From Pseudomonadota bacterium (GTDB lineage: Bacteria; Pseudomonadota; Gammaproteobacteria; Burkholderiales; Burkholderiaceae_C), in NCBI GenBank assembly GCA_021847345.1, contig JAJZTW010000012.1, positions 1-64,000 of the forward strand: DNA of 64,000 nucleotides. Reading direction: 5' to 3'. Positions 1 to 64,000 of this stretch are shown here, in pieces (the stretch's first letter is position 1; each line of letters starts with the position of its first letter). The notes below the pieces were generated by a model that did not search any database, was not told the origin of the DNA, and saw only the letters and a program-made list of their open reading frames with translations. The position numbers and the translations under genes are program-made.

Positions 1-1232
1 TGATCGACCCCGAGATCTGCATTCGCTGCAACACCTGCGAAGCCACCTGCCCGGTGGGCGCCGTGACCCACGACAGCCGCAACTACGTGGTCGACGCCGA
101 CAAGTGCAATTTCTGCATGGCCTGCGTGCCGCCGTGCCCGACCGGGGCGATCGACAACTGGCGCGACGTGCCTCGCGTCGCGGCCTACCCGCTGGCCGAA
201 CAGTTGCTGTGGGACGAACTGCCGGCGCAGGACGAACTGCGCGAGGCGCCGGCAGCCGACGCCTCGCCCGCGCAGGCCCAGCCGCCGCGCGACGACACGC
301 CGGCGCCGGGAGTAGAGTCCGAGTTCCGCGCCGCGCGCTACGGCTCGGTGGTTCCGCCGTGGTCGGCGGCCCACGCCTACACCAACCTGTACGGCCCGAA
401 GACCGCGCGCAAGTCGGTCACCGCCACCGTCACCGGCAATGTGCGGGTCACCGAGGTCGGACGGGAATACGACACCCACCACATCGTGCTGGACTTCGGC
501 GCCATGCCCTTCCCGGTGCTGGAGGGCCAGTCCATCGGCATCATCCCGCCCGGGGTCGACGCCGACGGCCGGCCGCACCACCCGCGCCAGTATTCGGTGG
601 CCAGCCCGCGCAACGGCGAACGCCCCGGCTACAACAACCTGTCGCTGACCATCAAGCGCGTGCTCGAGGACCACCAGGGCCGCCCGGTGCGCGGCGTGGC
701 GTCGAACTACATGTGCGACCTCAAGGTGGGCGACAAGGTCGAGGTCACCGGGCCGTTCGGCGCCAGTTTCCTGATGCCCAACCACCCGCGATCGAACATC
801 GTGATGATCTGCACCGGCACCGGCAGCGCGCCGATGCGCGCGATGACCGAATGGCGCCGGCGCCTGCGGCGCTCGGGCAAGTTCGACGGCGGGCGCCTGA
901 TGCTGTTCTTCGGCGCGCGCACCCAGGCCGAGCTGCCCTACTTCGGGCCGCTGCAGAACCTGCCCAAGGATTTCATCGACATCCATCTCGCGTTCTCGCG
1001 CACCCCGGGGCAGCCGCGGCGCTACGTGCAGGACCTGATGCGCGAACGCGCCGCCGACCTGGGTGAATTGCTGGGCGACGACAATACCCACATCTTTGTC
1101 TGCGGCCTCAAGGCCATGGAGGACGGAGTGCTGCTCGCGCTGCGCGACGTCGCCACCCAGGCGGGGCTGGATTGGGACAGCACGGCATCGGCCTGGAAGG
1201 AACAGGGCCGCCTGCATCTGGAGACCTATTGA
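1..1232 (+). CDS. boxA: Benzoyl-CoA 2,3-epoxidase reductase subunit BoxA, 5'-truncated
   Basis: The reading frame is open from base 3, so the start codon lies outside the window. BoxA is the NADPH-dependent flavoprotein reductase that delivers electrons to the diiron epoxidase BoxB, which forms 2,3-epoxybenzoyl-CoA in aerobic benzoate degradation. Two ferredoxin-type 4Fe-4S motifs are visible: [11 protein letters not shown] at bases 18-50, then [19 protein letters not shown], the latter very typical of BoxA. An Ala/Pro-rich linker leads to a ferredoxin-NADP reductase module with the FAD signature [11 protein letters not shown] and the nucleotide-binding stretch [13 protein letters not shown]. 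About 409 residues are present, close to full length. The stop overlaps the next start (TGATG), implying translational coupling. boxB and boxC are not in the window. Confidence 0.9.
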
Positions 1233-2806
1233 TGAACACGACCGGCGCCGAGCAAGGCGAGCGCCAGGCCCCGGCTTTGCGCGACGCGCGCGTGCTGGTG
1301 GTCGGCGCGGGAATCATGGGGGCGGGAATCGCCCAGGTGGCCGCGCAGGCCGGGCACCGCGTGGCGCTGTTCGACACCCGCGAGGGCGCTGCCCGCCAGG
1401 CGCGCGACAAGCTCGGCGCCACCTTCGACACCCTGGTCGCCAAGGGCCGCCTGCAGGCCGCCGCCGCGGCCGAAGCGCTGGCGCGCATCGACGCCGTCGA
1501 CCAGCTGGAACAGGCGGCCGACTGCGCCCTGGTGGTCGAGGCCATCGTCGAGCGACTGGACGTCAAGCGCGAGCTGCTGGCGCGCCTGGAGGCGCTGGTC
1601 GCCGCCGACTGCGTGCTGGCCAGCAACACCTCCTCGCTGTCCATCACCGCGCTGGCTCGCGACATGCGCCACCCCGAGCGCCTGGTCGGCATGCACTTCT
1701 TCAACCCGGTGCCGCTGATGAAGCTGGTCGAGGTGGTCAGCGGACTGCGCAGCGACCCCGCGGTGGCGCAGCAGGTGTTCGAGCTGGCGCAGTCCTGGGG
1801 CAAGACCGCGGTGCACGCGCGCTCGACGCCGGGCTTCATCGTCAACCGCATCGCCCGCCCCTTCTACGCCGAGACCCTGGCGTTGCTGCAGGAGCAGGCC
1901 GCAGCCCCCGAGACGCTCGACGCCTGCCTGCGCGCCGCCGGTTTTCGCATGGGCCCGTGCGAGCTGATGGACCTGATCGGCCACGACACCAACTTCGCCG
2001 TCACCCAGGCGGTGTACGAGGCGAACTTTTTCGACAAGCGTTTCCAGCCTTCGCTGGTGCAGCGCGAGCTGGTCGACGGCGGCCTGCTCGGGCGCAAGAG
2101 CGGGCGCGGGTTCTACGACTACGCGCAAGGCGCCGAGCAGCCCCGCGCCTGCCCGCCCGCCGCCGACCTGCAGGCCCCCGAGGCCGCCACGCGGGTGGTG
2201 GTGGCCGGACGCGGCGCGCTGGCCGATCGCCTGAGCGCCGCGCTGCACGCCGCCGGGCGCGAGCACGAACTCGATCCGCAGGCCGACTGGTGCGGGCTGC
2301 GCGTCGACGGCGCCTGCCTGCGCCTGGGCGATGGCCGCGCCGCCACCGAGCTCGGCGCCGACGTGGCGGTGTTCGACCTGCCGCTGCGTGACGACAACGG
2401 CCTGGCGCTGGCGTGGGCCGCAAGCGCCGATGCCAGCGCCGCCTGGCAGGAACAGGCGCCGCGCTGGCTGCACCTGCTGGGCTGGCAGCCGCTGCGCCTG
2501 CGCGACATGCCCGGGCTGGTCGTCGCACGCACCGTGGCGATGCTGGTCAACGAAGCCGCCGACGCCGTGCACCAGGGTGTGTGCAGCCCCGACGGAGCCG
2601 ACAACGCGATGAAACTCGGGGTCAACTACCCTGCCGGCCCGTTCGAATGGCTCGCCCGCTGGCGCCAGCTCGGCGCGCCGGAGCCGGTGAGCCTGCTCGA
2701 CGCGCTGGACCGCCATTACCGTGGCGAGCGCTACCGGGCCAGCCCCGGGCTGCGCGAACAGGCCTGGCTGCGCCAGCGCGGCGCGACGACGGAGACCCTC
2801 GAATGA
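1232..2806 (+). CDS. 3-hydroxyacyl-CoA dehydrogenase, PaaH/PaaC-like, 524 aa
   Basis: Oxidises an (S)-3-hydroxyacyl-CoA to the 3-oxoacyl-CoA with NAD+. The N-terminal Rossmann motif GAGIMGAGIAQVAAQAGH is followed by ASNTSSLSITALA and the catalytic-His segment GMHFFNPVPLMKL. Two C-terminal HCDH domains are present (around TPGFIVNRIARPF and MPGLVVARTVAMLVNE), the double-domain layout and roughly 500-residue size of phenylacetate-pathway PaaH/PaaC. I start it at 1232 rather than 1172 because this ATG overlaps the boxA stop. Behind boxA a role on 3-hydroxyadipyl-CoA, the shared intermediate of the box and paa routes, is plausible but inferred. It ends overlapping the next start (ATGA). Confidence 0.88.
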   Translation: MNTTGAEQGERQAPALRDARVLVVGAGIMGAGIAQVAAQAGHRVALFDTREGAARQARDKLGATFDTLVAKGRLQAAAAAEALARIDAVDQLEQAADCALVVEAIVERLDVKRELLARLEALVAADCVLASNTSSLSITALARDMRHPERLVGMHFFNPVPLMKLVEVVSGLRSDPAVAQQVFELAQSWGKTAVHARSTPGFIVNRIARPFYAETLALLQEQAAAPETLDACLRAAGFRMGPCELMDLIGHDTNFAVTQAVYEANFFDKRFQPSLVQRELVDGGLLGRKSGRGFYDYAQGAEQPRACPPAADLQAPEAATRVVVAGRGALADRLSAALHAAGREHELDPQADWCGLRVDGACLRLGDGRAATELGADVAVFDLPLRDDNGLALAWAASADASAAWQEQAPRWLHLLGWQPLRLRDMPGLVVARTVAMLVNEAADAVHQGVCSPDGADNAMKLGVNYPAGPFEWLARWRQLGAPEPVSLLDALDRHYRGERYRASPGLREQAWLRQRGATTETLE

Positions 2807-3663
2807 GCACCAACGGCAGCGACACCAGCACCAGCACCGGCGGGGGAGCGCCCCGGCGCATCGACTTCGCCCCCCACCTGCACGCCGACATCGGCGCCGA
2901 CGGCGTGGCCGAGCTGGTGCTCGGCCCCGAAGGCGGCATGCCGTCGACCGACGCGCTGCGCCATGCGCTGCTCGGCAGCGTGTGGGCCCGCCTGGCGGCG
3001 TTGCCCGAGGTGCGCTGCATCCTCGTGCGCAGCAGCGGCAAGGGCTTTTGCGCCGGAGGCGACCCGTCGCTGGTGCGCGAGATGCTCGACAGCCACGAGG
3101 CCCGGCTGCGCGTGATGCAGGAAGCGCGCGCCATCGTGCAAGGCATGATGGACTGCGAGATCCCCATCGTGTCGGCCATCAACGGCGCCGCGGTGGGCGC
3201 CGGAGCGGCGGTGGCGCTGCTGGCCGACATTTCCATCGCCGGCGAGAAAGCGAAGATCATCGACGGCCACACCCGCCTGGGAGTCGCCGCCGGCGACCAC
3301 GCGGCGCTGATCTGGCCCCTGCTGTGCGGAATGGCCAAGGCGCGCATGCACCTGCTGCTGTGCACCCCCATCGACGGCGCGCAGGCCGAGCGCATCGGCC
3401 TGGTCGGCCTGTGCGTGCCCGACGCCGAGCTGCTCGAGCGCGCGCGCGACGTGGCGCGCCAGCTCGCCGCGGGAAGCGCGCAGGCGCTGGCGGCGACCAA
3501 GCGCAGCCTGAACCACTGGCTGCGCATGGCCTGGCCAGCCTTCGAGCATTCACTGGCGCTGGAGATCCTGGGTTTTGCATCGCCCGAGGCGCGCGAGGGC
3601 TTCGACGCCCTCAACGCCAGGCGCGCGCCGGCGTTCGCGCCGCGCACCCCGCCGCTGGGCTGA
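2803..3663 (+). CDS. Enoyl-CoA hydratase/isomerase (crotonase family), 286 aa
   Basis: Crotonase-fold protein. The first oxyanion-hole segment is GKGFCAGGD and the second is NGAAVGAGAAVALLADISIA. In the usual GxGGTQRL position it reads GVAAGDHAALIWPLLCG, a variant found in a crotonase subgroup whose substrates are not generally known, so hydratase versus isomerase cannot be told from sequence. The start ATG overlaps the previous stop by four bases (ATGA), so it is translationally coupled to the dehydrogenase. The first 25 residues are Ser/Thr/Gly-rich and probably disordered. In this operon it would hydrate or isomerise a dehydroadipyl-CoA-type intermediate; that is inference from position. 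Confidence 0.85.
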   Translation: MSTNGSDTSTSTGGGAPRRIDFAPHLHADIGADGVAELVLGPEGGMPSTDALRHALLGSVWARLAALPEVRCILVRSSGKGFCAGGDPSLVREMLDSHEARLRVMQEARAIVQGMMDCEIPIVSAINGAAVGAGAAVALLADISIAGEKAKIIDGHTRLGVAAGDHAALIWPLLCGMAKARMHLLLCTPIDGAQAERIGLVGLCVPDAELLERARDVARQLAAGSAQALAATKRSLNHWLRMAWPAFEHSLALEILGFASPEAREGFDALNARRAPAFAPRTPPLG

Positions 3664-3680
3664 CCACGGGCCGCGCGAAC

Positions 3681-4133
3681 ATGCGATTCGCCGAATTCCA
3701 CGCCGGCCAGGTTTTCGAGGCGGGCCCCTACGAGGTGAGCGAGGCCGAGATCATCGAATTCGCGTCGCGCTACGACCCGCAGTGGTTCCACACCGACCCG
3801 CGCGCGGCCGGATCCCACCGTTTCGGCGGACTCATCGCGAGCGGCTGGCACACCTGCGGCATCGCCATGCGCCTGGTGGTCGACGCCGTGCTCGCCGGCT
3901 CCGAGTCCTTCGCCTCGCCCGGGCTGGACCACATCCGCTGGCCGCACCCGGTGCGCCCCGGAGACCGCCTGAGCCTGCGCGCGCAGGTGCTGGAGGCAAG
4001 GCGCAGCGCGAGCCGCCCGGGCCTGGGCATCCTGCGCTGGCAATGGAGCCTGCGCAATGTGCGAGGCGTCGAGGTGCTTGAGCTCGAGGCCACCAGCCTG
4101 TTCGACCTGGAGCACGCGCAGGCACACGCCTGA
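3681..4133 (+). CDS. MaoC-like (R)-hydratase, hot-dog fold, 150 aa
   Basis: Single hot-dog MaoC domain covering nearly the whole protein. The hydratase-2 motif is present as YDPQWFHTDPRAA (Asp and His of the catalytic pair), followed by FGGLIASGWHT and the PVRPGD turn. Members hydrate trans-2-enoyl-CoAs to (R)-3-hydroxyacyl-CoAs; many small stand-alone members are of unknown substrate. The start is 17 bases after the upstream stop, so it is the last gene of the boxA operon. A start further upstream in this frame would only read through the previous gene. Confidence 0.85.
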   Translation: MRFAEFHAGQVFEAGPYEVSEAEIIEFASRYDPQWFHTDPRAAGSHRFGGLIASGWHTCGIAMRLVVDAVLAGSESFASPGLDHIRWPHPVRPGDRLSLRAQVLEARRSASRPGLGILRWQWSLRNVRGVEVLELEATSLFDLEHAQAHA

Positions 4134-4263
4134 AGCGCGCTTGAGGTGGGTCAAGGACACCCGCTCGGGCGACGCCTTAGCCTGTTCATGCGTACCCCGG
4201 AAAGCGCGGCGCGGTGCCGCGCCCGGAGAACGCCGGTGTCGCCACCGTCCCCGGAGAACAAGC

Positions 4264-4686
4264 ATGAACACCCGTCCCCGCGTGCTCGCCCTCGCACTGG
4301 CCGCGCTGCTGGCAGGCCCCGGCGCGATCGCCACGGTCGCAGCCCAGCCGGCCCCGCCGATCTACGGCAGCCAACTCATGACCCAGCACGAGCGACTGGA
4401 GTACCGCGAGCGCCTGCGCAACGCCCACACCGCGCGCGAGCGCGAGCGAATCCGGCTGGAACACCACCGCGCGATGCAGGAACGCGCGCGTGAGCGCGGG
4501 GTTCGCCTGCCCGACATGCCGCGGCCGCGCCCCGGCCCGCGTGCCGGTGGCATGGGAGCGGGTCCCGGGCCGGGCGCCGGCATGGGCCCCGGGCCGCGCG
4601 GCGGCATGGGGCCGGGCGCGGGCATGGGAGCCGGCCCTGGAGCCGGAGCGGGCGGTGGAGCCGGGGGCGGGCCCGGCGGGCGCTGA
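4264..4686 (+). CDS. Small secreted protein with Gly/Met/Pro-rich tail, 140 aa, function unknown
   Basis: The N-terminus has a Sec signal peptide (basic MNTRPR, hydrophobic core, cleavage near AAQP). The mature part begins with YGSQLMTQHERLEYRERLRN and an Arg/Glu-rich, predicted helical stretch to about residue 80, a small conserved region I have seen in betaproteobacterial exported proteins of unknown function. The last 55 residues are almost only Gly, Met, Pro and Ala in GMGPGxGAG-type repeats, probably unstructured. The AGAAC just upstream of the ATG gives a weak ribosome site. It stands alone after the boxA operon. I assign no function. Confidence 0.7.
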   Translation: MNTRPRVLALALAALLAGPGAIATVAAQPAPPIYGSQLMTQHERLEYRERLRNAHTARERERIRLEHHRAMQERARERGVRLPDMPRPRPGPRAGGMGAGPGPGAGMGPGPRGGMGPGAGMGAGPGAGAGGGAGGGPGGR

Positions 4687-4827
4687 GCACGCAGCGACCC
4701 CGCGCCGGCCTGCGCATCGAAGCGGCGCGTCGTCGCGACTTGTTACATGTTTCTTGCGCCGGGTGTCGGCAGGCGTGCGGCAGGCTCCGTTCAGGCAACA
4801 TCCACATCGCATCGATGGAGCATGAAC

Positions 4828-5112
4828 ATGATCCGCCACACCTTGCTTGCCCTGGCCGCCGCCACCGCGCTGGCGGCGCCCGCCGCGCACGCCGACCCCG
4901 TGTACTGGTCGCTCAACGTGGGCGTGCCCGGGGTGTACGGCGCCTGGAGCAACGCCTATGTCGCGCCCCCGGTCGTCGTGGCGCCGCCGCCACGCGTGGT
5001 GTACTACCCCGGCTACGCCCCCGTCTATGGCTACCCGCCGCTATGGCACCGCGACGACGACAACCGCTGGCAGCGCTGGCATCGCTGGCACCACGAAGAC
5101 GACGACGATTGA
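4828..5112 (+). CDS. Small secreted protein with aromatic/His/Asp-rich C-terminus, 94 aa
   Basis: Begins MIRHTLLALAAATALAAPA with a clear signal peptide cleaved after AHA. The mature part is rich in Tyr, Pro and Val and ends WHRWHHEDDDD, which could bind divalent metal, though this is only composition. I chose 4828 because GGAG at 4817-4820 lies seven bases upstream; the in-frame ATG at 4822 would have only one base of spacing. Next downstream, on the opposite strand, is the CDF metal exporter gene, whose 3' end converges on this one. Function unknown. Confidence 0.65.
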   Translation: MIRHTLLALAAATALAAPAAHADPVYWSLNVGVPGVYGAWSNAYVAPPVVVAPPPRVVYYPGYAPVYGYPPLWHRDDDNRWQRWHRWHHEDDDD

Positions 5113-5126
5113 ACCCGGCGCCCGGG

Positions 5127-6083
5127 TCAGGCCCGGGCAGCTTCGGGGCGCGGGTGATCCAGGTCCGGGCGCTGCCACGGGTCGACGTGGGTCATCAGGT
5201 TGAGCACCCGGTGGCGCTGCATGACCTGCTCGCGCGCAGCCACCGCGATCTCGTGGCCCTGCTCGACGCTCAGCGTGGCGTCGACCTCGAGATGCGCGTC
5301 GGCCACCACCATGTCGCCCATCTTGCGCGTGCGCAGGTCGTGCACGCCGCGCACTCCCGGGGTCTGCAGCAGCGTGGCACGAATAGCCTGCACCTCCTCC
5401 TCGTCCACCGCGCGGTCCATCAGGTCGTGCAGCGCGTCCCAGGCGAAGCCCCAGCCCATGCGCCCGACCATCAGCCCGACGATCAGCGCGGCGATCGGGT
5501 CGAGCAGCGGGTAGCCGGCCAGGTTGCCGATCAGGCCCACCGCTACCACCAGGGATGAGGCGGCGTCCGAACGCGCATGCCAGGCGTTGGCCACCAGCAG
5601 GCTCGACTTCACGCGCTTGGCCACCGCCAGCATGTAGCGGAACAGACCCTCCTTGGCCAGCAGCGTGGCGCCGGCCACCCACAGCGCCACGGCATGCACC
5701 CGCGGCACATCGCCGGGCGCCTCCAGCTTGCCCAGCGCCGCCCACAGCATGCCGGCGCCGACCATCAGCAGCAGCAGCCCGAGCGCCAGCGACGCGCCGG
5801 TCTCGAAGCGGTGGTGCCCGTAGGGATGGTCGGCATCGGCATCCTTGCGGCTGTGGTGGCTGGCCAGCAGCACGACGAAATCGGCCACCAGGTCGGAGGC
5901 CGAGTGCACGCCGTCGGCCACCAGGCCCTGCGAGCGCGCCAGCAGCCCGACCACCACCTGGGTCAGCGACAGCGCCAGGTTCACGCCCACGCTCACCCAG
6001 GTGCTGCGGCTGGCCGCGCGCGCGCGCTCGGCGGCGGTGTGGCGGGAGTCTTCGGGTTCGGCGGCGAGGTCTTCGAATCGCAT
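5127..6083 (-). CDS. Cation diffusion facilitator (CDF) metal exporter, 318 aa
   Basis: Inner-membrane proton antiporter for divalent metals. Six membrane segments can be followed, with the two metal-site signatures of the family: H60/D64 in ADGVHSASD (TM2) and H169/D173 in NAWHARSDAAS (TM5), the HxxxD plus HxxxD set usual in Zn/Co/Fe-type members. HPYGHHRFET marks the TM2-TM3 loop. The C-terminal domain of about 90 residues (from VQAIRATLLQTPGVRGVH) is the cytoplasmic dimerisation fold. I start at MRFEDL rather than seven codons earlier because there is no added conservation upstream. It diverges from the P-type ATPase gene over a 128-base gap. Which metal it exports cannot be read from sequence. 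Confidence 0.9.
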   Translation of the reverse strand: MRFEDLAAEPEDSRHTAAERARAASRSTWVSVGVNLALSLTQVVVGLLARSQGLVADGVHSASDLVADFVVLLASHHSRKDADADHPYGHHRFETGASLALGLLLLMVGAGMLWAALGKLEAPGDVPRVHAVALWVAGATLLAKEGLFRYMLAVAKRVKSSLLVANAWHARSDAASSLVVAVGLIGNLAGYPLLDPIAALIVGLMVGRMGWGFAWDALHDLMDRAVDEEEVQAIRATLLQTPGVRGVHDLRTRKMGDMVVADAHLEVDATLSVEQGHEIAVAAREQVMQRHRVLNLMTHVDPWQRPDLDHPRPEAARA

Positions 6084-6211
6084 GGCTTTGCGGGCTCGGT
6101 GCAAGGGGGTTCGTGCAATACCTGATGACGTATTCTGCTTGAGCCGGCAAGCGCGCCGTCGGCCGATGCGCGCGCGCCGGCGCCCCAGCCAGCAACCAGC
6201 GCCTTCGCACC

Positions 6212-8773
<2,562 letters not shown>

Positions 8774-9310
8774 TCAGCGCACCACCTTCCAGGTGCCGTC
8801 GGGCTGGCGGCAGGCCGTGCCGTACACCATGTCGGGGCGTCCGTTGATCGTCGCCTGCATCGTGAACTCGCGGCATGGGCCCTGCGCCGTCTCGTAGGTG
8901 CGCGTGGGCGTCACCGCATAGTCGTCGCCGGTATCCGGGTTGCGCCAGCTGCCGGCGCTGCCGGTGGGATACGACTCGAACACCTGCGCGGCGCGCACGC
9001 GGTCCTGCTCGTCCATGTGGCGCCCGATGTTGGCGCCGGCCACGCTGCCCAGCAGCGCGCCGAGGATCACCGCCGCGACCTGGCCCGAGCCGCGCCCGAC
9101 CGCCGATCCGGCCGCCGCGCCGGCCATGCCGCCGAGCACGGCCCCGCCCTGCTCCTGGTTCATCGCGCAGCCGCCGAGCAGCGACAGGGCCAGCGTCGCG
9201 CCGGCCATTGGCCTCACGAGAAAACGCAGGGCCGCCCCAAGTTTTCTCGACCCCCGCGGGGGGCGGGCTGGGCGCAGCCCGGCCCTGGGGGCGCTGTACA
9301 GGATGTTCAT
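8774..9310 (-). CDS. Glycine-zipper surface lipoprotein (17-kDa antigen type), 178 aa
   Basis: Outer-membrane-type lipoprotein. A hydrophobic core with lipobox LLGGC is followed by a glycine-zipper double helix (GGAVLGGMAGAAAGSAVG ... ALLGSVAGANIG) and a C-terminal domain with SWRNPDTGDDYAVTPTRTY, as in Rickettsia 17-kDa antigen/SlyB relatives. Ribosome site AAGGAG lies nine bases before ATG 9310. The 34 residues before the lipobox core are unusually long and Arg/Pro/Gly-rich, and their DNA matches a GC-rich repeat also seen near 59307, so this part of the gene may be an insertion. Two hairpins occupy the leader. It is convergent with, and abuts, the P-type ATPase gene. Confidence 0.8.
   Translation of the reverse strand: MNILYSAPRAGLRPARPPRGSRKLGAALRFLVRPMAGATLALSLLGGCAMNQEQGGAVLGGMAGAAAGSAVGRGSGQVAAVILGALLGSVAGANIGRHMDEQDRVRAAQVFESYPTGSAGSWRNPDTGDDYAVTPTRTYETAQGPCREFTMQATINGRPDMVYGTACRQPDGTWKVVR
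9226..9241. repeat. Dispersed GC-rich repeat, copy inside lipoprotein signal region
   Basis: Sixteen bases, GCAGGGCCGCCCCAAG, are identical to 59307-59322. In both places the match is followed by G/C runs able to fold (CCCCCGCGGGGGG here). Similar GGGCCGCCCCAAG blocks are common as intergenic repeats in Burkholderiales; this copy is unusual in being translated. Confidence 0.55.
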
Positions 9311-9323
9311 GACTGGCTCCTTG

Positions 9324-9341
9324 GGGCTTGCGCGCAAGCCC
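9324..9341. promoter_or_regulatory. Perfect 18-base palindrome just upstream of lipoprotein ribosome site
   Basis: GGGCTTGCG/CGCAAGCCC forms a nine-base-pair inverted repeat between the terminator-like hairpin at 9345-9374 and the AAGGAG ribosome site of the lipoprotein gene at 9310. It could be an operator or an mRNA hairpin affecting translation; sequence alone does not decide. Confidence 0.45.
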
Positions 9342-9344
9342 GAG

Positions 9345-9374
9345 AAAAAACAGGCACGGTGAGGACCGTGCCTG
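9345..9374 (-). terminator. Rho-independent terminator-like hairpin with U-run (minus strand)
   Basis: Read on the minus strand, a perfect ten-base-pair stem (CAGGCACGGT / ACCGTGCCTG) with a CCTC loop is followed at once by six T. This is a textbook intrinsic terminator. It lies only 34 bases before the lipoprotein start codon and well after the stop of the upstream gene (9603), so it may end that transcript, act as an attenuator for the lipoprotein, or be the 3' end of a small RNA. A further GCCCGGG/CCCGGGC stem is at 9381-9406. Confidence 0.7.
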
Positions 9375-9433
9375 CAAAGTGCCCGGGCGCCGCACGACAC
9401 CCGGGCCGCTCGCCAATGTTCGGCGTCTGCCGC

Positions 9434-9601
9434 CTAGGAGCCTGGGCGGCGGAGGGAGCCGTCGCGAAATTCGCCAGGGGCGAGGACAGTTCGGCGGCGG
9501 TGAGGAGCCCATAGTGGGCACTATGGGCGACGAATCGACGCCGGAATGGACCGTCCCTGGCGAATTGCAGCAGGCTCGACCTCTGCCGCCCAGGCTCCTA
9601 G
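9434..9601. repeat. 168-bp nested palindromic element abutting a stop codon
   Basis: The outer 17 bases (CTAGGAGCCTGGGCGGC at 9434-9450) are exactly complementary to 9585-9601. Inner parts of the arms remain similar (GAAATTCGCCAGGG against its complement near 9556-9568). The centre at 9517/9518 is a nine-base-pair hairpin CCCATAGTG-GG-CACTATGGG. All levels share one symmetry centre. The right end is one base from the stop codon of the 9603-11441 gene. It looks like a non-autonomous mobile element or a repeat-type terminator; no transposase is present. Confidence 0.7.
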
Positions 9602-9602
9602 C

Positions 9603-11441
9603 TCAGGACCCCAGCGCCAGCACTCCCATCACGGCCGGATCCGGCTGCACCACATGCCAGGTCGACGGGAAGAAGGTCGCGTACACGCCGGCCCAGCTCT
9701 CGCCCGCCGCGTTGATCGACGACACGGTCAGGGTCAGCCATCCGGCGCGCAGTGCCTCGCGCTCCATGCCCAGCGAGGTGATGGTCGAGCCTGCCGGCGC
9801 CGCCGGGTCGATACCCGCCATCGAGTCACCCTCCTCGAGCACCTTGAACACCGGGCTCATGCCACCGGCGTTGCTGCCCTTGCCGGGCAGCGCCGAGCCG
9901 TAGATGCCGCTCGCCGGCGGCGCGCTGGCTCCGGCAACCGGGCTCAGCGAACCCTTGAACAGCACGCCACGCGCACCGTCCACCGCGGTGAACGCGGAAG
10001 CGCGCCAACGCGGGAGCTCGGAATCCGTCTCGGCCGAGCCGGTCGCCGGGGGCTTGCCCGAGTAGGTCCAGAACAGCAGGTCCTGGAACTGCCCGGTCGT
10101 GCCGGTGCCGGCGCGCGCGGCCATCCACAGCTTGCCGCTCGCCGTGTCGTACACGAAGATGCCCTGGTTGACCGGCTCCTGCAGGCTGGCCACGCCATTC
10201 GTCGCCCCGTACTGGGATTGGCAGTAGTTCAGCAGGTCCTTGTTGCCATCGGTCGGGCAGCTGCGCGTGATCGTGCGCACCTGCGCCGGATCCTGCGGAT
10301 TCTGCGTATCCCACGCTCCCCAGAAGGAGACGTAGCGGCCGTCGTAGCCCAGGCCTTCGCCGATCTGCGTGAAGGTGGGCGCCGGGGCGCTGGCGTTGGG
10401 TGCCGGCAGCGGCACGCCGTTGGCGTCAGGCACGGGATCGCCGATTTTCACCAGTGTGTTCAGCGCCGGATTCGGCGCCACGTTGGCCAGGTACAGCCCA
10501 CCCGCCGTCGGCGCGTTCTCGTTGTCCAGGCCGACGAACACCACCTTGCCACCGGCGGCGCTGGGCGGCGCGGTGGAGCCGAAGGTGCCCGACGCCCCCG
10601 GAATCGGCGTCATGGTGTTGGCGATCAGCTGCACCGGCGCATTGGGCGTGTTCAGGTCGCGGTAGTACACGCCGGTGCTGCCGGTCGTGCCGTCGGTGTA
10701 ATTGCCCTTGAACACCACGTAGCGCCCCTGGGTCACCGACGGCGAGCCGGGGAACTGGTCGAATCGGGTTGCCGGCGTGGTCGCTCCGGGCACCTGCATG
10801 TAGCTGAACTCGGGTACCGCGCCGAGCAGGTTCACCGCGGTGCTCAGCGCCCGGGTCATGGTCGCGTACACGCCGGTGGTGCCCAGCTTGGTGCCGTCGG
10901 CCAGGGTCCACACCGGGTCGGATTGCCCGCGCGTGGCGATCACCGCGGTATCGATGTCGATGCGCGGGATCGACGGGAACTCGTTGAACTGCGCCTGGGT
11001 GTTGTTCGGGTCGGGCACCAGCATGTTGGTGTCGCCCACCGTGTACATCGGAGGCTTGGCCACGCAGATGTCCACCGCGAACACGCCGCGGGTCATGCCG
11101 GTGCTGCCGGGGCTGCCCGAGGTACCGGCAGCCGCGCTGCTGGAGCCGACAGGCTCACGCGCGCGGCCGCGAAAAACCACCATGCCGTAACGGTTCACCG
11201 ACGGCTGGTTGTAGCTGAAAAAGGCCAGGGACAGGGAGTCCGGAATCAGGGTCTGGTTGTTCGCCACGGTCTTCCAGGCCCCGGTGACGTCCTTGCCGGG
11301 CACGCAGGAACTGACCTGGTCGCCGGGCACGTAGGGTTTGAACGGAACCAGGGTGCCCGAGCTGCCGCCGCCGCAGGCGGCGAGCAGGCCAAGCGTGGCG
11401 GCGGCGGCCAGTGCCGTCAGGGTATGGGTGCGGTGTCTCAT
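9603..11441 (-). CDS. Large lipoprotein of unknown function, 612 aa
   Basis: Starts MRHRTHTLTALAAAATLGLL with lipobox LLAACGGG, so it is exported and lipid-anchored. The remainder is a Gly/Pro/Thr/Asn-rich protein with several similar short blocks (GVYATMTRAL, GVYYRDLN, GLYLANV, GIFVYDT, GIYGSAL) and repeated ...IGDPVPD / LEEGDSMAG turns, resembling a beta-propeller or repeated sheet protein. Four pairs of Cys sit in the mature part (for example SSCVPGKD, DICVAK, RSCPTDG, NYCQSQ). I do not recognise a catalytic motif. It is monocistronic with a palindromic element at its stop codon. The start at 11441 is the only ATG placed directly before the signal peptide. Confidence 0.75.
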   Translation of the reverse strand: MRHRTHTLTALAAAATLGLLAACGGGSSGTLVPFKPYVPGDQVSSCVPGKDVTGAWKTVANNQTLIPDSLSLAFFSYNQPSVNRYGMVVFRGRAREPVGSSSAAAGTSGSPGSTGMTRGVFAVDICVAKPPMYTVGDTNMLVPDPNNTQAQFNEFPSIPRIDIDTAVIATRGQSDPVWTLADGTKLGTTGVYATMTRALSTAVNLLGAVPEFSYMQVPGATTPATRFDQFPGSPSVTQGRYVVFKGNYTDGTTGSTGVYYRDLNTPNAPVQLIANTMTPIPGASGTFGSTAPPSAAGGKVVFVGLDNENAPTAGGLYLANVAPNPALNTLVKIGDPVPDANGVPLPAPNASAPAPTFTQIGEGLGYDGRYVSFWGAWDTQNPQDPAQVRTITRSCPTDGNKDLLNYCQSQYGATNGVASLQEPVNQGIFVYDTASGKLWMAARAGTGTTGQFQDLLFWTYSGKPPATGSAETDSELPRWRASAFTAVDGARGVLFKGSLSPVAGASAPPASGIYGSALPGKGSNAGGMSPVFKVLEEGDSMAGIDPAAPAGSTITSLGMEREALRAGWLTLTVSSINAAGESWAGVYATFFPSTWHVVQPDPAVMGVLALGS

Positions 11442-11523
11442 GGCGGACTCCCGAAAGGTGTGAGGTGTTCGCCCGGGACTGCGGCGCGGCTGCGCCGCTC
11501 CCGGGTCGGTTTCAGAGCCTGAT

Positions 11524-11946
11524 TCAGCGGCTGATCTGGTCGCGATCCTGGTCGCGGTCCTGGTCCTGGTCGCGCGTGCGGTCCTGGTCCTGGTCACGCG
11601 TGCGGTCCTGGTCGCGATCGCGATCCCGGTCGCGGTCCTGGTCCTGCTGCTGGTCGCGGGTGCGCTCGCGTTCCTGCGTGCGCTCACGCGTCTGGGTCTG
11701 CTCGCGGCTTTGCGTGCCCTGGCCCGTTCCCGGCCCGGGTCCGGCACCGGGCCCGGGGCCCATGCCCCCACCCATGCCACCACCCGCTCCACCACCAGCG
11801 CCGCCTCCGCCGCCCGCACCGCCGCCACCGGCTCCGCCGCCTCCACCGCCGCCGCCACCGCCGGCAAAGGCAAGCACAGGCAGCGCCAGCGTGCCGCAGA
11901 GGGCCAACACCAGCGAACGTCGGCTCATTGACGAGTTCCTGCTCAT
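11524..11946 (-). CDS. Secreted protein with poly-Gly and Arg/Asp/Gln repeat tail, 140 aa
   Basis: Signal peptide MSRNSSMSRRSLVLALCGTL is cleaved near AFA. The mature protein is two low-complexity blocks: about 45 residues of Gly/Ala/Met/Pro, then about 60 residues of Arg, Asp, Gln, Thr and Glu built from QDRDRDRD and DQDRTRDQ units. The DNA at about 11529-11660 is accordingly a short-period repeat (CGGTCCTGG/CGCGATCGC). GGAG six bases before ATG 11946 supports this start over 12009. A possible promoter (TTGTTG, 17 bases, TAAATG on the minus strand) sits near 12002-12030. The layout resembles the 4264-4686 protein, but the sequences are not obviously homologous. Function unknown. Confidence 0.65.
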   Translation of the reverse strand: MSRNSSMSRRSLVLALCGTLALPVLAFAGGGGGGGGGGAGGGGAGGGGGAGGGAGGGMGGGMGPGPGAGPGPGTGQGTQSREQTQTRERTQERERTRDQQQDQDRDRDRDRDQDRTRDQDQDRTRDQDQDRDQDRDQISR

Positions 11947-12080
11947 GATCCACTCCTTCTGCCAACCCGCAACAGCGCGGGCCGTTGCAACAGTTGTAGG
12001 ATTCGTCACATTTACTTACATTGTGCGAGATCAACAAACGCATCGCCCTGGCGACGCCGCGACGCGCTTGCTGCGCCAGA

Positions 12081-14942
12081 TCAGGAATCGGGCTGCGAAG
12101 GCAGGGTCGTCGACACGTTGGCGGCGTCCGGCTCGCCCACGGCGCGAAGCACGAACTCGCGGCTCGCGCGCAGCAGCCGGCTGGCCTCGGCGAACTCGCC
12201 GGCCCCCGGCTGATCGGCCCGCAACGCCTCGCCGATGACCAGGCGCAGGATGGCGCGCCTGGGCCACCAGCTGCCGTCCGGCAGCAGTCGGCGGGTCCCG
12301 CACAGGGCCACCGGCAGCACGGGAACCGAGGCGCGCACCGCGGCGCTGAAGGCACCGAGGTGGAAGGCGAGCACCCCTTCGGCACGCCGGAAGGTGCCTT
12401 CGGCGAACACGCAGGGACTGGCGCCCGCGCGTGCGAGGTCGACCATGCGCTGCACGTCGGCCAGGCCCTGGCGCGCCGCCACTCGCTCGACGAACACCAC
12501 TCCGAGGCGCCGCAGGCAATGCGCGAGCAGGCGCCCGCGCTCCAGTTCGCGCTTGGCCACGAAGCTCAGCGGCCGCTCCAGCGCCGCCAGCAGCACCAGC
12601 GCGTCGGCATAGCTGGCATGGTTGACCACCACCACGTACCCCTGGCCAGGCGTGGCCGGCCAGCTCCCCTGCAACTGCAGGCGCAGCCCGGCCGCGCGCA
12701 GCATCCAGCCGGCGATGCGATGTGCCCTGCGCCACGCCTGCCGCGGCTGCCGGCTTGACATCACGACCAGGCAAAGCAGCGGGCCGAGCAAGCCCACGAC
12801 CAGCCAGGCGCGAGCCGCCCAGGCCGCCGCGCCCAGCGCGCGCCCGAATCGCGCGGCCGATGCCACGAGCATCGCCGCGCCCAGGCGCAGAACCTGCCAC
12901 GCGGGCGCGCGCGTCGGCGCCCCCAGCGTGCCCGCCAGGTACAGCTCGCGCGTGGCCGAGCGGCGCAGCTTGCCGCTGGAGGTCTTGAGCAGGCTGCCCG
13001 GAGGCACCAGGCGCACCACGTCGGCCCCCTCGCCCAGCAGCGCCTGCAGACGCGCGGCGACCGACTCGCGCAGCCTGCGCTGGCGTGCCGGGTCACTGGC
13101 GTGGGTTTCCGCCACGACCACCAGCGCCTCGGTGCCGCTGGCCGGATCGGCGACGCCGAAGGCCACCACTCGACCCTTGCGCACCCCGGGGATGTCGCCG
13201 ACCGCCTGCTCGATCTCGTCCGGGTGCAGGTGGCGCCCGCCGCGGATGATCAGGTCCTTCACGCGTCCCGTGATGACGTATTCGCCTTCCGCGAAGTAGG
13301 CCAGGTCGCCGCTATCCAGCCAGCCCTGCGGTTGCAGCAGCGCCTGCGTCGCCTCCGGGTTGCGCCAGTAGCCGCGCGTCGCCGAAGGTCCGCGAAACTG
13401 CAGTCGCCCTTCGACTCGCTGCGCCAACTCGAAGCCGGCTTCGTCGACCACGCGCACCTGATGGCCGGGAAGGGCCCGCCCGCAGGACACGAAGCGCAGC
13501 GCCGTGGTGTCGTCCGGCGCGGCCGGCCGCGCCACGCGCAGGCGCGTGAAGCTTTCGCGATCGATGCGGTCGATGCGCGCACCGCGGCCGACGGGCGGCA
13601 CGAGCAGGCCCACCGTGCTCTCGGCCAGCCCGTACACCGGGGTCAGCGCCTGCGCGCGCAGTCCGCAAGGCGCGAAGCGCGCCGCGAAGCGCTCGACGGT
13701 GCGCGGGCTGACGGCTTCGGCCCCGCTGGCCATGATTCGTACCTTGCCGAGGTCAAGCCCGGCCAGGTCGGCGTCCGTCGCATGGCGCAGGCACAACTCG
13801 TAGGCGAAGTTCGGCGCCGCGGTCAGGGTACCGCGCCAGCGATGCATCGCCCACAGCCAGGACATCGGGCGCGCGAGGAACTCGAGCGGCGACATGAGCA
13901 CCAGCACCCGTCCGTAGTACACGCTGGCCAGCCAGGCAGCGATCAGGCCCATGTCGTGGTACAGGGGAAGCCAGCTGACGAACACGTCGTCGGGCAGGAC
14001 GCCCACCGCGTCGCCCATGGCGCGGATGTTGGCCAGCAGGTTGGCATGGCTGAGCACCACCCCCTTCGGGCTGCCGGTGCTGCCCGAGGTGTACTGGATG
14101 AACGCGATGTCGTCCGCGGCGCAGTCGGCCACGGCTTCGCCGGGCGGCCCGCGCAGGCACTGCTCGACCGCCACCACCGTCGCCAGTCCCGGCACCAGCG
14201 CGCGCAGCACGCGCGCCGCCGGCATGGCCTGCGGCGTGCTGAGCAGCAGCGAGGCCTGGGCATTCGACAAGATGCCGGCATGGCGCCGAAGGTGGTCCTC
14301 GAGGGTCGCGAGGTTGGCCGGTGGATAGATCGGCACCGGCACGGCGCCACCCAGCAGCACGCCCCAGTATGCGTACAGGTACTCGGCGCAGGTGGGCAGC
14401 ATGATGCCCACGGTGGCACCGCGCGCCAGACCCTGGCGGCGCAGCCAGCCGGCGATGCGCAGCGCGCCGTCCTGCAGCTGCGCGTAGCTCAGCGCCTGCT
14501 CCTCCCCGCGCGCCCACAACACCACCTGCACCCGATCGCCATGCCGCGCCACGTGCCAGCGCAGCACCTCGTCGAGGGTGCGCGCGTGCGCGGGAATGTC
14601 CGCCGGCGCCGGCGGCAGCGGCGCGGCGCGTGCCTGGCGTGCCTCGCGCGGCACCCGCGGAGCACGCGCGGCGCGCAACAGCAGGCCGGCGATGTCGCGC
14701 ACCGAATCGGCCTCGGCCAGTGCACCCGCCGGAAGTTGCGTGTCGAAGGCGCGCTCGACGCGCAGCAGCAATTCTGCGCGGGCCAGGCTGTCGAGCCCGA
14801 GATCGCGCTGCAACGAACTGTCGAGGCCGGCCTGCGCGACCGCGCACGCCGGGTCGAGTTCGAGCCAAAGCTCGCGCACCAGCTCGAGCACGCGGCGCTG
14901 CGCGTCGGCAAGCGCGTCGTCGGTGGGCCGGATCTCGGGCAT
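12081..14942 (-). CDS. ACP - fatty acyl-AMP ligase - PlsC acyltransferase fusion, 953 aa
   Basis: Three domains in one chain. Residues 1-90: acyl carrier protein with the phosphopantetheine site DLGLDSLARAE (Ser52). Residues about 110-690: FadD32/FAAL-like acyl-adenylate ligase with QYTSGSTGSPKG near 283, FVSWLPLYHDMGLI (FAAL type), VYGLAEST and GRVKDLIIRGG. After a hydrophobic stretch (about 700-745) the last 200 residues are a 1-acylglycerol-phosphate acyltransferase with NHASYAD (HX4D, near 772) and FAEGTFRRAEG. It should activate a fatty acid as acyl-AMP, load it on its own ACP and pass it to a lipid acceptor at the inner membrane. The acceptor is unknown. It is 113 bases behind the next gene of the catabolic run and may be a separate unit. 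Confidence 0.85.
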   Translation of the reverse strand: MPEIRPTDDALADAQRRVLELVRELWLELDPACAVAQAGLDSSLQRDLGLDSLARAELLLRVERAFDTQLPAGALAEADSVRDIAGLLLRAARAPRVPREARQARAAPLPPAPADIPAHARTLDEVLRWHVARHGDRVQVVLWARGEEQALSYAQLQDGALRIAGWLRRQGLARGATVGIMLPTCAEYLYAYWGVLLGGAVPVPIYPPANLATLEDHLRRHAGILSNAQASLLLSTPQAMPAARVLRALVPGLATVVAVEQCLRGPPGEAVADCAADDIAFIQYTSGSTGSPKGVVLSHANLLANIRAMGDAVGVLPDDVFVSWLPLYHDMGLIAAWLASVYYGRVLVLMSPLEFLARPMSWLWAMHRWRGTLTAAPNFAYELCLRHATDADLAGLDLGKVRIMASGAEAVSPRTVERFAARFAPCGLRAQALTPVYGLAESTVGLLVPPVGRGARIDRIDRESFTRLRVARPAAPDDTTALRFVSCGRALPGHQVRVVDEAGFELAQRVEGRLQFRGPSATRGYWRNPEATQALLQPQGWLDSGDLAYFAEGEYVITGRVKDLIIRGGRHLHPDEIEQAVGDIPGVRKGRVVAFGVADPASGTEALVVVAETHASDPARQRRLRESVAARLQALLGEGADVVRLVPPGSLLKTSSGKLRRSATRELYLAGTLGAPTRAPAWQVLRLGAAMLVASAARFGRALGAAAWAARAWLVVGLLGPLLCLVVMSSRQPRQAWRRAHRIAGWMLRAAGLRLQLQGSWPATPGQGYVVVVNHASYADALVLLAALERPLSFVAKRELERGRLLAHCLRRLGVVFVERVAARQGLADVQRMVDLARAGASPCVFAEGTFRRAEGVLAFHLGAFSAAVRASVPVLPVALCGTRRLLPDGSWWPRRAILRLVIGEALRADQPGAGEFAEASRLLRASREFVLRAVGEPDAANVSTTLPSQPDS

Positions 14943-15055
14943 GGGCTGGGCGCGCGGTCGGGGAACGACAGCCCCGCATGGTGCGAGCGCGTCCCCTGCC
15001 GCAGGCTACCCGCGCGCCGCGCGAGGGGCCATCGGTGGCCCCCCGATCCACCCGC

Positions 15056-16726
15056 TCAGCCGCCGGCGCCGGATGCCGCCTCGCGCTCCTGCAGCGCGCG
15101 CCACATCACCTTGCCCGTGCCCGACTTGGGCAGCGCGTCGACGAACTCGACCACGCGCGGGCTCTTGTAGGCCGCCATGTGGCCATGGGCCCAGTCGATG
15201 ATGTCGCGCTCGCTCACCCTCGTGCGCGCGTCGGGACGCAGGACCACGAAGGCCTTCACGGTCTCGCCGCGATGCGCGTCGCGGGCGCCCACCACGCAGG
15301 CCTCGACGATGTCCGGATGCTGGTACATCAGGGTCTCGACCTCGGCCGGCCACACCTTGAAGCCGGAGGCGTTGATCATGCGCTTGAGCCGGTCGACCAT
15401 GAAAAAGTAACCATCCTCGTCGACCCGCCCGAGGTCCCCGGTGCGCAGCCAGCGCCGCCCGTCGATTTCCACGAAAGCCTGTTCGGTGGCCTGCGGCTGC
15501 CCCCAGTAGCCCTGCATGACCTGCGGGCCGCTGACCAGGATCTCACCCACCTCGCCCACCGCCAGCTCGCGCAGGGTCTGCGGGTCCACCACGCGCGAAT
15601 GCGTGTCGAAGATGGGAATTCCCAGGCATTGCGCCTTGCAGCGCCCCGGCGGGTTGATGTGGGTCGGGGCCATGGTCTCGGTCATGCCATAGCCCTCCAT
15701 GTAGGTGATTCCGCACAACTCCTGCAGGCGCGCCGCCACGGCATCGGGCATGGCCGCGCCTCCACCGCCCATGTTCCACACGCTCGACAGGTCGTACTCG
15801 GCCACGCGAGGGTTCATCAGGAAATCCACCACCATGGTCGAGATGGCATGCCACGAGCCCACGCGCCAATGCTCGACGCAGCGCGCCGCCGCGTCGCGGT
15901 CCCAGCGCGCCAGCAACACCACGGTGTTGCCCCGGTACAGCGCGGCGTTGAGGCTCATCTGCATGCCGGTGACGTGGAAGAACGGCAGCACCGCCAGCAC
16001 GGTGTTGTCGGACGGCAGGCGCACCCACTCGGCACCCGCCGCCGCCGTGCTCATCACGCTGCGATGCGTGTGCATGCAGCCCTTGGGCTGACCGGTGGTG
16101 CCCGAGGTGTAGGGCATCACGCAAAGGTCGTCGGGCCCCGTGGCGAGCGGCGCGGCCGACAGCCCGGCGTCGAGCATGTCGCGCCACCCCACCAGGCCCT
16201 CGCCCGCGAGTTCGCGCGCGGGCTCGGCCAGCGCGGCCGGCAGCGCCACCGGCGAGTCGGACCCCGCGTATTCCGACAACGCCGCGACGATCACGTGCTC
16301 GAGCCCCTGGCCGAGCAGGGGCTGCACGCGCTCCAGCAGTTCCTGGCCGCACAAGGCCACGCGAGCGCCGCTGTCGCGCACATAGTGCGCCAGCTCGGCG
16401 CTCAGGTTCATCGGGTTCACCGGAACGACGACGCCGCCGGCGCGAAGGATGCCGTAGAAGGCCAGAACGAACTGCGGGCTGTTCTGCATGTCCAGCAGCA
16501 CGCGGTCGCCCTGGCGCACCCCGCAGCGCTGCTGCAGGAAGCCGGCGATGGCCTCGCACTGGCGCCGGAACTCGCCATAGCTGAGCCGGCCGCCGTAGAA
16601 GATCAGGAAATCCTTGTCGGGAAAGCGCCGTGCCGCGACCTCGACGTTGTCGTACAGGTTGGTCGCTGGAATGCTCAGGTGCCGCGGCAGGCCCTTCGGC
16701 CAGTGCTTCAAGTGCAGTTCGCTCAC
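15056..16726 (-). CDS. Acyl-CoA synthetase (AMP-dependent ligase), 556 aa
   Basis: Adenylate-forming CoA ligase of the FadD/medium-chain group. Motifs: PYTSGTTGQPKGCMHTH (A3), YMEGYGMTET (A5), WLRTGDLGRVDEDGYFF (A7), KRMINASGFKVWPAEVE (A8) and PKSGTGKVMWR with the C-terminal catalytic Lys. The frame has no ATG near the conserved N-terminus; GTG at 16726 with GGAG seven to ten bases upstream is the likely start (MSELHLKHWPKGL). It follows the acyl-CoA dehydrogenase by 40 bases, so it is in the same operon and probably activates the acid that the operon degrades. Substrate unknown. Confidence 0.87.
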   Translation of the reverse strand: MSELHLKHWPKGLPRHLSIPATNLYDNVEVAARRFPDKDFLIFYGGRLSYGEFRRQCEAIAGFLQQRCGVRQGDRVLLDMQNSPQFVLAFYGILRAGGVVVPVNPMNLSAELAHYVRDSGARVALCGQELLERVQPLLGQGLEHVIVAALSEYAGSDSPVALPAALAEPARELAGEGLVGWRDMLDAGLSAAPLATGPDDLCVMPYTSGTTGQPKGCMHTHRSVMSTAAAGAEWVRLPSDNTVLAVLPFFHVTGMQMSLNAALYRGNTVVLLARWDRDAAARCVEHWRVGSWHAISTMVVDFLMNPRVAEYDLSSVWNMGGGGAAMPDAVAARLQELCGITYMEGYGMTETMAPTHINPPGRCKAQCLGIPIFDTHSRVVDPQTLRELAVGEVGEILVSGPQVMQGYWGQPQATEQAFVEIDGRRWLRTGDLGRVDEDGYFFMVDRLKRMINASGFKVWPAEVETLMYQHPDIVEACVVGARDAHRGETVKAFVVLRPDARTRVSERDIIDWAHGHMAAYKSPRVVEFVDALPKSGTGKVMWRALQEREAASGAGG

Positions 16727-16766
16727 GCTCGTCTCCTCAACGCCATGCCGGACTCGTCGGTCCGTG

Positions 16767-18014
<1,248 letters not shown>

Positions 18015-18050
18015 CGGGTTCTCCGGATCGGGGTCGGAAGGGATCGAGGC

Positions 18051-19130
18051 TCAGGCCGCGCCGATGCGCTGCACCTGCGCCCAGGCCGCCTCGGCCAGCG
18101 GGCGCGCGCGCGCGCCGGCGTCCAGCGCCTCGGCGCTGGCGGCGTTGCCCTGCAGCGCGCGTGCCAGCACGCCCTGCAGGATGGCGGACAGGCGGAACAT
18201 GTTGAAGGCCAGGAAGAACTCCCACTGCTCGCGCGGCACCGGGTCACGATCGGTGCGCCGGCAGTAGGCCGCCACGTACTGCGACTCGGTCGGGATGCCC
18301 AGCGCGCCCAGGTCCTCGCCCGACATGCCGCGGAACTGCCCCGGCCCGAGGCGCCAGGCCATGCAGTGGTAGGCGAAGTCGGCCAGCGGATGCCCCAGCG
18401 TCGACAGCTCCCAGTCCAGCACCGCCAGCACGCGCGGCTCGCTGGGGTGGAAGATCAGGTTGTCCATGCGGAAGTCCCCGTGCACCACCGCCACCTCGTC
18501 GCCCTGCGGGACATGCTCGGGCAGCCACTGCATGAGGTTTTCCATCGCCGGCATCGGCTCGGTCTGGCTCGCCCGGTACTGCTGGCTCCAGCGCGCGATC
18601 TGGCGCGCCACGTACTGCCCGGGCTTGCCGTAGTCGCCCAGACCGACGGCCTGGGGATCGACCCGATGCAGCGCCGCGATCACCCGGTTCATCTCGTCGA
18701 ACAGCGCGCCACGCTCGCCGGGCGACAACCCGGGAAGTCGCGGGTCCCAGAAAATGCGCCCGGCCACCCAGTCCATGACGTAGAACGCGGTGCCGATCAC
18801 CGACTCGTCGGTGCACAGCACCCGCATGCGCGGCACCGGCACGTCGCTGCCGGCGAGCGCCGACATCACGCGGTATTCGCGGTCCACCGCATGGGCCGAC
18901 GGCAACAGCTTGCCCGGCGGCTTGCGCCGCAGCACCCAGCGCTGCCCGCGCGCGTCTTCCAGCAGGTAGGTGGGATTGGACTGCCCGCCCTCGAACTGCG
19001 ACACGCGCAGCGGCAGCTGCAGCGGCTCGATATGCGCCCGCAGGTACTCGCCCAGGCGCTGGGCGTCGAAGGCCAGCGCGGGGCTGATGTCGCGCATGCG
19101 CGCGGACGTCTCGGCTGGGGTGGAGGCCAT
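18051..19130 (-). CDS. Aminoglycoside-phosphotransferase-like kinase, ACAD10/LvaA type, 359 aa
   Basis: Protein-kinase-like APH fold. The N-lobe has FEGGQSNPTYLLED and the ATP-binding Lys region VLRRKPPG; the catalytic loop is VVHGDFRMDNLIFHP and the metal-binding segment VLDWELSTLGHPLADFAYHC. This exact style is that of the ACAD10/11 kinase domain and bacterial LvaA, which phosphorylate the 4-hydroxyl of 4-hydroxyacyl-CoAs, rather than antibiotic-resistance kinases. It sits 36 bases before the ACAD11-type dehydrogenase, supporting joint function. No small LvaB-like subunit gene is visible next to it. The start ATG at 19130 fits the usual length of about 350 residues. Confidence 0.85.
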   Translation of the reverse strand: MASTPAETSARMRDISPALAFDAQRLGEYLRAHIEPLQLPLRVSQFEGGQSNPTYLLEDARGQRWVLRRKPPGKLLPSAHAVDREYRVMSALAGSDVPVPRMRVLCTDESVIGTAFYVMDWVAGRIFWDPRLPGLSPGERGALFDEMNRVIAALHRVDPQAVGLGDYGKPGQYVARQIARWSQQYRASQTEPMPAMENLMQWLPEHVPQGDEVAVVHGDFRMDNLIFHPSEPRVLAVLDWELSTLGHPLADFAYHCMAWRLGPGQFRGMSGEDLGALGIPTESQYVAAYCRRTDRDPVPREQWEFFLAFNMFRLSAILQGVLARALQGNAASAEALDAGARARPLAEAAWAQVQRIGAA

Positions 19131-19164
19131 GCCATGCTTCTCCCGTGGAGGTCGGGCGCGAGGC

Positions 19165-20163
19165 TCAGCCCACGCGCACCAGTTGCTTGCCGAAGTTCTC
19201 GCCGCGCAGCATGCCGATGAACGCCTGCGGCGCCTGCTCCAGCCCGTCGGCGACCGACTCGCGCCAGCGCAGCTTGCCGGCCGCGACCAGCTCGCCCAGC
19301 TCGCGCAGCGCCTGCGGCCACAGTTCCATGTGCTCGGAGACGATGAAGCCCTGCAGCTTCAGTCGCTGCACCAGCACCGCGCGAACGTTGCGCATGGCGT
19401 AGGGCTCGGTGTTGTTGTAGTCGGAGATCATGCCGCACAGCGCGATGCGCCCGAAGGGCTGCATCAGCCCGAGCAGGCGATCGAAGATCTCGCCGCCGAC
19501 GTTCTCGAACAGGCAATGCGCTCCGTCGCCCACCGCTGCCCGCAGGTCGGCGCCCAGGCGCCCGGCCTTGTAGTCCACGCAGGCGTCGAAGCCGAGTTCG
19601 TCGGTGACATAGCGGCTCTTGGCGGCGCCGCCGGCCACGCCGACGACCCGGCAACCCTGCGATTTCGCCAGCTGGCCGACCACCGAGCCGACCGCGCCCG
19701 AGGCCGCGGTCACCACCACGGTCTCGCCGGCGCGCGGTTCGCAGATGCGCTGCAGCCCGTACCACGCCGTGACCCCGGGCATGCCCAGCGGGCCGAGGTA
19801 GGCCTGCAGGGGCACCCGCGAGGCGTCGACCTTCATCAGCGCGCGCGCCGGCGCGCAGCCGTATTGCTGCCAGCCCAGCATGCCGACCACGTGGTCGCCG
19901 GGGCGCAGGGCGGGGTCGCGCGAATCGATCACCTCGCCCACGGTGCCGCCGATCATCACCGCACCCACGTCCACCGGATCGGCGTAGGACTTGGCTGCCG
20001 ACATGCGCCCGCGCATGTACGGGTCGAGCGAAAGCCACAGGTTGCGCACCAGCACCTGGCCATCGGCCGGGGACGGCATCGGCGCCTCGTGGAGCCGGAA
20101 GTGCCTGGGCTCGACCCAGCCCTCGGGGCGTTCGGCCAGCAGGACCTGCAGGTTTCGGGACAT
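19165..20163 (-). CDS. NADPH-dependent MDR oxidoreductase, CurA/prostaglandin-reductase-like, 332 aa
   Basis: Zinc-free medium-chain reductase. The N-terminal region LLAERPEGWVEPRHFRL and the segment LSLDPYMRGRMS are hallmarks of the curcumin/alkenal double-bond reductase group (E. coli CurA, mammalian PTGR1). The cofactor loop is VVTAASGAVGSVVGQLAK with the following VVGVAGGAAKSRYV typical of NADPH use; ENVGGEIFDRLLGLM closes the site. Such enzymes reduce the C=C bond of alpha,beta-unsaturated ketones or aldehydes. It lies in the middle of the acyl-CoA operon, 34 and 47 bases from its neighbours, suggesting a role on an unsaturated or keto side-chain intermediate. Confidence 0.85.
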   Translation of the reverse strand: MSRNLQVLLAERPEGWVEPRHFRLHEAPMPSPADGQVLVRNLWLSLDPYMRGRMSAAKSYADPVDVGAVMIGGTVGEVIDSRDPALRPGDHVVGMLGWQQYGCAPARALMKVDASRVPLQAYLGPLGMPGVTAWYGLQRICEPRAGETVVVTAASGAVGSVVGQLAKSQGCRVVGVAGGAAKSRYVTDELGFDACVDYKAGRLGADLRAAVGDGAHCLFENVGGEIFDRLLGLMQPFGRIALCGMISDYNNTEPYAMRNVRAVLVQRLKLQGFIVSEHMELWPQALRELGELVAAGKLRWRESVADGLEQAPQAFIGMLRGENFGKQLVRVG

Positions 20164-20210
20164 GGGTGCTTCTCCGGATGGGTTGCGGGTGGATCGTCGG
20201 GGGCCGCGGC

Positions 20211-22073
20211 TCACAGGACCTGCGGCGCCGTGTCGCGCAGCACGCTGTCGCCGAGCAGCAGCGGCTGCAGCCAGGCCTGGGCCAGCGGCAGTTCGTAGGC
20301 GAAGAAATAGCGGCAGGCCGCCAGCTTGCCCGCCGCCAGCGCCGGCGGCACGCCGCCGCCGGACTCGACGGCGCGAGCGCACAGCGCAAGCTCCAGCCAG
20401 ATCCAAGCCAGCACCACGTGGCCGAAGCCCTGCAGGAACGCCGTGGCGTTGTCCAGCGCCAGGGCCGGCTCGCGCCCCGCCGCCTGCGCCGCGTCCACGA
20501 GCACCGCGCTGGCCTGCTGCAGCGCCTTCGACCAGGCCTGCCAGGACCCCTGCGCGTGCTGCGGACCGGTGGCGTCGGGCACGGCCGCGGCGCGCGCGGC
20601 GGTGTCGTGCATGCGAGCGAGCAACACACGCAGCGCGACACCCTGGTCCTGCAGCACCTTGCGCCCCAGCAGGTCCAGCGCCTGGATGCCGTGGGTGCCC
20701 TCGTGGATCATGTTCAGGCGGTTGTCGCGCCAATACTGCTCGACCGGGAAATCGCGGGTGTAGCCATAGCCGCCGTGCACCTGGATGGCCAGGCTGTTGG
20801 CCTCCAGGCACCACTGGCTGGGCCAGCTCTTGGCCACCGGGGTCAGCAGGTCGAGCAGCGCCTGTGCCGGGCGCGCCTCCTCCGCATCCGCGGTGTTCGC
20901 GTCGTCGACCAGGCGCGCGCAGTACAGGCTCAGCGCCAGCGCGCCCTCGGCGTAGGCCTTCTGCGCCAGCAACATGCGCCGCACGTCGGCGTGCTCGACG
21001 ATGGGCACCGGCTGCGACTCGTGCGGGCGCCCGCTGGCGCGGCCCTGGCGGCGCTGCCGCGCGTAGTCCAGCGAGGCCTCGTAGCCGGCCATGCCGAGCG
21101 CGGCTGCGGCCATGCCGACGGCGATGCGCGCCTCGTTCATCATGTGGAACATGCAGCGCAGGCCGTCACCCGCGGCACCCACGCGCCAGCCCACGGCGCC
21201 GGCACGCCCGTCGACCGGGTGGCCGCCCTCGCCGAAGTTCAGCAGGGTGTTCGGCGTGCCGCGCCAGCCCAGCTTGTGGTTGAGCCCGGCCAGCACGATG
21301 TCGTTGCGCGAGCCGGCGCCGGCGCCAGCCTCCGGCGGCAGCCACTTGGGCACCACGAACAGCGAAATGCCCTTGGTGCCAGGCGGCAGGCGGCCCTGCT
21401 CGTCCGCAATCTTGGCCAGCACCAGGTGCACGATGTTCGAGGTCAGGTCGTGCTCGCCGGCCGAGATCCACATCTTGGTCCCGAACAGCCGATAGCGCGG
21501 GCCCAGCGGGTCGGCGTCCCAGGCCGGCCCGGCGGCGGCGTCGCCGTCGGGAAGCGCCCGCGTCACGATGTCACCCAGCCCGGAGCCGGCCTGCGGTTCG
21601 CTCAGGCACATGGTGCCGGCCCATTCGCCGGCGAATTCGCGGCGCGCGAACACTTCGCGCTGGGCCGCGCTGCCGTGCGCCAGCAGCAGGCCAGCGTTGG
21701 CGGTAGTCAGCATCGAGGCGCTGATGCCCACCGAAGCCTTGGCGAACAAGGCGTTGGCCGCCGATTCCACCACGCAGGGCAGTTGCAGGCCGCCGTACTC
21801 GGCGTCCTGCGCGGCCGCCAGCATGCCGCTTTGCACATAGGCCTGCCAGGCTTCGTGGGTGGCCTGCGGGAGCACCACGCGGCCCTGCTCGAAGCGAGGT
21901 TCGTGCTCGTCCACCAGCCGGTTGAACGGCGCGTAGCGCTCGCGGGCGATGCGCTCGCAGGTGTCGAGCACCTGCCCGAAGGTCTCGCGGGAATGCTCTT
22001 TGAAGCGCTCGCGGGTCAGCAGCGACGCGCAGTCGAGCCAGTGGTACAGCAGGAAATCGAGGGTCTCGCGCAT
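20211..22073 (-). CDS. Acyl-CoA dehydrogenase, long FadE type with C-terminal extension, 620 aa
   Basis: Flavoprotein that introduces a 2,3-double bond in an acyl-CoA. About 600 residues, with an N-terminal helical cap, the central segment MCLSEPQAGSGLGDI, TKMWISAGEHDL, and the active-site stretch RDNRLNMIHEGTHGIQALD carrying the canonical Glu (HEGTHGIQ). The last 130 residues are the extra helical domain of the FadE5/AcdA-like group that acts on a broad range of chain lengths. QVHGGYGYTRDFPVEQYWRD is well conserved. It follows the FadB-type gene by 47 bases, so both belong to one beta-oxidation operon. Confidence 0.9.
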   Translation of the reverse strand: MRETLDFLLYHWLDCASLLTRERFKEHSRETFGQVLDTCERIARERYAPFNRLVDEHEPRFEQGRVVLPQATHEAWQAYVQSGMLAAAQDAEYGGLQLPCVVESAANALFAKASVGISASMLTTANAGLLLAHGSAAQREVFARREFAGEWAGTMCLSEPQAGSGLGDIVTRALPDGDAAAGPAWDADPLGPRYRLFGTKMWISAGEHDLTSNIVHLVLAKIADEQGRLPPGTKGISLFVVPKWLPPEAGAGAGSRNDIVLAGLNHKLGWRGTPNTLLNFGEGGHPVDGRAGAVGWRVGAAGDGLRCMFHMMNEARIAVGMAAAALGMAGYEASLDYARQRRQGRASGRPHESQPVPIVEHADVRRMLLAQKAYAEGALALSLYCARLVDDANTADAEEARPAQALLDLLTPVAKSWPSQWCLEANSLAIQVHGGYGYTRDFPVEQYWRDNRLNMIHEGTHGIQALDLLGRKVLQDQGVALRVLLARMHDTAARAAAVPDATGPQHAQGSWQAWSKALQQASAVLVDAAQAAGREPALALDNATAFLQGFGHVVLAWIWLELALCARAVESGGGVPPALAAGKLAACRYFFAYELPLAQAWLQPLLLGDSVLRDTAPQVL

Positions 22074-22120
22074 GGGGCGGGCGGCAGGCGTGGCGGGCGG
22101 GGTCGCTCGGGCGGGGTCGA

Positions 22121-24217
<2,097 letters not shown>

Positions 24218-24269
24218 TTTGTCTCCATTCGGCCGCCCGCACGCCCGCTGGGGGCTGGCGGGGGCCAAG

Positions 24270-24286
24270 GTTCCGCTTGGCGGAAC
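24270..24286. promoter_or_regulatory. Candidate IclR operator before the fadB-type operon
   Basis: Perfect seven-base inverted repeat GTTCCGC-TTG-GCGGAAC, 53 bases upstream of the 24217 start. TTCCGC-N3-GCGGAA is a pattern frequently seen in front of IclR-regulated genes in betaproteobacteria (from memory). A partly matching site precedes the divergent dehydrogenase gene at 25298-25310. Confidence 0.5.
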
Positions 24287-24415
24287 GTGGTTTTGATTTC
24301 AGGATCTCGAGCCATGCTATTGCGCCGCCGCGACGCTTGTAAAGCCGGGACCCTGCACGCGGCGCGGCAGCTGCGCCCGCGACGCGAGTCGCGCGAGTAG
24401 CGCGAGTAGCGCAAC

Positions 24416-25204
24416 TCAGGACTCCCGCAGGCGCGCGGCGATTTCGAGCAGGCGTGGCCGCGCCTGCTCGAGCAGGAACTCGGCTCCGAGCTGGAAGGCC
24501 GGCCCGCCGCAGTTGATGGCCATGCGCGGCAGCCCCCGCCCGGGATCGATGCCCACCGCGATCGCGTTCACGTCGGGCTGCCAGTCGCCGAAGGAGCATG
24601 CGCACCCCAGGCTGCGGTAGTCGCGCAGCGACTGCTCGATGCTCGCGTGCTGGGCCGCCCAGTCCGGCGCGCCCAGCGCGGCCAGCTCGTCGATCAAGGC
24701 CTCGCGCTCGTGCGCGGGCGCCACCGCCAGCCAGGCACGCCCCATCGCGGTGCTGCCCAGCGGAATGCGCGAGCCCACGTCCAGGCTCAGGGTCAGCGCC
24801 GACGCGCTGCGGCAATTCTCGACGTAGATCATGGAAAGCCGGTCGCGCACGCCCAGCGAGACCATGGTGCCGGTGGCGTCGGCCAGCTGCTGCATCAGCG
24901 GACGCGCGAGCTGGCGCATGTCCATGCGCGCCAGCACGCTGCTGCCCAGTGCCAGCGTGGCGCTTCCCAGGCGGTACTTCGCGCTGTCGGCGTCCTGGCT
25001 GAGATAGCCCAGGCGCGTCAGCGTGTGCGTCAGGCGCGACACCGTCGACTTGGGCAGGCCGCAGCGCCGCGCGATCTCCTGGTTGCCCAGCGCGCGGTCG
25101 CGCGAGCGAAAGCACGCCAGCACCTCGAGCCCGCGCGCCAGCGCGGTGACGAACTGGCGATCGACGGGCTCGGCGTCGGGCGAGGCGGATGGAATGACGG
25201 GCAT
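24416..25204 (-). CDS. IclR-family transcriptional regulator, 262 aa
   Basis: N-terminal winged helix-turn-helix with NQEIARRCGLPKSTVSRLTHTL, preceded by the family-typical ALARGLEVLACF and followed by GYLSQD...KYRLG. The C-terminal two thirds is the GAF-like ligand domain (TMVSLGVRDRLSMIYVENC ... PLGSTAMGRAWLA ... CACSFGDWQPDVNAIAVG). It separates two divergent acyl-CoA catabolic arms, and palindromes with GTTCC/GGAAC halves occur before both arms and before its own start, so it most likely controls all three. Whether it activates or represses is not visible. Between its stop and 24391 the DNA holds a short GCGAGTAGC repeat. Confidence 0.9.
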   Translation of the reverse strand: MPVIPSASPDAEPVDRQFVTALARGLEVLACFRSRDRALGNQEIARRCGLPKSTVSRLTHTLTRLGYLSQDADSAKYRLGSATLALGSSVLARMDMRQLARPLMQQLADATGTMVSLGVRDRLSMIYVENCRSASALTLSLDVGSRIPLGSTAMGRAWLAVAPAHEREALIDELAALGAPDWAAQHASIEQSLRDYRSLGCACSFGDWQPDVNAIAVGIDPGRGLPRMAINCGGPAFQLGAEFLLEQARPRLLEIAARLRES

Positions 25205-25210
25205 GGCGGC

Positions 25211-25220
25211 GTTCCGGAAC
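25211..25220. promoter_or_regulatory. Ten-base palindrome GTTCCGGAAC before iclR
   Basis: Perfect palindrome six bases upstream of the iclR start codon. The half-site matches those at 24270 and 25289. Its position over the ribosome-binding region suggests autoregulation if it is an operator. Short enough to occur by chance in GC-rich DNA. Confidence 0.3.
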
Positions 25221-25238
25221 GAAAGCAGGCCGCTCGCC

Positions 25239-25268
25239 TTGACAGGCCGCGCCCGCGGACGAAAGAAT
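25239..25268 (+). promoter_or_regulatory. Candidate sigma-70 promoter for the divergent dehydrogenase operon
   Basis: A perfect -35 hexamer TTGACA (25239-25244) and AAGAAT (25263-25268, four of six matches to TATAAT) are separated by 18 bases. Transcription would begin near 25275, upstream of the palindromes at 25289-25310, which fits repression by a bound regulator. Confidence 0.4.
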
Positions 25269-25288
25269 CGGACGGATTCTACAAAACT

Positions 25289-25310
25289 GGAACACTGTTC
25301 CGCACAGCGG
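25289..25310. promoter_or_regulatory. Candidate IclR operator before the acyl-CoA dehydrogenase pair
   Basis: Two overlapping symmetries: GGAACA-C-TGTTCC (25289-25301, perfect) and TTCCGC-ACA-GCGG (25298-25310, partial). The second resembles the site at 24270-24286. It ends 11 bases before the start codon at 25321, a position expected for a repressor site. Confidence 0.45.
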
Positions 25311-25320
25311 TCTGCAAACC

Positions 25321-26505
25321 ATGGACTTCGAACTTCCCGGCGATCTGGCGGACTTCCGCGCCGAGCTGCGCGCCCGCCTGCGCGAACTGCTGCCCGACGG
25401 CCTGCGCGCCAAGGCGCTGGCGGGTCGGCGCCTGCAGCGCGAGGACTATCTCGAGTGGCAGCGCATCCTGCACGCCGCCGGCTGGGGCGCCGTGCACTGG
25501 CCTCGCCAGTGGGGAGGCTGCGATTGGGACGCCAGCCGCGTCGCGCTGTTCGACGAGGAATGCGCGCTCGCCGGCGCTCCGCGCCAGCTTCCCTTCGGGC
25601 TCAAGATGCTGGCGCCGGTGCTGCTTCGCTTCGGCACACCCGCGCAGCGCGAGCGATTCCTGCCGCCCATCATCGAGGGCCGCGAGTGGTGGTGCCAGGG
25701 CTATTCGGAGCCGGGCTCCGGCTCCGACCTGGCCTCGCTGCGGACTCGCGCCGTGCGCGACGGCGACGACTACGTGGTCGACGGACTCAAGACCTGGACC
25801 ACGCTGGCCCAGCACGCCGACTGGATGTTCTGCCTCGTGCGCACCGACCCCGAAGCGCGCCCGCAAGCCGGAATTTCCTTCCTGCTCGTCGACATGCACG
25901 CCCCCGGCGTGCAGGTGCGCCCGATTCGCCTGCTCGACGGCGAGCACGAAGTCAACGAGGTCTGGCTCGACGGCGTTCGGGTGCCGGCATCGCAACGGGT
26001 CGGCGAACCCGAACAGGGCTGGGGCATCGCCAAGTACCTGCTCGGACACGAACGCACCAACATCGCCGGCATCGGCGTGGTCAAGCGCGAACTCGAGCGC
26101 CTGCGCGAACTCGCCTCGCGCCCCGACGCGCGTGGCCGGCGCGCGCTCGACGACGCGCTGCTGCGCAGCGACATCGCCGAGCTCGAGCTCGAGTTGCTGG
26201 CCCTCGAGACCACCCAGTCGCGCATGCTGCAGCCGGGCAGCGCGCCCGGCGCCGAAGCCTCGCTGCTCAAGGTCGTCGGCAGCCGGCTGCAGCAACGCGC
26301 CAGCGAGCTGCTGGTGCGCGTGGCCGGCGCCCGCGCACTGCCCTTCCAGCCCGAGGCCTTCGATCCACCCGCCGGCTTCGAGCCCGCCGCCGGCGACGAC
26401 TACGCGCTGCTGGCCGCCCAGTACGCCAACTGGCGCAAGGTGTCGATCTACGGCGGCAGCAACGAGATCCAGCTCAACCTGCTGGCACGCGCCATGGGGC
26501 TTTGA
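25321..26505 (+). CDS. Acyl-CoA dehydrogenase, large subunit of a two-subunit enzyme (PimC/FadE34-like), 394 aa
   Basis: Standard three-part acyl-CoA dehydrogenase: helical N-terminus with WPRQWGG, flavin/substrate segment QGYSEPGSGSDLASL, GLKTWTTLAQHADW, and a C-terminal helical domain ending IYGGSNEIQLNLLARA. The usual Glu of the EGT motif is replaced (YGGSNE); a Glu in LLGHERTNIAG is placed where isovaleryl/long-chain enzymes keep their base. Paired directly with a shorter, diverged dehydrogenase gene, it looks like the alpha chain of heteromeric enzymes acting on dicarboxylyl- or steroid-side-chain-CoAs. There is no obvious strong ribosome site; the palindromic operator lies just upstream. 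Confidence 0.87.
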   Translation: MDFELPGDLADFRAELRARLRELLPDGLRAKALAGRRLQREDYLEWQRILHAAGWGAVHWPRQWGGCDWDASRVALFDEECALAGAPRQLPFGLKMLAPVLLRFGTPAQRERFLPPIIEGREWWCQGYSEPGSGSDLASLRTRAVRDGDDYVVDGLKTWTTLAQHADWMFCLVRTDPEARPQAGISFLLVDMHAPGVQVRPIRLLDGEHEVNEVWLDGVRVPASQRVGEPEQGWGIAKYLLGHERTNIAGIGVVKRELERLRELASRPDARGRRALDDALLRSDIAELELELLALETTQSRMLQPGSAPGAEASLLKVVGSRLQQRASELLVRVAGARALPFQPEAFDPPAGFEPAAGDDYALLAAQYANWRKVSIYGGSNEIQLNLLARAMGL

Positions 26506-26545
26506 CCCCGAAGCCCCGACCCGCCCGCCGCGCCCGACCACGACC

Positions 26546-27652
26546 ATGACCCCGCAAGCCACCGAACAACAACGCCAGCTCGGAGACGCGCTGCAACGAT
26601 TCGTGCAGCGCGAATACGCCTTCGACCCCCGGCGCGCCGATCGCGGCGCCTTCGACGCGCGGCGCTGGCAGCTGCTGTGCGAACTCGGCCTGCCGGCGCT
26701 GCTGGTGCCCGAGTCCCACGGCGGCCTGCAGGCGCCGCTGGCCGACGCGCTGCACGCGCTGCAGGTGCTGGCGCCCGCGGCCCTGCCCGAGCCCGTGCTG
26801 GGCAGCTGCGTGCTGGCCACGCGCCTGCTGTGCGAGGCCGGCGGCGAGCCTGCAGCGCATTGGCTGCCGCGCCTGGCGCAGGGCGCCGTCGCCAGCGTGG
26901 CCGCGTTCGAGCCCGACGCGGGCTTCGAGCTGCTGCGCCCGGCCTGCACGGCGCGGCGCGACGGCGATGCCTGGGTGCTCGACGGGGCCAAGACCCTGGT
27001 GCTGCAGGCCGCGCAGGCCGAGCTGCTGCTGGTGTCGGCGAGCTGCCCAGACGCGCCCTGCGCCTGGTTCGCGCTGCCCGCTTCGACGCCCGCAGTGACG
27101 CTTGTCCCACATGCCCTGCTCGACGGGCGCGGTGCCGCCGGGCTGCGCCTGCGGCAGGTGCGCGTGCCCGCGTCGGCGCGCCTGGCGGGCGACGGCGCGG
27201 CACAGGCCGAGTCCCTGCGCGACGTCTGGCTGGCGGCGCTGTGCGCCGAAGCCGTCGGGGTCATGCAGGCCTGCCTCGACGCCACCGTGGCCTACCTGAA
27301 CACGCGCCAGCAGTTCGGCCAGCCGCTGGCGCGCCTGCAGGCGCTGCAGCACCGCGCTGCCGAGCTGTGGATCGAGCTCGAGCAGGCTCGTTCCATGGCC
27401 TGGCTGGCCGGCGAGCGCCTGGAGCACGAGCCGCCTGCTCGCCGGGCCGCGCTGCTGGCAGGCGCCAAGGCACGCGTCGGTCGCGCCTGCCGCGAGGTGT
27501 CGCAGCAATGCGTGCAACTGCACGGCGGCATGGGCCTGAGCGACGAGCTGCAGATCAGCCACTGGTTCAAGCAGCTCAGCCTGGCCGAGCTGTGGCTGGG
27601 CGACAGCCGCCAGCACCTGCAACGCTGGGCAGACGCCGTGCTGCCGGCCTGA
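26546..27652 (+). CDS. Acyl-CoA dehydrogenase-like small subunit (PimD-like), 368 aa
   Basis: Diverged member of the same fold. The N-terminal region LCELGLPALLVPESHGGL and C-terminal VAYLNTRQQFGQPLARLQAL and CVQLHGGMGLSDELQISHW are recognisable, but the flavin-binding segment is weak and the active-site Glu motif is missing (LGDSRQHLQRW at the end). This is the pattern of the beta chain in alpha2-beta2 enzymes, where only the partner carries the base. It starts 40 bases after the large subunit and is probably obligatorily co-assembled with it. Confidence 0.82.
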   Translation: MTPQATEQQRQLGDALQRFVQREYAFDPRRADRGAFDARRWQLLCELGLPALLVPESHGGLQAPLADALHALQVLAPAALPEPVLGSCVLATRLLCEAGGEPAAHWLPRLAQGAVASVAAFEPDAGFELLRPACTARRDGDAWVLDGAKTLVLQAAQAELLLVSASCPDAPCAWFALPASTPAVTLVPHALLDGRGAAGLRLRQVRVPASARLAGDGAAQAESLRDVWLAALCAEAVGVMQACLDATVAYLNTRQQFGQPLARLQALQHRAAELWIELEQARSMAWLAGERLEHEPPARRAALLAGAKARVGRACREVSQQCVQLHGGMGLSDELQISHWFKQLSLAELWLGDSRQHLQRWADAVLPA

Positions 27653-27685
27653 TGACCTGAGACAACCCCCACGAGGAGCCCCGAC

Positions 27686-28525
27686 ATGCACGAATTCTCC
27701 GACCGCGTCGCGGTGATCACCGGCGCGGCCGGCGGCATCGGCCTGGCGCTGGCACGCCAGGCGCTGTCGCGCGGTATGCGCGTGGTACTGTCCGACCTCG
27801 ACGACCAGGGCCTGCGAGCCGCGGCACGCCAGCTCGGCGCCCCGGCCGAACGCGTGCTGCTGCACGCCGCCGACGTCAGCCGCGACGCCGACGTGGCGGC
27901 GCTCGCCGACGCCGCCTTCGCGCGCTTCGGCGCCGTGCACCTGCTGTGCAACAACGCAGGCGTAGGCTTCAGCCGGCTCGCCACCGAGCATTCGGCGGCC
28001 GACTGGGAATGGGTGATCGGCGTCAACCTGTTCGGCGTCGCCCATGGCGTACGCCATTTCCTGCCGCGCATGCAGGCTGCGGGCGAGCCCGGTCACGTGC
28101 TCAACACCGCGTCCGCCGCCGGGCTCGTGTCCACCCCGGGAATGGCCGCCTACAACGCCAGCAAGCAGGCCGTGGTGGCCTTGTCGGAGACCCTGCGCGC
28201 CGAGTTGCTGGCGCAGCAAAGCGCGATCGGCGTGTCGGTGCTGTGCCCGGCCTGGGTGCCCACGGGCATCCACGCCAGCGAGCGCGCGCGCCCGCAGCGC
28301 TTCGGCGTCGCCGGCAGCGCCTCGGGCGCGTCGGCCGCCTACGCGCAGGGCATGGAACAAGCGGTACGCTCGGGGCGGCTGACGCCCGACGACATCGCGC
28401 GAATCGCCTTCGACGCGGTGGTGCGCGGCGAGTTCTACATCCTGCCGCACCGCCGCATCGCGCAGGCCGTGGCGCAGCGCTTCGCCGAGATCGCCGCGGC
28501 CGCCGAGCCCGCCACCAACCCCTGA
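27686..28525 (+). CDS. Short-chain dehydrogenase/reductase, 279 aa
   Basis: Classical SDR. The cofactor loop is TGAAGGIGLALA with acidic residue SDLDD after beta-2, favouring NAD(H); NNAGVGF follows, then catalytic Ser in NTASAAGLV and the YNASKQAVV Tyr/Lys pair. A C-terminal extension of about 40 residues reaches past the usual 250. AGGAG lies 7-11 bases before the ATG. Position after the acyl-CoA dehydrogenase pair suggests oxidation or reduction of a hydroxy/keto-acyl intermediate; it could supply the 4-keto to 4-hydroxy step needed by the kinase/ACAD11 pair, but this is speculative. Confidence 0.85.
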   Translation: MHEFSDRVAVITGAAGGIGLALARQALSRGMRVVLSDLDDQGLRAAARQLGAPAERVLLHAADVSRDADVAALADAAFARFGAVHLLCNNAGVGFSRLATEHSAADWEWVIGVNLFGVAHGVRHFLPRMQAAGEPGHVLNTASAAGLVSTPGMAAYNASKQAVVALSETLRAELLAQQSAIGVSVLCPAWVPTGIHASERARPQRFGVAGSASGASAAYAQGMEQAVRSGRLTPDDIARIAFDAVVRGEFYILPHRRIAQAVAQRFAEIAAAAEPATNP

Positions 28526-28536
28526 CGTCACGCACG

Positions 28537-29514
28537 ATGAACGCCCTGCTCTGCCAAGCCTTCGGCCCGATTTCCGAACTGCGCATGCAGCAAGTACCCG
28601 ACCCCGAGCCCGGCCCCGGCCAGGTGGTGGTGCGGGTGCGCGCCTGCTCGCTGAACTTTCCCGATGCACTGATCGTGCAGGGCCTGTACCAGGTCAAGCC
28701 GACGCTGCCGTTTTCACCCGGCGCCGAGTTCGCCGGCGTGGTCGAGCGCGTCGGCGCCGGTGTCGACGGGCTGCGCCCCGGCGATGCCGTGGTCGCCTTC
28801 GCCGGCCACGGCGGGCTGGCCGAGCGCTGCGTGGTCGACGCCGCGCGCCTGCTGCCCATGCCTGCCGGCATGGACTTCGCGCAGGCCGCCGCGTTCCTGC
28901 TCACCTACGGCACCGCGCTGCACGCGCTGCGCGGCGTCGCCGAGCTGCAGGCCGGACAGACCGTATTGGTGCTGGGCGCCGCGGGCGGCGTCGGCCTGGC
29001 CGCGGTGCAGGTGGCCAAGGCGATGGGCGCGACGGTCATCGCAGCGGCCTCCAGCGCCGAACGCCTGGCGCTGGCCGCCAGCCACGGCGCAGATGTCGGC
29101 ATCGACTACTCGACGCAGGACCTGCGCCGCGGCGTGCTCGAGCACACCGGCGGGCGCGGCGCCGACGTGGTGCTCGACCCGGTCGGCGGCGAATTCGCCG
29201 AGAGCGCGCTGCGCGCCACCGCCTGGCGCGGCGCCTTCCTGGTGGTCGGCTTCGCCGCCGGCCAGATCCCCCGCCTGCCGCTGAACCTGGTGCTGCTGCA
29301 GGAGCGCCGGGTGCTGGGCGTGTACTGGGGCGAAGCCGTGCAGCGCGACCCGGCCCGCCACCTGCGCGACGTCGAGCAGCTCGTGCGCTGGTTCGACGAG
29401 GGCCGGCTGCGCCCGCCGATCACCGAGCGCGTAGGTCTCGAGCAGGCGCGAGACGCCATCGAGCGCATGGCCTCGCGCCGCGTCATGGGCAAGGTGGTGG
29501 TCGACATCGGGTAG
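28537..29514 (+). CDS. Zinc-free MDR quinone oxidoreductase-like protein, 325 aa
   Basis: NADPH:quinone reductase group. GAEFAGVVERVGAGV and SLNFPDALIVQGLYQ are typical of the N-terminal catalytic domain, and VLVLGAAGGVGLAAVQVAKAMGA is the nucleotide-binding loop. NxxGG in DPVGGEFAESAL follows. No zinc ligands are present. It begins 11 bases after the SDR stop, so it is the last gene of the plus-strand arm governed by the iclR intergenic region. Members of this subgroup often accompany acyl-CoA dehydrogenases in catabolic operons, usually without known substrate. Confidence 0.85.
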   Translation: MNALLCQAFGPISELRMQQVPDPEPGPGQVVVRVRACSLNFPDALIVQGLYQVKPTLPFSPGAEFAGVVERVGAGVDGLRPGDAVVAFAGHGGLAERCVVDAARLLPMPAGMDFAQAAAFLLTYGTALHALRGVAELQAGQTVLVLGAAGGVGLAAVQVAKAMGATVIAAASSAERLALAASHGADVGIDYSTQDLRRGVLEHTGGRGADVVLDPVGGEFAESALRATAWRGAFLVVGFAAGQIPRLPLNLVLLQERRVLGVYWGEAVQRDPARHLRDVEQLVRWFDEGRLRPPITERVGLEQARDAIERMASRRVMGKVVVDIG

Positions 29515-29535
29515 ACGCGCCGGCCGGCCGAGCGA

Positions 29536-29549
29536 TCGCCGATCGGCGA
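29536..29549. terminator. Short perfect palindrome after the MDR gene
   Basis: TCGCCGATCGGCGA lies 22 bases after the stop at 29514. It could be the stem of a weak transcription stop, but no T-run follows. Confidence 0.25.
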
Positions 29550-29661
29550 CCCCGCGCCGGGTCAAGATCTCGGCGCGGCGCGGCAGGCACGGGGTGCGGC
29601 GCACGCTTATCGTGTGTGTGTCGGACGCGCATGTCGCGCGTCCGCGCCACCGGAGATGTCG

Positions 29662-29844
29662 ATGAGCCCCGCTGCCAAACCCGCCCGCGCCCCGGCCCCC
29701 GCTCCCGCCGTATCGCCCAAGGCCCCGGCCGCGCAACGCGCCCCGCGCGACGATCCCGAGCGTGCGCGCGAGAAAAGCGCCGCGCGGGAAATCGCCGGGC
29801 GCCACAAGAACGCCGGGCAGAAGGACCACAAGGGCGCGCGCTGA
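29662..29844 (+). CDS. Small Ala/Pro-rich basic protein, 60 aa
   Basis: Starts MSPAAKPARAPAPAPAVSP; the first half is Ala-Pro repeats, the second half is charged (DDPERAREKSAAREIAGRH, ending QKDHKGAR). GGAG at 29652-29655 is six bases before ATG 29662, better spaced than the ATG at 29656. It has no membrane segment and is likely disordered. I recognise no family; the codon pattern and ribosome site make it a plausible but unproven gene. The 248 bases between it and the efflux gene show nothing clear. Confidence 0.45.
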   Translation: MSPAAKPARAPAPAPAVSPKAPAAQRAPRDDPERAREKSAAREIAGRHKNAGQKDHKGAR

Positions 29845-30092
29845 AGCCCCTGCGGCGACCCGCGGCGCGCTCGCGGGCCGCCGCCGCGGGTGCCTGGGGG
29901 CGTGTGCCCATTTCAACGTCCTGACTACTCGGTCTTTTGCCGGCCCGCGCAGCGCGCCCCGCGAGGCTTGCGCACAATCGTTGCTCGACCCGGCGAACAA
30001 GCGAAGCGAGCCATCCGCTCGCGTGGAGGCGCCTGCCCGCCGCCGGGGCCCTGGATTCGCCGTCCTCCCGAGCGTTGCCCGTTCGCCCTCCC

Positions 30093-31298
30093 ATGCCCGT
30101 CGCACCCGTGGCCGCCCCGTGGTGGCGCTTCCCGCTGGCGCTGATGCTGCTGGAAGTCATCGTGTACCTGTCGCAGGACATGTACCTGCCGGCGCTGCCC
30201 GCCGTGCAGGGCTCGTTCGGCGTCAGCCAGGCCTCGGCCCAGCTCAGCGTGGCCGTGTGGTCGTCGGGCGCCGCGGTGGTGCAGCTGTTCACCGGCCCGG
30301 CGTCCGACCGCCTCGGGCGCCGCGTGGTGCTGATGAGCGGCGTGGTCGGCTTCGCCGCGTCCAGCGCCGCGTGCGCGCTGATGAGCGGCTTCGGCTGCTT
30401 CCTCGGCGCCCGCGTGGCCCAGGGGTGCGCCGGCATCTGGGCCATCAGCGCCGGCTACGCGGGAATCCATGAACTGTTCGAGGCGCGCACCGCGATCCGC
30501 ATCCAGGCCTGGATGAACAGCGTCACCGTGCTGGCCCCGGCGCTCGGACCGGCGCTGGGCGCCGCGCTGATGCTCGTGGCACCCTGGCGCGGCATGTTCG
30601 TGCTGCTCGGCGCCGGCGGCGCCGCGCTGCTCGGGCTGTTCTGGAAATGGATGCCGGAAACCGTCGACGTGTCCGTCAGCCAGCCGCTGTCGGCGCGGCG
30701 CGTGGGAACCCATTACCTGGCGCTCGCCAGCAACGGCCCGATGATGTGCCTGCTCGGCGTCTGGTGCCTGGTGTTCACGGTCATGGTCACCTGGGCCGTC
30801 AGCGGCCCGTTCATGCTGCGCGGGCCCGATGGCGGCCGCGGCATGTTCGTGTGGGCGCAGCTGTACGCCTGCGGCTGCTACATCGTCGGCACCCGCCTGG
30901 TCGACCGCCTGCTCGGCCTGTACCCGCGCGAGCTGCTGCTCGGCGGCGCGCTGAACCTGTGCCTGGCCGGCATCGGCGCCACGCTGTGTGCCGCGCTGCT
31001 GCACGCGCCCACGCCCCTCGTGGTGGCGCTGTACGGGCCGTTCATGGTGGGCGCCGGGCTGCTGCTGGCGCCGCTGTTTCGCGCCGTGCTCGAACGCGCC
31101 CACCAGGACATGGGGCTGCGCGTGGCGTGGCTGTCGAGCCTGATCAACGTCACCGGCGCCATCGCCTGCGCGCTCGCCGCGCTGCTCGAGCTGCGACAGT
31201 TGCGCGCCTTCGGCATGCTCGGGCTGCTCGCGGTGCTGCTCGCCCGCCGCCTGGCCTACAGCCGCCGCGGCCTGGCGGCGTCGCTGGGCACTGCCTGA
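30093..31298 (+). CDS. Bcr/CflA/MdfA-type MFS drug efflux transporter, 401 aa
   Basis: Inner-membrane proton-coupled exporter with 12 hydrophobic segments. The N-terminal QDMYLPALPAVQ (TM1, with the acidic residue used in MdfA-like pumps), GPASDRLGRRVVLMSG in loop 2-3 (MFS motif A) and ARVAQGCAGIWAISAGYAG (TM4 motif) are characteristic, as is PALGPALGAAL in TM5 (motif C-like). The ATG at 30093 directly precedes the first conserved residues. It stands alone and converges with pfkB. Substrate unknown. Confidence 0.87.
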   Translation: MPVAPVAAPWWRFPLALMLLEVIVYLSQDMYLPALPAVQGSFGVSQASAQLSVAVWSSGAAVVQLFTGPASDRLGRRVVLMSGVVGFAASSAACALMSGFGCFLGARVAQGCAGIWAISAGYAGIHELFEARTAIRIQAWMNSVTVLAPALGPALGAALMLVAPWRGMFVLLGAGGAALLGLFWKWMPETVDVSVSQPLSARRVGTHYLALASNGPMMCLLGVWCLVFTVMVTWAVSGPFMLRGPDGGRGMFVWAQLYACGCYIVGTRLVDRLLGLYPRELLLGGALNLCLAGIGATLCAALLHAPTPLVVALYGPFMVGAGLLLAPLFRAVLERAHQDMGLRVAWLSSLINVTGAIACALAALLELRQLRAFGMLGLLAVLLARRLAYSRRGLAASLGTA

Positions 31299-31320
31299 CC
31301 CGGCACCCGGCGCGCGCGCG

Positions 31321-32259
31321 TCACGGCGCCCCCAGGCGCTGCACCCGCGCGTCGCGCAGCAGCGCCGGCAAGGCCTGGGCATCGAACAACTCCGTGCCGG
31401 GCTGCGCCGCCGTGCCGCTGCCGCAGGCCAGGCCCAGGCGCAGCGCCTGCTCGGGGGCAGCCCCGCAGGCCAGCGCACCGATCAGGCCAGCCAGCATCGA
31501 ATCGCCCGCGCCGACGGTGGAACGCACCTCCACCGTCGGCGCGTAGCCGCGCCACACCCCGCTCGCACAGGCCAGCAGGGCACCGCGCGCGCCCAGCGAC
31601 ACGCACACGTTCGCCACGCCCTGGCGCACCAGTTCACGCGCCTCGCGACGCACGTCGTCCAGGCGGGGCAAAGCCCTCCCGACGAGTTGTTCGAGCTCCC
31701 ACCGGTTGGGCTTGATCAGGTACGGCTTGCGCCTGACCGCCTCGGCCAGCGGCTCGCCTTGCATGTCCAGCACCACGCGGCTGCCGCGGGCGCGCAGCCG
31801 GCGCGTGAGGTCGGCGTACAGCGACGGCGGCACGCCGTCGGGCAGCGAGCCGGTCAGCGCGACGATGCCGCCGGCGCCAAGCTCCAGCACCTGCTCGAGC
31901 ACGCCGCGCAGCGCCTGCCGCGACAGCGCCGGGCCACGGCCGATGAACTCGTACTGCGCCGCCGGACGCTGCTGCTCGACCGTGGCGTTGATGCGCGTCT
32001 CGCCGTCGATGCGCGTGGCGTGCACATGCGCCACCTGCTGCGCCAGCAGGCGCTGCAGCAGCGTGCCGATCTCGCCCGCCGCCAGCAGGCAGGCGTGCGC
32101 CGGCAGGCGCAGGCGCTGCAGCGCGCGCGCCACGTTGATGCCGTTGCCCCCGGGGTCGAAGCGATAGCGCGACGCATGCAGCTTGCGATCGGCCACCAGG
32201 CGCTCGACCTCGTAGGACACGTCCAGGCTGGGCTGCAGGGTCAGCGTGACCAGCGGCAC
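31321..32259 (-). CDS. pfkB: PfkB-type phosphofructokinase, 312 aa
   Basis: Ribokinase-family sugar kinase with close similarity to E. coli 6-phosphofructokinase II: VTLTLQPSLDVSYEV at the N-terminus, RYRFDPGGNGINVARALQRL, GSLPDGVPPSLY, LIKPNRWELEQLVGR, and the anion-hole/catalytic segment STVGAGDSMLAGL near the C-terminus. Fructose-6-phosphate is therefore the likeliest substrate, with 1-phosphofructokinase or tagatose-6-phosphate as alternatives. GTG at 32259 has GGAG seven bases upstream and gives almost exactly the E. coli length (309); the longer TTG start at 32319 adds 20 unconserved residues. It is 61 bases downstream of the Lon-like protease gene. Confidence 0.85.
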   Translation of the reverse strand: MPLVTLTLQPSLDVSYEVERLVADRKLHASRYRFDPGGNGINVARALQRLRLPAHACLLAAGEIGTLLQRLLAQQVAHVHATRIDGETRINATVEQQRPAAQYEFIGRGPALSRQALRGVLEQVLELGAGGIVALTGSLPDGVPPSLYADLTRRLRARGSRVVLDMQGEPLAEAVRRKPYLIKPNRWELEQLVGRALPRLDDVRREARELVRQGVANVCVSLGARGALLACASGVWRGYAPTVEVRSTVGAGDSMLAGLIGALACGAAPEQALRLGLACGSGTAAQPGTELFDAQALPALLRDARVQRLGAP

Positions 32260-32320
32260 CGGCGCACTCCGGCTGCCTTGCGCCCGCACCCCGGGCAGCT
32301 CGCGCAGCGCGGCGTGCAAG

Positions 32321-34939
32321 CTAGGCTCCGCGCGCTCGCCGCCCGGGCGTGCTCACCCTCGGCGAATCGGGCGGCGAATCGGGCGGCGCATCGGGCGGCG
32401 CATCGGGCGGCGAATCGGGTGGCGCATCGGGTGGCGGATCCGACGGCGGCGCAGGCTCGGGGGGTTCGGGGGGATGGGTCGGCCCGGAGGGCCCGGGCGT
32501 CTTCGGCGCCGCCGGCGGGGTGTCGTCGCGCGCGGCGCGCGAGCGCCTGGCGGGCGCGGCGTAGGCCTGGCGGATCGCCGCCAGCTCCGCGAGTTGCGCT
32601 CCCACCAGGAAGTTCACGGTGTCGGGCGGAACCAGCCCCTGCTCGTCGGGCTGGCCGGCCGTGACTCCGGTCAGGCATTCCATCGCCTCGTCGACGTCGC
32701 GCACCGCCCACACGTGGAAACGCCCCTGCTCGCAGGCCTGCACCACGTCCTCGCGCAGCATCAGGTGCTTGACGTTGGCGCGGGGAATCAGCACCCCCTG
32801 CTGGCCGTCGAGCCCGCGCGCATGGCAGATGTCGAAAAAGCCCTCGATCTTCTCGTTCACGCCCCCGATGGCCTGCGCCTCCCCGAACTGGTTGACCGAT
32901 CCGGTGATGGCCAGCGACTGGCGCACCGGCAGGTCCGCCAGGTCGGACATCAGCGCGCACAACTCGGCCATCGACGCGCTGTCGCCCTCGACCGGCCCGT
33001 AGGACTGCTCGAACACCAGACTGGCCGACAGCGAAAGCGGAATGGCGCGCGCGAAGCGTGCGCCGAGAAAGGCCGACAGGATCATCACCCCCTTGGAGTG
33101 GATGGCGCCGCCCAGCTCGCTCTCACGCTCGATATCGACCACCCCGGCCTCGCCCACTCGAACCGTGGCACTGATGCGCACCGGGTGTGCGAACGCGAAA
33201 TCGTCCATCGCGATGACCGCCAGGCCGTTGACCTGGCCCACGCGCTCGCCTTGCACCGAGATCATCAGGTTCTCGCGCAGGATCTGGTCCTGCACGCGCT
33301 CGCGCAGGCGGTCCACGCGGCGCTCGCGCGCGCGCAGCGCGGCCTCCACGTCGGCCCGCGCGACGAGCTCGCGCGAGTCCGCGGCGGCCAGGTGCTCGGC
33401 CTCGTGCAGCACCTCGCCCAGCAGGCGCCGGCTGCAGCTCAGGCGCTGGCCGTCACCGGCCAGGCGCGACGCGTGCTCGACCAGGCGCGCCACCGCGCCG
33501 CGCTCGAACGGCCGCAGTCCGCCCTGTCGAGCCAGCGTGGCGACGAAGTCGGCATACACCGGCACGCTGGCCGCGTCGCGCGGCATGTCGCTGCCGAAAT
33601 CGGCCGCGACGCGGAACAGGTCGGCGAACTCCGGGTCGAACTCCTTGAGCAGGTAGTACAGCCGCGGCTCGCCCACCAGCACCAGCTTGACCTGCAGCGG
33701 CATCGGCTGCGGCTCCAGCGCGATCGAGCCCACCAGCCCCCAGGCCTGGCCCAGCGACTCGATTCGCAACTGCCCGCCGCGCAGCGTGCGCTTGATGCTC
33801 TCCCAGGTGTAGGGCTGGCTGAGCACCTTCAATGCGTCGAGCACCAGGTAGCCGCCGTTGGCCCGGTGCAGCGAGCCCGGCTTGATCAACGTGAAATTGG
33901 TCACCAGGGTGCCGAACTGCGCCACCTGGTCGATGCGCCCGACCAGGTTCGGATGCGTGGGGTTGTCCTCGAAGACCACGGGCGCGGCGCCCGAGGCCGG
34001 TTGCGTGATCAGCGGATTGACCTTCCAGCGCCCCGGCGTGACGTGCCCGCTCATCACCAGCGCGGCGATGCCGCCCTCGCCGCGCGACTCCTCGCGCAAC
34101 TCCTCGCCCACTTCCAGCACGTCGTGCATGACCTCGTCGAGAAACCCCAGCACCTGCGGCAGGTCGGCGTGGCGCTGACGCAGCTCGTCGATCAGGTGGC
34201 CTGCGGCCAGCCCGAGGGTGTCGCGATTGGCCTGGCGGATCTGCGCCTGGGTCTCGCGGCGCCAGCGCGGCAACTGCTGCATCAGCTGGGTCAGGCGCTC
34301 GCCGTAGCCCTCGATCAGCTTGCCGATGCTCTCCTTGCGCTCGGGCGGCAGCTTCTCGAACTCCGCCGGCGAGATCGCCTGGTGGTCCTTCAGCGGAGCG
34401 AACACGAAGCCCTGCGGAGTGCGCATCAGCGCGATGCCGTGCGCCGCCGCCTCGTCGCCCAGGCCCTGCAGCGCGCCGTCCTCGCGCTGCTTGTAGGCAC
34501 TCTGGATGGCCTCCAGGCGCGCCTGGTGCTGCTCGCTCTCGAAGGCCACCGGGATCGCCCGCACCAGCTCGCTGACAAAACGATCCATGTCCTGCGCCAA
34601 CTGGGCGCCGCGTCCGGCAGGCAGGCGCAGCAGGCGCGGCTTGCCCGGCTCGGCGAAGTTGTTCACGTAGCACCAGTCGTCGGGCGCGGCGCGCCTGGCG
34701 GCATGCTCGCCGAGCATGCGCCGCAGCATGCAGTGCCGGCCGCTGCCGGCGTGCCCGAGCACGAACAGGTTGTAGCCCGGCTTGTCCATCGCCAGCGCCA
34801 GCTCGATGGCCTCGACCGCGCGCTGCTGCCCGACCACCTCGGTCCCGGCCGCAAGCTCGGCGGTGCTGGCGAAGTCCAGTTGCGCCTCGTCGCAGCGGGC
34901 GAGCAACTGCGCGGCGGGCAATGCAGCGACGGCACACAT
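32321..34939 (-). CDS. YcbZ/LonB-type ATP-dependent Lon-like protease, 872 aa
   Basis: AAA-domain protein with a C-terminal Lon Ser-Lys protease domain, as in E. coli YcbZ. The P-loop region reads LGHAGSGRHCMLRR, with Arg where Walker A normally has Lys. Walker B and sensor segments are around ANGGYLVLDALKVL. The protease dyad is Ser654 in VEGDSASMAEL and Lys697 in GGVNEKIEGFF. After about residue 830 a Pro/Asp/Ser tail follows, built from PPDS and PPDA units and encoded by a 12-bp tandem repeat. AGGAG ten bases before ATG 34939 supports the start. Substrates unknown; likely cytoplasmic quality control or DNA-stress linked as for YcbZ. Confidence 0.87.
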   Translation of the reverse strand: MCAVAALPAAQLLARCDEAQLDFASTAELAAGTEVVGQQRAVEAIELALAMDKPGYNLFVLGHAGSGRHCMLRRMLGEHAARRAAPDDWCYVNNFAEPGKPRLLRLPAGRGAQLAQDMDRFVSELVRAIPVAFESEQHQARLEAIQSAYKQREDGALQGLGDEAAAHGIALMRTPQGFVFAPLKDHQAISPAEFEKLPPERKESIGKLIEGYGERLTQLMQQLPRWRRETQAQIRQANRDTLGLAAGHLIDELRQRHADLPQVLGFLDEVMHDVLEVGEELREESRGEGGIAALVMSGHVTPGRWKVNPLITQPASGAAPVVFEDNPTHPNLVGRIDQVAQFGTLVTNFTLIKPGSLHRANGGYLVLDALKVLSQPYTWESIKRTLRGGQLRIESLGQAWGLVGSIALEPQPMPLQVKLVLVGEPRLYYLLKEFDPEFADLFRVAADFGSDMPRDAASVPVYADFVATLARQGGLRPFERGAVARLVEHASRLAGDGQRLSCSRRLLGEVLHEAEHLAAADSRELVARADVEAALRARERRVDRLRERVQDQILRENLMISVQGERVGQVNGLAVIAMDDFAFAHPVRISATVRVGEAGVVDIERESELGGAIHSKGVMILSAFLGARFARAIPLSLSASLVFEQSYGPVEGDSASMAELCALMSDLADLPVRQSLAITGSVNQFGEAQAIGGVNEKIEGFFDICHARGLDGQQGVLIPRANVKHLMLREDVVQACEQGRFHVWAVRDVDEAMECLTGVTAGQPDEQGLVPPDTVNFLVGAQLAELAAIRQAYAAPARRSRAARDDTPPAAPKTPGPSGPTHPPEPPEPAPPSDPPPDAPPDSPPDAPPDAPPDSPPDSPRVSTPGRRARGA
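32361..32444. repeat. 12-bp tandem repeat (seven copies) in the Lon-like tail
   Basis: Units GGCGAATCGGGC / GGCGCATCGGGC repeat head to tail seven times with few changes, the last copy most diverged. On the coding (minus) strand each unit gives four residues, PPDS or PPDA. Being a multiple of three, copy-number change would alter tail length without a frameshift. Confidence 0.85.
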
Positions 34940-35172
34940 GGTGGCAAGGCTCCTGGTCGATGGTTCACGCCGCCGGGCGACACACCTGCCTGGCCCGTGT
35001 GTCGCCCGCCACGCCATGCCGGCATCATGCACCCGATGCTCCCGCATGCGATTGACTCGCATCAAGCACGCCGACGCCCGCGGCTGCGCGCCCAGCACGA
35101 GCCGGCACTCGCCCGACGACGTTACAGTTGAGGTCGTCGCAGGCCTGGCACCTGCTCCGGGAGCATCGCACC

Positions 35173-35874
35173 ATGACTTCCTCACGTCCCTTGGCCCTGA
35201 TCGTCGGCGCCGGCGACGGGCTCGGCGCCGCGCTGGCGCGGGTGTTCGGCGAACAGGCCGGCATGCGCGTGGCACTGGCAGCCCGGCGCCCCGAGCGCCT
35301 GCAGGAACTGGCAAGGCAGCTCGACGGCCTGGCACTGCGCTGCGACGCGTCGCAGGCGCAGCAGGTCGAAGCCCTGTTCGCCGAGCTCGACCGCGTCGAC
35401 CCGCGCGGGCCCGAACTCGTGGTGTACAACGCCGGCGCGCGGGTCCGCGGCTCCATCGCCGACGTGGACGTCGAGCAAGCCTCGCAGGCGCTGCAGGTCA
35501 ATGCGCTGGGCGGCTTCCTGGTGGCCCGCCAGGCCGCGCAACGCATGCTGCGGGCCGGGCGAGGCACCCTGCTGTTCACCGGCGCGTCGGCCAGTGTGAA
35601 GGGCTTCGCGCAGTCGTCGGTGTTCGCGATGGGCAAGTTCGCGCTGCGCGGCCTGGCCCAGGCCCTGGCGCGCGAGCTGGCGCCCCAGGGCGTGCACGTG
35701 GCCCACGTCGTGATCGACGGTGGCATCGCCCACCCCGAGCGCCCGGCGCCGGCGCAGCCCGACGGCCAGCTCGACCCGCGCGCCATCGCTGCCGAATACC
35801 TGCACCTGGCACGCCAGCCGCGCAGCGCGTGGACCTGGGAAATCGAGCTGCGACCCTGGGTCGAACGCTTCTGA
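35173..35874 (+). CDS. SDR-family protein with Phe in place of the catalytic Tyr, 233 aa
   Basis: Rossmann SDR with cofactor loop VGAGDGLGAALAR, RPERLQ (Arg suggesting NADP), VVYNAGARV and catalytic-Ser region LLFTGASASVKG. The YxxxK pair reads F151-A-M-G-K155 (SSVFAMGKFALRG), so the proton-donating Tyr is absent; several related SDRs share SxFAMGKFA, so this is probably a subfamily trait. Activity as a normal dehydrogenase is doubtful. It is divergent from the Lon-like gene across 233 bases in which I see no clear feature. A start at 35128 would add 15 unconserved residues. Confidence 0.8.
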   Translation: MTSSRPLALIVGAGDGLGAALARVFGEQAGMRVALAARRPERLQELARQLDGLALRCDASQAQQVEALFAELDRVDPRGPELVVYNAGARVRGSIADVDVEQASQALQVNALGGFLVARQAAQRMLRAGRGTLLFTGASASVKGFAQSSVFAMGKFALRGLAQALARELAPQGVHVAHVVIDGGIAHPERPAPAQPDGQLDPRAIAAEYLHLARQPRSAWTWEIELRPWVERF

Positions 35875-35957
35875 CCCCGGCGCACCCGCCCACGACCGCC
35901 CACGACAGCACCCGGCCCGCCGCCTGCCGAACCGCCGAGTCCGCACTCCAGCCCCCC

Positions 35958-36887
35958 ATGCCACGCATTCATCGCAAGACCGAGCTCGGGCGCCAGGCGC
36001 TGAGCACCCGCCAGCCCCCGCTGCCGCGCGCCGTGCGCAACCTGCTGGTGCTGATCGACGGCCGGCGCGGCGACGCCGAACTGCTCGACATGCTGGGGCG
36101 CGTCGACGTCGACGACGCCAGCTTCGCGCAACTGCGCGAACTGGGCCTGGTCGAGATCGCGCAGGAGGCCGAGGACGCGCCCGACGCGCGCGACGCACTG
36201 CCCGGCGAGCCGCCCAGCGCGCCACCGGAAGCCCCCGCGGCACCGCAGGAGCGTCGCGCAGGCATGTTCGAACGCCTCGGCCAGGGCGTGCGCCGGGCGT
36301 TGCAGGCCCCGCAGGAGTCCCCGCGCGAGGTCTCGGCCGGGCTGGCCGAGATCATCCGCTGCGCGGCGCTGGCCGACGCCGAACTTTTCGTCTGGCTGGA
36401 GACCCGGGTCGAAGCGCTGCGCGAGCGCGACCCCGAGTCGGTGGCGCACGTGGTGCGGCGCGTGCCCGAGCTGCGCGCGGGAATCGAGGCCGACGACCGC
36501 CGGCTTCGCCGCGCGGTACCGCTGCTGAGCTACGGCACGCGGCTCGGCGGCGTGGTCGAGTCCCTGGCCGGCTACGGAGAGTACCTGCACGGCGAGGCCC
36601 TCGCGCTGGGCATGAGCCTGGCCAGCACGCTGGGCGAGGACAGCGGGCTGCAAAGCCGCTCCAGCGCCGTGCGCCTGCGCGACCTGCTGATGCGCGCGGG
36701 GCTTCCCACGCGCCTGCCGCGCGCGCCGTCGGCGCGCTGGCTGCAGTGGCTGCCGGTGGACCGTCCCGGCCCGCAGGGCATGCTGGACCTGATCCTGCTG
36801 GAGGACATCGCACGTCCCCAGCCGCGCCGTGTCGCCCCCAGCGCGGTGCTGGACGCACTCGACCGCATCGGCGCGCTGTCGGCCTGA
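35958..36887 (+). CDS. Protein with a degenerate 3-dehydroquinate-synthase C-terminal domain, 309 aa
   Basis: Residues 1-70 form a small helical region (PPLPRAVRNLLVLIDGRRGD ... LRELGLVEIAQE), like a winged-helix found at the start of some betaproteobacterial proteins; an acidic/Pro-rich linker follows. From about 125 the protein matches the C-terminal half of AroB: FVWLETRVEALRERDPESVA, LSYGTRLGGVVESLAGYGEYLHGEALALGM. In AroB the corresponding stretch is GHTFGHAIE...HGEAV; here the first metal-binding His is gone while HGEA stays, and the NAD domain is missing. It is therefore not a functional AroB. Function unknown. A strong hairpin follows the stop. Confidence 0.7.
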   Translation: MPRIHRKTELGRQALSTRQPPLPRAVRNLLVLIDGRRGDAELLDMLGRVDVDDASFAQLRELGLVEIAQEAEDAPDARDALPGEPPSAPPEAPAAPQERRAGMFERLGQGVRRALQAPQESPREVSAGLAEIIRCAALADAELFVWLETRVEALRERDPESVAHVVRRVPELRAGIEADDRRLRRAVPLLSYGTRLGGVVESLAGYGEYLHGEALALGMSLASTLGEDSGLQSRSSAVRLRDLLMRAGLPTRLPRAPSARWLQWLPVDRPGPQGMLDLILLEDIARPQPRRVAPSAVLDALDRIGALSA

Positions 36888-36901
36888 CGACGGCGCGCAG
36901 C

Positions 36902-36927
36902 GCGGGTTCGGCGCAAGCCGAACCCGC
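36902..36927. terminator. Strong GC hairpin with GCAA tetraloop
   Basis: Perfect 11-base-pair stem GCGGGTTCGGC / GCCGAACCCGC closed by GCAA, 15 bases after the stop at 36887. No U-run follows, so termination is likely but not certain. Confidence 0.55.
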
Positions 36928-37073
36928 CCTTGAACCGCAGCGGCGAGCTTGCGCCAGCGGGCGCTTGGCGCGTTCGCCCGCACGGACCGACAATGCGAAA
37001 GTCCGCCGCGTTGCCGCCGGCATCGCGGTGCCGGCCCACGAAGCTCGACCCTCGACCCTCGCCCACGAAGCCC

Positions 37074-38150
37074 ATGACGTCCCCAGCCGCTCCCATCCCC
37101 GCCGCGCGCCAGCAGTTCGCCAGCGACAACCTCGCCGGCATCTGCCCCCAGGCCCTGCAATCCCTGCTCGACGCCAATGCCAGCGGGCACCAGCCCGCCT
37201 ACGGCAACGATGTCTGGACCCAGCGCTCCACCGACATGCTGCGCGACCTGTTCCAGACCGACTGCGACGTCTACTACGTGTTCAACGGCACCGCCGCGAA
37301 CTCGCTGGCGCTGGCGTCGATGTGCCAGAGCTACCACAGCGTGCTTTGCTCGCCGGTGGCCCATATCGAGACCGACGAATGCGGTGGCCCCGAGTTCTTC
37401 TCCAACGGCTCCAAGCTGCTGGTCGGCGAGAGCGACAGCCCGTCCGCGCGCCTGGGCAAGCTCACCCCGGACGCCATCGAGCATCTGGTCACGCGGCGCA
37501 ACGACATCCACTATCCGAAGCCCAAGGTGGTGTCGCTGACCCAGGCCACCGAGCTCGGCACCGTCTACACCGTCGAGGAGGTGCGGGCCATCGCCGCCAT
37601 CGCCAAGCGCCGGCACCTGAAGGTGCACATGGACGGCGCGCGCTTCGCCAACGCCGTGGCCTCGCTCGGCGTGCACCCGTCTGAGATCACCTGGCGCGCC
37701 GGAGTCGACGTGCTGTGCTTCGGCGGCACCAAGAACGGGCTGCCGGTGGGCGAGGCCGTGGTGTTCTTCGACCGCGAGCTGTCTGCCGACTTCGCCTGGC
37801 GGGTCAAGCAGGCCGGGCAACTGGCGTCCAAGATGCGTTTCATCTCGGCGCCCTGGGTGGGCATGCTGGAAGGCGACACCTGGCTGCACAACGCCCGCCA
37901 CGCCAACGCCATGGCCCAGCGCCTGTTCGAGGCCATTCGCGCGCTGCCCGGCGTGCAGGTGCTGCACCCGCCGCAGGCCAACGCGGTGTTCGCGCAACTG
38001 CCGCGCCGGGTGATCGACACCATGCACGGGCGCGGCTGGGAGTTCTACGAGTTCATCGCCGGCGGCGGCTGCCGCCTGATGTGCGCGTGGGACACCACGC
38101 CGCAGACGGTCGACGCCTTCGCCGCCGACCTCGCCGCCGCCTGCGCCTGA
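37074..38150 (+). CDS. Threonine aldolase-family PLP enzyme, 358 aa
   Basis: Fold-type I PLP aldolase that cleaves L-threonine or allo-threonine to glycine and acetaldehyde. FASDNLAGICPQAL is the N-terminal signature, VFNGTAANSLALAS binds the cofactor phosphate, IETDECGGPEFF the substrate region, HMDGARFANAV contains the PLP-pyridine Asp, and GGTKNGLPVGEAVVFF carries the Schiff-base Lys. The subgroup with HNARHANAMAQRL is the longer proteobacterial low-specificity type. ATG 37074 directly precedes the conserved start. The neighbour sdaA also acts on a hydroxy-amino acid, so both may serve glycine/serine/threonine breakdown, though they are separated by 135 bases. Confidence 0.88.
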   Translation: MTSPAAPIPAARQQFASDNLAGICPQALQSLLDANASGHQPAYGNDVWTQRSTDMLRDLFQTDCDVYYVFNGTAANSLALASMCQSYHSVLCSPVAHIETDECGGPEFFSNGSKLLVGESDSPSARLGKLTPDAIEHLVTRRNDIHYPKPKVVSLTQATELGTVYTVEEVRAIAAIAKRRHLKVHMDGARFANAVASLGVHPSEITWRAGVDVLCFGGTKNGLPVGEAVVFFDRELSADFAWRVKQAGQLASKMRFISAPWVGMLEGDTWLHNARHANAMAQRLFEAIRALPGVQVLHPPQANAVFAQLPRRVIDTMHGRGWEFYEFIAGGGCRLMCAWDTTPQTVDAFAADLAAACA

Positions 38151-38285
38151 AGCACCCAGGCGCGCTTGCCCCCATGGGCGGCGTGGCCGAACTGGCCCGC
38201 CGGGGCGTATTGCGCCTAGGATGAAGCCATCCATGCCGCGCGGGCCGCAGCTCGCGCGTGCATGCACTCCCGGGGGAACGACGCG

Positions 38286-39665
<1,380 letters not shown>

Positions 39666-39668
<3 letters not shown>

Positions 39669-39830
39669 GAAGGTGTGAACGAATCCCCCATGCCCGCTGG
39701 ACCGCCCCTGGACGCCGCCCTGTGCGTTGCAAATCCTCGCCGTAGCAGGCGCTACGGCTGCGGTTTGCGCCTTCATGGCAGCGCCCCTGGTCGGCCCCTC
39801 GGCCACGGCCGATTCATTCACACCTTCTGA
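39666..39830. repeat. 165-bp nested palindromic element starting at the sdaA stop codon
   Basis: Outer arms TGAGAAGGTGTGAACGAATC (39666-39685) and the complement of 39811-39830 match at 18 of 20 bases. A central hairpin GCCGTAGC-AGGC-GCTACGGC (39739-39758) lies on the same symmetry axis (about 39748). Intermediate arm parts are imperfectly complementary (GCAAATCC against GGTTTGC). The architecture is the same as the element at 9434-9601 although the sequences differ. No coding capacity. Between 39831 and 40003, upstream of the diguanylate cyclase, I see nothing else. Confidence 0.7.
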
Positions 39831-40002
39831 GACGGCGCGCCCGCTGAGGCCCCGAGCCAGTCGACGCGCACCGCGCCGCCCGCGCCAATGCCATGCCGGC
39901 CAGGTGGCCAGCCCCGAACGGCCTGCTGATACGATCCCTGCGATCCCGGCGGGCCGGCTTGGCTCGCCCGAGGTCGCGGACAAGCCCGATCTCTGCGCAG
40001 CC

Positions 40003-42063
40003 ATGCCCCTGCGACGCCTGAACCTGCACAGCCGCTCGGCGCCAACGCGCTACGCGACGGCGATGGCCATTTTCCTGGCCGCGCTCGCTCTGCGCCTCGC
40101 CGTTCTCCCCGTGGAGCAGCGCGCCGGATTCCTGACCTTCTACCCCGCCATGGCGCTGGTGTTCTACCTGTGTGGAACCGGACCGGGCCTCTGGGTGCTG
40201 TTGCTGAGCTCGCTCAGCGGCTTCTACATCTTCTATCCACCCTTCTGGTCCTGGCGTGTCACGCCCACATCCGCGCTGACCACGCTGGCCTTCGTGGTCT
40301 CGTCCCTGATCATCGCCCTGGTCATGCGAACCCTGCAAAGCGCCAACCGGCGGCTCGCGCGGGCCCTCGCCCAGGTCGAGTTGAGTGATGCACGGTGGAA
40401 GGCGATCGTCGAGGACCAGACGGACGTGATTGCGCGCTTCGATGCCCACGGCGCCTTGCTGTTCGCCAACGGCCGTTCCCAGCACATGTTCGGCGACGCG
40501 GCGCGAGGCGTCGAACGCGGCAACTGGAAAGACGCGGTGCACCCGGAGGATTTGCCGAGGGTGCTCGATCAGCTGGCGAAGCTGACCCCGCAGAACCCGC
40601 AGGTTCGCTTTGATTGTCGCGTGGTGGACATCGACGGCAAGGTGCACTGGCAGGACTTCGTCGACCACGCCTTCTACGATGCCTCGGGCCGGCTGCTCGA
40701 AATCCAGAGCATCGGCCGCGACGTGACCCACCGCAAGGCCCTCGAAGGGCAGTTGCGTGAAGCCGAGGTCGCGCTGCGCGACCTATATGAGAACGCCCCG
40801 GTCGGCTACTTCTCGCTGGATGAGAAGGGCCATTTCCTGCGCTTGAACAAGGCCGTCGAGGACATCCTGGCGTGCAAGGCGGCCGACATGCTGGGCAGCA
40901 AGGGCCCGCAGGATTTCGCCACGCCGGACAGCCGGACGGTGTTCGCCACCCGGCTGAGGCAGCTCATCGACGAGGATCTCTCCACTCCCTACGAGCTCGA
41001 TCTGCTCGGCACCAACGGCCTGCTGAGACACGTGCGCATCCACGCAAGCGCCGTGCGGGATGCACGAGGAAACTTCCTGTACACCCGCTCTGCGATGCTG
41101 GACCTCACCGAGCTGCTCACGGCAAAGCGCGCGCTGGAGCATGTCGTGCGCGAGCAGCACGCCATGCTGCACAACGACCTCGTGGGCATCATCAAGGTGC
41201 GCCGACGCGAAACCATCTGGACCAATCCCGCCTTCGATCGAATGTTCGGCTACGCCCCGGGAGAGCTGCTGGGCAAGTCCTCGCGCGTTCTCTACCCCGA
41301 CGGCGAGGCCTACCTTGCCCTGGGACGCGAGGCGTACCGCATCCTGCAAGGCCGCGGAACCTTTCGCACGCAGGCACGCATGCTCAGGAAGTCGGGCGAA
41401 GCGATCTGGGTCGACATCAGCGGATCCCTGCTTTCCGAGACGCAGCAAGAGTCCCTGTGGATGATGCTCGATATCTCGGCGCTCAAGGCCCACGAGCGAC
41501 ACATCGAGGACATCGCCTTCCACGACTCGCTCACCGGACTCGCCAATCGTGTGCTGTTGCTGCAATTGCTGGAGCGGGAACTGGCGACCCGCCGACGCCT
41601 GGACAACGAACTGGCCGTGTGCTTCGTCGACCTCGACGGCTTCAAGCCCGTCAACGACCTTCATGGCCATGATGCCGGCGACGAACTCCTGCGAGCGACC
41701 GGCGAGCGTCTGCAGGAGAGCGTGCGCGGGCATGACATCGTCGCACGCCTGGGTGGCGATGAGTTCGTGGTCGTGCTGACCCACCTCTCGGACTCCGTCG
41801 TGGTGCGCGATACGCTGCATCGCCTGCTGGACCGCCTGTGCGCTCCGGTCGCGCTGCAGAACGGGGCTCTGGTGCGCGTTTCCGCCAGCCTGGGCGTCGC
41901 GATCTGCCCCGGAGACGGCGACAGCGCGCAAGTGCTGCTGCGGCGCGCGGATGAGGCCATGTACCACGCCAAGCGGGCCGGACGAAACCAGATACGGTTC
42001 TTCAACACCATTCCGGAGGTGGACGGTCTCCCCCGGGCTGCCCCCTCAGGCGACCCTGCCTGA
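40003..42063 (+). CDS. Membrane diguanylate cyclase: DUF4118 - PAS repeats - GGDEF, 686 aa
   Basis: Makes cyclic di-GMP. An N-terminal membrane block of the DUF4118 type (FYPAMALVFYLCGTGPGLW, GFYIFYPP) spans roughly residues 15-110. Three PAS-like domains follow (VEDQTDVIARFDAHG; LYENAPVGYFSLDEKGHF; IKVRRRETIWTNPAFDRMFG), each with PAC-type ends such as IGRDVTHRKALEGQL. The GGDEF domain has DSLTGLANR, FVDLDGFKPVNDLHGHDAGD and RLGGDEFVVV, with an RGHD inhibitory site five residues before GGDEF, so the enzyme should be active and product-inhibited. No EAL domain. The start at 40003 leaves out a long unconserved lead. Confidence 0.9.
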   Translation: MPLRRLNLHSRSAPTRYATAMAIFLAALALRLAVLPVEQRAGFLTFYPAMALVFYLCGTGPGLWVLLLSSLSGFYIFYPPFWSWRVTPTSALTTLAFVVSSLIIALVMRTLQSANRRLARALAQVELSDARWKAIVEDQTDVIARFDAHGALLFANGRSQHMFGDAARGVERGNWKDAVHPEDLPRVLDQLAKLTPQNPQVRFDCRVVDIDGKVHWQDFVDHAFYDASGRLLEIQSIGRDVTHRKALEGQLREAEVALRDLYENAPVGYFSLDEKGHFLRLNKAVEDILACKAADMLGSKGPQDFATPDSRTVFATRLRQLIDEDLSTPYELDLLGTNGLLRHVRIHASAVRDARGNFLYTRSAMLDLTELLTAKRALEHVVREQHAMLHNDLVGIIKVRRRETIWTNPAFDRMFGYAPGELLGKSSRVLYPDGEAYLALGREAYRILQGRGTFRTQARMLRKSGEAIWVDISGSLLSETQQESLWMMLDISALKAHERHIEDIAFHDSLTGLANRVLLLQLLERELATRRRLDNELAVCFVDLDGFKPVNDLHGHDAGDELLRATGERLQESVRGHDIVARLGGDEFVVVLTHLSDSVVVRDTLHRLLDRLCAPVALQNGALVRVSASLGVAICPGDGDSAQVLLRRADEAMYHAKRAGRNQIRFFNTIPEVDGLPRAAPSGDPA

Positions 42064-42116
42064 GCCCATGTTGCCGGGTCGATCCGACCTGCCGCGAAAC
42101 CCTTCGACAGCGCCGT

Positions 42117-42911
42117 TCATCTCCCCGCGCCGGCGACACGAGTCGCGCGCAGATGCGGGGCGAGCAGCGACAGGTTGGTACCCAGCTTGAGCTGGTCGTA
42201 CAACATCGCGGTCACGATGTCTCGCTGCAACGGGTCCTGGATCCGCGACGAGATGCGCTCCAGCCCGGAGTCGATCTCGAACTGCCTGGCGCTGGTGACG
42301 ACCCGCCACTCCAGCAGGGTCTTGTGCCCGGCGGCATCGACCTCGACGCGGTAGGCGACGCCGGGGTGCAGCAGATCGCGACCGAGCCGAACCGCCTTGC
42401 CTGCCGACGAGCTCAGCACGGTCGGCTTCCCGCCCCCCGCGGCAAGCGGCTCGACCCGAACGCTGGCGTCCTTCGTCGCGGTTCCAGGCACCGCCAGTCC
42501 ATCCCGCGGAACGTACACGGGGACCGGATGCGGCGTGCCCATGCCCCTCATGTACGCGGGCTTCTGGTCCGCGCGGGTCGACGTCAGTTCCGACCAGGCC
42601 ACCCGCACCGAGCGCTCCTCGCTGCCCGGCCGCGGCACCTGCGCAACGCCGGAAGCGGTGATCGGGAGCAGCTTCGGCTTGCCCTGCGTGTCGACCCAGC
42701 TGGCCAGTGCATGCCCCGAGACCAGCCGCAGCTTCGCGCAATCGGCTGTCTCGAACACCGGCGAGCGCACCCCCTCGACCGAGGTCACCTTGGCCGAGGC
42801 ATCACCCAGCACCATGCAGGGGGTCGCGGCGTGCGCCGGCACGGCAAACGCCGACAGGCAGGTGAGCAATCCCGCCAGGCCGCCGAAGGCGGCTGAGAAC
42901 CTGATGGCCAT
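42117..42911 (-). CDS. Exported protein of unknown function in the secretion/caspase operon, 264 aa
   Basis: Signal peptide MAIRFSAAFGGLAGLLTCLS cleaved at AHA. The mature protein contains a domain with VRVAWSELTSTRA, a proposed sheet region GKAVRLGRDLLHPGVAYRVEV, and a helical end with DIVTAMLYDQLKLGTNLSLL. The last part faintly recalls DUF928 proteins that accompany FHA-type exoproteins in cyanobacteria; I hold that loosely. GGAGGGAAG lies upstream of ATG 42911. It begins 22 bases after the CHASE2 gene stop and is the last gene of the unit. Confidence 0.7.
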   Translation of the reverse strand: MAIRFSAAFGGLAGLLTCLSAFAVPAHAATPCMVLGDASAKVTSVEGVRSPVFETADCAKLRLVSGHALASWVDTQGKPKLLPITASGVAQVPRPGSEERSVRVAWSELTSTRADQKPAYMRGMGTPHPVPVYVPRDGLAVPGTATKDASVRVEPLAAGGGKPTVLSSSAGKAVRLGRDLLHPGVAYRVEVDAAGHKTLLEWRVVTSARQFEIDSGLERISSRIQDPLQRDIVTAMLYDQLKLGTNLSLLAPHLRATRVAGAGR

Positions 42912-42933
42912 GAGTCTTCCCTCCACGAAACGA

Positions 42934-44382
42934 TCAATGCAAGGCCGAGGAAAACGCCAGCAGCGGAAGCCCGGTCTGGATCAGCAGACTCGACACCGCC
43001 GCCAGCAGTTCGAACACCGCGCGCGGAGCACTCAGCTCACCGTCGACCGGAGTTCCGCGCGAATGGTTGCGCAGCAGGTGCAGCGCATGCCGGGCGGCCT
43101 TCCAGTCGCCCTGGATGGGCGCCACCACCACCTGGCGCCACGCCGCGCCCACGCTGTCGTAGCGCACCATCTTGTTCAGTCCCCAATTCCAGACGAAGAC
43201 CAGGTGGACGATGGCGCCGCCGCCCAGCACCGCCGACGGAATCCAGTACCCCGTGTGCACGCGCAGCTCCGCACTCGCGTCCGAGGCCAGCAGCACCGAG
43301 GCGACCACCACCGCGACCAGCACCAGGGGCCAGATTCGCTGCACGATGAAACGGTGGCCCGCGTACATCAGGCTCCACGACAGCAGCGAACGCTCGACGG
43401 CCATGTAGAGCAAGCCGATCACCACGTCGACGCAGGCCAGGAACAGCCATGTGACCAGGATCTGCAGACCCAGCGGCGCCATGCGCTCGCCCTGCACGTG
43501 CCCGGCGATCGCCGCGGCGTGCAGCTGCGCGCCGTAACGTCGACCCAGCGGCGTGCTCTGCAGGTCGCTCTTTCCCCAGCTGCCGCCCAGCACGACCCAG
43601 CGCGGAGAAGTCGCCAGCAGCAGGTCCCGCAACTGGCCCAGGTCCCCGCCGAAAGGCAGCACCAGACCGTCGCGCAGGTACTGAGGCGCCATCGGCGCGC
43701 TGACGCGGCGCAGCGCGCCAGGCCCCGTGCGCCCGGGCACGAGGGTGCTGGCGAGGTTGTCGCAATGCAGAGCGGGGTCGATCGCCGCCTGGCTCAGCGA
43801 TCCCCGGAACTGGAAGGCCGTCGACGCGTACCCGAAGTCGTAGGGAATGTAGGGCCAGCCCATGCGCACCCCGGCCCGGCACAAGGCCTGACGCCAGTAG
43901 GCGCGACCTGGAGACTTGGGCATCGCCGTCAACTCGGGAGCCGCCACCACCCAGCGTGCGCGGTGCCTGCCCAGGAAGTCCAGCAAGGCGTGCTGCGCGT
44001 GCCCGGGCAGCGGAGCCAGGTCCAGGTCCACCACGATGGCGCGAGCCCTGGGCGTGGCCGCGTCGATGGTCTGCATCAGCTTGAGCAGGCGCTGGCGATC
44101 CAGCGGAGAGCGCTCTCCGAAATAGTCCCGATACCCACGGTCGTCGATCAGCACCGTGGCGACCGAGGGCGGCGAGCCGCCGGCCAGGCTCAGATGGCTG
44201 GCCTGCACGAAATCGTGCGCCGCGAAGCTGCTGAGCAGGTATTTCCAGGCACCGGTGGACGTCAGGACCACCGCCGCTCCGCCGATGAACAGCGAGCCCC
44301 GCAGGGTGCGAATCAGCGCCTCGTAGAGGAATTGCCCCCCCAGTCGGTGGAGCAACGCAGCCACCCGCCGCTGCAGGCTCAC
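42934..44382 (-). CDS. CHASE2-domain membrane protein without output domain, 482 aa
   Basis: An N-terminal membrane helix (GSLFIGGAAVVLTSTGAW, about residues 28-45) is followed by a periplasmic CHASE2 sensor (VATVLIDDRGYRDYFGE ... ARAIVVDLDLAP) to about residue 310, then membrane segments (ILVTWLFLACVDVVIGLLYM; WPLVLVAVVVASVLLA; AVLGGGAIVHLVFVW) and a last hydrophobic stretch. No kinase, cyclase or phosphatase domain follows, unlike most CHASE2 receptors. GTG at 44382 overlaps the stop of the exoprotein gene (GTGA), so its translation depends on that of the caspase protein, implying stoichiometric or functional coupling. Confidence 0.82.
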   Translation of the reverse strand: MSLQRRVAALLHRLGGQFLYEALIRTLRGSLFIGGAAVVLTSTGAWKYLLSSFAAHDFVQASHLSLAGGSPPSVATVLIDDRGYRDYFGERSPLDRQRLLKLMQTIDAATPRARAIVVDLDLAPLPGHAQHALLDFLGRHRARWVVAAPELTAMPKSPGRAYWRQALCRAGVRMGWPYIPYDFGYASTAFQFRGSLSQAAIDPALHCDNLASTLVPGRTGPGALRRVSAPMAPQYLRDGLVLPFGGDLGQLRDLLLATSPRWVVLGGSWGKSDLQSTPLGRRYGAQLHAAAIAGHVQGERMAPLGLQILVTWLFLACVDVVIGLLYMAVERSLLSWSLMYAGHRFIVQRIWPLVLVAVVVASVLLASDASAELRVHTGYWIPSAVLGGGAIVHLVFVWNWGLNKMVRYDSVGAAWRQVVVAPIQGDWKAARHALHLLRNHSRGTPVDGELSAPRAVFELLAAVSSLLIQTGLPLLAFSSALH

Positions 44383-47300
44383 CGCGCGGCTTCCTGGAAA
44401 CTGCCGCGCTCGAACACATAGTCGGCCCCGGGCTGGTGTCCCGCGCTCAGCACCGCGCCGTAGCGCGGCGACTGCGGCAGCACGCTCTCGACGCCGACGC
44501 GCACCTGGCGGAACACCCCGTCGCCGTTGCGCCAACCGCGAATCGTGCGCAGGCTTCGCATCAGGTCGGACGCGAACACCGAATGCCCGTCGGCCCCGGT
44601 GTCGGCCACCGGCTCGTCACCGCCCGAGGACATCACCGTCACCGCGCGCCGGCGCAGCAGGGTGGCGATCGGGGGCACCTTGCGCAGGTCCACCACCTGG
44701 CGGTTCTGCACGAACTGGCCCGAGTAGCAGCTGTCCGAGATCACCGCGATCTGCCGGCTGCGCGCACGCTGCAGCAGGCGATCGATGTCCACGTTGGACA
44801 CCCAGCCCCGCGGATCGTCCGGATCGGCGTCACTGGGAATCCAGTACCCCTGCCCCGTGCTGTCGACCGTGTCGCCGTGCCCGGCGTAATAGATCAGGAT
44901 GCTGTCGTTCGGGCCGGCGTGCGCGATCAGGGTGTTCAGCGCACCGATCAGCTGGCGCTTGCCCGGGTTGCGCAGCAGCTCCACGCGGTAGCCCATCTCC
45001 CGCTGCAGCAGCCGCCTGATCGAGTCGGCGTCGGGCACGGTGCCGATCAGCCGCGGAATTCGAGGATCGGTGTAGTCGTCAAGACCGACCACGACCGCCC
45101 GAGCCACCCTCGGCCGATCGTCCACCGACGGATGCTTCGGCGGAACGTACAGGCAGGCTCCGCTCGCCGGGTCCTGGCCAGGCGCGCAATCGGGGACATT
45201 GGCGATGCTCGGGTCCGCCGCCAGTTGCCCGTTGGCGCGCGCGAACAGCTGGCGCATGTAGGCATTGCGCGCGTCGAGCACATTGCCGATTTCCCCGCGC
45301 TCCATGTCCTGCAGAGGAAGCACGCGGAAATACAGATGCGACAGGTCCGAGTCCAGGTACAGATACGGCGGTACGCTCAGCCCGCGCAGGGCCGCCGCAA
45401 GCGCGCCGCCACCAGGTGCAACTCCTTGTACGGACGGCCCGGCGGTGGGCACGAAATTGACAATCGACGAAGAGACACCGGACGGCCCGGGCTGCCCGTT
45501 CGCCGACGTCCTTGCGCCACCGGTGGTGGCTATCGCAACCTGTCCCCCCGACGCGGTTGACTGGCTCGGAGAGGTGCTAGAGGGCCCGATCTGGGCGAAG
45601 CTCAAGGCCGATTGCAGCGCGCCGAACGCTGATGCTGGAGCGCCTGACGGCGCCGGCACGATGGCCGCAGTGGGCCGGGCCGATGGGGTTGCCGGAGGCG
45701 GGGCGACCACAGGGGGCGGCGGCGGCGGCGGAGGAGGAGGAGGAGGAGGAGGAGGAGGCGGTGGCGCCGCCACAACCCCCGCCGAGCGCAGGCTGATCGA
45801 CGTCGGTGTTGCGCTGTTGCTGAGCTGCCAGTCGTTCGTGGGAGTGTTGAAGACGGTGTTCGCGAAACCTCCGCTCAAAGAGCCGAAATCGAGGTAGTTG
45901 AACAGGTCGCCAGCAGTCGGGACAAATCCCGACACCTGGCTCACCGAGAGCGTCCCGCCGAGATTCACCGGTCCCGACACGGCGAGCGTGCTGTAGCCAA
46001 TCCCCGGCGTGACGCCTCCGAGATTGACCTGGATGGTTCCGGTCGAACCTTCGTTCAAACCTCCCAGAATGCTCAAGGTGCCGGCACTGCCGTTCGACGC
46101 GCCGGCGATGATGGTTCCCTGGTTGGTCAGCACACCCTGGCTGCTGCCGGCCGCGACCGTGAGATCAAGCGTTCCCGTTCCCCGGATCACGCCGCCGGCA
46201 GGATTGGTGAAACTCCCCAAGGTTTGCACGGAGGCCCCGGAGTCCACCTCGAGGCGACCCTGGTTGAGCAGACGGCTGCCCTGGATCTGCAGCAGCCCCG
46301 TGCCCGTCGCCTCGATCGTGCCCTGGTTGAGCACGCTCGTCGTGCTCGAGCCCAGGATGCCCGGGACGCCGCCGATCGCGCTGTTGGCATCGACGGTCAC
46401 CCCCGGCCCGATGCTCAGCGTCGTCCCGGACTGCGTGGCCGTCACCGTGTCGCTGTTGCCGCCCCCGAGGCTCACTACCCCCGAGCCCAGCAGTGCCGGC
46501 GACGCCCCGCTGAAGTACAGCCCTGAGCCAAGAGAGCCCGACACAGCTACCGTGACACCCGCGTTCATCGTCAGCGTGTCCGGAATCGTCACCGAAGTGC
46601 CGAAGCCGACGATCTCCAGGTTCGCCCCCAGCGTCACCCCTGAAAGAATGTTGCTGGTACCCCGAATGTTGGACGTACCCCCTGTGCTCAGCACCTTGCC
46701 CGTCGTGCTGCTGATCGTGCCCCCCTGGATAATGCCCCCGCGCAGCAGCAGGCCGCCCATCGCGTCGATGTTGTAGCTCTGCCCGACGTTGTTCCACGTC
46801 CCGTCCAGCACAAACACCCCCGAGCCGCTGCCGCTCGCCCCCGCCAGGCTCGTCGTGCTGAACGTACCCCCCAGCCCCACCGTCCCGCCGCTCTGCGCCA
46901 GCAACTGCCCGCTGCTCGACCAGGTCCCCGCCAAAAGCACCTGGGCACTCGGGCCCACCGCCTGGATCGTCCCCTGGTTGCTCCAGTTGTTGTCCAGAAT
47001 CTCCAGCAGCCCCGTCCCCGTCGCCTCGATCGTGCCCTGGTTGAGCAAGCTCGTCGTGCTCGAGCCCAGGTTGCTAGGTTGGCTGTTCACGCCATCCACC
47101 GTCATCCCCGGCCCGATACGCAGCGTCGCCCCGGACCGCGTGGCCGTCACCGTGTCGGGGTTCGACGACTGCAACAAGCTGCCTATGCTCACCACTCCCG
47201 AGCCCAGCAGCGCTGGCGTCGCCCCGCTGAAGTCCAGCGCTGCGTTGTACCCCGACACCGCCACCGTGCTGCCTGCGTTCACCGTCAGCGTGTCCGGAAC

Positions 47301-49109
47301 CACCACCGTGCTGCCAACCCCGCTAGTGCCAAACCCGCCAATCTCCAGGTTCGCCCCCACCGTCACGCCCGACAGCGTGCTGCTCGTGCTCGGCGCCGTG
47401 CTCAGCACCTTGCCCGTCGTACTGCTGATGGTCATGTCCTGCAGTGAACCACCACTCAGCGTGGCGTTCGCGCCCAATTCCAGCACGCCACCATTCAAAG
47501 CAATGCTGCCCGTGCCCGGGATGGAAATCGTGCCGCTACCGCCCTCCTCGTTCGCATTCAAATCCAGATTCAATGGCCCCGAGGCAATGCCACTGACGCC
47601 ACTGCTTGCGGAGCTGATCGCGCTGTCGATGTTGATGTTGTTCCACGCATTCAGCGTGAGGGTCGCGCCCGACGCCGGCGTGGACACGCTGATGGGGCTC
47701 GACACCGTGATGTTGCCGGCGTCCGTTCCCGGGCTGGCTCCTCCGGTCGAAATCGTCACGTTCGTGCCCGCGTTCAACGCCGACTCGATGACACTCGGAT
47801 CGATGGTCGCGGGGTCGGCCGTGCCGGTGTAGCTCGGGCCGCTCCCCACGTTGCTCGCCGCGCCGCTGCCGGACACGATGTTCACGTCGTAGGGGTCGAT
47901 CAGCCACCCGCCGGCGATGCCGTTCGGGGCCGACGCGTCGGGCACGGCTTGCAGATCCAGCGCACCGCTGGACGAGGTTTCGATCAAGCCACCGTTTCCG
48001 GACACCTCGCCACCGCGCGCGCTCAACGCGCCGAGTACCGTGGTCGAGTCGGTCGCACGCAGCGCGATGTGGCCGCCGTTGCCGACCGCGGCGGCGTCGG
48101 CCCGCAGGCTGCCCGAGCTGCTCACGTCGATGGATGCCGCACCCACCGTGACGCTGCCACCGTTGCCGCTGCCGGCCGCGCTGACATCGACGCTCCCCCC
48201 CAGGTTCACCGCACCCTGGCTGCTGGCGATGTCCACCGAGCCGCCCTGCGCCTGGGTCAGGCTGCCGGTGGCCAGACGGGTGTCACCCGCCGATCTCAGC
48301 ACGACATGCCCGGCCGCGTCCTGGCTGGTGCCGGTGGCGACCACGCTGCCCTGCTGGTTCACCACCGCGCCGTAGATGTCCACGTCCCCGGCGGCCACCG
48401 AGCCTTCCTGGCTGGCCAGCCCGGCCAGCGACGGCACCTGGAAGCTCATGAACGGGGTGTTGCTGTCGGCCAGTTGCACCTGGCTGGCTGCGAGCAGCGA
48501 CGCGCGCCCCCCGGGCACCTCGATGCTTCCGCCGTTGGTCACGCTGGAGCCGACCAGCAGCACCTGTCCACCATAAGGCGTACGAATGCTGCCCTCGTTG
48601 ACCACCGCCGCGGATCCGGCGGGAGCCGAGGCGAGCAGGCCACCTCCCGCCAGAAAGGCCCGATTGTCGATATCCAGCGTCGAGGCCACCAGGCCCGCGA
48701 CGTCCACGCGCGCCCCAGCACCGAACAGCACCCCATTCGGATTGATCAGCCACACCTGCCCGTTGCTGCGAAGCTCGCCCAGGATGTTCGACGGGTCCTG
48801 CCCGACCACCCGGTTGAGCACCGCGCTGCTCGCCCCCGGCTGCTGGAACACCACCTGGTTGCCTGCGCCGATGGAAAAGCTGTTCCAGTTCAGGATGGTG
48901 CGCTGCCCGGTCCGCACTTCGAGCGTGCTGCCCGACTGCGAGGCCACCGCCTGCCCGGCCACCACCTGCATGCCCGTGGGCAGCGCCGCTGCGCCTGCCG
49001 AGGCCTGCGCCATGACCGACAGCGCCGCTGCCACGCTCCAGGCCAGGGGCTGCAGTCGCGGGCAAGACTTGCGGGCCGGGCCGCCACCGTGCTGAGAAGC
49101 GTTGCGCAT
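44379..49109 (-). CDS. Two-partner-secretion exoprotein (FHA type) with C-terminal caspase-like peptidase, 1576 aa
   Basis: Signal peptide to about residue 40. TPS secretion domain with ILNWNSFSIGAGNQVVF, a VLNRVVG segment and WLINPNGVLFG (NPNG at 123-126). A long Ser/Gly/Thr-rich beta-helix passenger follows, containing two copies of a 143-146-residue block (about 561-703 and 798-943). An 18-residue poly-Pro run near 1113-1131 separates it from the C-terminus. From about 1330 lies a peptidase C14 (caspase/metacaspase) domain: RAVVVGLDDYTDPRIPRL, IYYAGHGD (His1411), ISDSCYSGQF (Cys1461), both catalytic residues intact. GAGG is nine bases before ATG 49109; the ATG at 49115 is a close alternative. 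Should be exported by the upstream TpsB. Confidence 0.88.
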   Translation of the reverse strand: MRNASQHGGGPARKSCPRLQPLAWSVAAALSVMAQASAGAAALPTGMQVVAGQAVASQSGSTLEVRTGQRTILNWNSFSIGAGNQVVFQQPGASSAVLNRVVGQDPSNILGELRSNGQVWLINPNGVLFGAGARVDVAGLVASTLDIDNRAFLAGGGLLASAPAGSAAVVNEGSIRTPYGGQVLLVGSSVTNGGSIEVPGGRASLLAASQVQLADSNTPFMSFQVPSLAGLASQEGSVAAGDVDIYGAVVNQQGSVVATGTSQDAAGHVVLRSAGDTRLATGSLTQAQGGSVDIASSQGAVNLGGSVDVSAAGSGNGGSVTVGAASIDVSSSGSLRADAAAVGNGGHIALRATDSTTVLGALSARGGEVSGNGGLIETSSSGALDLQAVPDASAPNGIAGGWLIDPYDVNIVSGSGAASNVGSGPSYTGTADPATIDPSVIESALNAGTNVTISTGGASPGTDAGNITVSSPISVSTPASGATLTLNAWNNINIDSAISSASSGVSGIASGPLNLDLNANEEGGSGTISIPGTGSIALNGGVLELGANATLSGGSLQDMTISSTTGKVLSTAPSTSSTLSGVTVGANLEIGGFGTSGVGSTVVVPDTLTVNAGSTVAVSGYNAALDFSGATPALLGSGVVSIGSLLQSSNPDTVTATRSGATLRIGPGMTVDGVNSQPSNLGSSTTSLLNQGTIEATGTGLLEILDNNWSNQGTIQAVGPSAQVLLAGTWSSSGQLLAQSGGTVGLGGTFSTTSLAGASGSGSGVFVLDGTWNNVGQSYNIDAMGGLLLRGGIIQGGTISSTTGKVLSTGGTSNIRGTSNILSGVTLGANLEIVGFGTSVTIPDTLTMNAGVTVAVSGSLGSGLYFSGASPALLGSGVVSLGGGNSDTVTATQSGTTLSIGPGVTVDANSAIGGVPGILGSSTTSVLNQGTIEATGTGLLQIQGSRLLNQGRLEVDSGASVQTLGSFTNPAGGVIRGTGTLDLTVAAGSSQGVLTNQGTIIAGASNGSAGTLSILGGLNEGSTGTIQVNLGGVTPGIGYSTLAVSGPVNLGGTLSVSQVSGFVPTAGDLFNYLDFGSLSGGFANTVFNTPTNDWQLSNSATPTSISLRSAGVVAAPPPPPPPPPPPPPPPPPPVVAPPPATPSARPTAAIVPAPSGAPASAFGALQSALSFAQIGPSSTSPSQSTASGGQVAIATTGGARTSANGQPGPSGVSSSIVNFVPTAGPSVQGVAPGGGALAAALRGLSVPPYLYLDSDLSHLYFRVLPLQDMERGEIGNVLDARNAYMRQLFARANGQLAADPSIANVPDCAPGQDPASGACLYVPPKHPSVDDRPRVARAVVVGLDDYTDPRIPRLIGTVPDADSIRRLLQREMGYRVELLRNPGKRQLIGALNTLIAHAGPNDSILIYYAGHGDTVDSTGQGYWIPSDADPDDPRGWVSNVDIDRLLQRARSRQIAVISDSCYSGQFVQNRQVVDLRKVPPIATLLRRRAVTVMSSGGDEPVADTGADGHSVFASDLMRSLRTIRGWRNGDGVFRQVRVGVESVLPQSPRYGAVLSAGHQPGADYVFERGSFQEAAR
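45731..45759. repeat. AGG/CCT trinucleotide microsatellite encoding poly-Pro
   Basis: Nine uninterrupted GAG-phase triplets (GGAGGAGGA...) read as CCT proline codons on the minus strand, flanked by GGC/GCC Pro codons. Slippage would change the length of the linker before the caspase domain without altering frame. Confidence 0.85.
46281..46717. repeat. Internal repeat copy 2 in the exoprotein passenger
   Basis: About 437 bp encoding ISSTTGKVLST ... LLNQGTIEATGTGLLQI, closely similar in DNA and protein to 46999-47429 about 712 bp away, for example the shared stretch encoding SSTTSVLNQGTIEATGTGLL. A segmental duplication within the beta-helix. Confidence 0.8.
46999..47429. repeat. Internal repeat copy 1 in the exoprotein passenger
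   Basis: About 431 bp encoding ISSTTGKVLST ... LLNQGTIEATGTGLLEI. See the paired copy at 46281-46717. The unit between copies (NNWSNQGTIQAVGPSAQVLL ...) is not duplicated. Confidence 0.8.
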
Positions 49110-49123
49110 ACCCATCGTCCTCG

Positions 49124-50737
49124 TCACAAGGCAAACACAAGATCCGCGTGCACGCGCCAGTCGCCGCGCTGCGTGCCGCCGGCGTTCTCGCCTGCTCGCG
49201 CCACGTCCAGGCGCAGCAACGCCGACTCGATGCGCAAGCGCAGCCCCACCCCGGCGCCCCAGATGCTGCAGTGCGTCCGCCCCGGCAGGCACTGCACGCC
49301 CTGGCGGTCGGCCACCGTTCCGGCGTCGACGAAACTGACCGCGCGCAGCCCGTCCGCGGCCCCCGGCGTCCCCTCGGCTGCCTGCGCCAGCGGCACGCTG
49401 AACTGCAGGCTGCCCGAGGCTCCCGAATCGCCCACCAGCGCCGTCTCCGGGTAGCCCCGCACGCTGCGGGCGCCACCGATGCCGAACTGCTCGGCGAACA
49501 CCAGCGGCTGCGCGCTGTACTGCGCATCCACGCGCCAGCCCAGGCGGCGCCGGGCCGCAAGGCCGTGCTCTCCGGCGGCGTCCAGGCGCAGCAGGTGATA
49601 GCTGCTGCTCGAACCCGGCCGCGCGGCCTCGAAGGCCGCCTGCTGCCCGGCGCTGCCCACCGGCAGGTTCTGCACCAGGGTGAGCTGGCCCATCGATCCG
49701 CCGATGCTTTGCAGCTGATAACCCAGCGACAGCGGCAGCACGTCCAGCGAGGCTCCCGCCGAGCCGCAACCCGCGGCGCCGAAGCTGCCCAGGCTGCAGT
49801 CGTTGCGGTAGCGCCGCGCATCGACCCCGACGAAGAACTCCTGCCGGTAATGCCCCAGCAAAGGTTGCAGCCACAACGCGCGAACCCCGGCCGAATAGCC
49901 CTTGCCGGTAAAGCGCAACTCCCCGGCCGGCGTGGCGATCGGCCGGTCCGACGTGTTCGAGGCCAGCGCCGACCACTCCAGGAACATGTGCCGCGCGTAC
50001 AGCGGCTGGCGCAGCGTCGTGCTCAGCATCGCCGCGTCCGCCGGCCTGTCCGGCGAGGCCTGCAGTCGCACGCGCAGCACGCTGTCGCTGTCGAGCAGGT
50101 TGGCGTCGCGGTACGCCAGCGTCGCCCGCATGCGCCCTGTCTGCGAATTGCCCGTGTTGTCCAGCCCGAGCGTCCACTGCCGGATCGGACGCTCACGCAC
50201 CACCACCAGCGATTGCACCTGCCCCAGCCGCTGCCCGGGCTGGAACACCACCCGCACCGCCTTCGCCGGGTTCTCGTTGACCATCAGCAACTCGCTGTCC
50301 AGCGCCGCCAGGTCCGGGACCTGACCCACGCGCAGTGCCGGCAGGCCGCGCAGCACGTTGGCGCGCGTGAAGGCGCGCAGCCCCGCCACGTCGACCTGGC
50401 TCAGCCGGCCCTCGATCACCCGCAGCTCGATGCGGTGATGCGAGATGGTCTGCGGCGGCACCTGCACCACCACCGTGCCGTAGCCCGCCTTGCGGTACGC
50501 CAGTTGCAGGCGCTGCGCGGCCAAGCGGATGACTTGCAGCCGCGGTCGTGCCGGCGCTGTGCCCAGCGCCTGCGCGATCTGTGCCGCGCTCAAAAGCGTG
50601 TTGCCTTCCACGCTGTACATGTAGTTCTGCGGCGCCGCCGCGACGGCGACCGATGCCGCGCAGCCGCAGGCGATCGCCGCGAGCTTGCGGCACACGCTCG
50701 ACACGCCGGCCATGCCGGCAGAGCAAAGGGTGGACAT
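49124..50737 (-). CDS. TpsB/ShlB-type outer-membrane transporter with POTRA domain, 537 aa
   Basis: Omp85-superfamily pore for two-partner secretion. Signal peptide to about residue 34 (AVAAA), then a POTRA domain (SVEGNTLLSAAQIAQALG ... QLAYRKAGYGTVVVQVPPQ, RIELRVIEGRLSQVDVAG), then a 16-strand-type barrel with alternating aromatic/Gly pattern. The conserved channel motif is SVRGYPE (VRGY at 426-429). The C-terminus DLVFAL ends in a beta-strand as expected. Its stop is only 14 bases before the exoprotein start, and GAGG precedes its own ATG, overlapping the region of the upstream stop. It should secrete the FHA-caspase protein. Confidence 0.92.
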   Translation of the reverse strand: MSTLCSAGMAGVSSVCRKLAAIACGCAASVAVAAAPQNYMYSVEGNTLLSAAQIAQALGTAPARPRLQVIRLAAQRLQLAYRKAGYGTVVVQVPPQTISHHRIELRVIEGRLSQVDVAGLRAFTRANVLRGLPALRVGQVPDLAALDSELLMVNENPAKAVRVVFQPGQRLGQVQSLVVVRERPIRQWTLGLDNTGNSQTGRMRATLAYRDANLLDSDSVLRVRLQASPDRPADAAMLSTTLRQPLYARHMFLEWSALASNTSDRPIATPAGELRFTGKGYSAGVRALWLQPLLGHYRQEFFVGVDARRYRNDCSLGSFGAAGCGSAGASLDVLPLSLGYQLQSIGGSMGQLTLVQNLPVGSAGQQAAFEAARPGSSSSYHLLRLDAAGEHGLAARRRLGWRVDAQYSAQPLVFAEQFGIGGARSVRGYPETALVGDSGASGSLQFSVPLAQAAEGTPGAADGLRAVSFVDAGTVADRQGVQCLPGRTHCSIWGAGVGLRLRIESALLRLDVARAGENAGGTQRGDWRVHADLVFAL

Positions 50738-50746
50738 GCCGGCGCC

Positions 50747-51316
50747 TCAGTCTTCGAGCAACCAGTCGCTGTATGCGACCAGCGGGTGCTCCGGAGTCGC
50801 CGTGCGCAGACCGGCCGCGAAGCGCAGCGCCTGGGCAGGGTCATCCACGCCATAGGCCGTGCCAACGGGCCGTCCGTGCCGGGTGTCGAACACCATCAGC
50901 AGCGGCACCCTGCCGGCCGCCGTGTTCCAGGCGCGCAGACGCGGCAGCGTGAACTGGCGCTGCAGGAAGGCATCCTCGGCACAGGCCGTGACACCCTCGC
51001 AGGCATCGCGAGGCCCCAGCAGCCGATACAGGCCGTGGCCGGCCGGCGCGAGCACCACCAGGTCATAGGAGCGCATGGCGAAGCGCACGGCCGGATCGTG
51101 CGCTTCGATGGCCTCGGTACGCGAAGAAAGCGCCGACTCGTCATGGCTCGCCAGCACCAGCAGCGCAACGCCCCGCTGCCCTGCATCCCGCGCGGCTCGT
51201 TGCGCCTGCTGCAGCGTGCTCGACAACCCGCTCGCGGCGTCCGCCGGGGCCCGGGCGAATACCGCGAGTACGGCGCCGAGCAGTAATGCGCGAATCGCGC
51301 GTCGGAAATGACTCAT
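50747..51316 (-). CDS. Exported protein of unknown function, first gene of the secretion unit, 189 aa
   Basis: Signal peptide MSHFRRAIRALLLGAVLAVF cleaved near ADA. The mature protein has alternating strands and helices: GVALLVLASHDE, MRSYDLVVLAPAGHGLYRLL, RVPLLMVFDTRHGRPVGTAYG. The order suggests a thioredoxin-like fold without a CxxC motif; two Cys (DACEGVTACAED) may form a disulfide. I do not recognise the family. It ends nine bases before the tpsB start, so it is co-transcribed. The ribosome site before ATG 51316 is weak. Confidence 0.72.
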   Translation of the reverse strand: MSHFRRAIRALLLGAVLAVFARAPADAASGLSSTLQQAQRAARDAGQRGVALLVLASHDESALSSRTEAIEAHDPAVRFAMRSYDLVVLAPAGHGLYRLLGPRDACEGVTACAEDAFLQRQFTLPRLRAWNTAAGRVPLLMVFDTRHGRPVGTAYGVDDPAQALRFAAGLRTATPEHPLVAYSDWLLED

Positions 51317-51359
51317 GCTTTTGCCGGGACGAGAGGGAGATTTCAAAAAGTCAGGGGAC

Positions 51360-51405
51360 AGCTCTTCGGGGTGATTTTTCAGGAGTCGAGAGCCCCGAAG
51401 AAGCT
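51360..51405. promoter_or_regulatory. Long inverted repeat in the leader of the secretion unit
   Basis: AGCTCTTCGGGG (51360-51371) pairs with CCCCGAAGAAGCT (51393-51405) with one bulged base. In the minus-strand transcript it would form a stem of about 12 base pairs with a 21-base loop, about 45-90 bases before the start codon. It could control translation or RNA stability. Confidence 0.45.
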
Positions 51406-51426
51406 CGAACATTGACACAAGGCAAT

Positions 51427-51446
51427 CATGGAAATGACTTTCCATG
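51427..51446. promoter_or_regulatory. Perfect inverted repeat CATGGAAA-TGAC-TTTCCATG
   Basis: Eight-base half-sites around a four-base spacer, about 110 bases upstream of the first gene of the secretion unit. Suitable size for a dimeric repressor or activator site. Confidence 0.45.
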
Positions 51447-51465
51447 GTTTTCCCGCAACGACAAA

Positions 51466-51481
51466 TTCGACGATTGTCGAA
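51466..51481. promoter_or_regulatory. Perfect inverted repeat TTCGAC-GATT-GTCGAA
   Basis: Six-base half-sites with a four-base spacer; an overlapping pair CGACAA...TTGTCG spans 51459-51479. Together with the neighbouring repeat at 51427 it makes a likely regulatory region for the minus-strand unit, the plus-strand cytochrome, or both. Confidence 0.4.
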
Positions 51482-51701
51482 ATCCAGGGTTCAAGTCGAA
51501 TTTCCACCCCCTGGTTCTAGGGGTTATAGGGACGTATTTCGTTACTTTTGTTTCATATGGGTCGACCATGTGTCGCGCTCGCCCGCGGACCCGCGGCGCA
51601 ACGACCATCCCTTGCCTTGCATCAACAAGCGACCGATTCCAGCTGGCTAACATCGCCGAGGCGGGCATTCCGCATCTCCGCGACTGCACGAAAGGCGCAC
51701 C

Positions 51702-52577
51702 ATGAAAGCCACCTCCTCTCGCCAGGCGCTGCTCGCCGCCACGCTGTTCGCAGCAGGCATGGCGTCGGCGCCGGCCGCCGACGCCCTGCAGGGCCTGCCT
51801 GCCGGGCCGCTGGGCGAGTCCATCCAGCGCGGCCACGACATGATCATGAACACCAACACCGACGTCCGTGTGAAGGGCTTCGTCGGCAACGCGCTGACCT
51901 GCAACAGCTGCCACACCGACGGCGGCAACAACGACCACCCCGGCAACTTCCTCGCCACGGCCACCAAGTTCCCGTCCTACTCCAAGCGAGAGGACACGGT
52001 GATCACCCTCGAGGACCGCGTGGCCAACTGTTTCATGCGCAGCATGAACGGCATGCGACCGAGCACCGACAGCGGCGTGGTCGTCGACATGGCCGCCTAC
52101 ATCAGCTGGCTCGACCGCGGCAAGCCGATCCTGGGCGGGGCCACGCCGGTCCCCGCGAAAAGCCCGTATGCGGCCATGCTCAAGTCCGCCGGCGAGGCCG
52201 ACGTGCAGGCCGGCGCCAAGGTGTACGACGCGCATTGCGCCTCCTGCCACGGTGCCGGCGGAGCCGGCATCGCCGGAAGCTTCCCGCCGATCTGGGGGCC
52301 CGACAGCTACAACGCCGGAGCCGGCCTGGCCAACGTCGCCAAGCTCGCCACCTGGGTCAAGGGCAACATGCCGCTGGGCAACCCGAGCCTCAGCGAGCGC
52401 GAGGCCTTCGAGGTGGCGCTGTTCGTCGACAGCCACCCCCGCCCGGACTTCATGCTCAGCCAGCACCTGCGGCCGGGCAGCGCGGCCGACGACTACAACG
52501 CCAGGGTTCGCAGCGAGACCGATACCGCCCAGGGCAACCTGCGCAAGGCGGGCCTGGACCTCAAGCTGCTGCCCTGA
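51702..52577 (+). CDS. tsdA: Dihaem cytochrome c, thiosulfate dehydrogenase TsdA-like, 291 aa
   Basis: Periplasmic; signal peptide to about residue 26 (APAADA). Haem 1 site CNSCH (67-71) and haem 2 site CASCH (179-183). VGNALTCNSCHTDGG and DRVANCFMRSMNG match TsdA; the Cys of the latter (Cys110) is 43 residues after the first haem Cys, the same spacing as between haem 1 and the axial Cys ligand of Allochromatium TsdA, which is strong support. WVKGNMPLGNP offers the Met ligand region for haem 2. TsdA oxidises thiosulfate to tetrathionate (some work in reverse). No tsdB electron-acceptor gene is adjacent, so the acceptor is unknown. Confidence 0.82.
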   Translation: MKATSSRQALLAATLFAAGMASAPAADALQGLPAGPLGESIQRGHDMIMNTNTDVRVKGFVGNALTCNSCHTDGGNNDHPGNFLATATKFPSYSKREDTVITLEDRVANCFMRSMNGMRPSTDSGVVVDMAAYISWLDRGKPILGGATPVPAKSPYAAMLKSAGEADVQAGAKVYDAHCASCHGAGGAGIAGSFPPIWGPDSYNAGAGLANVAKLATWVKGNMPLGNPSLSEREAFEVALFVDSHPRPDFMLSQHLRPGSAADDYNARVRSETDTAQGNLRKAGLDLKLLP

Positions 52578-52696
52578 CCCATCCACGGCCCCGGGGCGGC
52601 CGCGCGCCGGCCCACGCGGGTGGACCGGCGCGCCGCCTGCGGCCTGGGCGGCTCGGGCCGTGGTGACGCAAGGACCCGAACCCGCTGGGCCACGCC

Positions 52697-53590
52697 TTAC
52701 TGGCGGGCGAACCAGACGTTCAGCACGCCGCGGTTGGGGCTTGACGTGCTGCCGCCGGTCGGATCGAGCTGCGAGATGATGACGAAATCCGTCCCGCTAC
52801 CCGAGGCGTCGGGCTCGCTGTACGCGGTCCACTTCGCCGTGCCCAGCGTACCCGCGGTGGACGGATACGCTGCACTGCCGTTCGACGCCAGCCCGGTTCC
52901 CGACGTTTGCAGCGCCGCGGTAACGCTGGCCGCATCGGTGCTGAACGCGGTCCCGCCAGCAGGATAGAACGTCGCGGAACCATCCGTGTTGATGGTCATG
53001 TAGTCGTTCGCCTGCGGCGTCACCTGGCTGAACGTGGGCGTCGACGACGTTCCCGTGAACGTGCAGTCTTCCAGGTTGTAGAAGTTGACCGTGGTCGGCA
53101 ACTGGGAGACCTGGGTCAACGCCGTCGCCTGGTTGCCCACCAGCGCCAGCATCGACTTCTGCCCGCCGATACCGCTGGTCACGGCCTCGCACAGTTCCAC
53201 GGCCTGCGCCCCGCCCACGGAGTCGCTGAAGCCCGACGGCGTTTGTGCCAGGCCGTTGCCGTTGGAGTTCAGCGTCAGGGTGGTCGACTGCGGCGTCGCG
53301 ACGCCATCGAAGGACACGGAAGCTCCAAGCGCGACGGTCGCAGTCGTCGCGGAAGTGCTCGAGACTTGCCCGCCCTTTTGCGCACCGGTGCCGAACAGCG
53401 CGTAGACCGAGTAGGAGCTGACCGGGAATGTCCCGGTGCCGGTCGTGGTGGTCGTAGTGGTCGTGCCACTTGTCGTACCGGTCGTGGTACCGGTGGTCGT
53501 GCTGGTCGTCGAACCGGAACCACCGCCTCCGCCACAAGCCGAGAGCGCGAATGCCGACAGGATCGACAAGAGAACCAGGGATTTTTTCAT
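52697..53590 (-). CDS. Lipoprotein with poly-Thr linker, 297 aa, function unknown
   Basis: MKKSLVLLSILSAFALSACG is a lipoprotein signal with lipobox LSAC. A linker of Gly, Ser and Thr (GTTTGTTSGTTTTTTTT) joins it to a beta-rich domain of about 240 residues with two Cys (VELCEAVTSG, EDCTFTG) and the end DFVIISQLDPTGG ... LNVWFARQ. No catalytic motif recognised. GGAG is nine bases before ATG 53590. It converges with tsdA across 119 bases and is divergent from the amino-acid oxidase gene. It is lower in GC in its leader. Confidence 0.72.
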   Translation of the reverse strand: MKKSLVLLSILSAFALSACGGGGGSGSTTSTTTGTTTGTTSGTTTTTTTTGTGTFPVSSYSVYALFGTGAQKGGQVSSTSATTATVALGASVSFDGVATPQSTTLTLNSNGNGLAQTPSGFSDSVGGAQAVELCEAVTSGIGGQKSMLALVGNQATALTQVSQLPTTVNFYNLEDCTFTGTSSTPTFSQVTPQANDYMTINTDGSATFYPAGGTAFSTDAASVTAALQTSGTGLASNGSAAYPSTAGTLGTAKWTAYSEPDASGSGTDFVIISQLDPTGGSTSSPNRGVLNVWFARQ

Positions 53591-53955
53591 ACTGAAAGAC
53601 TCCATTTGGCAGTTTTTTAGTTTTTCGAAGACAAAGACGGCTTGTTCCATATTTTTTTGGACAAACCTCTATTAATTTAGCATTTCACGAACAAAGCACA
53701 TATCCGCTGGAATACCCGACGAAACCGGCCTGCGCAAAACCCTGAATTCGCCTTCCCGAAAGCCGGACGGTCGCAGGGTCTGCGGGCAGGATCGGAAGGC
53801 CGGCAAGTCGACACCCGGGGGCCCCGTTCGAATCCAGGCCGGGGGCCGTCGAAACGGCCCTATGCTTGAGGCCTGTTCCGTAGATGTTTTCCGGGCGTTC
53901 GCCAGGCGTTTGTCGCGCCGGCGCGGCGCGCCGGACGCACCCCGAAAGCCAGCGC
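53591..53955. other. Divergent intergenic region with AT-rich core
   Basis: 365 bases between the lipoprotein (minus) and the DadA-like gene (plus). 53600-53700 is clearly AT-rich (runs such as ATTTTTTTGG and TATTAATTTAG), the likely promoter of the lipoprotein. The rest (53740-53955) is normal GC and could belong to the leader of the plus-strand gene. No repeat or RNA gene recognised. Confidence 0.5.
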
Positions 53956-55203
53956 ATGCCTCGACGTTTCGACGTGATCGTGCTCGGCGCCGGCATGGTC
54001 GGCGTCGGCGTGGCCGTGCACCTGCAGCGCCGCGGGCGCGCGGTGGTCCTGGTCGACCGCAAGCCGCCGGGCAGCGAGACCTCGATGGGCAACGCCGGCC
54101 TGATCCAGCGCGAGGGCGCCGTGCCCTACGCCTTCCCGCGCGATCTCGCCACACTGCTGCGCTACGCGCGCAACACCGCACCCGAGCTTCGCTACCACCT
54201 GCGCGACCTTCCCGCGCTGGCGCCGTTCCTTTGGAGTTACTGGCGCAACTCCGAGCCGGCGCGCCACCGCGCCATCGCCCGCGCCTACGAGCCGCTGATC
54301 CGGCATTGCCTGGACGAGCACCGGGACCTGGCCGCGCAGGCCGGCGCGCTGGCCCTGCTGCGTCCGTCCGGCTGGATGCGCGTGTACCGCGGCGAGGCCG
54401 CGCTGGCCGCCGAACTGCTCGCGATCGAGCGCACACGCCAGGAGTTCGGCGTCGCCTACGAGGCGCTCGACGCCGCCGCGCTGCAACGCGCGGAGCCCGC
54501 GCTGCGCCCCGGCCTGGCCGGCGCCGTGCGCTACATCGACCCCGTGCCCTGCAGCGATCCGCAAGCCCTGGTGCAGGCCTACGCCGCGCACCTGCGCGAA
54601 CTCGGTGGCGAACTGCTGCAGGGCGACGCCGCCACGCTGCGCGAGGGCTGGTCGGTGCAAGCCGAAGGCGGCCCGATCCAGGCCCCCGAGGTGGTCGTGG
54701 CGCTGGGCCCGTGGGCGCAGCCGCTGACCCGCCGGCTCGGGCTGCGCCTGCCGCTGGCGGTCAAGCGTGGCTACCACATGCATTACGGCGTCGGCGGCCC
54801 GGCGCTGCGCCAGCCGGTGCTCGACGCCGAGCGCGGCTACCTGCTGGCGCCCATGCGCCGCGGGCTGCGCCTGACCACCGGCGCCGAGCTCGCGCGCCTG
54901 GACGCCGCGCCCACCCCGCGCCAGCTCGACGCCGTCGAACCCCTGGCGCGCGAACTGCTCGCCCCCGGCGGGCTCGGCGAGCGCCTGGACCCCCAGCCTT
55001 GGATGGGCCAGCGCCCCTGCACCCCCGACATGATGCCGCTGATCGGCCCGGCCCCGCGCCTGCGCGGGCTGTGGCTGGCCCACGGCCATGCGCACCACGG
55101 CTTCACGCTCGGCCCGGTCACCGGCAGGCTGCTGGCCGAGATGATGTGCGGCCAGCCCACGCTGGTCGACCCCACCCCCTACCTGCCCTCGCGCTTTGCC
55201 TGA
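53956..55203 (+). CDS. DadA-like FAD-dependent D-amino acid dehydrogenase/oxidoreductase, 415 aa
   Basis: Single-chain flavoprotein with FAD-binding VIVLGAGMVGVGVAVHLQRRG, VLVDRKPPGSETSMGNAGLI (the DadA-type STSxxNAG region) and the C-terminal FAD loop QPWMGQRPCTPDMMPLIGP, WLAHGHAHHGFTLGPVTG. This is the D-amino acid dehydrogenase/glycine-oxidase group, membrane-associated enzymes that pass electrons to quinone. Substrate not fixed. ATG 53956 immediately precedes the conserved start; the upstream in-frame ATG at 53884 would add 24 unconserved residues. Followed after 22 bases by a GNAT gene. Confidence 0.87.
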   Translation: MPRRFDVIVLGAGMVGVGVAVHLQRRGRAVVLVDRKPPGSETSMGNAGLIQREGAVPYAFPRDLATLLRYARNTAPELRYHLRDLPALAPFLWSYWRNSEPARHRAIARAYEPLIRHCLDEHRDLAAQAGALALLRPSGWMRVYRGEAALAAELLAIERTRQEFGVAYEALDAAALQRAEPALRPGLAGAVRYIDPVPCSDPQALVQAYAAHLRELGGELLQGDAATLREGWSVQAEGGPIQAPEVVVALGPWAQPLTRRLGLRLPLAVKRGYHMHYGVGGPALRQPVLDAERGYLLAPMRRGLRLTTGAELARLDAAPTPRQLDAVEPLARELLAPGGLGERLDPQPWMGQRPCTPDMMPLIGPAPRLRGLWLAHGHAHHGFTLGPVTGRLLAEMMCGQPTLVDPTPYLPSRFA

Positions 55204-55225
55204 ATCCATTGCCCGGTGCACCGCC

Positions 55226-55651
55226 ATGAACCCCGACATCCGCGTCAACGCCCCGGTCGACGTCGACCAGTTCCTGCTGCTGCTGCAGGCCTCGACGCTG
55301 GCCGAGCGCCGCCCGGTCGACGACCGCGAGTGCCTCGAAGGCATGCTGCGCAACGCCAATCTCGTGGTCAGCGCGTGGCAGGACGGCCAGCTCGTGGGAA
55401 TCAGCCGCGCCGTCACCGATTTCCACTACTGCTGCTATGTCAGCGACCTCGCCGTCGACCGGCGCCTGCAGGGCCGGGGCATCGGTCGTGCGCTGCTCGA
55501 CGCCACCCAGCAACAGCTCGGCCCGCGCTGCCAGCTGCTGCTGCTGGCCGCTCCCGCCGCCGACAGCTACTACGAACACATCGGCATGACCCGCCACCCC
55601 CGTGCCTGGCTGCTGCCGCGCGAGCAGCGCCTGCGCGCCGCGCCCCGCTGA
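55226..55651 (+). CDS. GNAT N-acetyltransferase, 141 aa
   Basis: Acetyl-CoA-dependent acyltransferase fold. The core is VVSAWQDGQLVGISRAVTD, CCYVSDLAVDRRLQGRGIGRALLDA (acetyl-CoA-binding Q/RxxGxG loop RLQGRGIG) and the C-terminal YYEHIGMTRHPRAW. Substrate unknown. It lies between the oxidase (22 bases upstream) and the Gfo/Idh/MocA gene (nine bases downstream), so the three are co-transcribed. Confidence 0.87.
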   Translation: MNPDIRVNAPVDVDQFLLLLQASTLAERRPVDDRECLEGMLRNANLVVSAWQDGQLVGISRAVTDFHYCCYVSDLAVDRRLQGRGIGRALLDATQQQLGPRCQLLLLAAPAADSYYEHIGMTRHPRAWLLPREQRLRAAPR

Positions 55652-55660
55652 GCGCCGGCC

Positions 55661-56671
55661 ATGACATCGACTCCCTTCGGCTGGGGCATCGTCGGCCCCG
55701 GCGCGATCGCCGCGACCTTCGCCCGCGCGCTGCGCGGCGTGGAGGGTGCGCGGCTGCAGGCGATCTGGGGGCGCGACGCGCGCAAGGCGCAGGAGTTCGC
55801 GCGCCATCTCGGCCTGGATGCGCGCTGCGTGAGCGCGCAGCTCGAAGGCCTGCTGGGCGATCCCCGGGTGCATGCCGTCTACATCGCCACCACGCACGAC
55901 GCGCATGCCGAATTCGCGGCGCGCGCGCTCGCCGCCGGCAAGCCGGTGCTGTGCGAAAAACCGATGAGCCTGTGCGAAGCCGACACACGCCGGCTGTGCG
56001 CGCTCAGCCGGGAGCACGGCGTGTTCCTGATGGAAGGCCTGTGGACCCGCATGCTGCCGCTGTACCGCGAACTCGCGAAGCGCCTGGGCGCGGGCGCCAT
56101 CGGCGAGCTGCGCTCGGTGCATTCCAGCTTCTGCTTCGCCATGCCCTACGCCGCCGGCAGCCGCCTGTTCGACCCGGCGCGCGGCGGTGGCGCGCTGCTC
56201 GACATCGGCGTGTACAACGTCGCGATGTCGCGCTGGGCGGTGCAGTGCACGCAGCGCGCGCCGGCCCGCGTGGTCTCGCGCGCGCTGCACAGCCGCCTCG
56301 CCCCCAGCGGGGTCGACCTGGCCGACGTCGGCACCCTGCGCTTCGACGGCGGCGTGCTCGCGCAGTTCACCTGCGCCTTCGACCGTGCCGGCGCCAACGC
56401 GCTGGAACTGCAGGGCAGCGAGGGCTGCATACGCGTACCCCGTGACTTCTGGTCGGCGCAACAGGCCGAGCACATGCACGCCGACGGCCGCTGCGAGAGC
56501 CTGCGGCTGGAGCACGCCGTGAACGGATTCGAATACCAGATCGCCGAGGCGATGCGCTGCATCCGCGGCGGTCTGCGCGAGAGCCCGTGCATGCCGCACG
56601 AGGAATCCGTGGCGCTGGCGCGCGAACTCGATGCGCTGCGCGAGCTCGCGCAGGTCGCGGGCGCTGCCTGA
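55661..56671 (+). CDS. Gfo/Idh/MocA-family oxidoreductase, 336 aa
   Basis: NAD(P)-dependent oxidoreductase. The N-terminal Rossmann domain has GWGIVGPGAIAATFARAL and the diagnostic LCEKPMSLCEADTRRL (EKP). The C-terminal alpha/beta domain has FDPARGGGALLDIGVYNV and an active-site His in the family position is likely in that region. It resembles the trans-1,2-dihydrobenzene-1,2-diol dehydrogenase/glucose-fructose oxidoreductase branch (FLMEGLWTRMLPLY). Substrate cannot be told. Starts nine bases after the GNAT stop. Confidence 0.87.
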   Translation: MTSTPFGWGIVGPGAIAATFARALRGVEGARLQAIWGRDARKAQEFARHLGLDARCVSAQLEGLLGDPRVHAVYIATTHDAHAEFAARALAAGKPVLCEKPMSLCEADTRRLCALSREHGVFLMEGLWTRMLPLYRELAKRLGAGAIGELRSVHSSFCFAMPYAAGSRLFDPARGGGALLDIGVYNVAMSRWAVQCTQRAPARVVSRALHSRLAPSGVDLADVGTLRFDGGVLAQFTCAFDRAGANALELQGSEGCIRVPRDFWSAQQAEHMHADGRCESLRLEHAVNGFEYQIAEAMRCIRGGLRESPCMPHEESVALARELDALRELAQVAGAA

Positions 56672-56775
56672 AAGCGCAGCGAAGCCGTCAGCAGAAAAAC
56701 CCCACCGGTGTTCAAATGTTGCAGCGCAGCGCGGCGTCGACCGCGCGCCCGAACCCGTTCAAGGACAACAAGCAC

Positions 56776-57411
56776 ATGGACCTGCTGCAACTCTGCCAGT
56801 GGCGCTACGCCACCAAGAAGATGGACTCCACCCGGAGCGTGCCGGCCGACGCCGTGGCGCGCATCCTGGAAGTCGCCCGCCTCGCCCCCACGTCCAGCGG
56901 ACTGCAGCCCTACGAGATCGTGCTGGTCACCGATCCCGAGCTGCGCCGGCGCATCCGCGCCGCCGCCAACGACCAGAGCCAGATCACCGACGGTTCGCAC
57001 CTTCTGGTGTTCGCCGCCTGGGACAACTACACCCCCGAGCGCATCAACCGCGTGTTCGACCAGACCAACACCGACCGCGGCGTGACCATCCCCGGCTGGG
57101 AGGACTACCGCCAGCGACTGCTCGGCGCCTACCCGCAGCGCAGCGCCGAAGTGAACTTCGAGCACGCCGCGCGCCAGGCCTACATCGGCCTGGGCTTCGC
57201 GCTGGTGGCCGCCGCCAACGAAGGCGTCGACAGCACGCCGATGGAAGGCTTCGACCCAGCCAAGGTCGACGAGATCCTCGGCCTGCGCGCCAAGGGCCTG
57301 CGCAGCGTGCTGCTGCTGCCTCTGGGCTACCGCGACGCCGACGCCGACTGGCTGGTCAAGCTCAACAAGTCGCGTCGCCCGATGGGCGAGTTCGTCACCC
57401 AGGTCGCCTGA
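56776..57411 (+). CDS. NfsB-like oxygen-insensitive NAD(P)H nitroreductase, 211 aa
   Basis: FMN-dependent nitroreductase fold of the NfsB subgroup: LCQWRYATKKMDSTRSV at the N-terminus (Arg and Thr/Lys phosphate contacts of FMN), ARLAPTSSGLQPYEIVLV, and FEHAARQAYIGLGFALVAAANEGVDSTPMEGF, then LLLPLGYRDADADW at the end. Acts on nitroaromatics, quinones or flavin. I start at 56776 because homology begins there; an upstream ATG at 56716 is in frame but adds a low-complexity lead. Not obviously linked to neighbours. Confidence 0.88.
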   Translation: MDLLQLCQWRYATKKMDSTRSVPADAVARILEVARLAPTSSGLQPYEIVLVTDPELRRRIRAAANDQSQITDGSHLLVFAAWDNYTPERINRVFDQTNTDRGVTIPGWEDYRQRLLGAYPQRSAEVNFEHAARQAYIGLGFALVAAANEGVDSTPMEGFDPAKVDEILGLRAKGLRSVLLLPLGYRDADADWLVKLNKSRRPMGEFVTQVA

Positions 57412-57436
57412 ACGGCGCCGCGCCGGCCGCCGGAAC

Positions 57437-59155
57437 TCAGCTTCCGGCGAGAATCCAGCGCGCGGCTTTTTCCGCGATCATCAGCGTCGGGCTGTTGGTG
57501 TTGCCGCTGGTGATCAGCGGCATCACCCCGGCGTCGACCACGCGCAGGCCGCGCACGCCGATCACCCGCAGGTGCGGGTCCACCACCGCCAGCGGATCGT
57601 CCGCGCGCCCCATGCGCGTGGTGCCTACAGGGTGGAAGATGGTGCTGGCGATGTCGCCTGCGGCGCGCGCGAGCTGCGCGTCGTCCTGGTACTGCGGCCC
57701 CGGCTTGATCTCCTCCGGCTTGTAGCCGGCAAGCGCCGGCTGCTGCACGATGCGCCGGGTCACCCGCAGCGAGTCGGCCGCCACCTTGCGGTCCTCCTCG
57801 GTGCTCAGGTAGTTCGGGTCGATGGCCGGCGCGTCGCGGAAATCCGCGCTGCGGATGCGCACCGTGCCCCGGCTGGTCGGGTTGAGGTTGCACACGCTGG
57901 CCGTGAACGCCGGGAAGGTGTCCAGCGGCTGGCCGAACGCCGGCAGCGACAACGGCTGCACGTGGTACTGGATGTTCGGGTACGGGCGAGTCGGGTCGCT
58001 GCGCGTGAAGGCGCCGAGCTGCGACGGCGCCATGCTCATCGGCCCGCTGCGCTTTACGGCGTATTCCAGCGCGATCATCGCCTTGCCCCACAAGCTGTTC
58101 GCCAGCGTGTTCAAGGTGCGCGCGCCCTGCACCCGGTACACCGAGCGGATCTGCAGGTGGTCCTGCAGGTTCGCGCCCACCCCGGGGGCGTCGCGCAGCA
58201 CCTCGATGCCGTGCTGCTGCAACAGCGCTGCCGGGCCGATGCCCGAAAGCTGCAGCAGCTGCGCCGACCCGATCGAGCCGGCGCTGAGCACCACCTCGCG
58301 CGTCGCTCGCAGCTGCACGCGGCGGCCGTCGCGCACCACGCTGCAGCCGCTGCAACGCAGGCCGCCGTCGGCATCGCGCTCGATGTGCAGGCGCTCCACC
58401 TGGGCATGGGTCCACACGCTCAGGTTGGCGCGATGGCGCACCGGGCGCAGGAAGGCCTTCGACGCATTCCAGCGCCAGCCGCGGCGCTGGTTGACCTCGA
58501 AGTACCCCACGCCCTCGTTGTCGCCGCGATTGAAGTCCTCGCTCGCCGGAATGCCGGCCTCGCGCGCCGCCTGGGCGTAGGCCTCGAGAATGTCCCAGCG
58601 CAGGCGCTGGCGCTCCACGCGCCACTCGCCTCCGCCACCGTGCCAGCGCGCGCTCTCGCGCAGCGCGGGCGCCGCCGCCGCGGTGTCGGGCGAGACGAAG
58701 CTGGCCGCCTGGGCGCCGGCCGGCATCGCCGCCGGCCGCGCGCCGGCATCCAGGCTGTGGTGGCTCTCATGGGCGATGAAATCCGGCAGTGAGGACTGCC
58801 AGCTCCACGCCGGCTCGCCGGTGATGGCGGCCCAGGCGTCGTAGTCCCGCGCCTGGCCTCGCATGTAGATCATGCCGTTGATGCTCGAGCACCCGCCCAG
58901 GGTCTTGCCCCGCGGGTACAGCAGGCTGCGCCCGTTCAGCCCGGCCGAAGGCTCGGTGCGATAGCGCCAGTCGGTGCGGGGATTGTCGATGCAGTACAGG
59001 TAGCCCACCGGAATGTGGATCCAGTGGTAGTTGTCCCTACCCCCGGCTTCCAGCAACAGCACCCGCTTGCCCGGATCCGCGCTCAGCCGATTGGCCAGCA
59101 ACGACCCCGCCGTCCCGGCCCCCACCACCACATAGTCGAACTCGAGCTGTTCCAT
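57437..59155 (-). CDS. GMC-family FAD oxidoreductase (choline/alcohol dehydrogenase-like), 572 aa
   Basis: Glucose-methanol-choline flavoprotein. FAD loop VVGAGTAGSLLANRLS, then LYPRGKTLGGCSSINGMIYMRG (GMC signature 1), EVVLSAGSIGSAQLLQLSGIGP (signature 2), and the catalytic region STIFHPVGTTRMG with NTNSPTLMIAEKAA near the C-terminus. Length and motifs match bacterial alcohol or choline dehydrogenases, for example AlkJ/BetA-like. GGAGG six bases before ATG 59155 selects this start over 59173. It precedes a GC-rich repeat and is downstream of the mmsA gene on the same strand. Confidence 0.88.
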   Translation of the reverse strand: MEQLEFDYVVVGAGTAGSLLANRLSADPGKRVLLLEAGGRDNYHWIHIPVGYLYCIDNPRTDWRYRTEPSAGLNGRSLLYPRGKTLGGCSSINGMIYMRGQARDYDAWAAITGEPAWSWQSSLPDFIAHESHHSLDAGARPAAMPAGAQAASFVSPDTAAAAPALRESARWHGGGGEWRVERQRLRWDILEAYAQAAREAGIPASEDFNRGDNEGVGYFEVNQRRGWRWNASKAFLRPVRHRANLSVWTHAQVERLHIERDADGGLRCSGCSVVRDGRRVQLRATREVVLSAGSIGSAQLLQLSGIGPAALLQQHGIEVLRDAPGVGANLQDHLQIRSVYRVQGARTLNTLANSLWGKAMIALEYAVKRSGPMSMAPSQLGAFTRSDPTRPYPNIQYHVQPLSLPAFGQPLDTFPAFTASVCNLNPTSRGTVRIRSADFRDAPAIDPNYLSTEEDRKVAADSLRVTRRIVQQPALAGYKPEEIKPGPQYQDDAQLARAAGDIASTIFHPVGTTRMGRADDPLAVVDPHLRVIGVRGLRVVDAGVMPLITSGNTNSPTLMIAEKAARWILAGS

Positions 59156-59306
59156 CACCCACCTCCGAACCACCCACCCCGCAAACCCACCCCGTCCGCC
59201 GCCGCGCTACTGCCCGCTGTCCCGCAGCCGCCGCAGGCGCCTCCGCACCGCCACCTGACTCCGCCGGCCACCGCACCCACCCCTCGCTGTCGAGAACCCT
59301 CCTGCC

Positions 59307-59322
59307 GCAGGGCCGCCCCAAG
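59307..59322. repeat. Dispersed GC-rich repeat, intergenic copy
   Basis: GCAGGGCCGCCCCAAG, identical to 9226-9241, followed by a strong fold TGTCCCCCTCGGGGGGACGG. It occupies the 228-base space between mmsA and the GMC gene, both on the minus strand, and may serve as a terminator-like or REP-like element. Confidence 0.55.
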
Positions 59323-59383
59323 GCAGGGGGTGTCCCCCTCGGGGGGACGGAGCGGGGGTCGCCCCCCGCGACGGAGGGGGCCC

Positions 59384-60940
59384 TCACCCACCGCTACGAG
59401 AATTCGGCATCGCGAACTCCGCGCCCTTGCCGATGGAGTCGGGCCAGCGCTGCATCACGCTCTTCTGGCGGGTGTAGAAGCGAACCCCTTCCTCGCCGTA
59501 GGCATGCATGTCGCCGAACAGGCTGCGCTTCCAGCCGCCGAAGCCGTGCCAGGACATCGGCACCGGAATCGGCACGTTCACGCCCACCATGCCCACCTGC
59601 ACGCGGCGCGCGAACTCGCGCGCCACGCCGCCGTCGCTGGTGAACAGCGACACGCCGTTGCCGAACTCATGGTCGTTGATCAGCTGCAGCGCCTGCTCGA
59701 AGGTGTCGACGCGCACGCAGGCAAGCACCGGCCCGAAGATCTCCTCGCGGTACAGCGCCATTTCCGGCTTGACGTGGTCGAACACCGTGGCGCCGAGGAA
59801 AAAGCCGCCCTCGTGCCCGGGCACCTGGAACTGGCGTCCGTCCACGGTCAGCTTCGCGCCGGCGGCCACGCCGGCGTCGATGGCCGCGCGAATTCGCTGG
59901 CGTGCCGCCTCGGTGACGATCGGGCCCATCTCGCTGGCCTCGTCGAGCCCCGAGCCGATGCGCAGCTCGCGCGCGCGCTGCTCGAGCTGGGGCATCACGC
60001 GGTCGGCCGCCGAGCCCACCAGCACCGCCACCGAGATCGCCATGCAGCGCTCGCCGGCCGAGCCGAAGGCCGCGCCGATCAGCGCGTCCACCGCCTTGTC
60101 GATGTCGGCGTCGGGCATCACCACCAGGTGGTTCTTCGCGCCGCCCAGCGCCTGCACGCGCTTGCCGTGGCGAGCGCCGGTCTCGTAGATGCTGTTGGCC
60201 ACAGGCGTGGAGCCGACGAAGGACACCGCCTGCACGTCCGGGTGGTGCAGCAGCGCGTCCACGGCTTCCTTGTCGCCCTGCACCACGTTGAACACGCCGT
60301 CCGGGAAACCGGCCTCGCGCATCAGCTCGGCCATCAGCAGCGACGGCGACGGGTCCAGCGGGCTGGGCTTGAGCACAAAGGTATTGCCGGAGGCAATGGC
60401 CACCGGGAACATCCACGCCGGCACCATCACCGGGAAGTTGAACGGCGTGATGCCGGCGACCACGCCCAGCGGCTGGCGCATGGTCCAGTTGTCGATTCCG
60501 GTGGCCACCTGCTCGGTGTAGTCGCCCTTGAGCAGCTGGGGAATGCCGCAGGCGAACTCGATGATCTCGATGCCGCGCTCGACCTCGCCCACCGCGTCCG
60601 ACAGCACCTTGCCGTGCTCGGCGGTGATCAGCTGCGCCAGGTCGCGCTTGCGCTCGTTGACCAGCGCCAGCAGGCGGTTCATCAGGCGCGCGCGGCGCAG
60701 CGGGGCCATCTGCGACCACGCCGGGAAGGCGGCGCGCGCCGCCGCCACCGCGGCGTCGACATCGGCCGCGTTCGACAACACCACCTCGGCGCGCACCTGC
60801 CCGCTGGCCGGGTTGGTCACCGCCTGGCGCCGCGGGCTGCTGGCCGGCACCACGCGCCCGGCGACATAGTTGGCCACCAGCGGCACGTTGCCGGCCTGGG
60901 CAGCAGCGGTGGCGACACCGGGTTCACGGGCTTTGTTCAT
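59384..60940 (-). CDS. mmsA: CoA-acylating methylmalonate-semialdehyde dehydrogenase, 518 aa
   Basis: Aldehyde-dehydrogenase fold. [40 protein letters not shown] and the catalytic-Cys segment [18 protein letters not shown] are those of MmsA, which makes propionyl- or acetyl-CoA from (methyl)malonate semialdehyde in valine, inositol or beta-alanine breakdown. [30 protein letters not shown] is conserved at the C-terminus. AGGAG seven bases before ATG 60940 supports the start. Divergently paired with a LysR gene that probably regulates it. Confidence 0.92.
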
Positions 60941-61106
60941 GTCGAAGCTCCTGGGGACGTTTGTTGATTCGGGGGTTTGACAATATGACCATGCGAAACG
61001 AGTTCGCGACACCGTCAAGCCTAGTGCGCGCCGAGCCAGGTTTCCAATCAGAAGCCCGCCGGCCTGTTATAAGCTGCGCAAATAACCCAAAGGCCCGGCT
61101 CCCCCC

Positions 61107-62033
61107 ATGCGACCCATCGAACCCCGCCTGCTGCAGGCCTTCGTCGCCGTCGCGCGCGAGGGCAACGTATCTCGCGCGGCCGAGCGCCTGCACCGCAGCC
61201 AGCCGGCGGTGAGCCTGCAGATCAAGGAACTCGGCGACCGCCTCGGCGTGGAACTGTTCCAGCGCACCTCCGCCGGCGTGCTGCTGACCCGCGAGGGCGC
61301 CGCGCTGCTCAGCCAGGCCGAGCGCGCGCTGCAGGGCCTGAGCGAATTCGACCAGGCCGCGCAGCGGGTCAAGGGCGGCGTGCGCGGGCCGCTGCGCATC
61401 GGCACCATCCTCGACCCCGAGTTCACCCGCCTGGGCGCCTTCCTGAAGGAGCTCGTGGCGCTGGCCCCCGAGATCGAGCCCGAACTGCAGCACGGAGTCA
61501 GCGGCGAGGTGCTGGAGCGCCTCAAGGCGCGCAGCATCGACGTCGGCTACTACCTTGGCGACCCCGAGGCCGACGCGGGCGGGCCGCGGCGCCAGGCGCC
61601 GCTGTTCGCCGACGAGGTGCTGACCCACTTCAGCTACCGGGTCATCGCGCCACCCGGCTGGGGCCCGCAGGTGCTGGGACGCGGCTGGGTCGACCTGGTG
61701 CGCCTGCCCTGGGTGCTGACGCCGGCGCAGTCGGTGCATTCACGCCTGCTGCACGCCGCGCTGCACCCCCTGGGCCTGCGCCAGAACGGCGTGGCGCTGG
61801 TCGACCAGGAATCGTCGATGCTGGCGCTGGTTCGCTCGGGAGTGGGCCTGTCGCTGGCGCGCGACGCCGTGGCCATGCGCGAAAGCCAGCGCGAGGGCCT
61901 GGTCATCGCCGACCGCGTCGAACTCGCCTGCGACCTGCGTTTCGTCTGCCTCGCGCAACAGCGCGAGCGCCCCGCGGTGGACATGGCCTGGCGCGCCATC
62001 CGGCGCGCGTGGGGGCGCGCCGACGCGAGCTGA
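61107..62033 (+). CDS. LysR-family transcriptional regulator, 308 aa
   Basis: N-terminal winged HTH (AREGNVSRAAERLHRSQPAVSLQIKELGDRLGVELFQRT) and a periplasmic-binding-like effector domain (RIGTILDPEFTRLGAFLKEL ... VLTPAQSVHSRLLHAAL ... SMLALVRSGVGLSLARDAV). Normal length. It is divergent from mmsA over 166 bases, the usual arrangement for a LysR regulator and its target. A -10-like TTATAA lies at 61067-61072. Effector unknown. Confidence 0.9.
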   Translation: MRPIEPRLLQAFVAVAREGNVSRAAERLHRSQPAVSLQIKELGDRLGVELFQRTSAGVLLTREGAALLSQAERALQGLSEFDQAAQRVKGGVRGPLRIGTILDPEFTRLGAFLKELVALAPEIEPELQHGVSGEVLERLKARSIDVGYYLGDPEADAGGPRRQAPLFADEVLTHFSYRVIAPPGWGPQVLGRGWVDLVRLPWVLTPAQSVHSRLLHAALHPLGLRQNGVALVDQESSMLALVRSGVGLSLARDAVAMRESQREGLVIADRVELACDLRFVCLAQQRERPAVDMAWRAIRRAWGRADAS

Positions 62034-62194
62034 CAGCCCCCGCCGCGCCCGGCCCGCGCCCGCGCCGCGCAGCAGCTCACGGCGTCGCGGCCGCCGAAGC
62101 GCGCGGACCGCCCGGCCCGTGCCCAGGCCCGTGCCCATGCAAGTGCACCAAACGGGGGCGCAGTTCGAGGCATGGAGCTTGCTTGTGCTTCGGC

Positions 62195-63154
62195 ATGCTC
62201 ACTGCCTTCCACGATGCCATTCCCGAAGCCGTCGCAGGCCCCGGCCTTCCCGCCCCAGCCGCCCGGTGCGCCGCGCCCGGCGCCGAATCCGCCCGGACCG
62301 GGGAGCCCGAGCAGGCGCACCCCGGCTCCGGCTGGTGCTCACGCCTGGACGTCGAGTTCCGGCGCCTGCACGGCAGGAGTGTCGTGCGCTCGCGCCATGA
62401 CGGAGCCCTGCGCTGCCTGTCGGCGCTGCATCCCGAGGGCGACGCCGTGTGTCACCAGGTGCTCGTGCACCCTCCCGGCGGCCTGGTCGGCGGCGACGGC
62501 CTGCACGTGCAGCTGCAGGTCCGGCCCGGTGCCCACGGCCTGTTGACCACTCCCGGCGCCAGCCGCTTCTACCGCAGCCTCGGGGCGCCCGCCGTGCAAA
62601 GCCTCGACGCCACGCTGCACGCCGGCTCGCGCCTCGAATGGCTGCCGCTGGAGAACATCGCCTTCGACGCCTGCATCGGCGAGAACCGCGCACGTTTTCA
62701 TCTCGCGCCCGGCGCCGAGCTCATCGCCTGGGACATGCTGGCGCTGGGCCTGCCGGCGGCCGCCCGGCCGTTCGCCAGCGGCAGCTTCCTGCAACACATG
62801 GAACTGCCCGGGCTGTGGCTGGAGCGCGGGCGCATCGACGCCGCCGACACGACGCTGCTGCAGGGGCCCGGAGGGCTCGCCGGGAACAGCGCCATCGGCA
62901 CCCTGGTGTTCGCCAGCGCCAGCCCCATCGCCGCGCCGCGCCGCGAGCTGCTGCTGCACGGCGCCAGGCAGGCGCTGCAAGGCGTCGGCGGCGTGGTGGC
63001 GGGGGCCACCTGCGCGCACCCGCAGGTCGTGGTGCTGCGCGCCATCGGCCAGCGCATCGAGCCCATCGCGACGCTGTTTCGCGCAGTGTGGGCTGGCTGG
63101 CGAGTCGCCGCCTGGGACCTGCCCGCCTGCGCGCCTCGCGTCTGGTCGACCTGA
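62195..63154 (+). CDS. ureD: Urease accessory protein UreD, 319 aa
   Basis: Chaperone that binds apo-urease together with UreF and UreG during nickel insertion. Recognisable: CSRLDVEFRRLHGRSVVRSR, VLVHPPGGLVGGDGLHVQLQV, LLTTPGASRFYRS, WLPLENIAFDACIGENRARFHL and AWDMLALGLPAA. The first 45 residues after ATG 62195 are unconserved and the ribosome site is poor, so the true start may be later (the family is usually about 280 residues). Unlike the usual ure gene order, ureABC does not follow: urtE lies next on the opposite strand. Confidence 0.85.
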   Translation: MLTAFHDAIPEAVAGPGLPAPAARCAAPGAESARTGEPEQAHPGSGWCSRLDVEFRRLHGRSVVRSRHDGALRCLSALHPEGDAVCHQVLVHPPGGLVGGDGLHVQLQVRPGAHGLLTTPGASRFYRSLGAPAVQSLDATLHAGSRLEWLPLENIAFDACIGENRARFHLAPGAELIAWDMLALGLPAAARPFASGSFLQHMELPGLWLERGRIDAADTTLLQGPGGLAGNSAIGTLVFASASPIAAPRRELLLHGARQALQGVGGVVAGATCAHPQVVVLRAIGQRIEPIATLFRAVWAGWRVAAWDLPACAPRVWST

Positions 63155-63204
63155 GGCGAAGCGCGCGGCGCGGGGCGTCGCCGCGGCCCGCCGCGCACTG
63201 CGTA

Positions 63205-63897
63205 CTACACCGCGATGAGTTCGCGGATGCCGTCGGCATCCATGTCCTCGCCCGAGCCCGAGCGCACCACTTCGCCGCGCGACATCACGACGTAACTGTG
63301 GGCCAGCGCCCTGGCGAAGTCGTAGTACTGCTCGACCAGCACGATGGCCATGTCGCCACGCGCGGCGAGCAGCCCGATGACCCGCCCGATGTCCTTGATG
63401 ATCGACGGCTGGATGCCCTCGGTGGGTTCGTCGAGCACCAGCAGGCGCGGGCGCGCGGCCAGCGCACGGGCGATCGCCAGTTGCTGCTGCTGCCCGCCCG
63501 ACAGGTCGCCGCCGCGGCGATGCAGCATGTCGCGCAGCACCGGGAACAGTTCGAACAACTCGTCGGGAACTCGCGGGTTGCCGGGCAGGCCGGCCAGCCC
63601 CATGCGCAGGTTGTCGAGCACACTCAGGCGGGGGAAGATCTCGCGCCCCTGCGGCACGTAGCCGATTCCCAGGCGGGCCCGCGCATCCGGGGCCAGGCGC
63701 TCGATGCGCCGGCCGTCGAGCTCGATGCTGCCGCTGCGGATCGGCACCAGGCCCATCAGCGACTTCAGCAGCGTGGTCTTGCCCACGCCGTTGCGCCCCA
63801 GCACCGCGAGCACCTGCCCGCGCTGCACGCGCAGGCTGAGATTGCGCAGGATGTGGCTGCCGCCGTAGTACTGGTCCACCGCTTCGATGCTCAGCAT
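63205..63897 (-). CDS. urtE: Urea ABC transporter ATP-binding subunit UrtE, 230 aa
   Basis: ABC ATPase of the branched-chain amino acid/urea (LivF-like) group. Walker A GRNGVGKTTLLKSLMGL, signature LSGGQQQQLAIARAL, Walker B LLVLDEPTEGIQPSII. VDQYYGGSHILRNLSL and GYVPQGREIFPRLSV match UrtE closely. ATG 63897 has GGAGG five bases upstream; the GTG at 63903 lies inside that ribosome site. Starts three bases after the urtD stop. Works with UrtD as the ATPase pair of the high-affinity urea importer. Confidence 0.9.
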   Translation of the reverse strand: MLSIEAVDQYYGGSHILRNLSLRVQRGQVLAVLGRNGVGKTTLLKSLMGLVPIRSGSIELDGRRIERLAPDARARLGIGYVPQGREIFPRLSVLDNLRMGLAGLPGNPRVPDELFELFPVLRDMLHRRGGDLSGGQQQQLAIARALAARPRLLVLDEPTEGIQPSIIKDIGRVIGLLAARGDMAIVLVEQYYDFARALAHSYVVMSRGEVVRSGSGEDMDADGIRELIAV

Positions 63898-63899
63898 GT

Positions 63900-64000
63900 T
63901 CACCTCCCGAGGTAGACCTCGACCACGCGCGGGTCCGCCTGCACCTGCTCCAGGCTGCCCTCGGCCAGCACGCTGCCCTCGTGCAGCACGGTCACCCGCT
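63900..64000 (-). CDS. urtD: Urea ABC transporter ATP-binding subunit UrtD, C-terminus only
   Basis: The open frame runs from the window edge to a TGA at 63902-63900 and encodes RVTVLHEGSVLAEGSLEQVQ, then ADPRVVEVYLGR. This is the C-terminal end of UrtD (HxG...LAEGS...VQ.DPxVxEVYLGR). The stop codon is part of the urtE ribosome-binding site, so the two are translationally linked. The rest of the gene lies outside the window. Confidence 0.85.
   Translation of the reverse strand, partial: RVTVLHEGSVLAEGSLEQVQADPRVVEVYLGR

Follow-up and report, generated by a model that had tools for sequence, protein, structure and literature searches.

Bacterial caspase homologues are usually treated as cytoplasmic cell-death agents. 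The locus described here raises the question of what a caspase domain is doing at the end of an exoprotein of the two-partner secretion (TPS) type, and whether the genes that follow, for a CHASE2 membrane protein and a small predicted exported protein (P264), belong with it. The window, i.e. the whole stretch of DNA that was analysed, comprises 64,000 nucleotides of contig JAJZTW010000012.1, and the genes in question form a single run within it (Table 1).

Gene content and protein architecture

The first-pass annotation had described five genes on one strand with an overlap between the TpsA stop and the GTG start of the CHASE2 gene. All five open reading frames are indeed present on the minus strand with gaps of 22 bp or less: calculated from the coordinates, the distances along the run are 9 bp, 14 bp, a 4-bp overlap, and 7 or 22 bp, and the CHASE2 start codon (GTG 44382) lies four bases inside the TpsA stop. 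Alternative starts exist for P264 (GTG 42926 instead of ATG 42911, giving 269 aa) and for the first gene of the run (an ATG upstream of ATG 51316, giving 232 aa). No promoter-like site was found in a promoter scan, and a terminator scan gave 4 terminator-like sites against 4.2 expected. In comparisons with close relatives, dN was lower than dS for CHASE2, the TpsA caspase end, P264, and TpsB.

Table 1. Genes of the run, in order of transcription
Feature	Coordinates	Strand	Details
189-aa predicted exported protein, head of run	50747..51316	minus	no Pfam family at cut-off
TpsB outer-membrane transporter, ShlB/FhaC type	49124..50737	minus	537 aa; PF03865 1.5e-18, POTRA_2 1.9e-9
TpsA exoprotein, C-terminal C14 caspase domain	44379..49109	minus	1576 aa; TPS domain 43–299, C14 domain 1337–1524
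CHASE2 membrane receptor, no recognised output domain	42934..44382	minus	482 aa; PF05226 3.4e-7
P264, predicted exported partner	42117..42911	minus	264 aa; adjoins window-type CHASE2 in 7/7 loci

The TpsB protein has the VRGY motif noted earlier (residues 426–429), to which the matched ShlB and POTRA_2 domains can be added. Together with this adjacent transporter of POTRA and ShlB-barrel architecture, the TPS domain (residues 43–299; PF05860, 3.7e-26; TIGR01901, 1.1e-23) and the NPNG motif (residue 123) of TpsA identify a putative type Vb secretion pair. Translated from ATG 49109, TpsA has a proline tract at residues 1116–1133 and gave no off-diagonal blastp match at E 1e-5 that would reveal internal repeats. 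Its Peptidase_C14 domain (PF00656, residues 1337–1524) scored 3.6e-17 and 63.2 bits against a cut-off of 21.4, and contains the catalytic dyad His1411/Cys1461. The intact dyad reported from the first reading is thus borne out: His and Cys are unbroken in all 25 aligned sequences, window included. A structural model of the caspase domain was of low confidence (pLDDT 53.4), and its best Foldseek matches were MALT1 and metacaspases (approximately 3e-6 to 1e-5). In a defence-system library, a caspase model was the only one to match TpsA, and the other four proteins had no match.

CHASE2 (PF05226) is the sole Pfam match in the third protein of the core (30.5 bits, cut-off 26.3), and no kinase, cyclase, GGDEF, or other output domain was recognised by Pfam, consistent with the initial description of a sensor lacking its own output. 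Hydropathy places four segments after the CHASE2 domain (308–326, 353–371, 380–398, and about 456–477), with approximately 57 aa between the last two; no N-terminal segment exceeds the threshold in the window protein, and one does in two related loci (L070 and L071). The missing output domain would suit a reading in which CHASE2 and P264 help to assemble or anchor the exoprotein instead of forming a controlling sensor, and three other caspase loci (L038, L039, and L040) have, close to the caspase end, an OmpA-family gene that could serve such anchoring. However, in the systems in which they have been described, CHASE2 domains act as sensors, and a receptor role also agrees with the proteins scanned here, in which CHASE2 occurs in fusions with CHAT, AAA-like, histidine kinase, or TIR domains; we consider the accessory reading unlikely.

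P264 comprises an N-terminal hydrophobic segment, a predicted Ig-like domain, and C-terminal helices. Its AF2 model has an overall pLDDT of 65.7, with block means of 80–94 over residues 131–250, and gave a weak Foldseek match to the C-terminal domain of MtxA (4z29; E 6e-4, TM 0.33/0.46). A sequence-profile comparison with solved structures yielded nothing below E 0.08 and did not recover MtxA. Assignment to DUF928 (PF06051) is not supported by sequence, as P264 has no Pfam match to this family, the DUF928 HMM does not find P264, and profile comparisons were unconvincing (best probability 16.5%); the FecR family (PF04773) likewise gave no Pfam match.

Recurrence of the gene set and counter-cases

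P264 directly follows a window-type CHASE2 gene in all seven loci found (four lineages, window included), and a clan CD protease is encoded in the same run in six of them (three of the four lineages), with C14 in five and a TPR-CHAT protein plus TPS pair in one. The TPS protease, CHASE2, and P264 occur together in L066, L067, and L068, where TpsB adjoins TpsA (in L066 it is cut by the contig start), and the visible part of the distant locus L071 holds the same three genes at 31%–42% identity (CHASE2, 31%); a different contig of that genome carries TpsB and the N-terminal part of a TpsA (48% identity). Gene order is preserved in L067 and L068 and, as far as these loci are visible, in L066 and L071. 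The run in L069 begins with the CHASE2-P264 pair and also contains TPR-CHAT, TpsA, and TpsB. The proposed genetic tie between an exoprotein with an intact caspase and CHASE2 therefore extends beyond close relatives, as it recurs in L071.

The 189-aa gene has no such conservation. It gave no tblastn match in L066–L071 or L127 and was not found upstream of TpsB in L067, L068, and L127, where this DNA is visible (L066 and L071 cannot be judged). Among 150 family genomes, the protein matched only a paralogue that stands alone in its own genome (contig C57) and one weak sequence with an internal stop. Thus, of the five-gene unit originally proposed, TpsB, TpsA, CHASE2, and P264 recur, and by sequence comparison the core of the unit is these four genes; the 189-aa gene is probably a local addition.

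Window-type CHASE2 was found in its own genome and two others of the 150 family genomes, P264 in its own and one other. In an order sample (399 genomes), CHASE2 gave its own copy and five weak partial matches, and a search of plasmids gave no match; in a phylum sample (398 genomes), P264 matched its own copy in the window and, weakly and in part, two other sequences, where no P264 relative is present among the ORFs called. In the family sample, neither CHASE2 nor P264 occurs in the 10 closest caspase loci (nine other genomes); the TPS domain was seen in five of these and TpsB alone in L035, with neither in the fetched stretch of the remaining four. Three Azospirillum TPS-caspase genes have no TpsB in the annotation and, by HMM, no CHASE2, P264, or DUF928 within 12 kb. 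Conversely, roughly 8–10 kb around the CHASE2-P264 pair of L070 gave no TPS or caspase match, although TPS proteins are encoded elsewhere in its genome. The expectation that CHASE2 and both small genes would be conserved beside the TPS pair holds in part: CHASE2 and P264 recur beside the TPS protease in L066–L068 and L071, but are absent from the 10 closest family caspase loci, and the 189-aa gene does not recur in the loci compared.

Could the genes be neighbors by chance? The pair is missing from those 10 loci, and the one same-genus genome sampled matches neither half (caspase end, CHASE2, P264, and also the 189-aa protein gave no match). The 4-base overlap, the single strand, the preserved order, and a parallel set in another phylum (see below) argue the other way; because of L071 and the cyanobacterial sets in particular, we regard chance as the least probable explanation. 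A neighborhood beyond chance is thus suggested by the recurrence of the gene set.

The succession of transporter, exoprotein, and short-gap downstream gene also resembles the order of cdiBAI loci. TpsA might accordingly be a contact-dependent effector that delivers the caspase into neighboring cells, with CHASE2 or P264 as immunity protein. Polymorphic toxins have a variable C-terminal end. TpsA lacks the variable C-terminal toxin region of CdiBAI systems, and the opposite pattern is found in L066–L068, where the C-terminal domain is 90%, 88%, and 84% identical vs. 86%, 79%, and 71% for the TPS end. In farther loci the two ends are about equally conserved (43%–49% vs. 46%–50% in the five family loci with both ends seen), with the C-terminal domain slightly less conserved in L071/L127 (42% vs. 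48%). Owing to this conservation pattern we reject contact-dependent inhibition as very improbable; in addition, CHASE2-P264 occurs without TPS nearby in L070, and an immunity function is improbable for a receptor of 482 aa.

A cyanobacterial parallel with CHAT proteases

The comparison with loci encoding TPS and CHAT proteins, suggested at the outset, revealed that the coupling recurs with CHAT replacing C14, both in L069 and in cyanobacteria. TPS, CHAT, DUF928, and CHASE2 genes were found together in five of 11 cyanobacterial plasmid regions opened; these were hand-picked from 40 listed of 173 records (H26 because its listing showed DUF928), and the fraction is therefore not an unbiased rate. 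Two further regions with TPS and CHAT have neither CHASE2 nor DUF928, and another of the 11 (L085) encodes a TPS-TPR-CHAT fusion beside DUF928. A hydrophobic, signal-like N-terminus is present in eight of 11 CHAT proteins examined, including that of L069. The individual cyanobacterial genes are annotated as TPS, CHAT, DUF928, and CHASE2 in the genome records, and our literature search found no paper describing these sets.

Like the window, the cyanobacterial sets combine a TPS exoprotein, a clan CD protease, a CHASE2 protein, and a small exported partner. They differ in that the protease is CHAT, carried in the five full sets by a TPR protein distinct from TpsA, that the seven CHASE2 proteins scanned have parts of their own (CHAT in four, AAA-like in one, kinase in two), and that the partner is DUF928, whose homology to P264 is not supported by profile comparison.

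These sets also bear on the possibility that the caspase matures or sheds TpsA itself after export, with CHASE2-P264 as a separate sensor cassette sharing the transcript. The position of the caspase at the TpsA C terminus, behind the proline tract, would suit self-maturation, as would TPS-caspase genes without CHASE2 and the CHASE2-P264 pair without TPS nearby in L070. In L069 and the five full cyanobacterial sets, however, the CHAT protease is a separate protein and still accompanied by CHASE2 and a small exported partner, and both halves meet in several lineages. Self-maturation accordingly retains some weight as an unlikely reading.

Proposed mechanism and comparison with known systems

We tentatively favor, at slightly under an even chance, a four-gene module for envelope sensing whose effector is an exported caspase, in which the receptor pair controls export, activation, or release of the caspase. 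TpsB would export TpsA, whose adhesin-like stalk may present the C14 domain on the outer membrane or beyond it. CHASE2, as a receptor in the inner membrane whose sensor domain lies in the periplasm, would form the sensing half together with periplasmic P264. Most likely, this pair would govern the timing of caspase export, activation, or release, and extracytoplasmic proteolysis would thereby take the place of the cytoplasmic output that CHASE2 receptors usually have. As receptor and caspase are predicted in different membranes, contact would require the periplasmic passage of TpsA or a bridge formed by P264. Besides the recurring coupling, the unbroken dyad, the dN values, and the cyanobacterial sets, this reading draws on the MtxA match of the P264 model, the FecR genes near classical CHASE2 genes, and a described metacaspase-CHASE2 fusion; the counter-cases among family, Azospirillum, L070, and cyanobacterial loci speak against it. 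More speculatively, one general design may be shared by two phyla, in which CHASE2 and a periplasmic partner (P264 or cyanobacterial DUF928) gate clan CD proteases (C14 or CHAT) delivered by or alongside two-partner secretion, with sensing and proteolysis both outside the cytoplasm; we consider this possible, and the less secure of the two proposals.

If true, the combination of caspase or CHAT, two-partner secretion, and CHASE2 would amount to regulated caspase-type proteolysis outside the cell, and may represent a little-described bacterial means of sensing and cutting extracellular proteins. Our literature search found no paper describing envelope CHASE2 signaling with an exported clan CD protease. 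What CHASE2 domains read is called unknown in PMC5192318, and the exported partner protein encoded alongside is a candidate.

Several known systems share individual features with the module. FhaB/FhaC-type two-partner secretion likewise has a TpsB with a POTRA domain and a TpsA with the TPS domain and an NPNG motif; the C14 peptidase domain at its C-terminal end sets the window TpsA apart. FecR genes lie beside or one gene away from CHASE2 in five of 12 classical CHASE2 loci, a hand-picked set in which neighbors of seven loci were compared with Pfam. As outlined in PMC5192318, the Burkholderia BiofilmReg operon consists of a LysM-FecR protein and a CHASE2 histidine kinase; here too the gene for a periplasmic partner adjoins the receptor gene, but the output is a kinase with response regulator, and the operon as described there includes no exported protease. 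In magnetotactic bacteria, a CHASE2-cyclase gene follows mtxA (PMC4439547). Like P264, for which these features are predicted, MtxA is exported and has an Ig-like and a helical domain, and its gene adjoins a CHASE2 gene; in contrast to the window, the output is a cyclase, and the passages on mtxA mention no protease or TPS pair. Finally, the metacaspase-CHASE2 fusion of Trichodesmium erythraeum, reported in PMC3501461, also ties a caspase-type protease to a CHASE2 receptor. According to that account it is a single polypeptide with a metacaspase predicted to be cytoplasmic, whereas in the window the caspase is separate from the receptor and located on an exoprotein.

Gene content of the unit

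All five minus-strand ORFs that the first-pass annotation had grouped as one unit are present in the window (see table). TpsA, proposed to be a TPS-type protein with a C14 peptidase, carries both domains far above the Pfam cut-offs, and TpsB contains the ShlB and POTRA_2 domains expected of it. The CHASE2 protein exceeds its Pfam cut-off by a narrow margin (30.5 vs. 26.3 bits) and has no second Pfam domain and no recognised output domain, and neither the 189-aa protein nor P264 matches a Pfam family at cut-off. Hydropathy analysis placed four segments C-terminal of the sensor domain in the CHASE2 protein; an N-terminal hydrophobic segment surpassed the threshold only in the CHASE2 relatives at loci L070 and L071. 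The catalytic dyad, His1411 and Cys1461, aligns in 25/25 sequences (the window's own, 14 relatives from the same caspase group, and 10 caspases from outside it). The structure model of the caspase end is poor (pLDDT 53.4), with MALT1 paracaspase and metacaspases as best PDB matches. TpsA itself is the one C14 match in its genome (GCA_021847345.1).

Coordinates of the unit and of additional features
Feature	Location	Strand	Remarks
189-aa gene	window, 50747..51316	minus	
TpsB	window, 49124..50737	minus	
TpsA	window, 44379..49109	minus	1576 aa
CHASE2	window, 42934..44382	minus	
P264	window, 42117..42911	minus	264 aa
DUF4118-PAS-GGDEF gene	window, 39727-42063	plus	convergent; end 53 bp from the unit's end; no tblastn match in the relative's locus L066
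189-aa paralogue	L110:1144-1731 (own genome, contig C57)		lone; 36% identical
Second TPS-domain protein	L111:8435-12661 (own genome, contig C1)		at least 1409 aa; reaches contig end
Distant CHASE2 gene, P264-like gene, M48 metallopeptidase gene	L059:6039-9972		in this order; P264 HMM 1.5e-4
TIR-CHASE2 protein, then FecR-domain gene	L134:3859-6412		TIR_2 5e-18, CHASE2 2e-22
TIR protein	L135:4077-6110		found by CHASE2-family profile search; no Pfam CHASE2 match

Conservation of the unit and its parts

When contigs were scanned with the window CHASE2 aligned to a single relative, 79 stretches matched, 6 of which encode relatives. Loci L067 and L068 reproduce the gene order of the window (TpsB, TpsA with the caspase, CHASE2, P264), and L066 has a window-like set, but its contig begins within TpsB. 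The distant locus L071 (identities to the window of 42% for the caspase, 31% for CHASE2, and 40% for P264) retains these three genes on a contig that begins inside TpsA; a separate contig of the same genome encodes TpsB and an N-terminal part of TpsA that shares 48% identity with the window's. L069 combines CHASE2 and P264 with a TPR-CHAT protein (PF12770, 9.5e-55), a caspase-free TPS protein, and TpsB, and L070 (L058 being the same locus) has CHASE2 and P264 alone, although other contigs of this genome encode TPS proteins. Thus, counting the window, P264 lies beside the window-type CHASE2 in 7/7 loci. The gene run contains a clan CD protease (C14 or CHAT) in six of the seven, or in three of four lineages, as the window, L066, L067, and L068 are closely related (CHASE2 71–94%). 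At L059, another peptidase adjoins a similar sensor pair, with nearby ORFs that we take to resemble CRISPR-associated genes.

Searching by tblastn with the 189-aa gene gave no match in L066–L071 or in a relative's contig, L127, which reduces the proposed five-gene unit to four genes. Across 150 family genomes, it matched the own-genome paralogue (36%) and one weak candidate; no TPS-like ORF was recognised by eye in the 8-kb stretch holding the former. The predicted conserved neighbourhood of the TPS caspase holds for CHASE2 and P264 at L066–L068 and L071, but neither for the 189-aa gene nor for the family caspase loci described below. TpsB-TpsA-CHASE2-P264 is a real, recurring four-gene unit, and dN was below dS against relatives for CHASE2, the caspase end of TpsA, P264, and TpsB, indicating that these genes are kept.

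Searching the 150-genome family sample with the caspase end gave strong matches at 10 loci, spread over 9 other genomes. Five have TpsB and a TPS domain, one TpsB alone, and four showed neither, the stretch or contig ending early. Neither tblastn with CHASE2, P264, and the 189-aa gene nor HMMs of CHASE2 and P264 identified these genes at any of the 10; a CHASE2-HMM match in L042 was rejected because the protein is a cyclase that has an FHA domain but lacks CHASE2, the match being explained by cyclase parts in the HMM training set. Other neighbours include OmpA-family genes (L038, L039, L040) and a DsrE-family gene (L035), and the N-termini of ORFs adjoining the L033 and L039 caspases presumably resemble type VI secretion genes. 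For G032, the sole sampled genome of the same genus, searches with the caspase end, P264, CHASE2, and the 189-aa protein gave no match. On three Azospirillum plasmids (L112, L113, L114), a TPS-caspase gene (TPS by annotation) consistently sits between hmgA and a gene of the ParA family; no annotated TpsB lies within 12 kb, and HMM searches detected none of CHASE2, P264, and DUF928. Given these family and Azospirillum loci without CHASE2 and P264, the TPS-caspase fusion is more widely distributed than the CHASE2 coupling, which is one of the arrangements in which the fusion occurs.

P264 and the proposed output of the receptor

P264 has a hydrophobic N-terminal segment. Its model has a mean pLDDT of 65.7, with residues 131–250 better predicted (block means 80–94), and strands followed by three helices in the C-terminal part. 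The third Foldseek match is the C-terminal domain of Magnetospirillum MtxA (E 6e-4, TM 0.33/0.46); the remaining matches below 0.001, all amylomaltase chains, have lower TM-scores. Downstream of mtxA lies a conserved gene similar to adenylate cyclase and CHASE2 (PMC4439547), and in Burkholderia a LysM-FecR protein adjoins a CHASE2 kinase (PMC5192318). Among 12 author-picked classical CHASE2 loci, seven had a neighbour submitted to Pfam, and five of these seven have a FecR domain beside the CHASE2 gene or one gene off (in L094 on the other strand). We interpret P264 as the form that a periplasmic partner of CHASE2 takes in the window.

No enzyme other than the caspase is recognised in the run, and the simplest interpretation is therefore that CHASE2-P264 sensing would control a protease outside the cytoplasm, perhaps while TpsA passes through the periplasm. 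We infer TpsA export, protease activity, and control by the receptor; within this scheme, the proposal that a CHASE2 receptor acts through an exported caspase is the one that merits testing.

Comparison with cyanobacterial CHAT sets and published systems

With the CHAT protein of L069 as query, a plasmid search retrieved 173 records, from which we chose 11 cyanobacterial plasmid regions for inspection. In this comparison with FHA-CHAT loci, as suggested by the first-pass annotation, TPS, CHAT, DUF928 (a small exported protein), and CHASE2 occur together in five of the chosen regions (Anabaena cylindrica, Planktothrix agardhii, Pseudanabaena ABRG5-3, Nostoc C052, and Nostoc UHCC 0302); CHASE2 is missing from four. 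Two further regions encode CHAT, CHASE2, and DUF928 with no annotated TPS, two TPS and CHAT with neither CHASE2 nor DUF928 (annotation and HMM), and two CHAT and DUF928 without CHASE2, adjacent in Acaryochloris (L085) and ~8 kb apart in L087; DUF928 is therefore found in 9/11 and CHASE2 in 7/11. Sequence profile comparison did not support P264 as a DUF928 homologue. The N-terminus is strongly hydrophobic in 8/11 CHAT proteins (L069 and ten cyanobacterial), weaker in L085, and not strongly hydrophobic in L086 and L088 as annotated. Seven cyanobacterial CHASE2 proteins were scanned, revealing an N-terminal CHAT region in four, an AAA-like domain in one, and a histidine-kinase ATPase domain in two. 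Together with the TIR fusion of L134, the CHAT and AAA-like fusions suggest that effector domains of immune type are attached to CHASE2 receptors in several genomes.

Literature searches, with subscription papers mostly outside their reach, returned no publication joining CHASE2, CHAT, and two-partner secretion or filamentous hemagglutinin, nor any on two-partner secretion with a caspase domain, CHASE2 with CHAT, or CHAT with filamentous hemagglutinin. One retrieved paper, on WD40 proteins, mentions DUF928, and a publication listing accessory domains of cyanobacterial orthocaspases names neither hemagglutinin nor CHASE2 in its main text (PMC8283722).

The four-gene unit is a proteobacterial variant of a theme of clan CD protease, CHASE2, and TPS that is also found in cyanobacteria. 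The 1756-aa TPS-TPR-CHAT fusion of Acaryochloris L085 has the same design as the TPS-C14 fusion of the window. The metacaspase-CHASE2 fusion described in Trichodesmium likewise pairs a caspase-type protease with CHASE2, but there within one protein and with the metacaspase predicted in the cytoplasm (PMC3501461).
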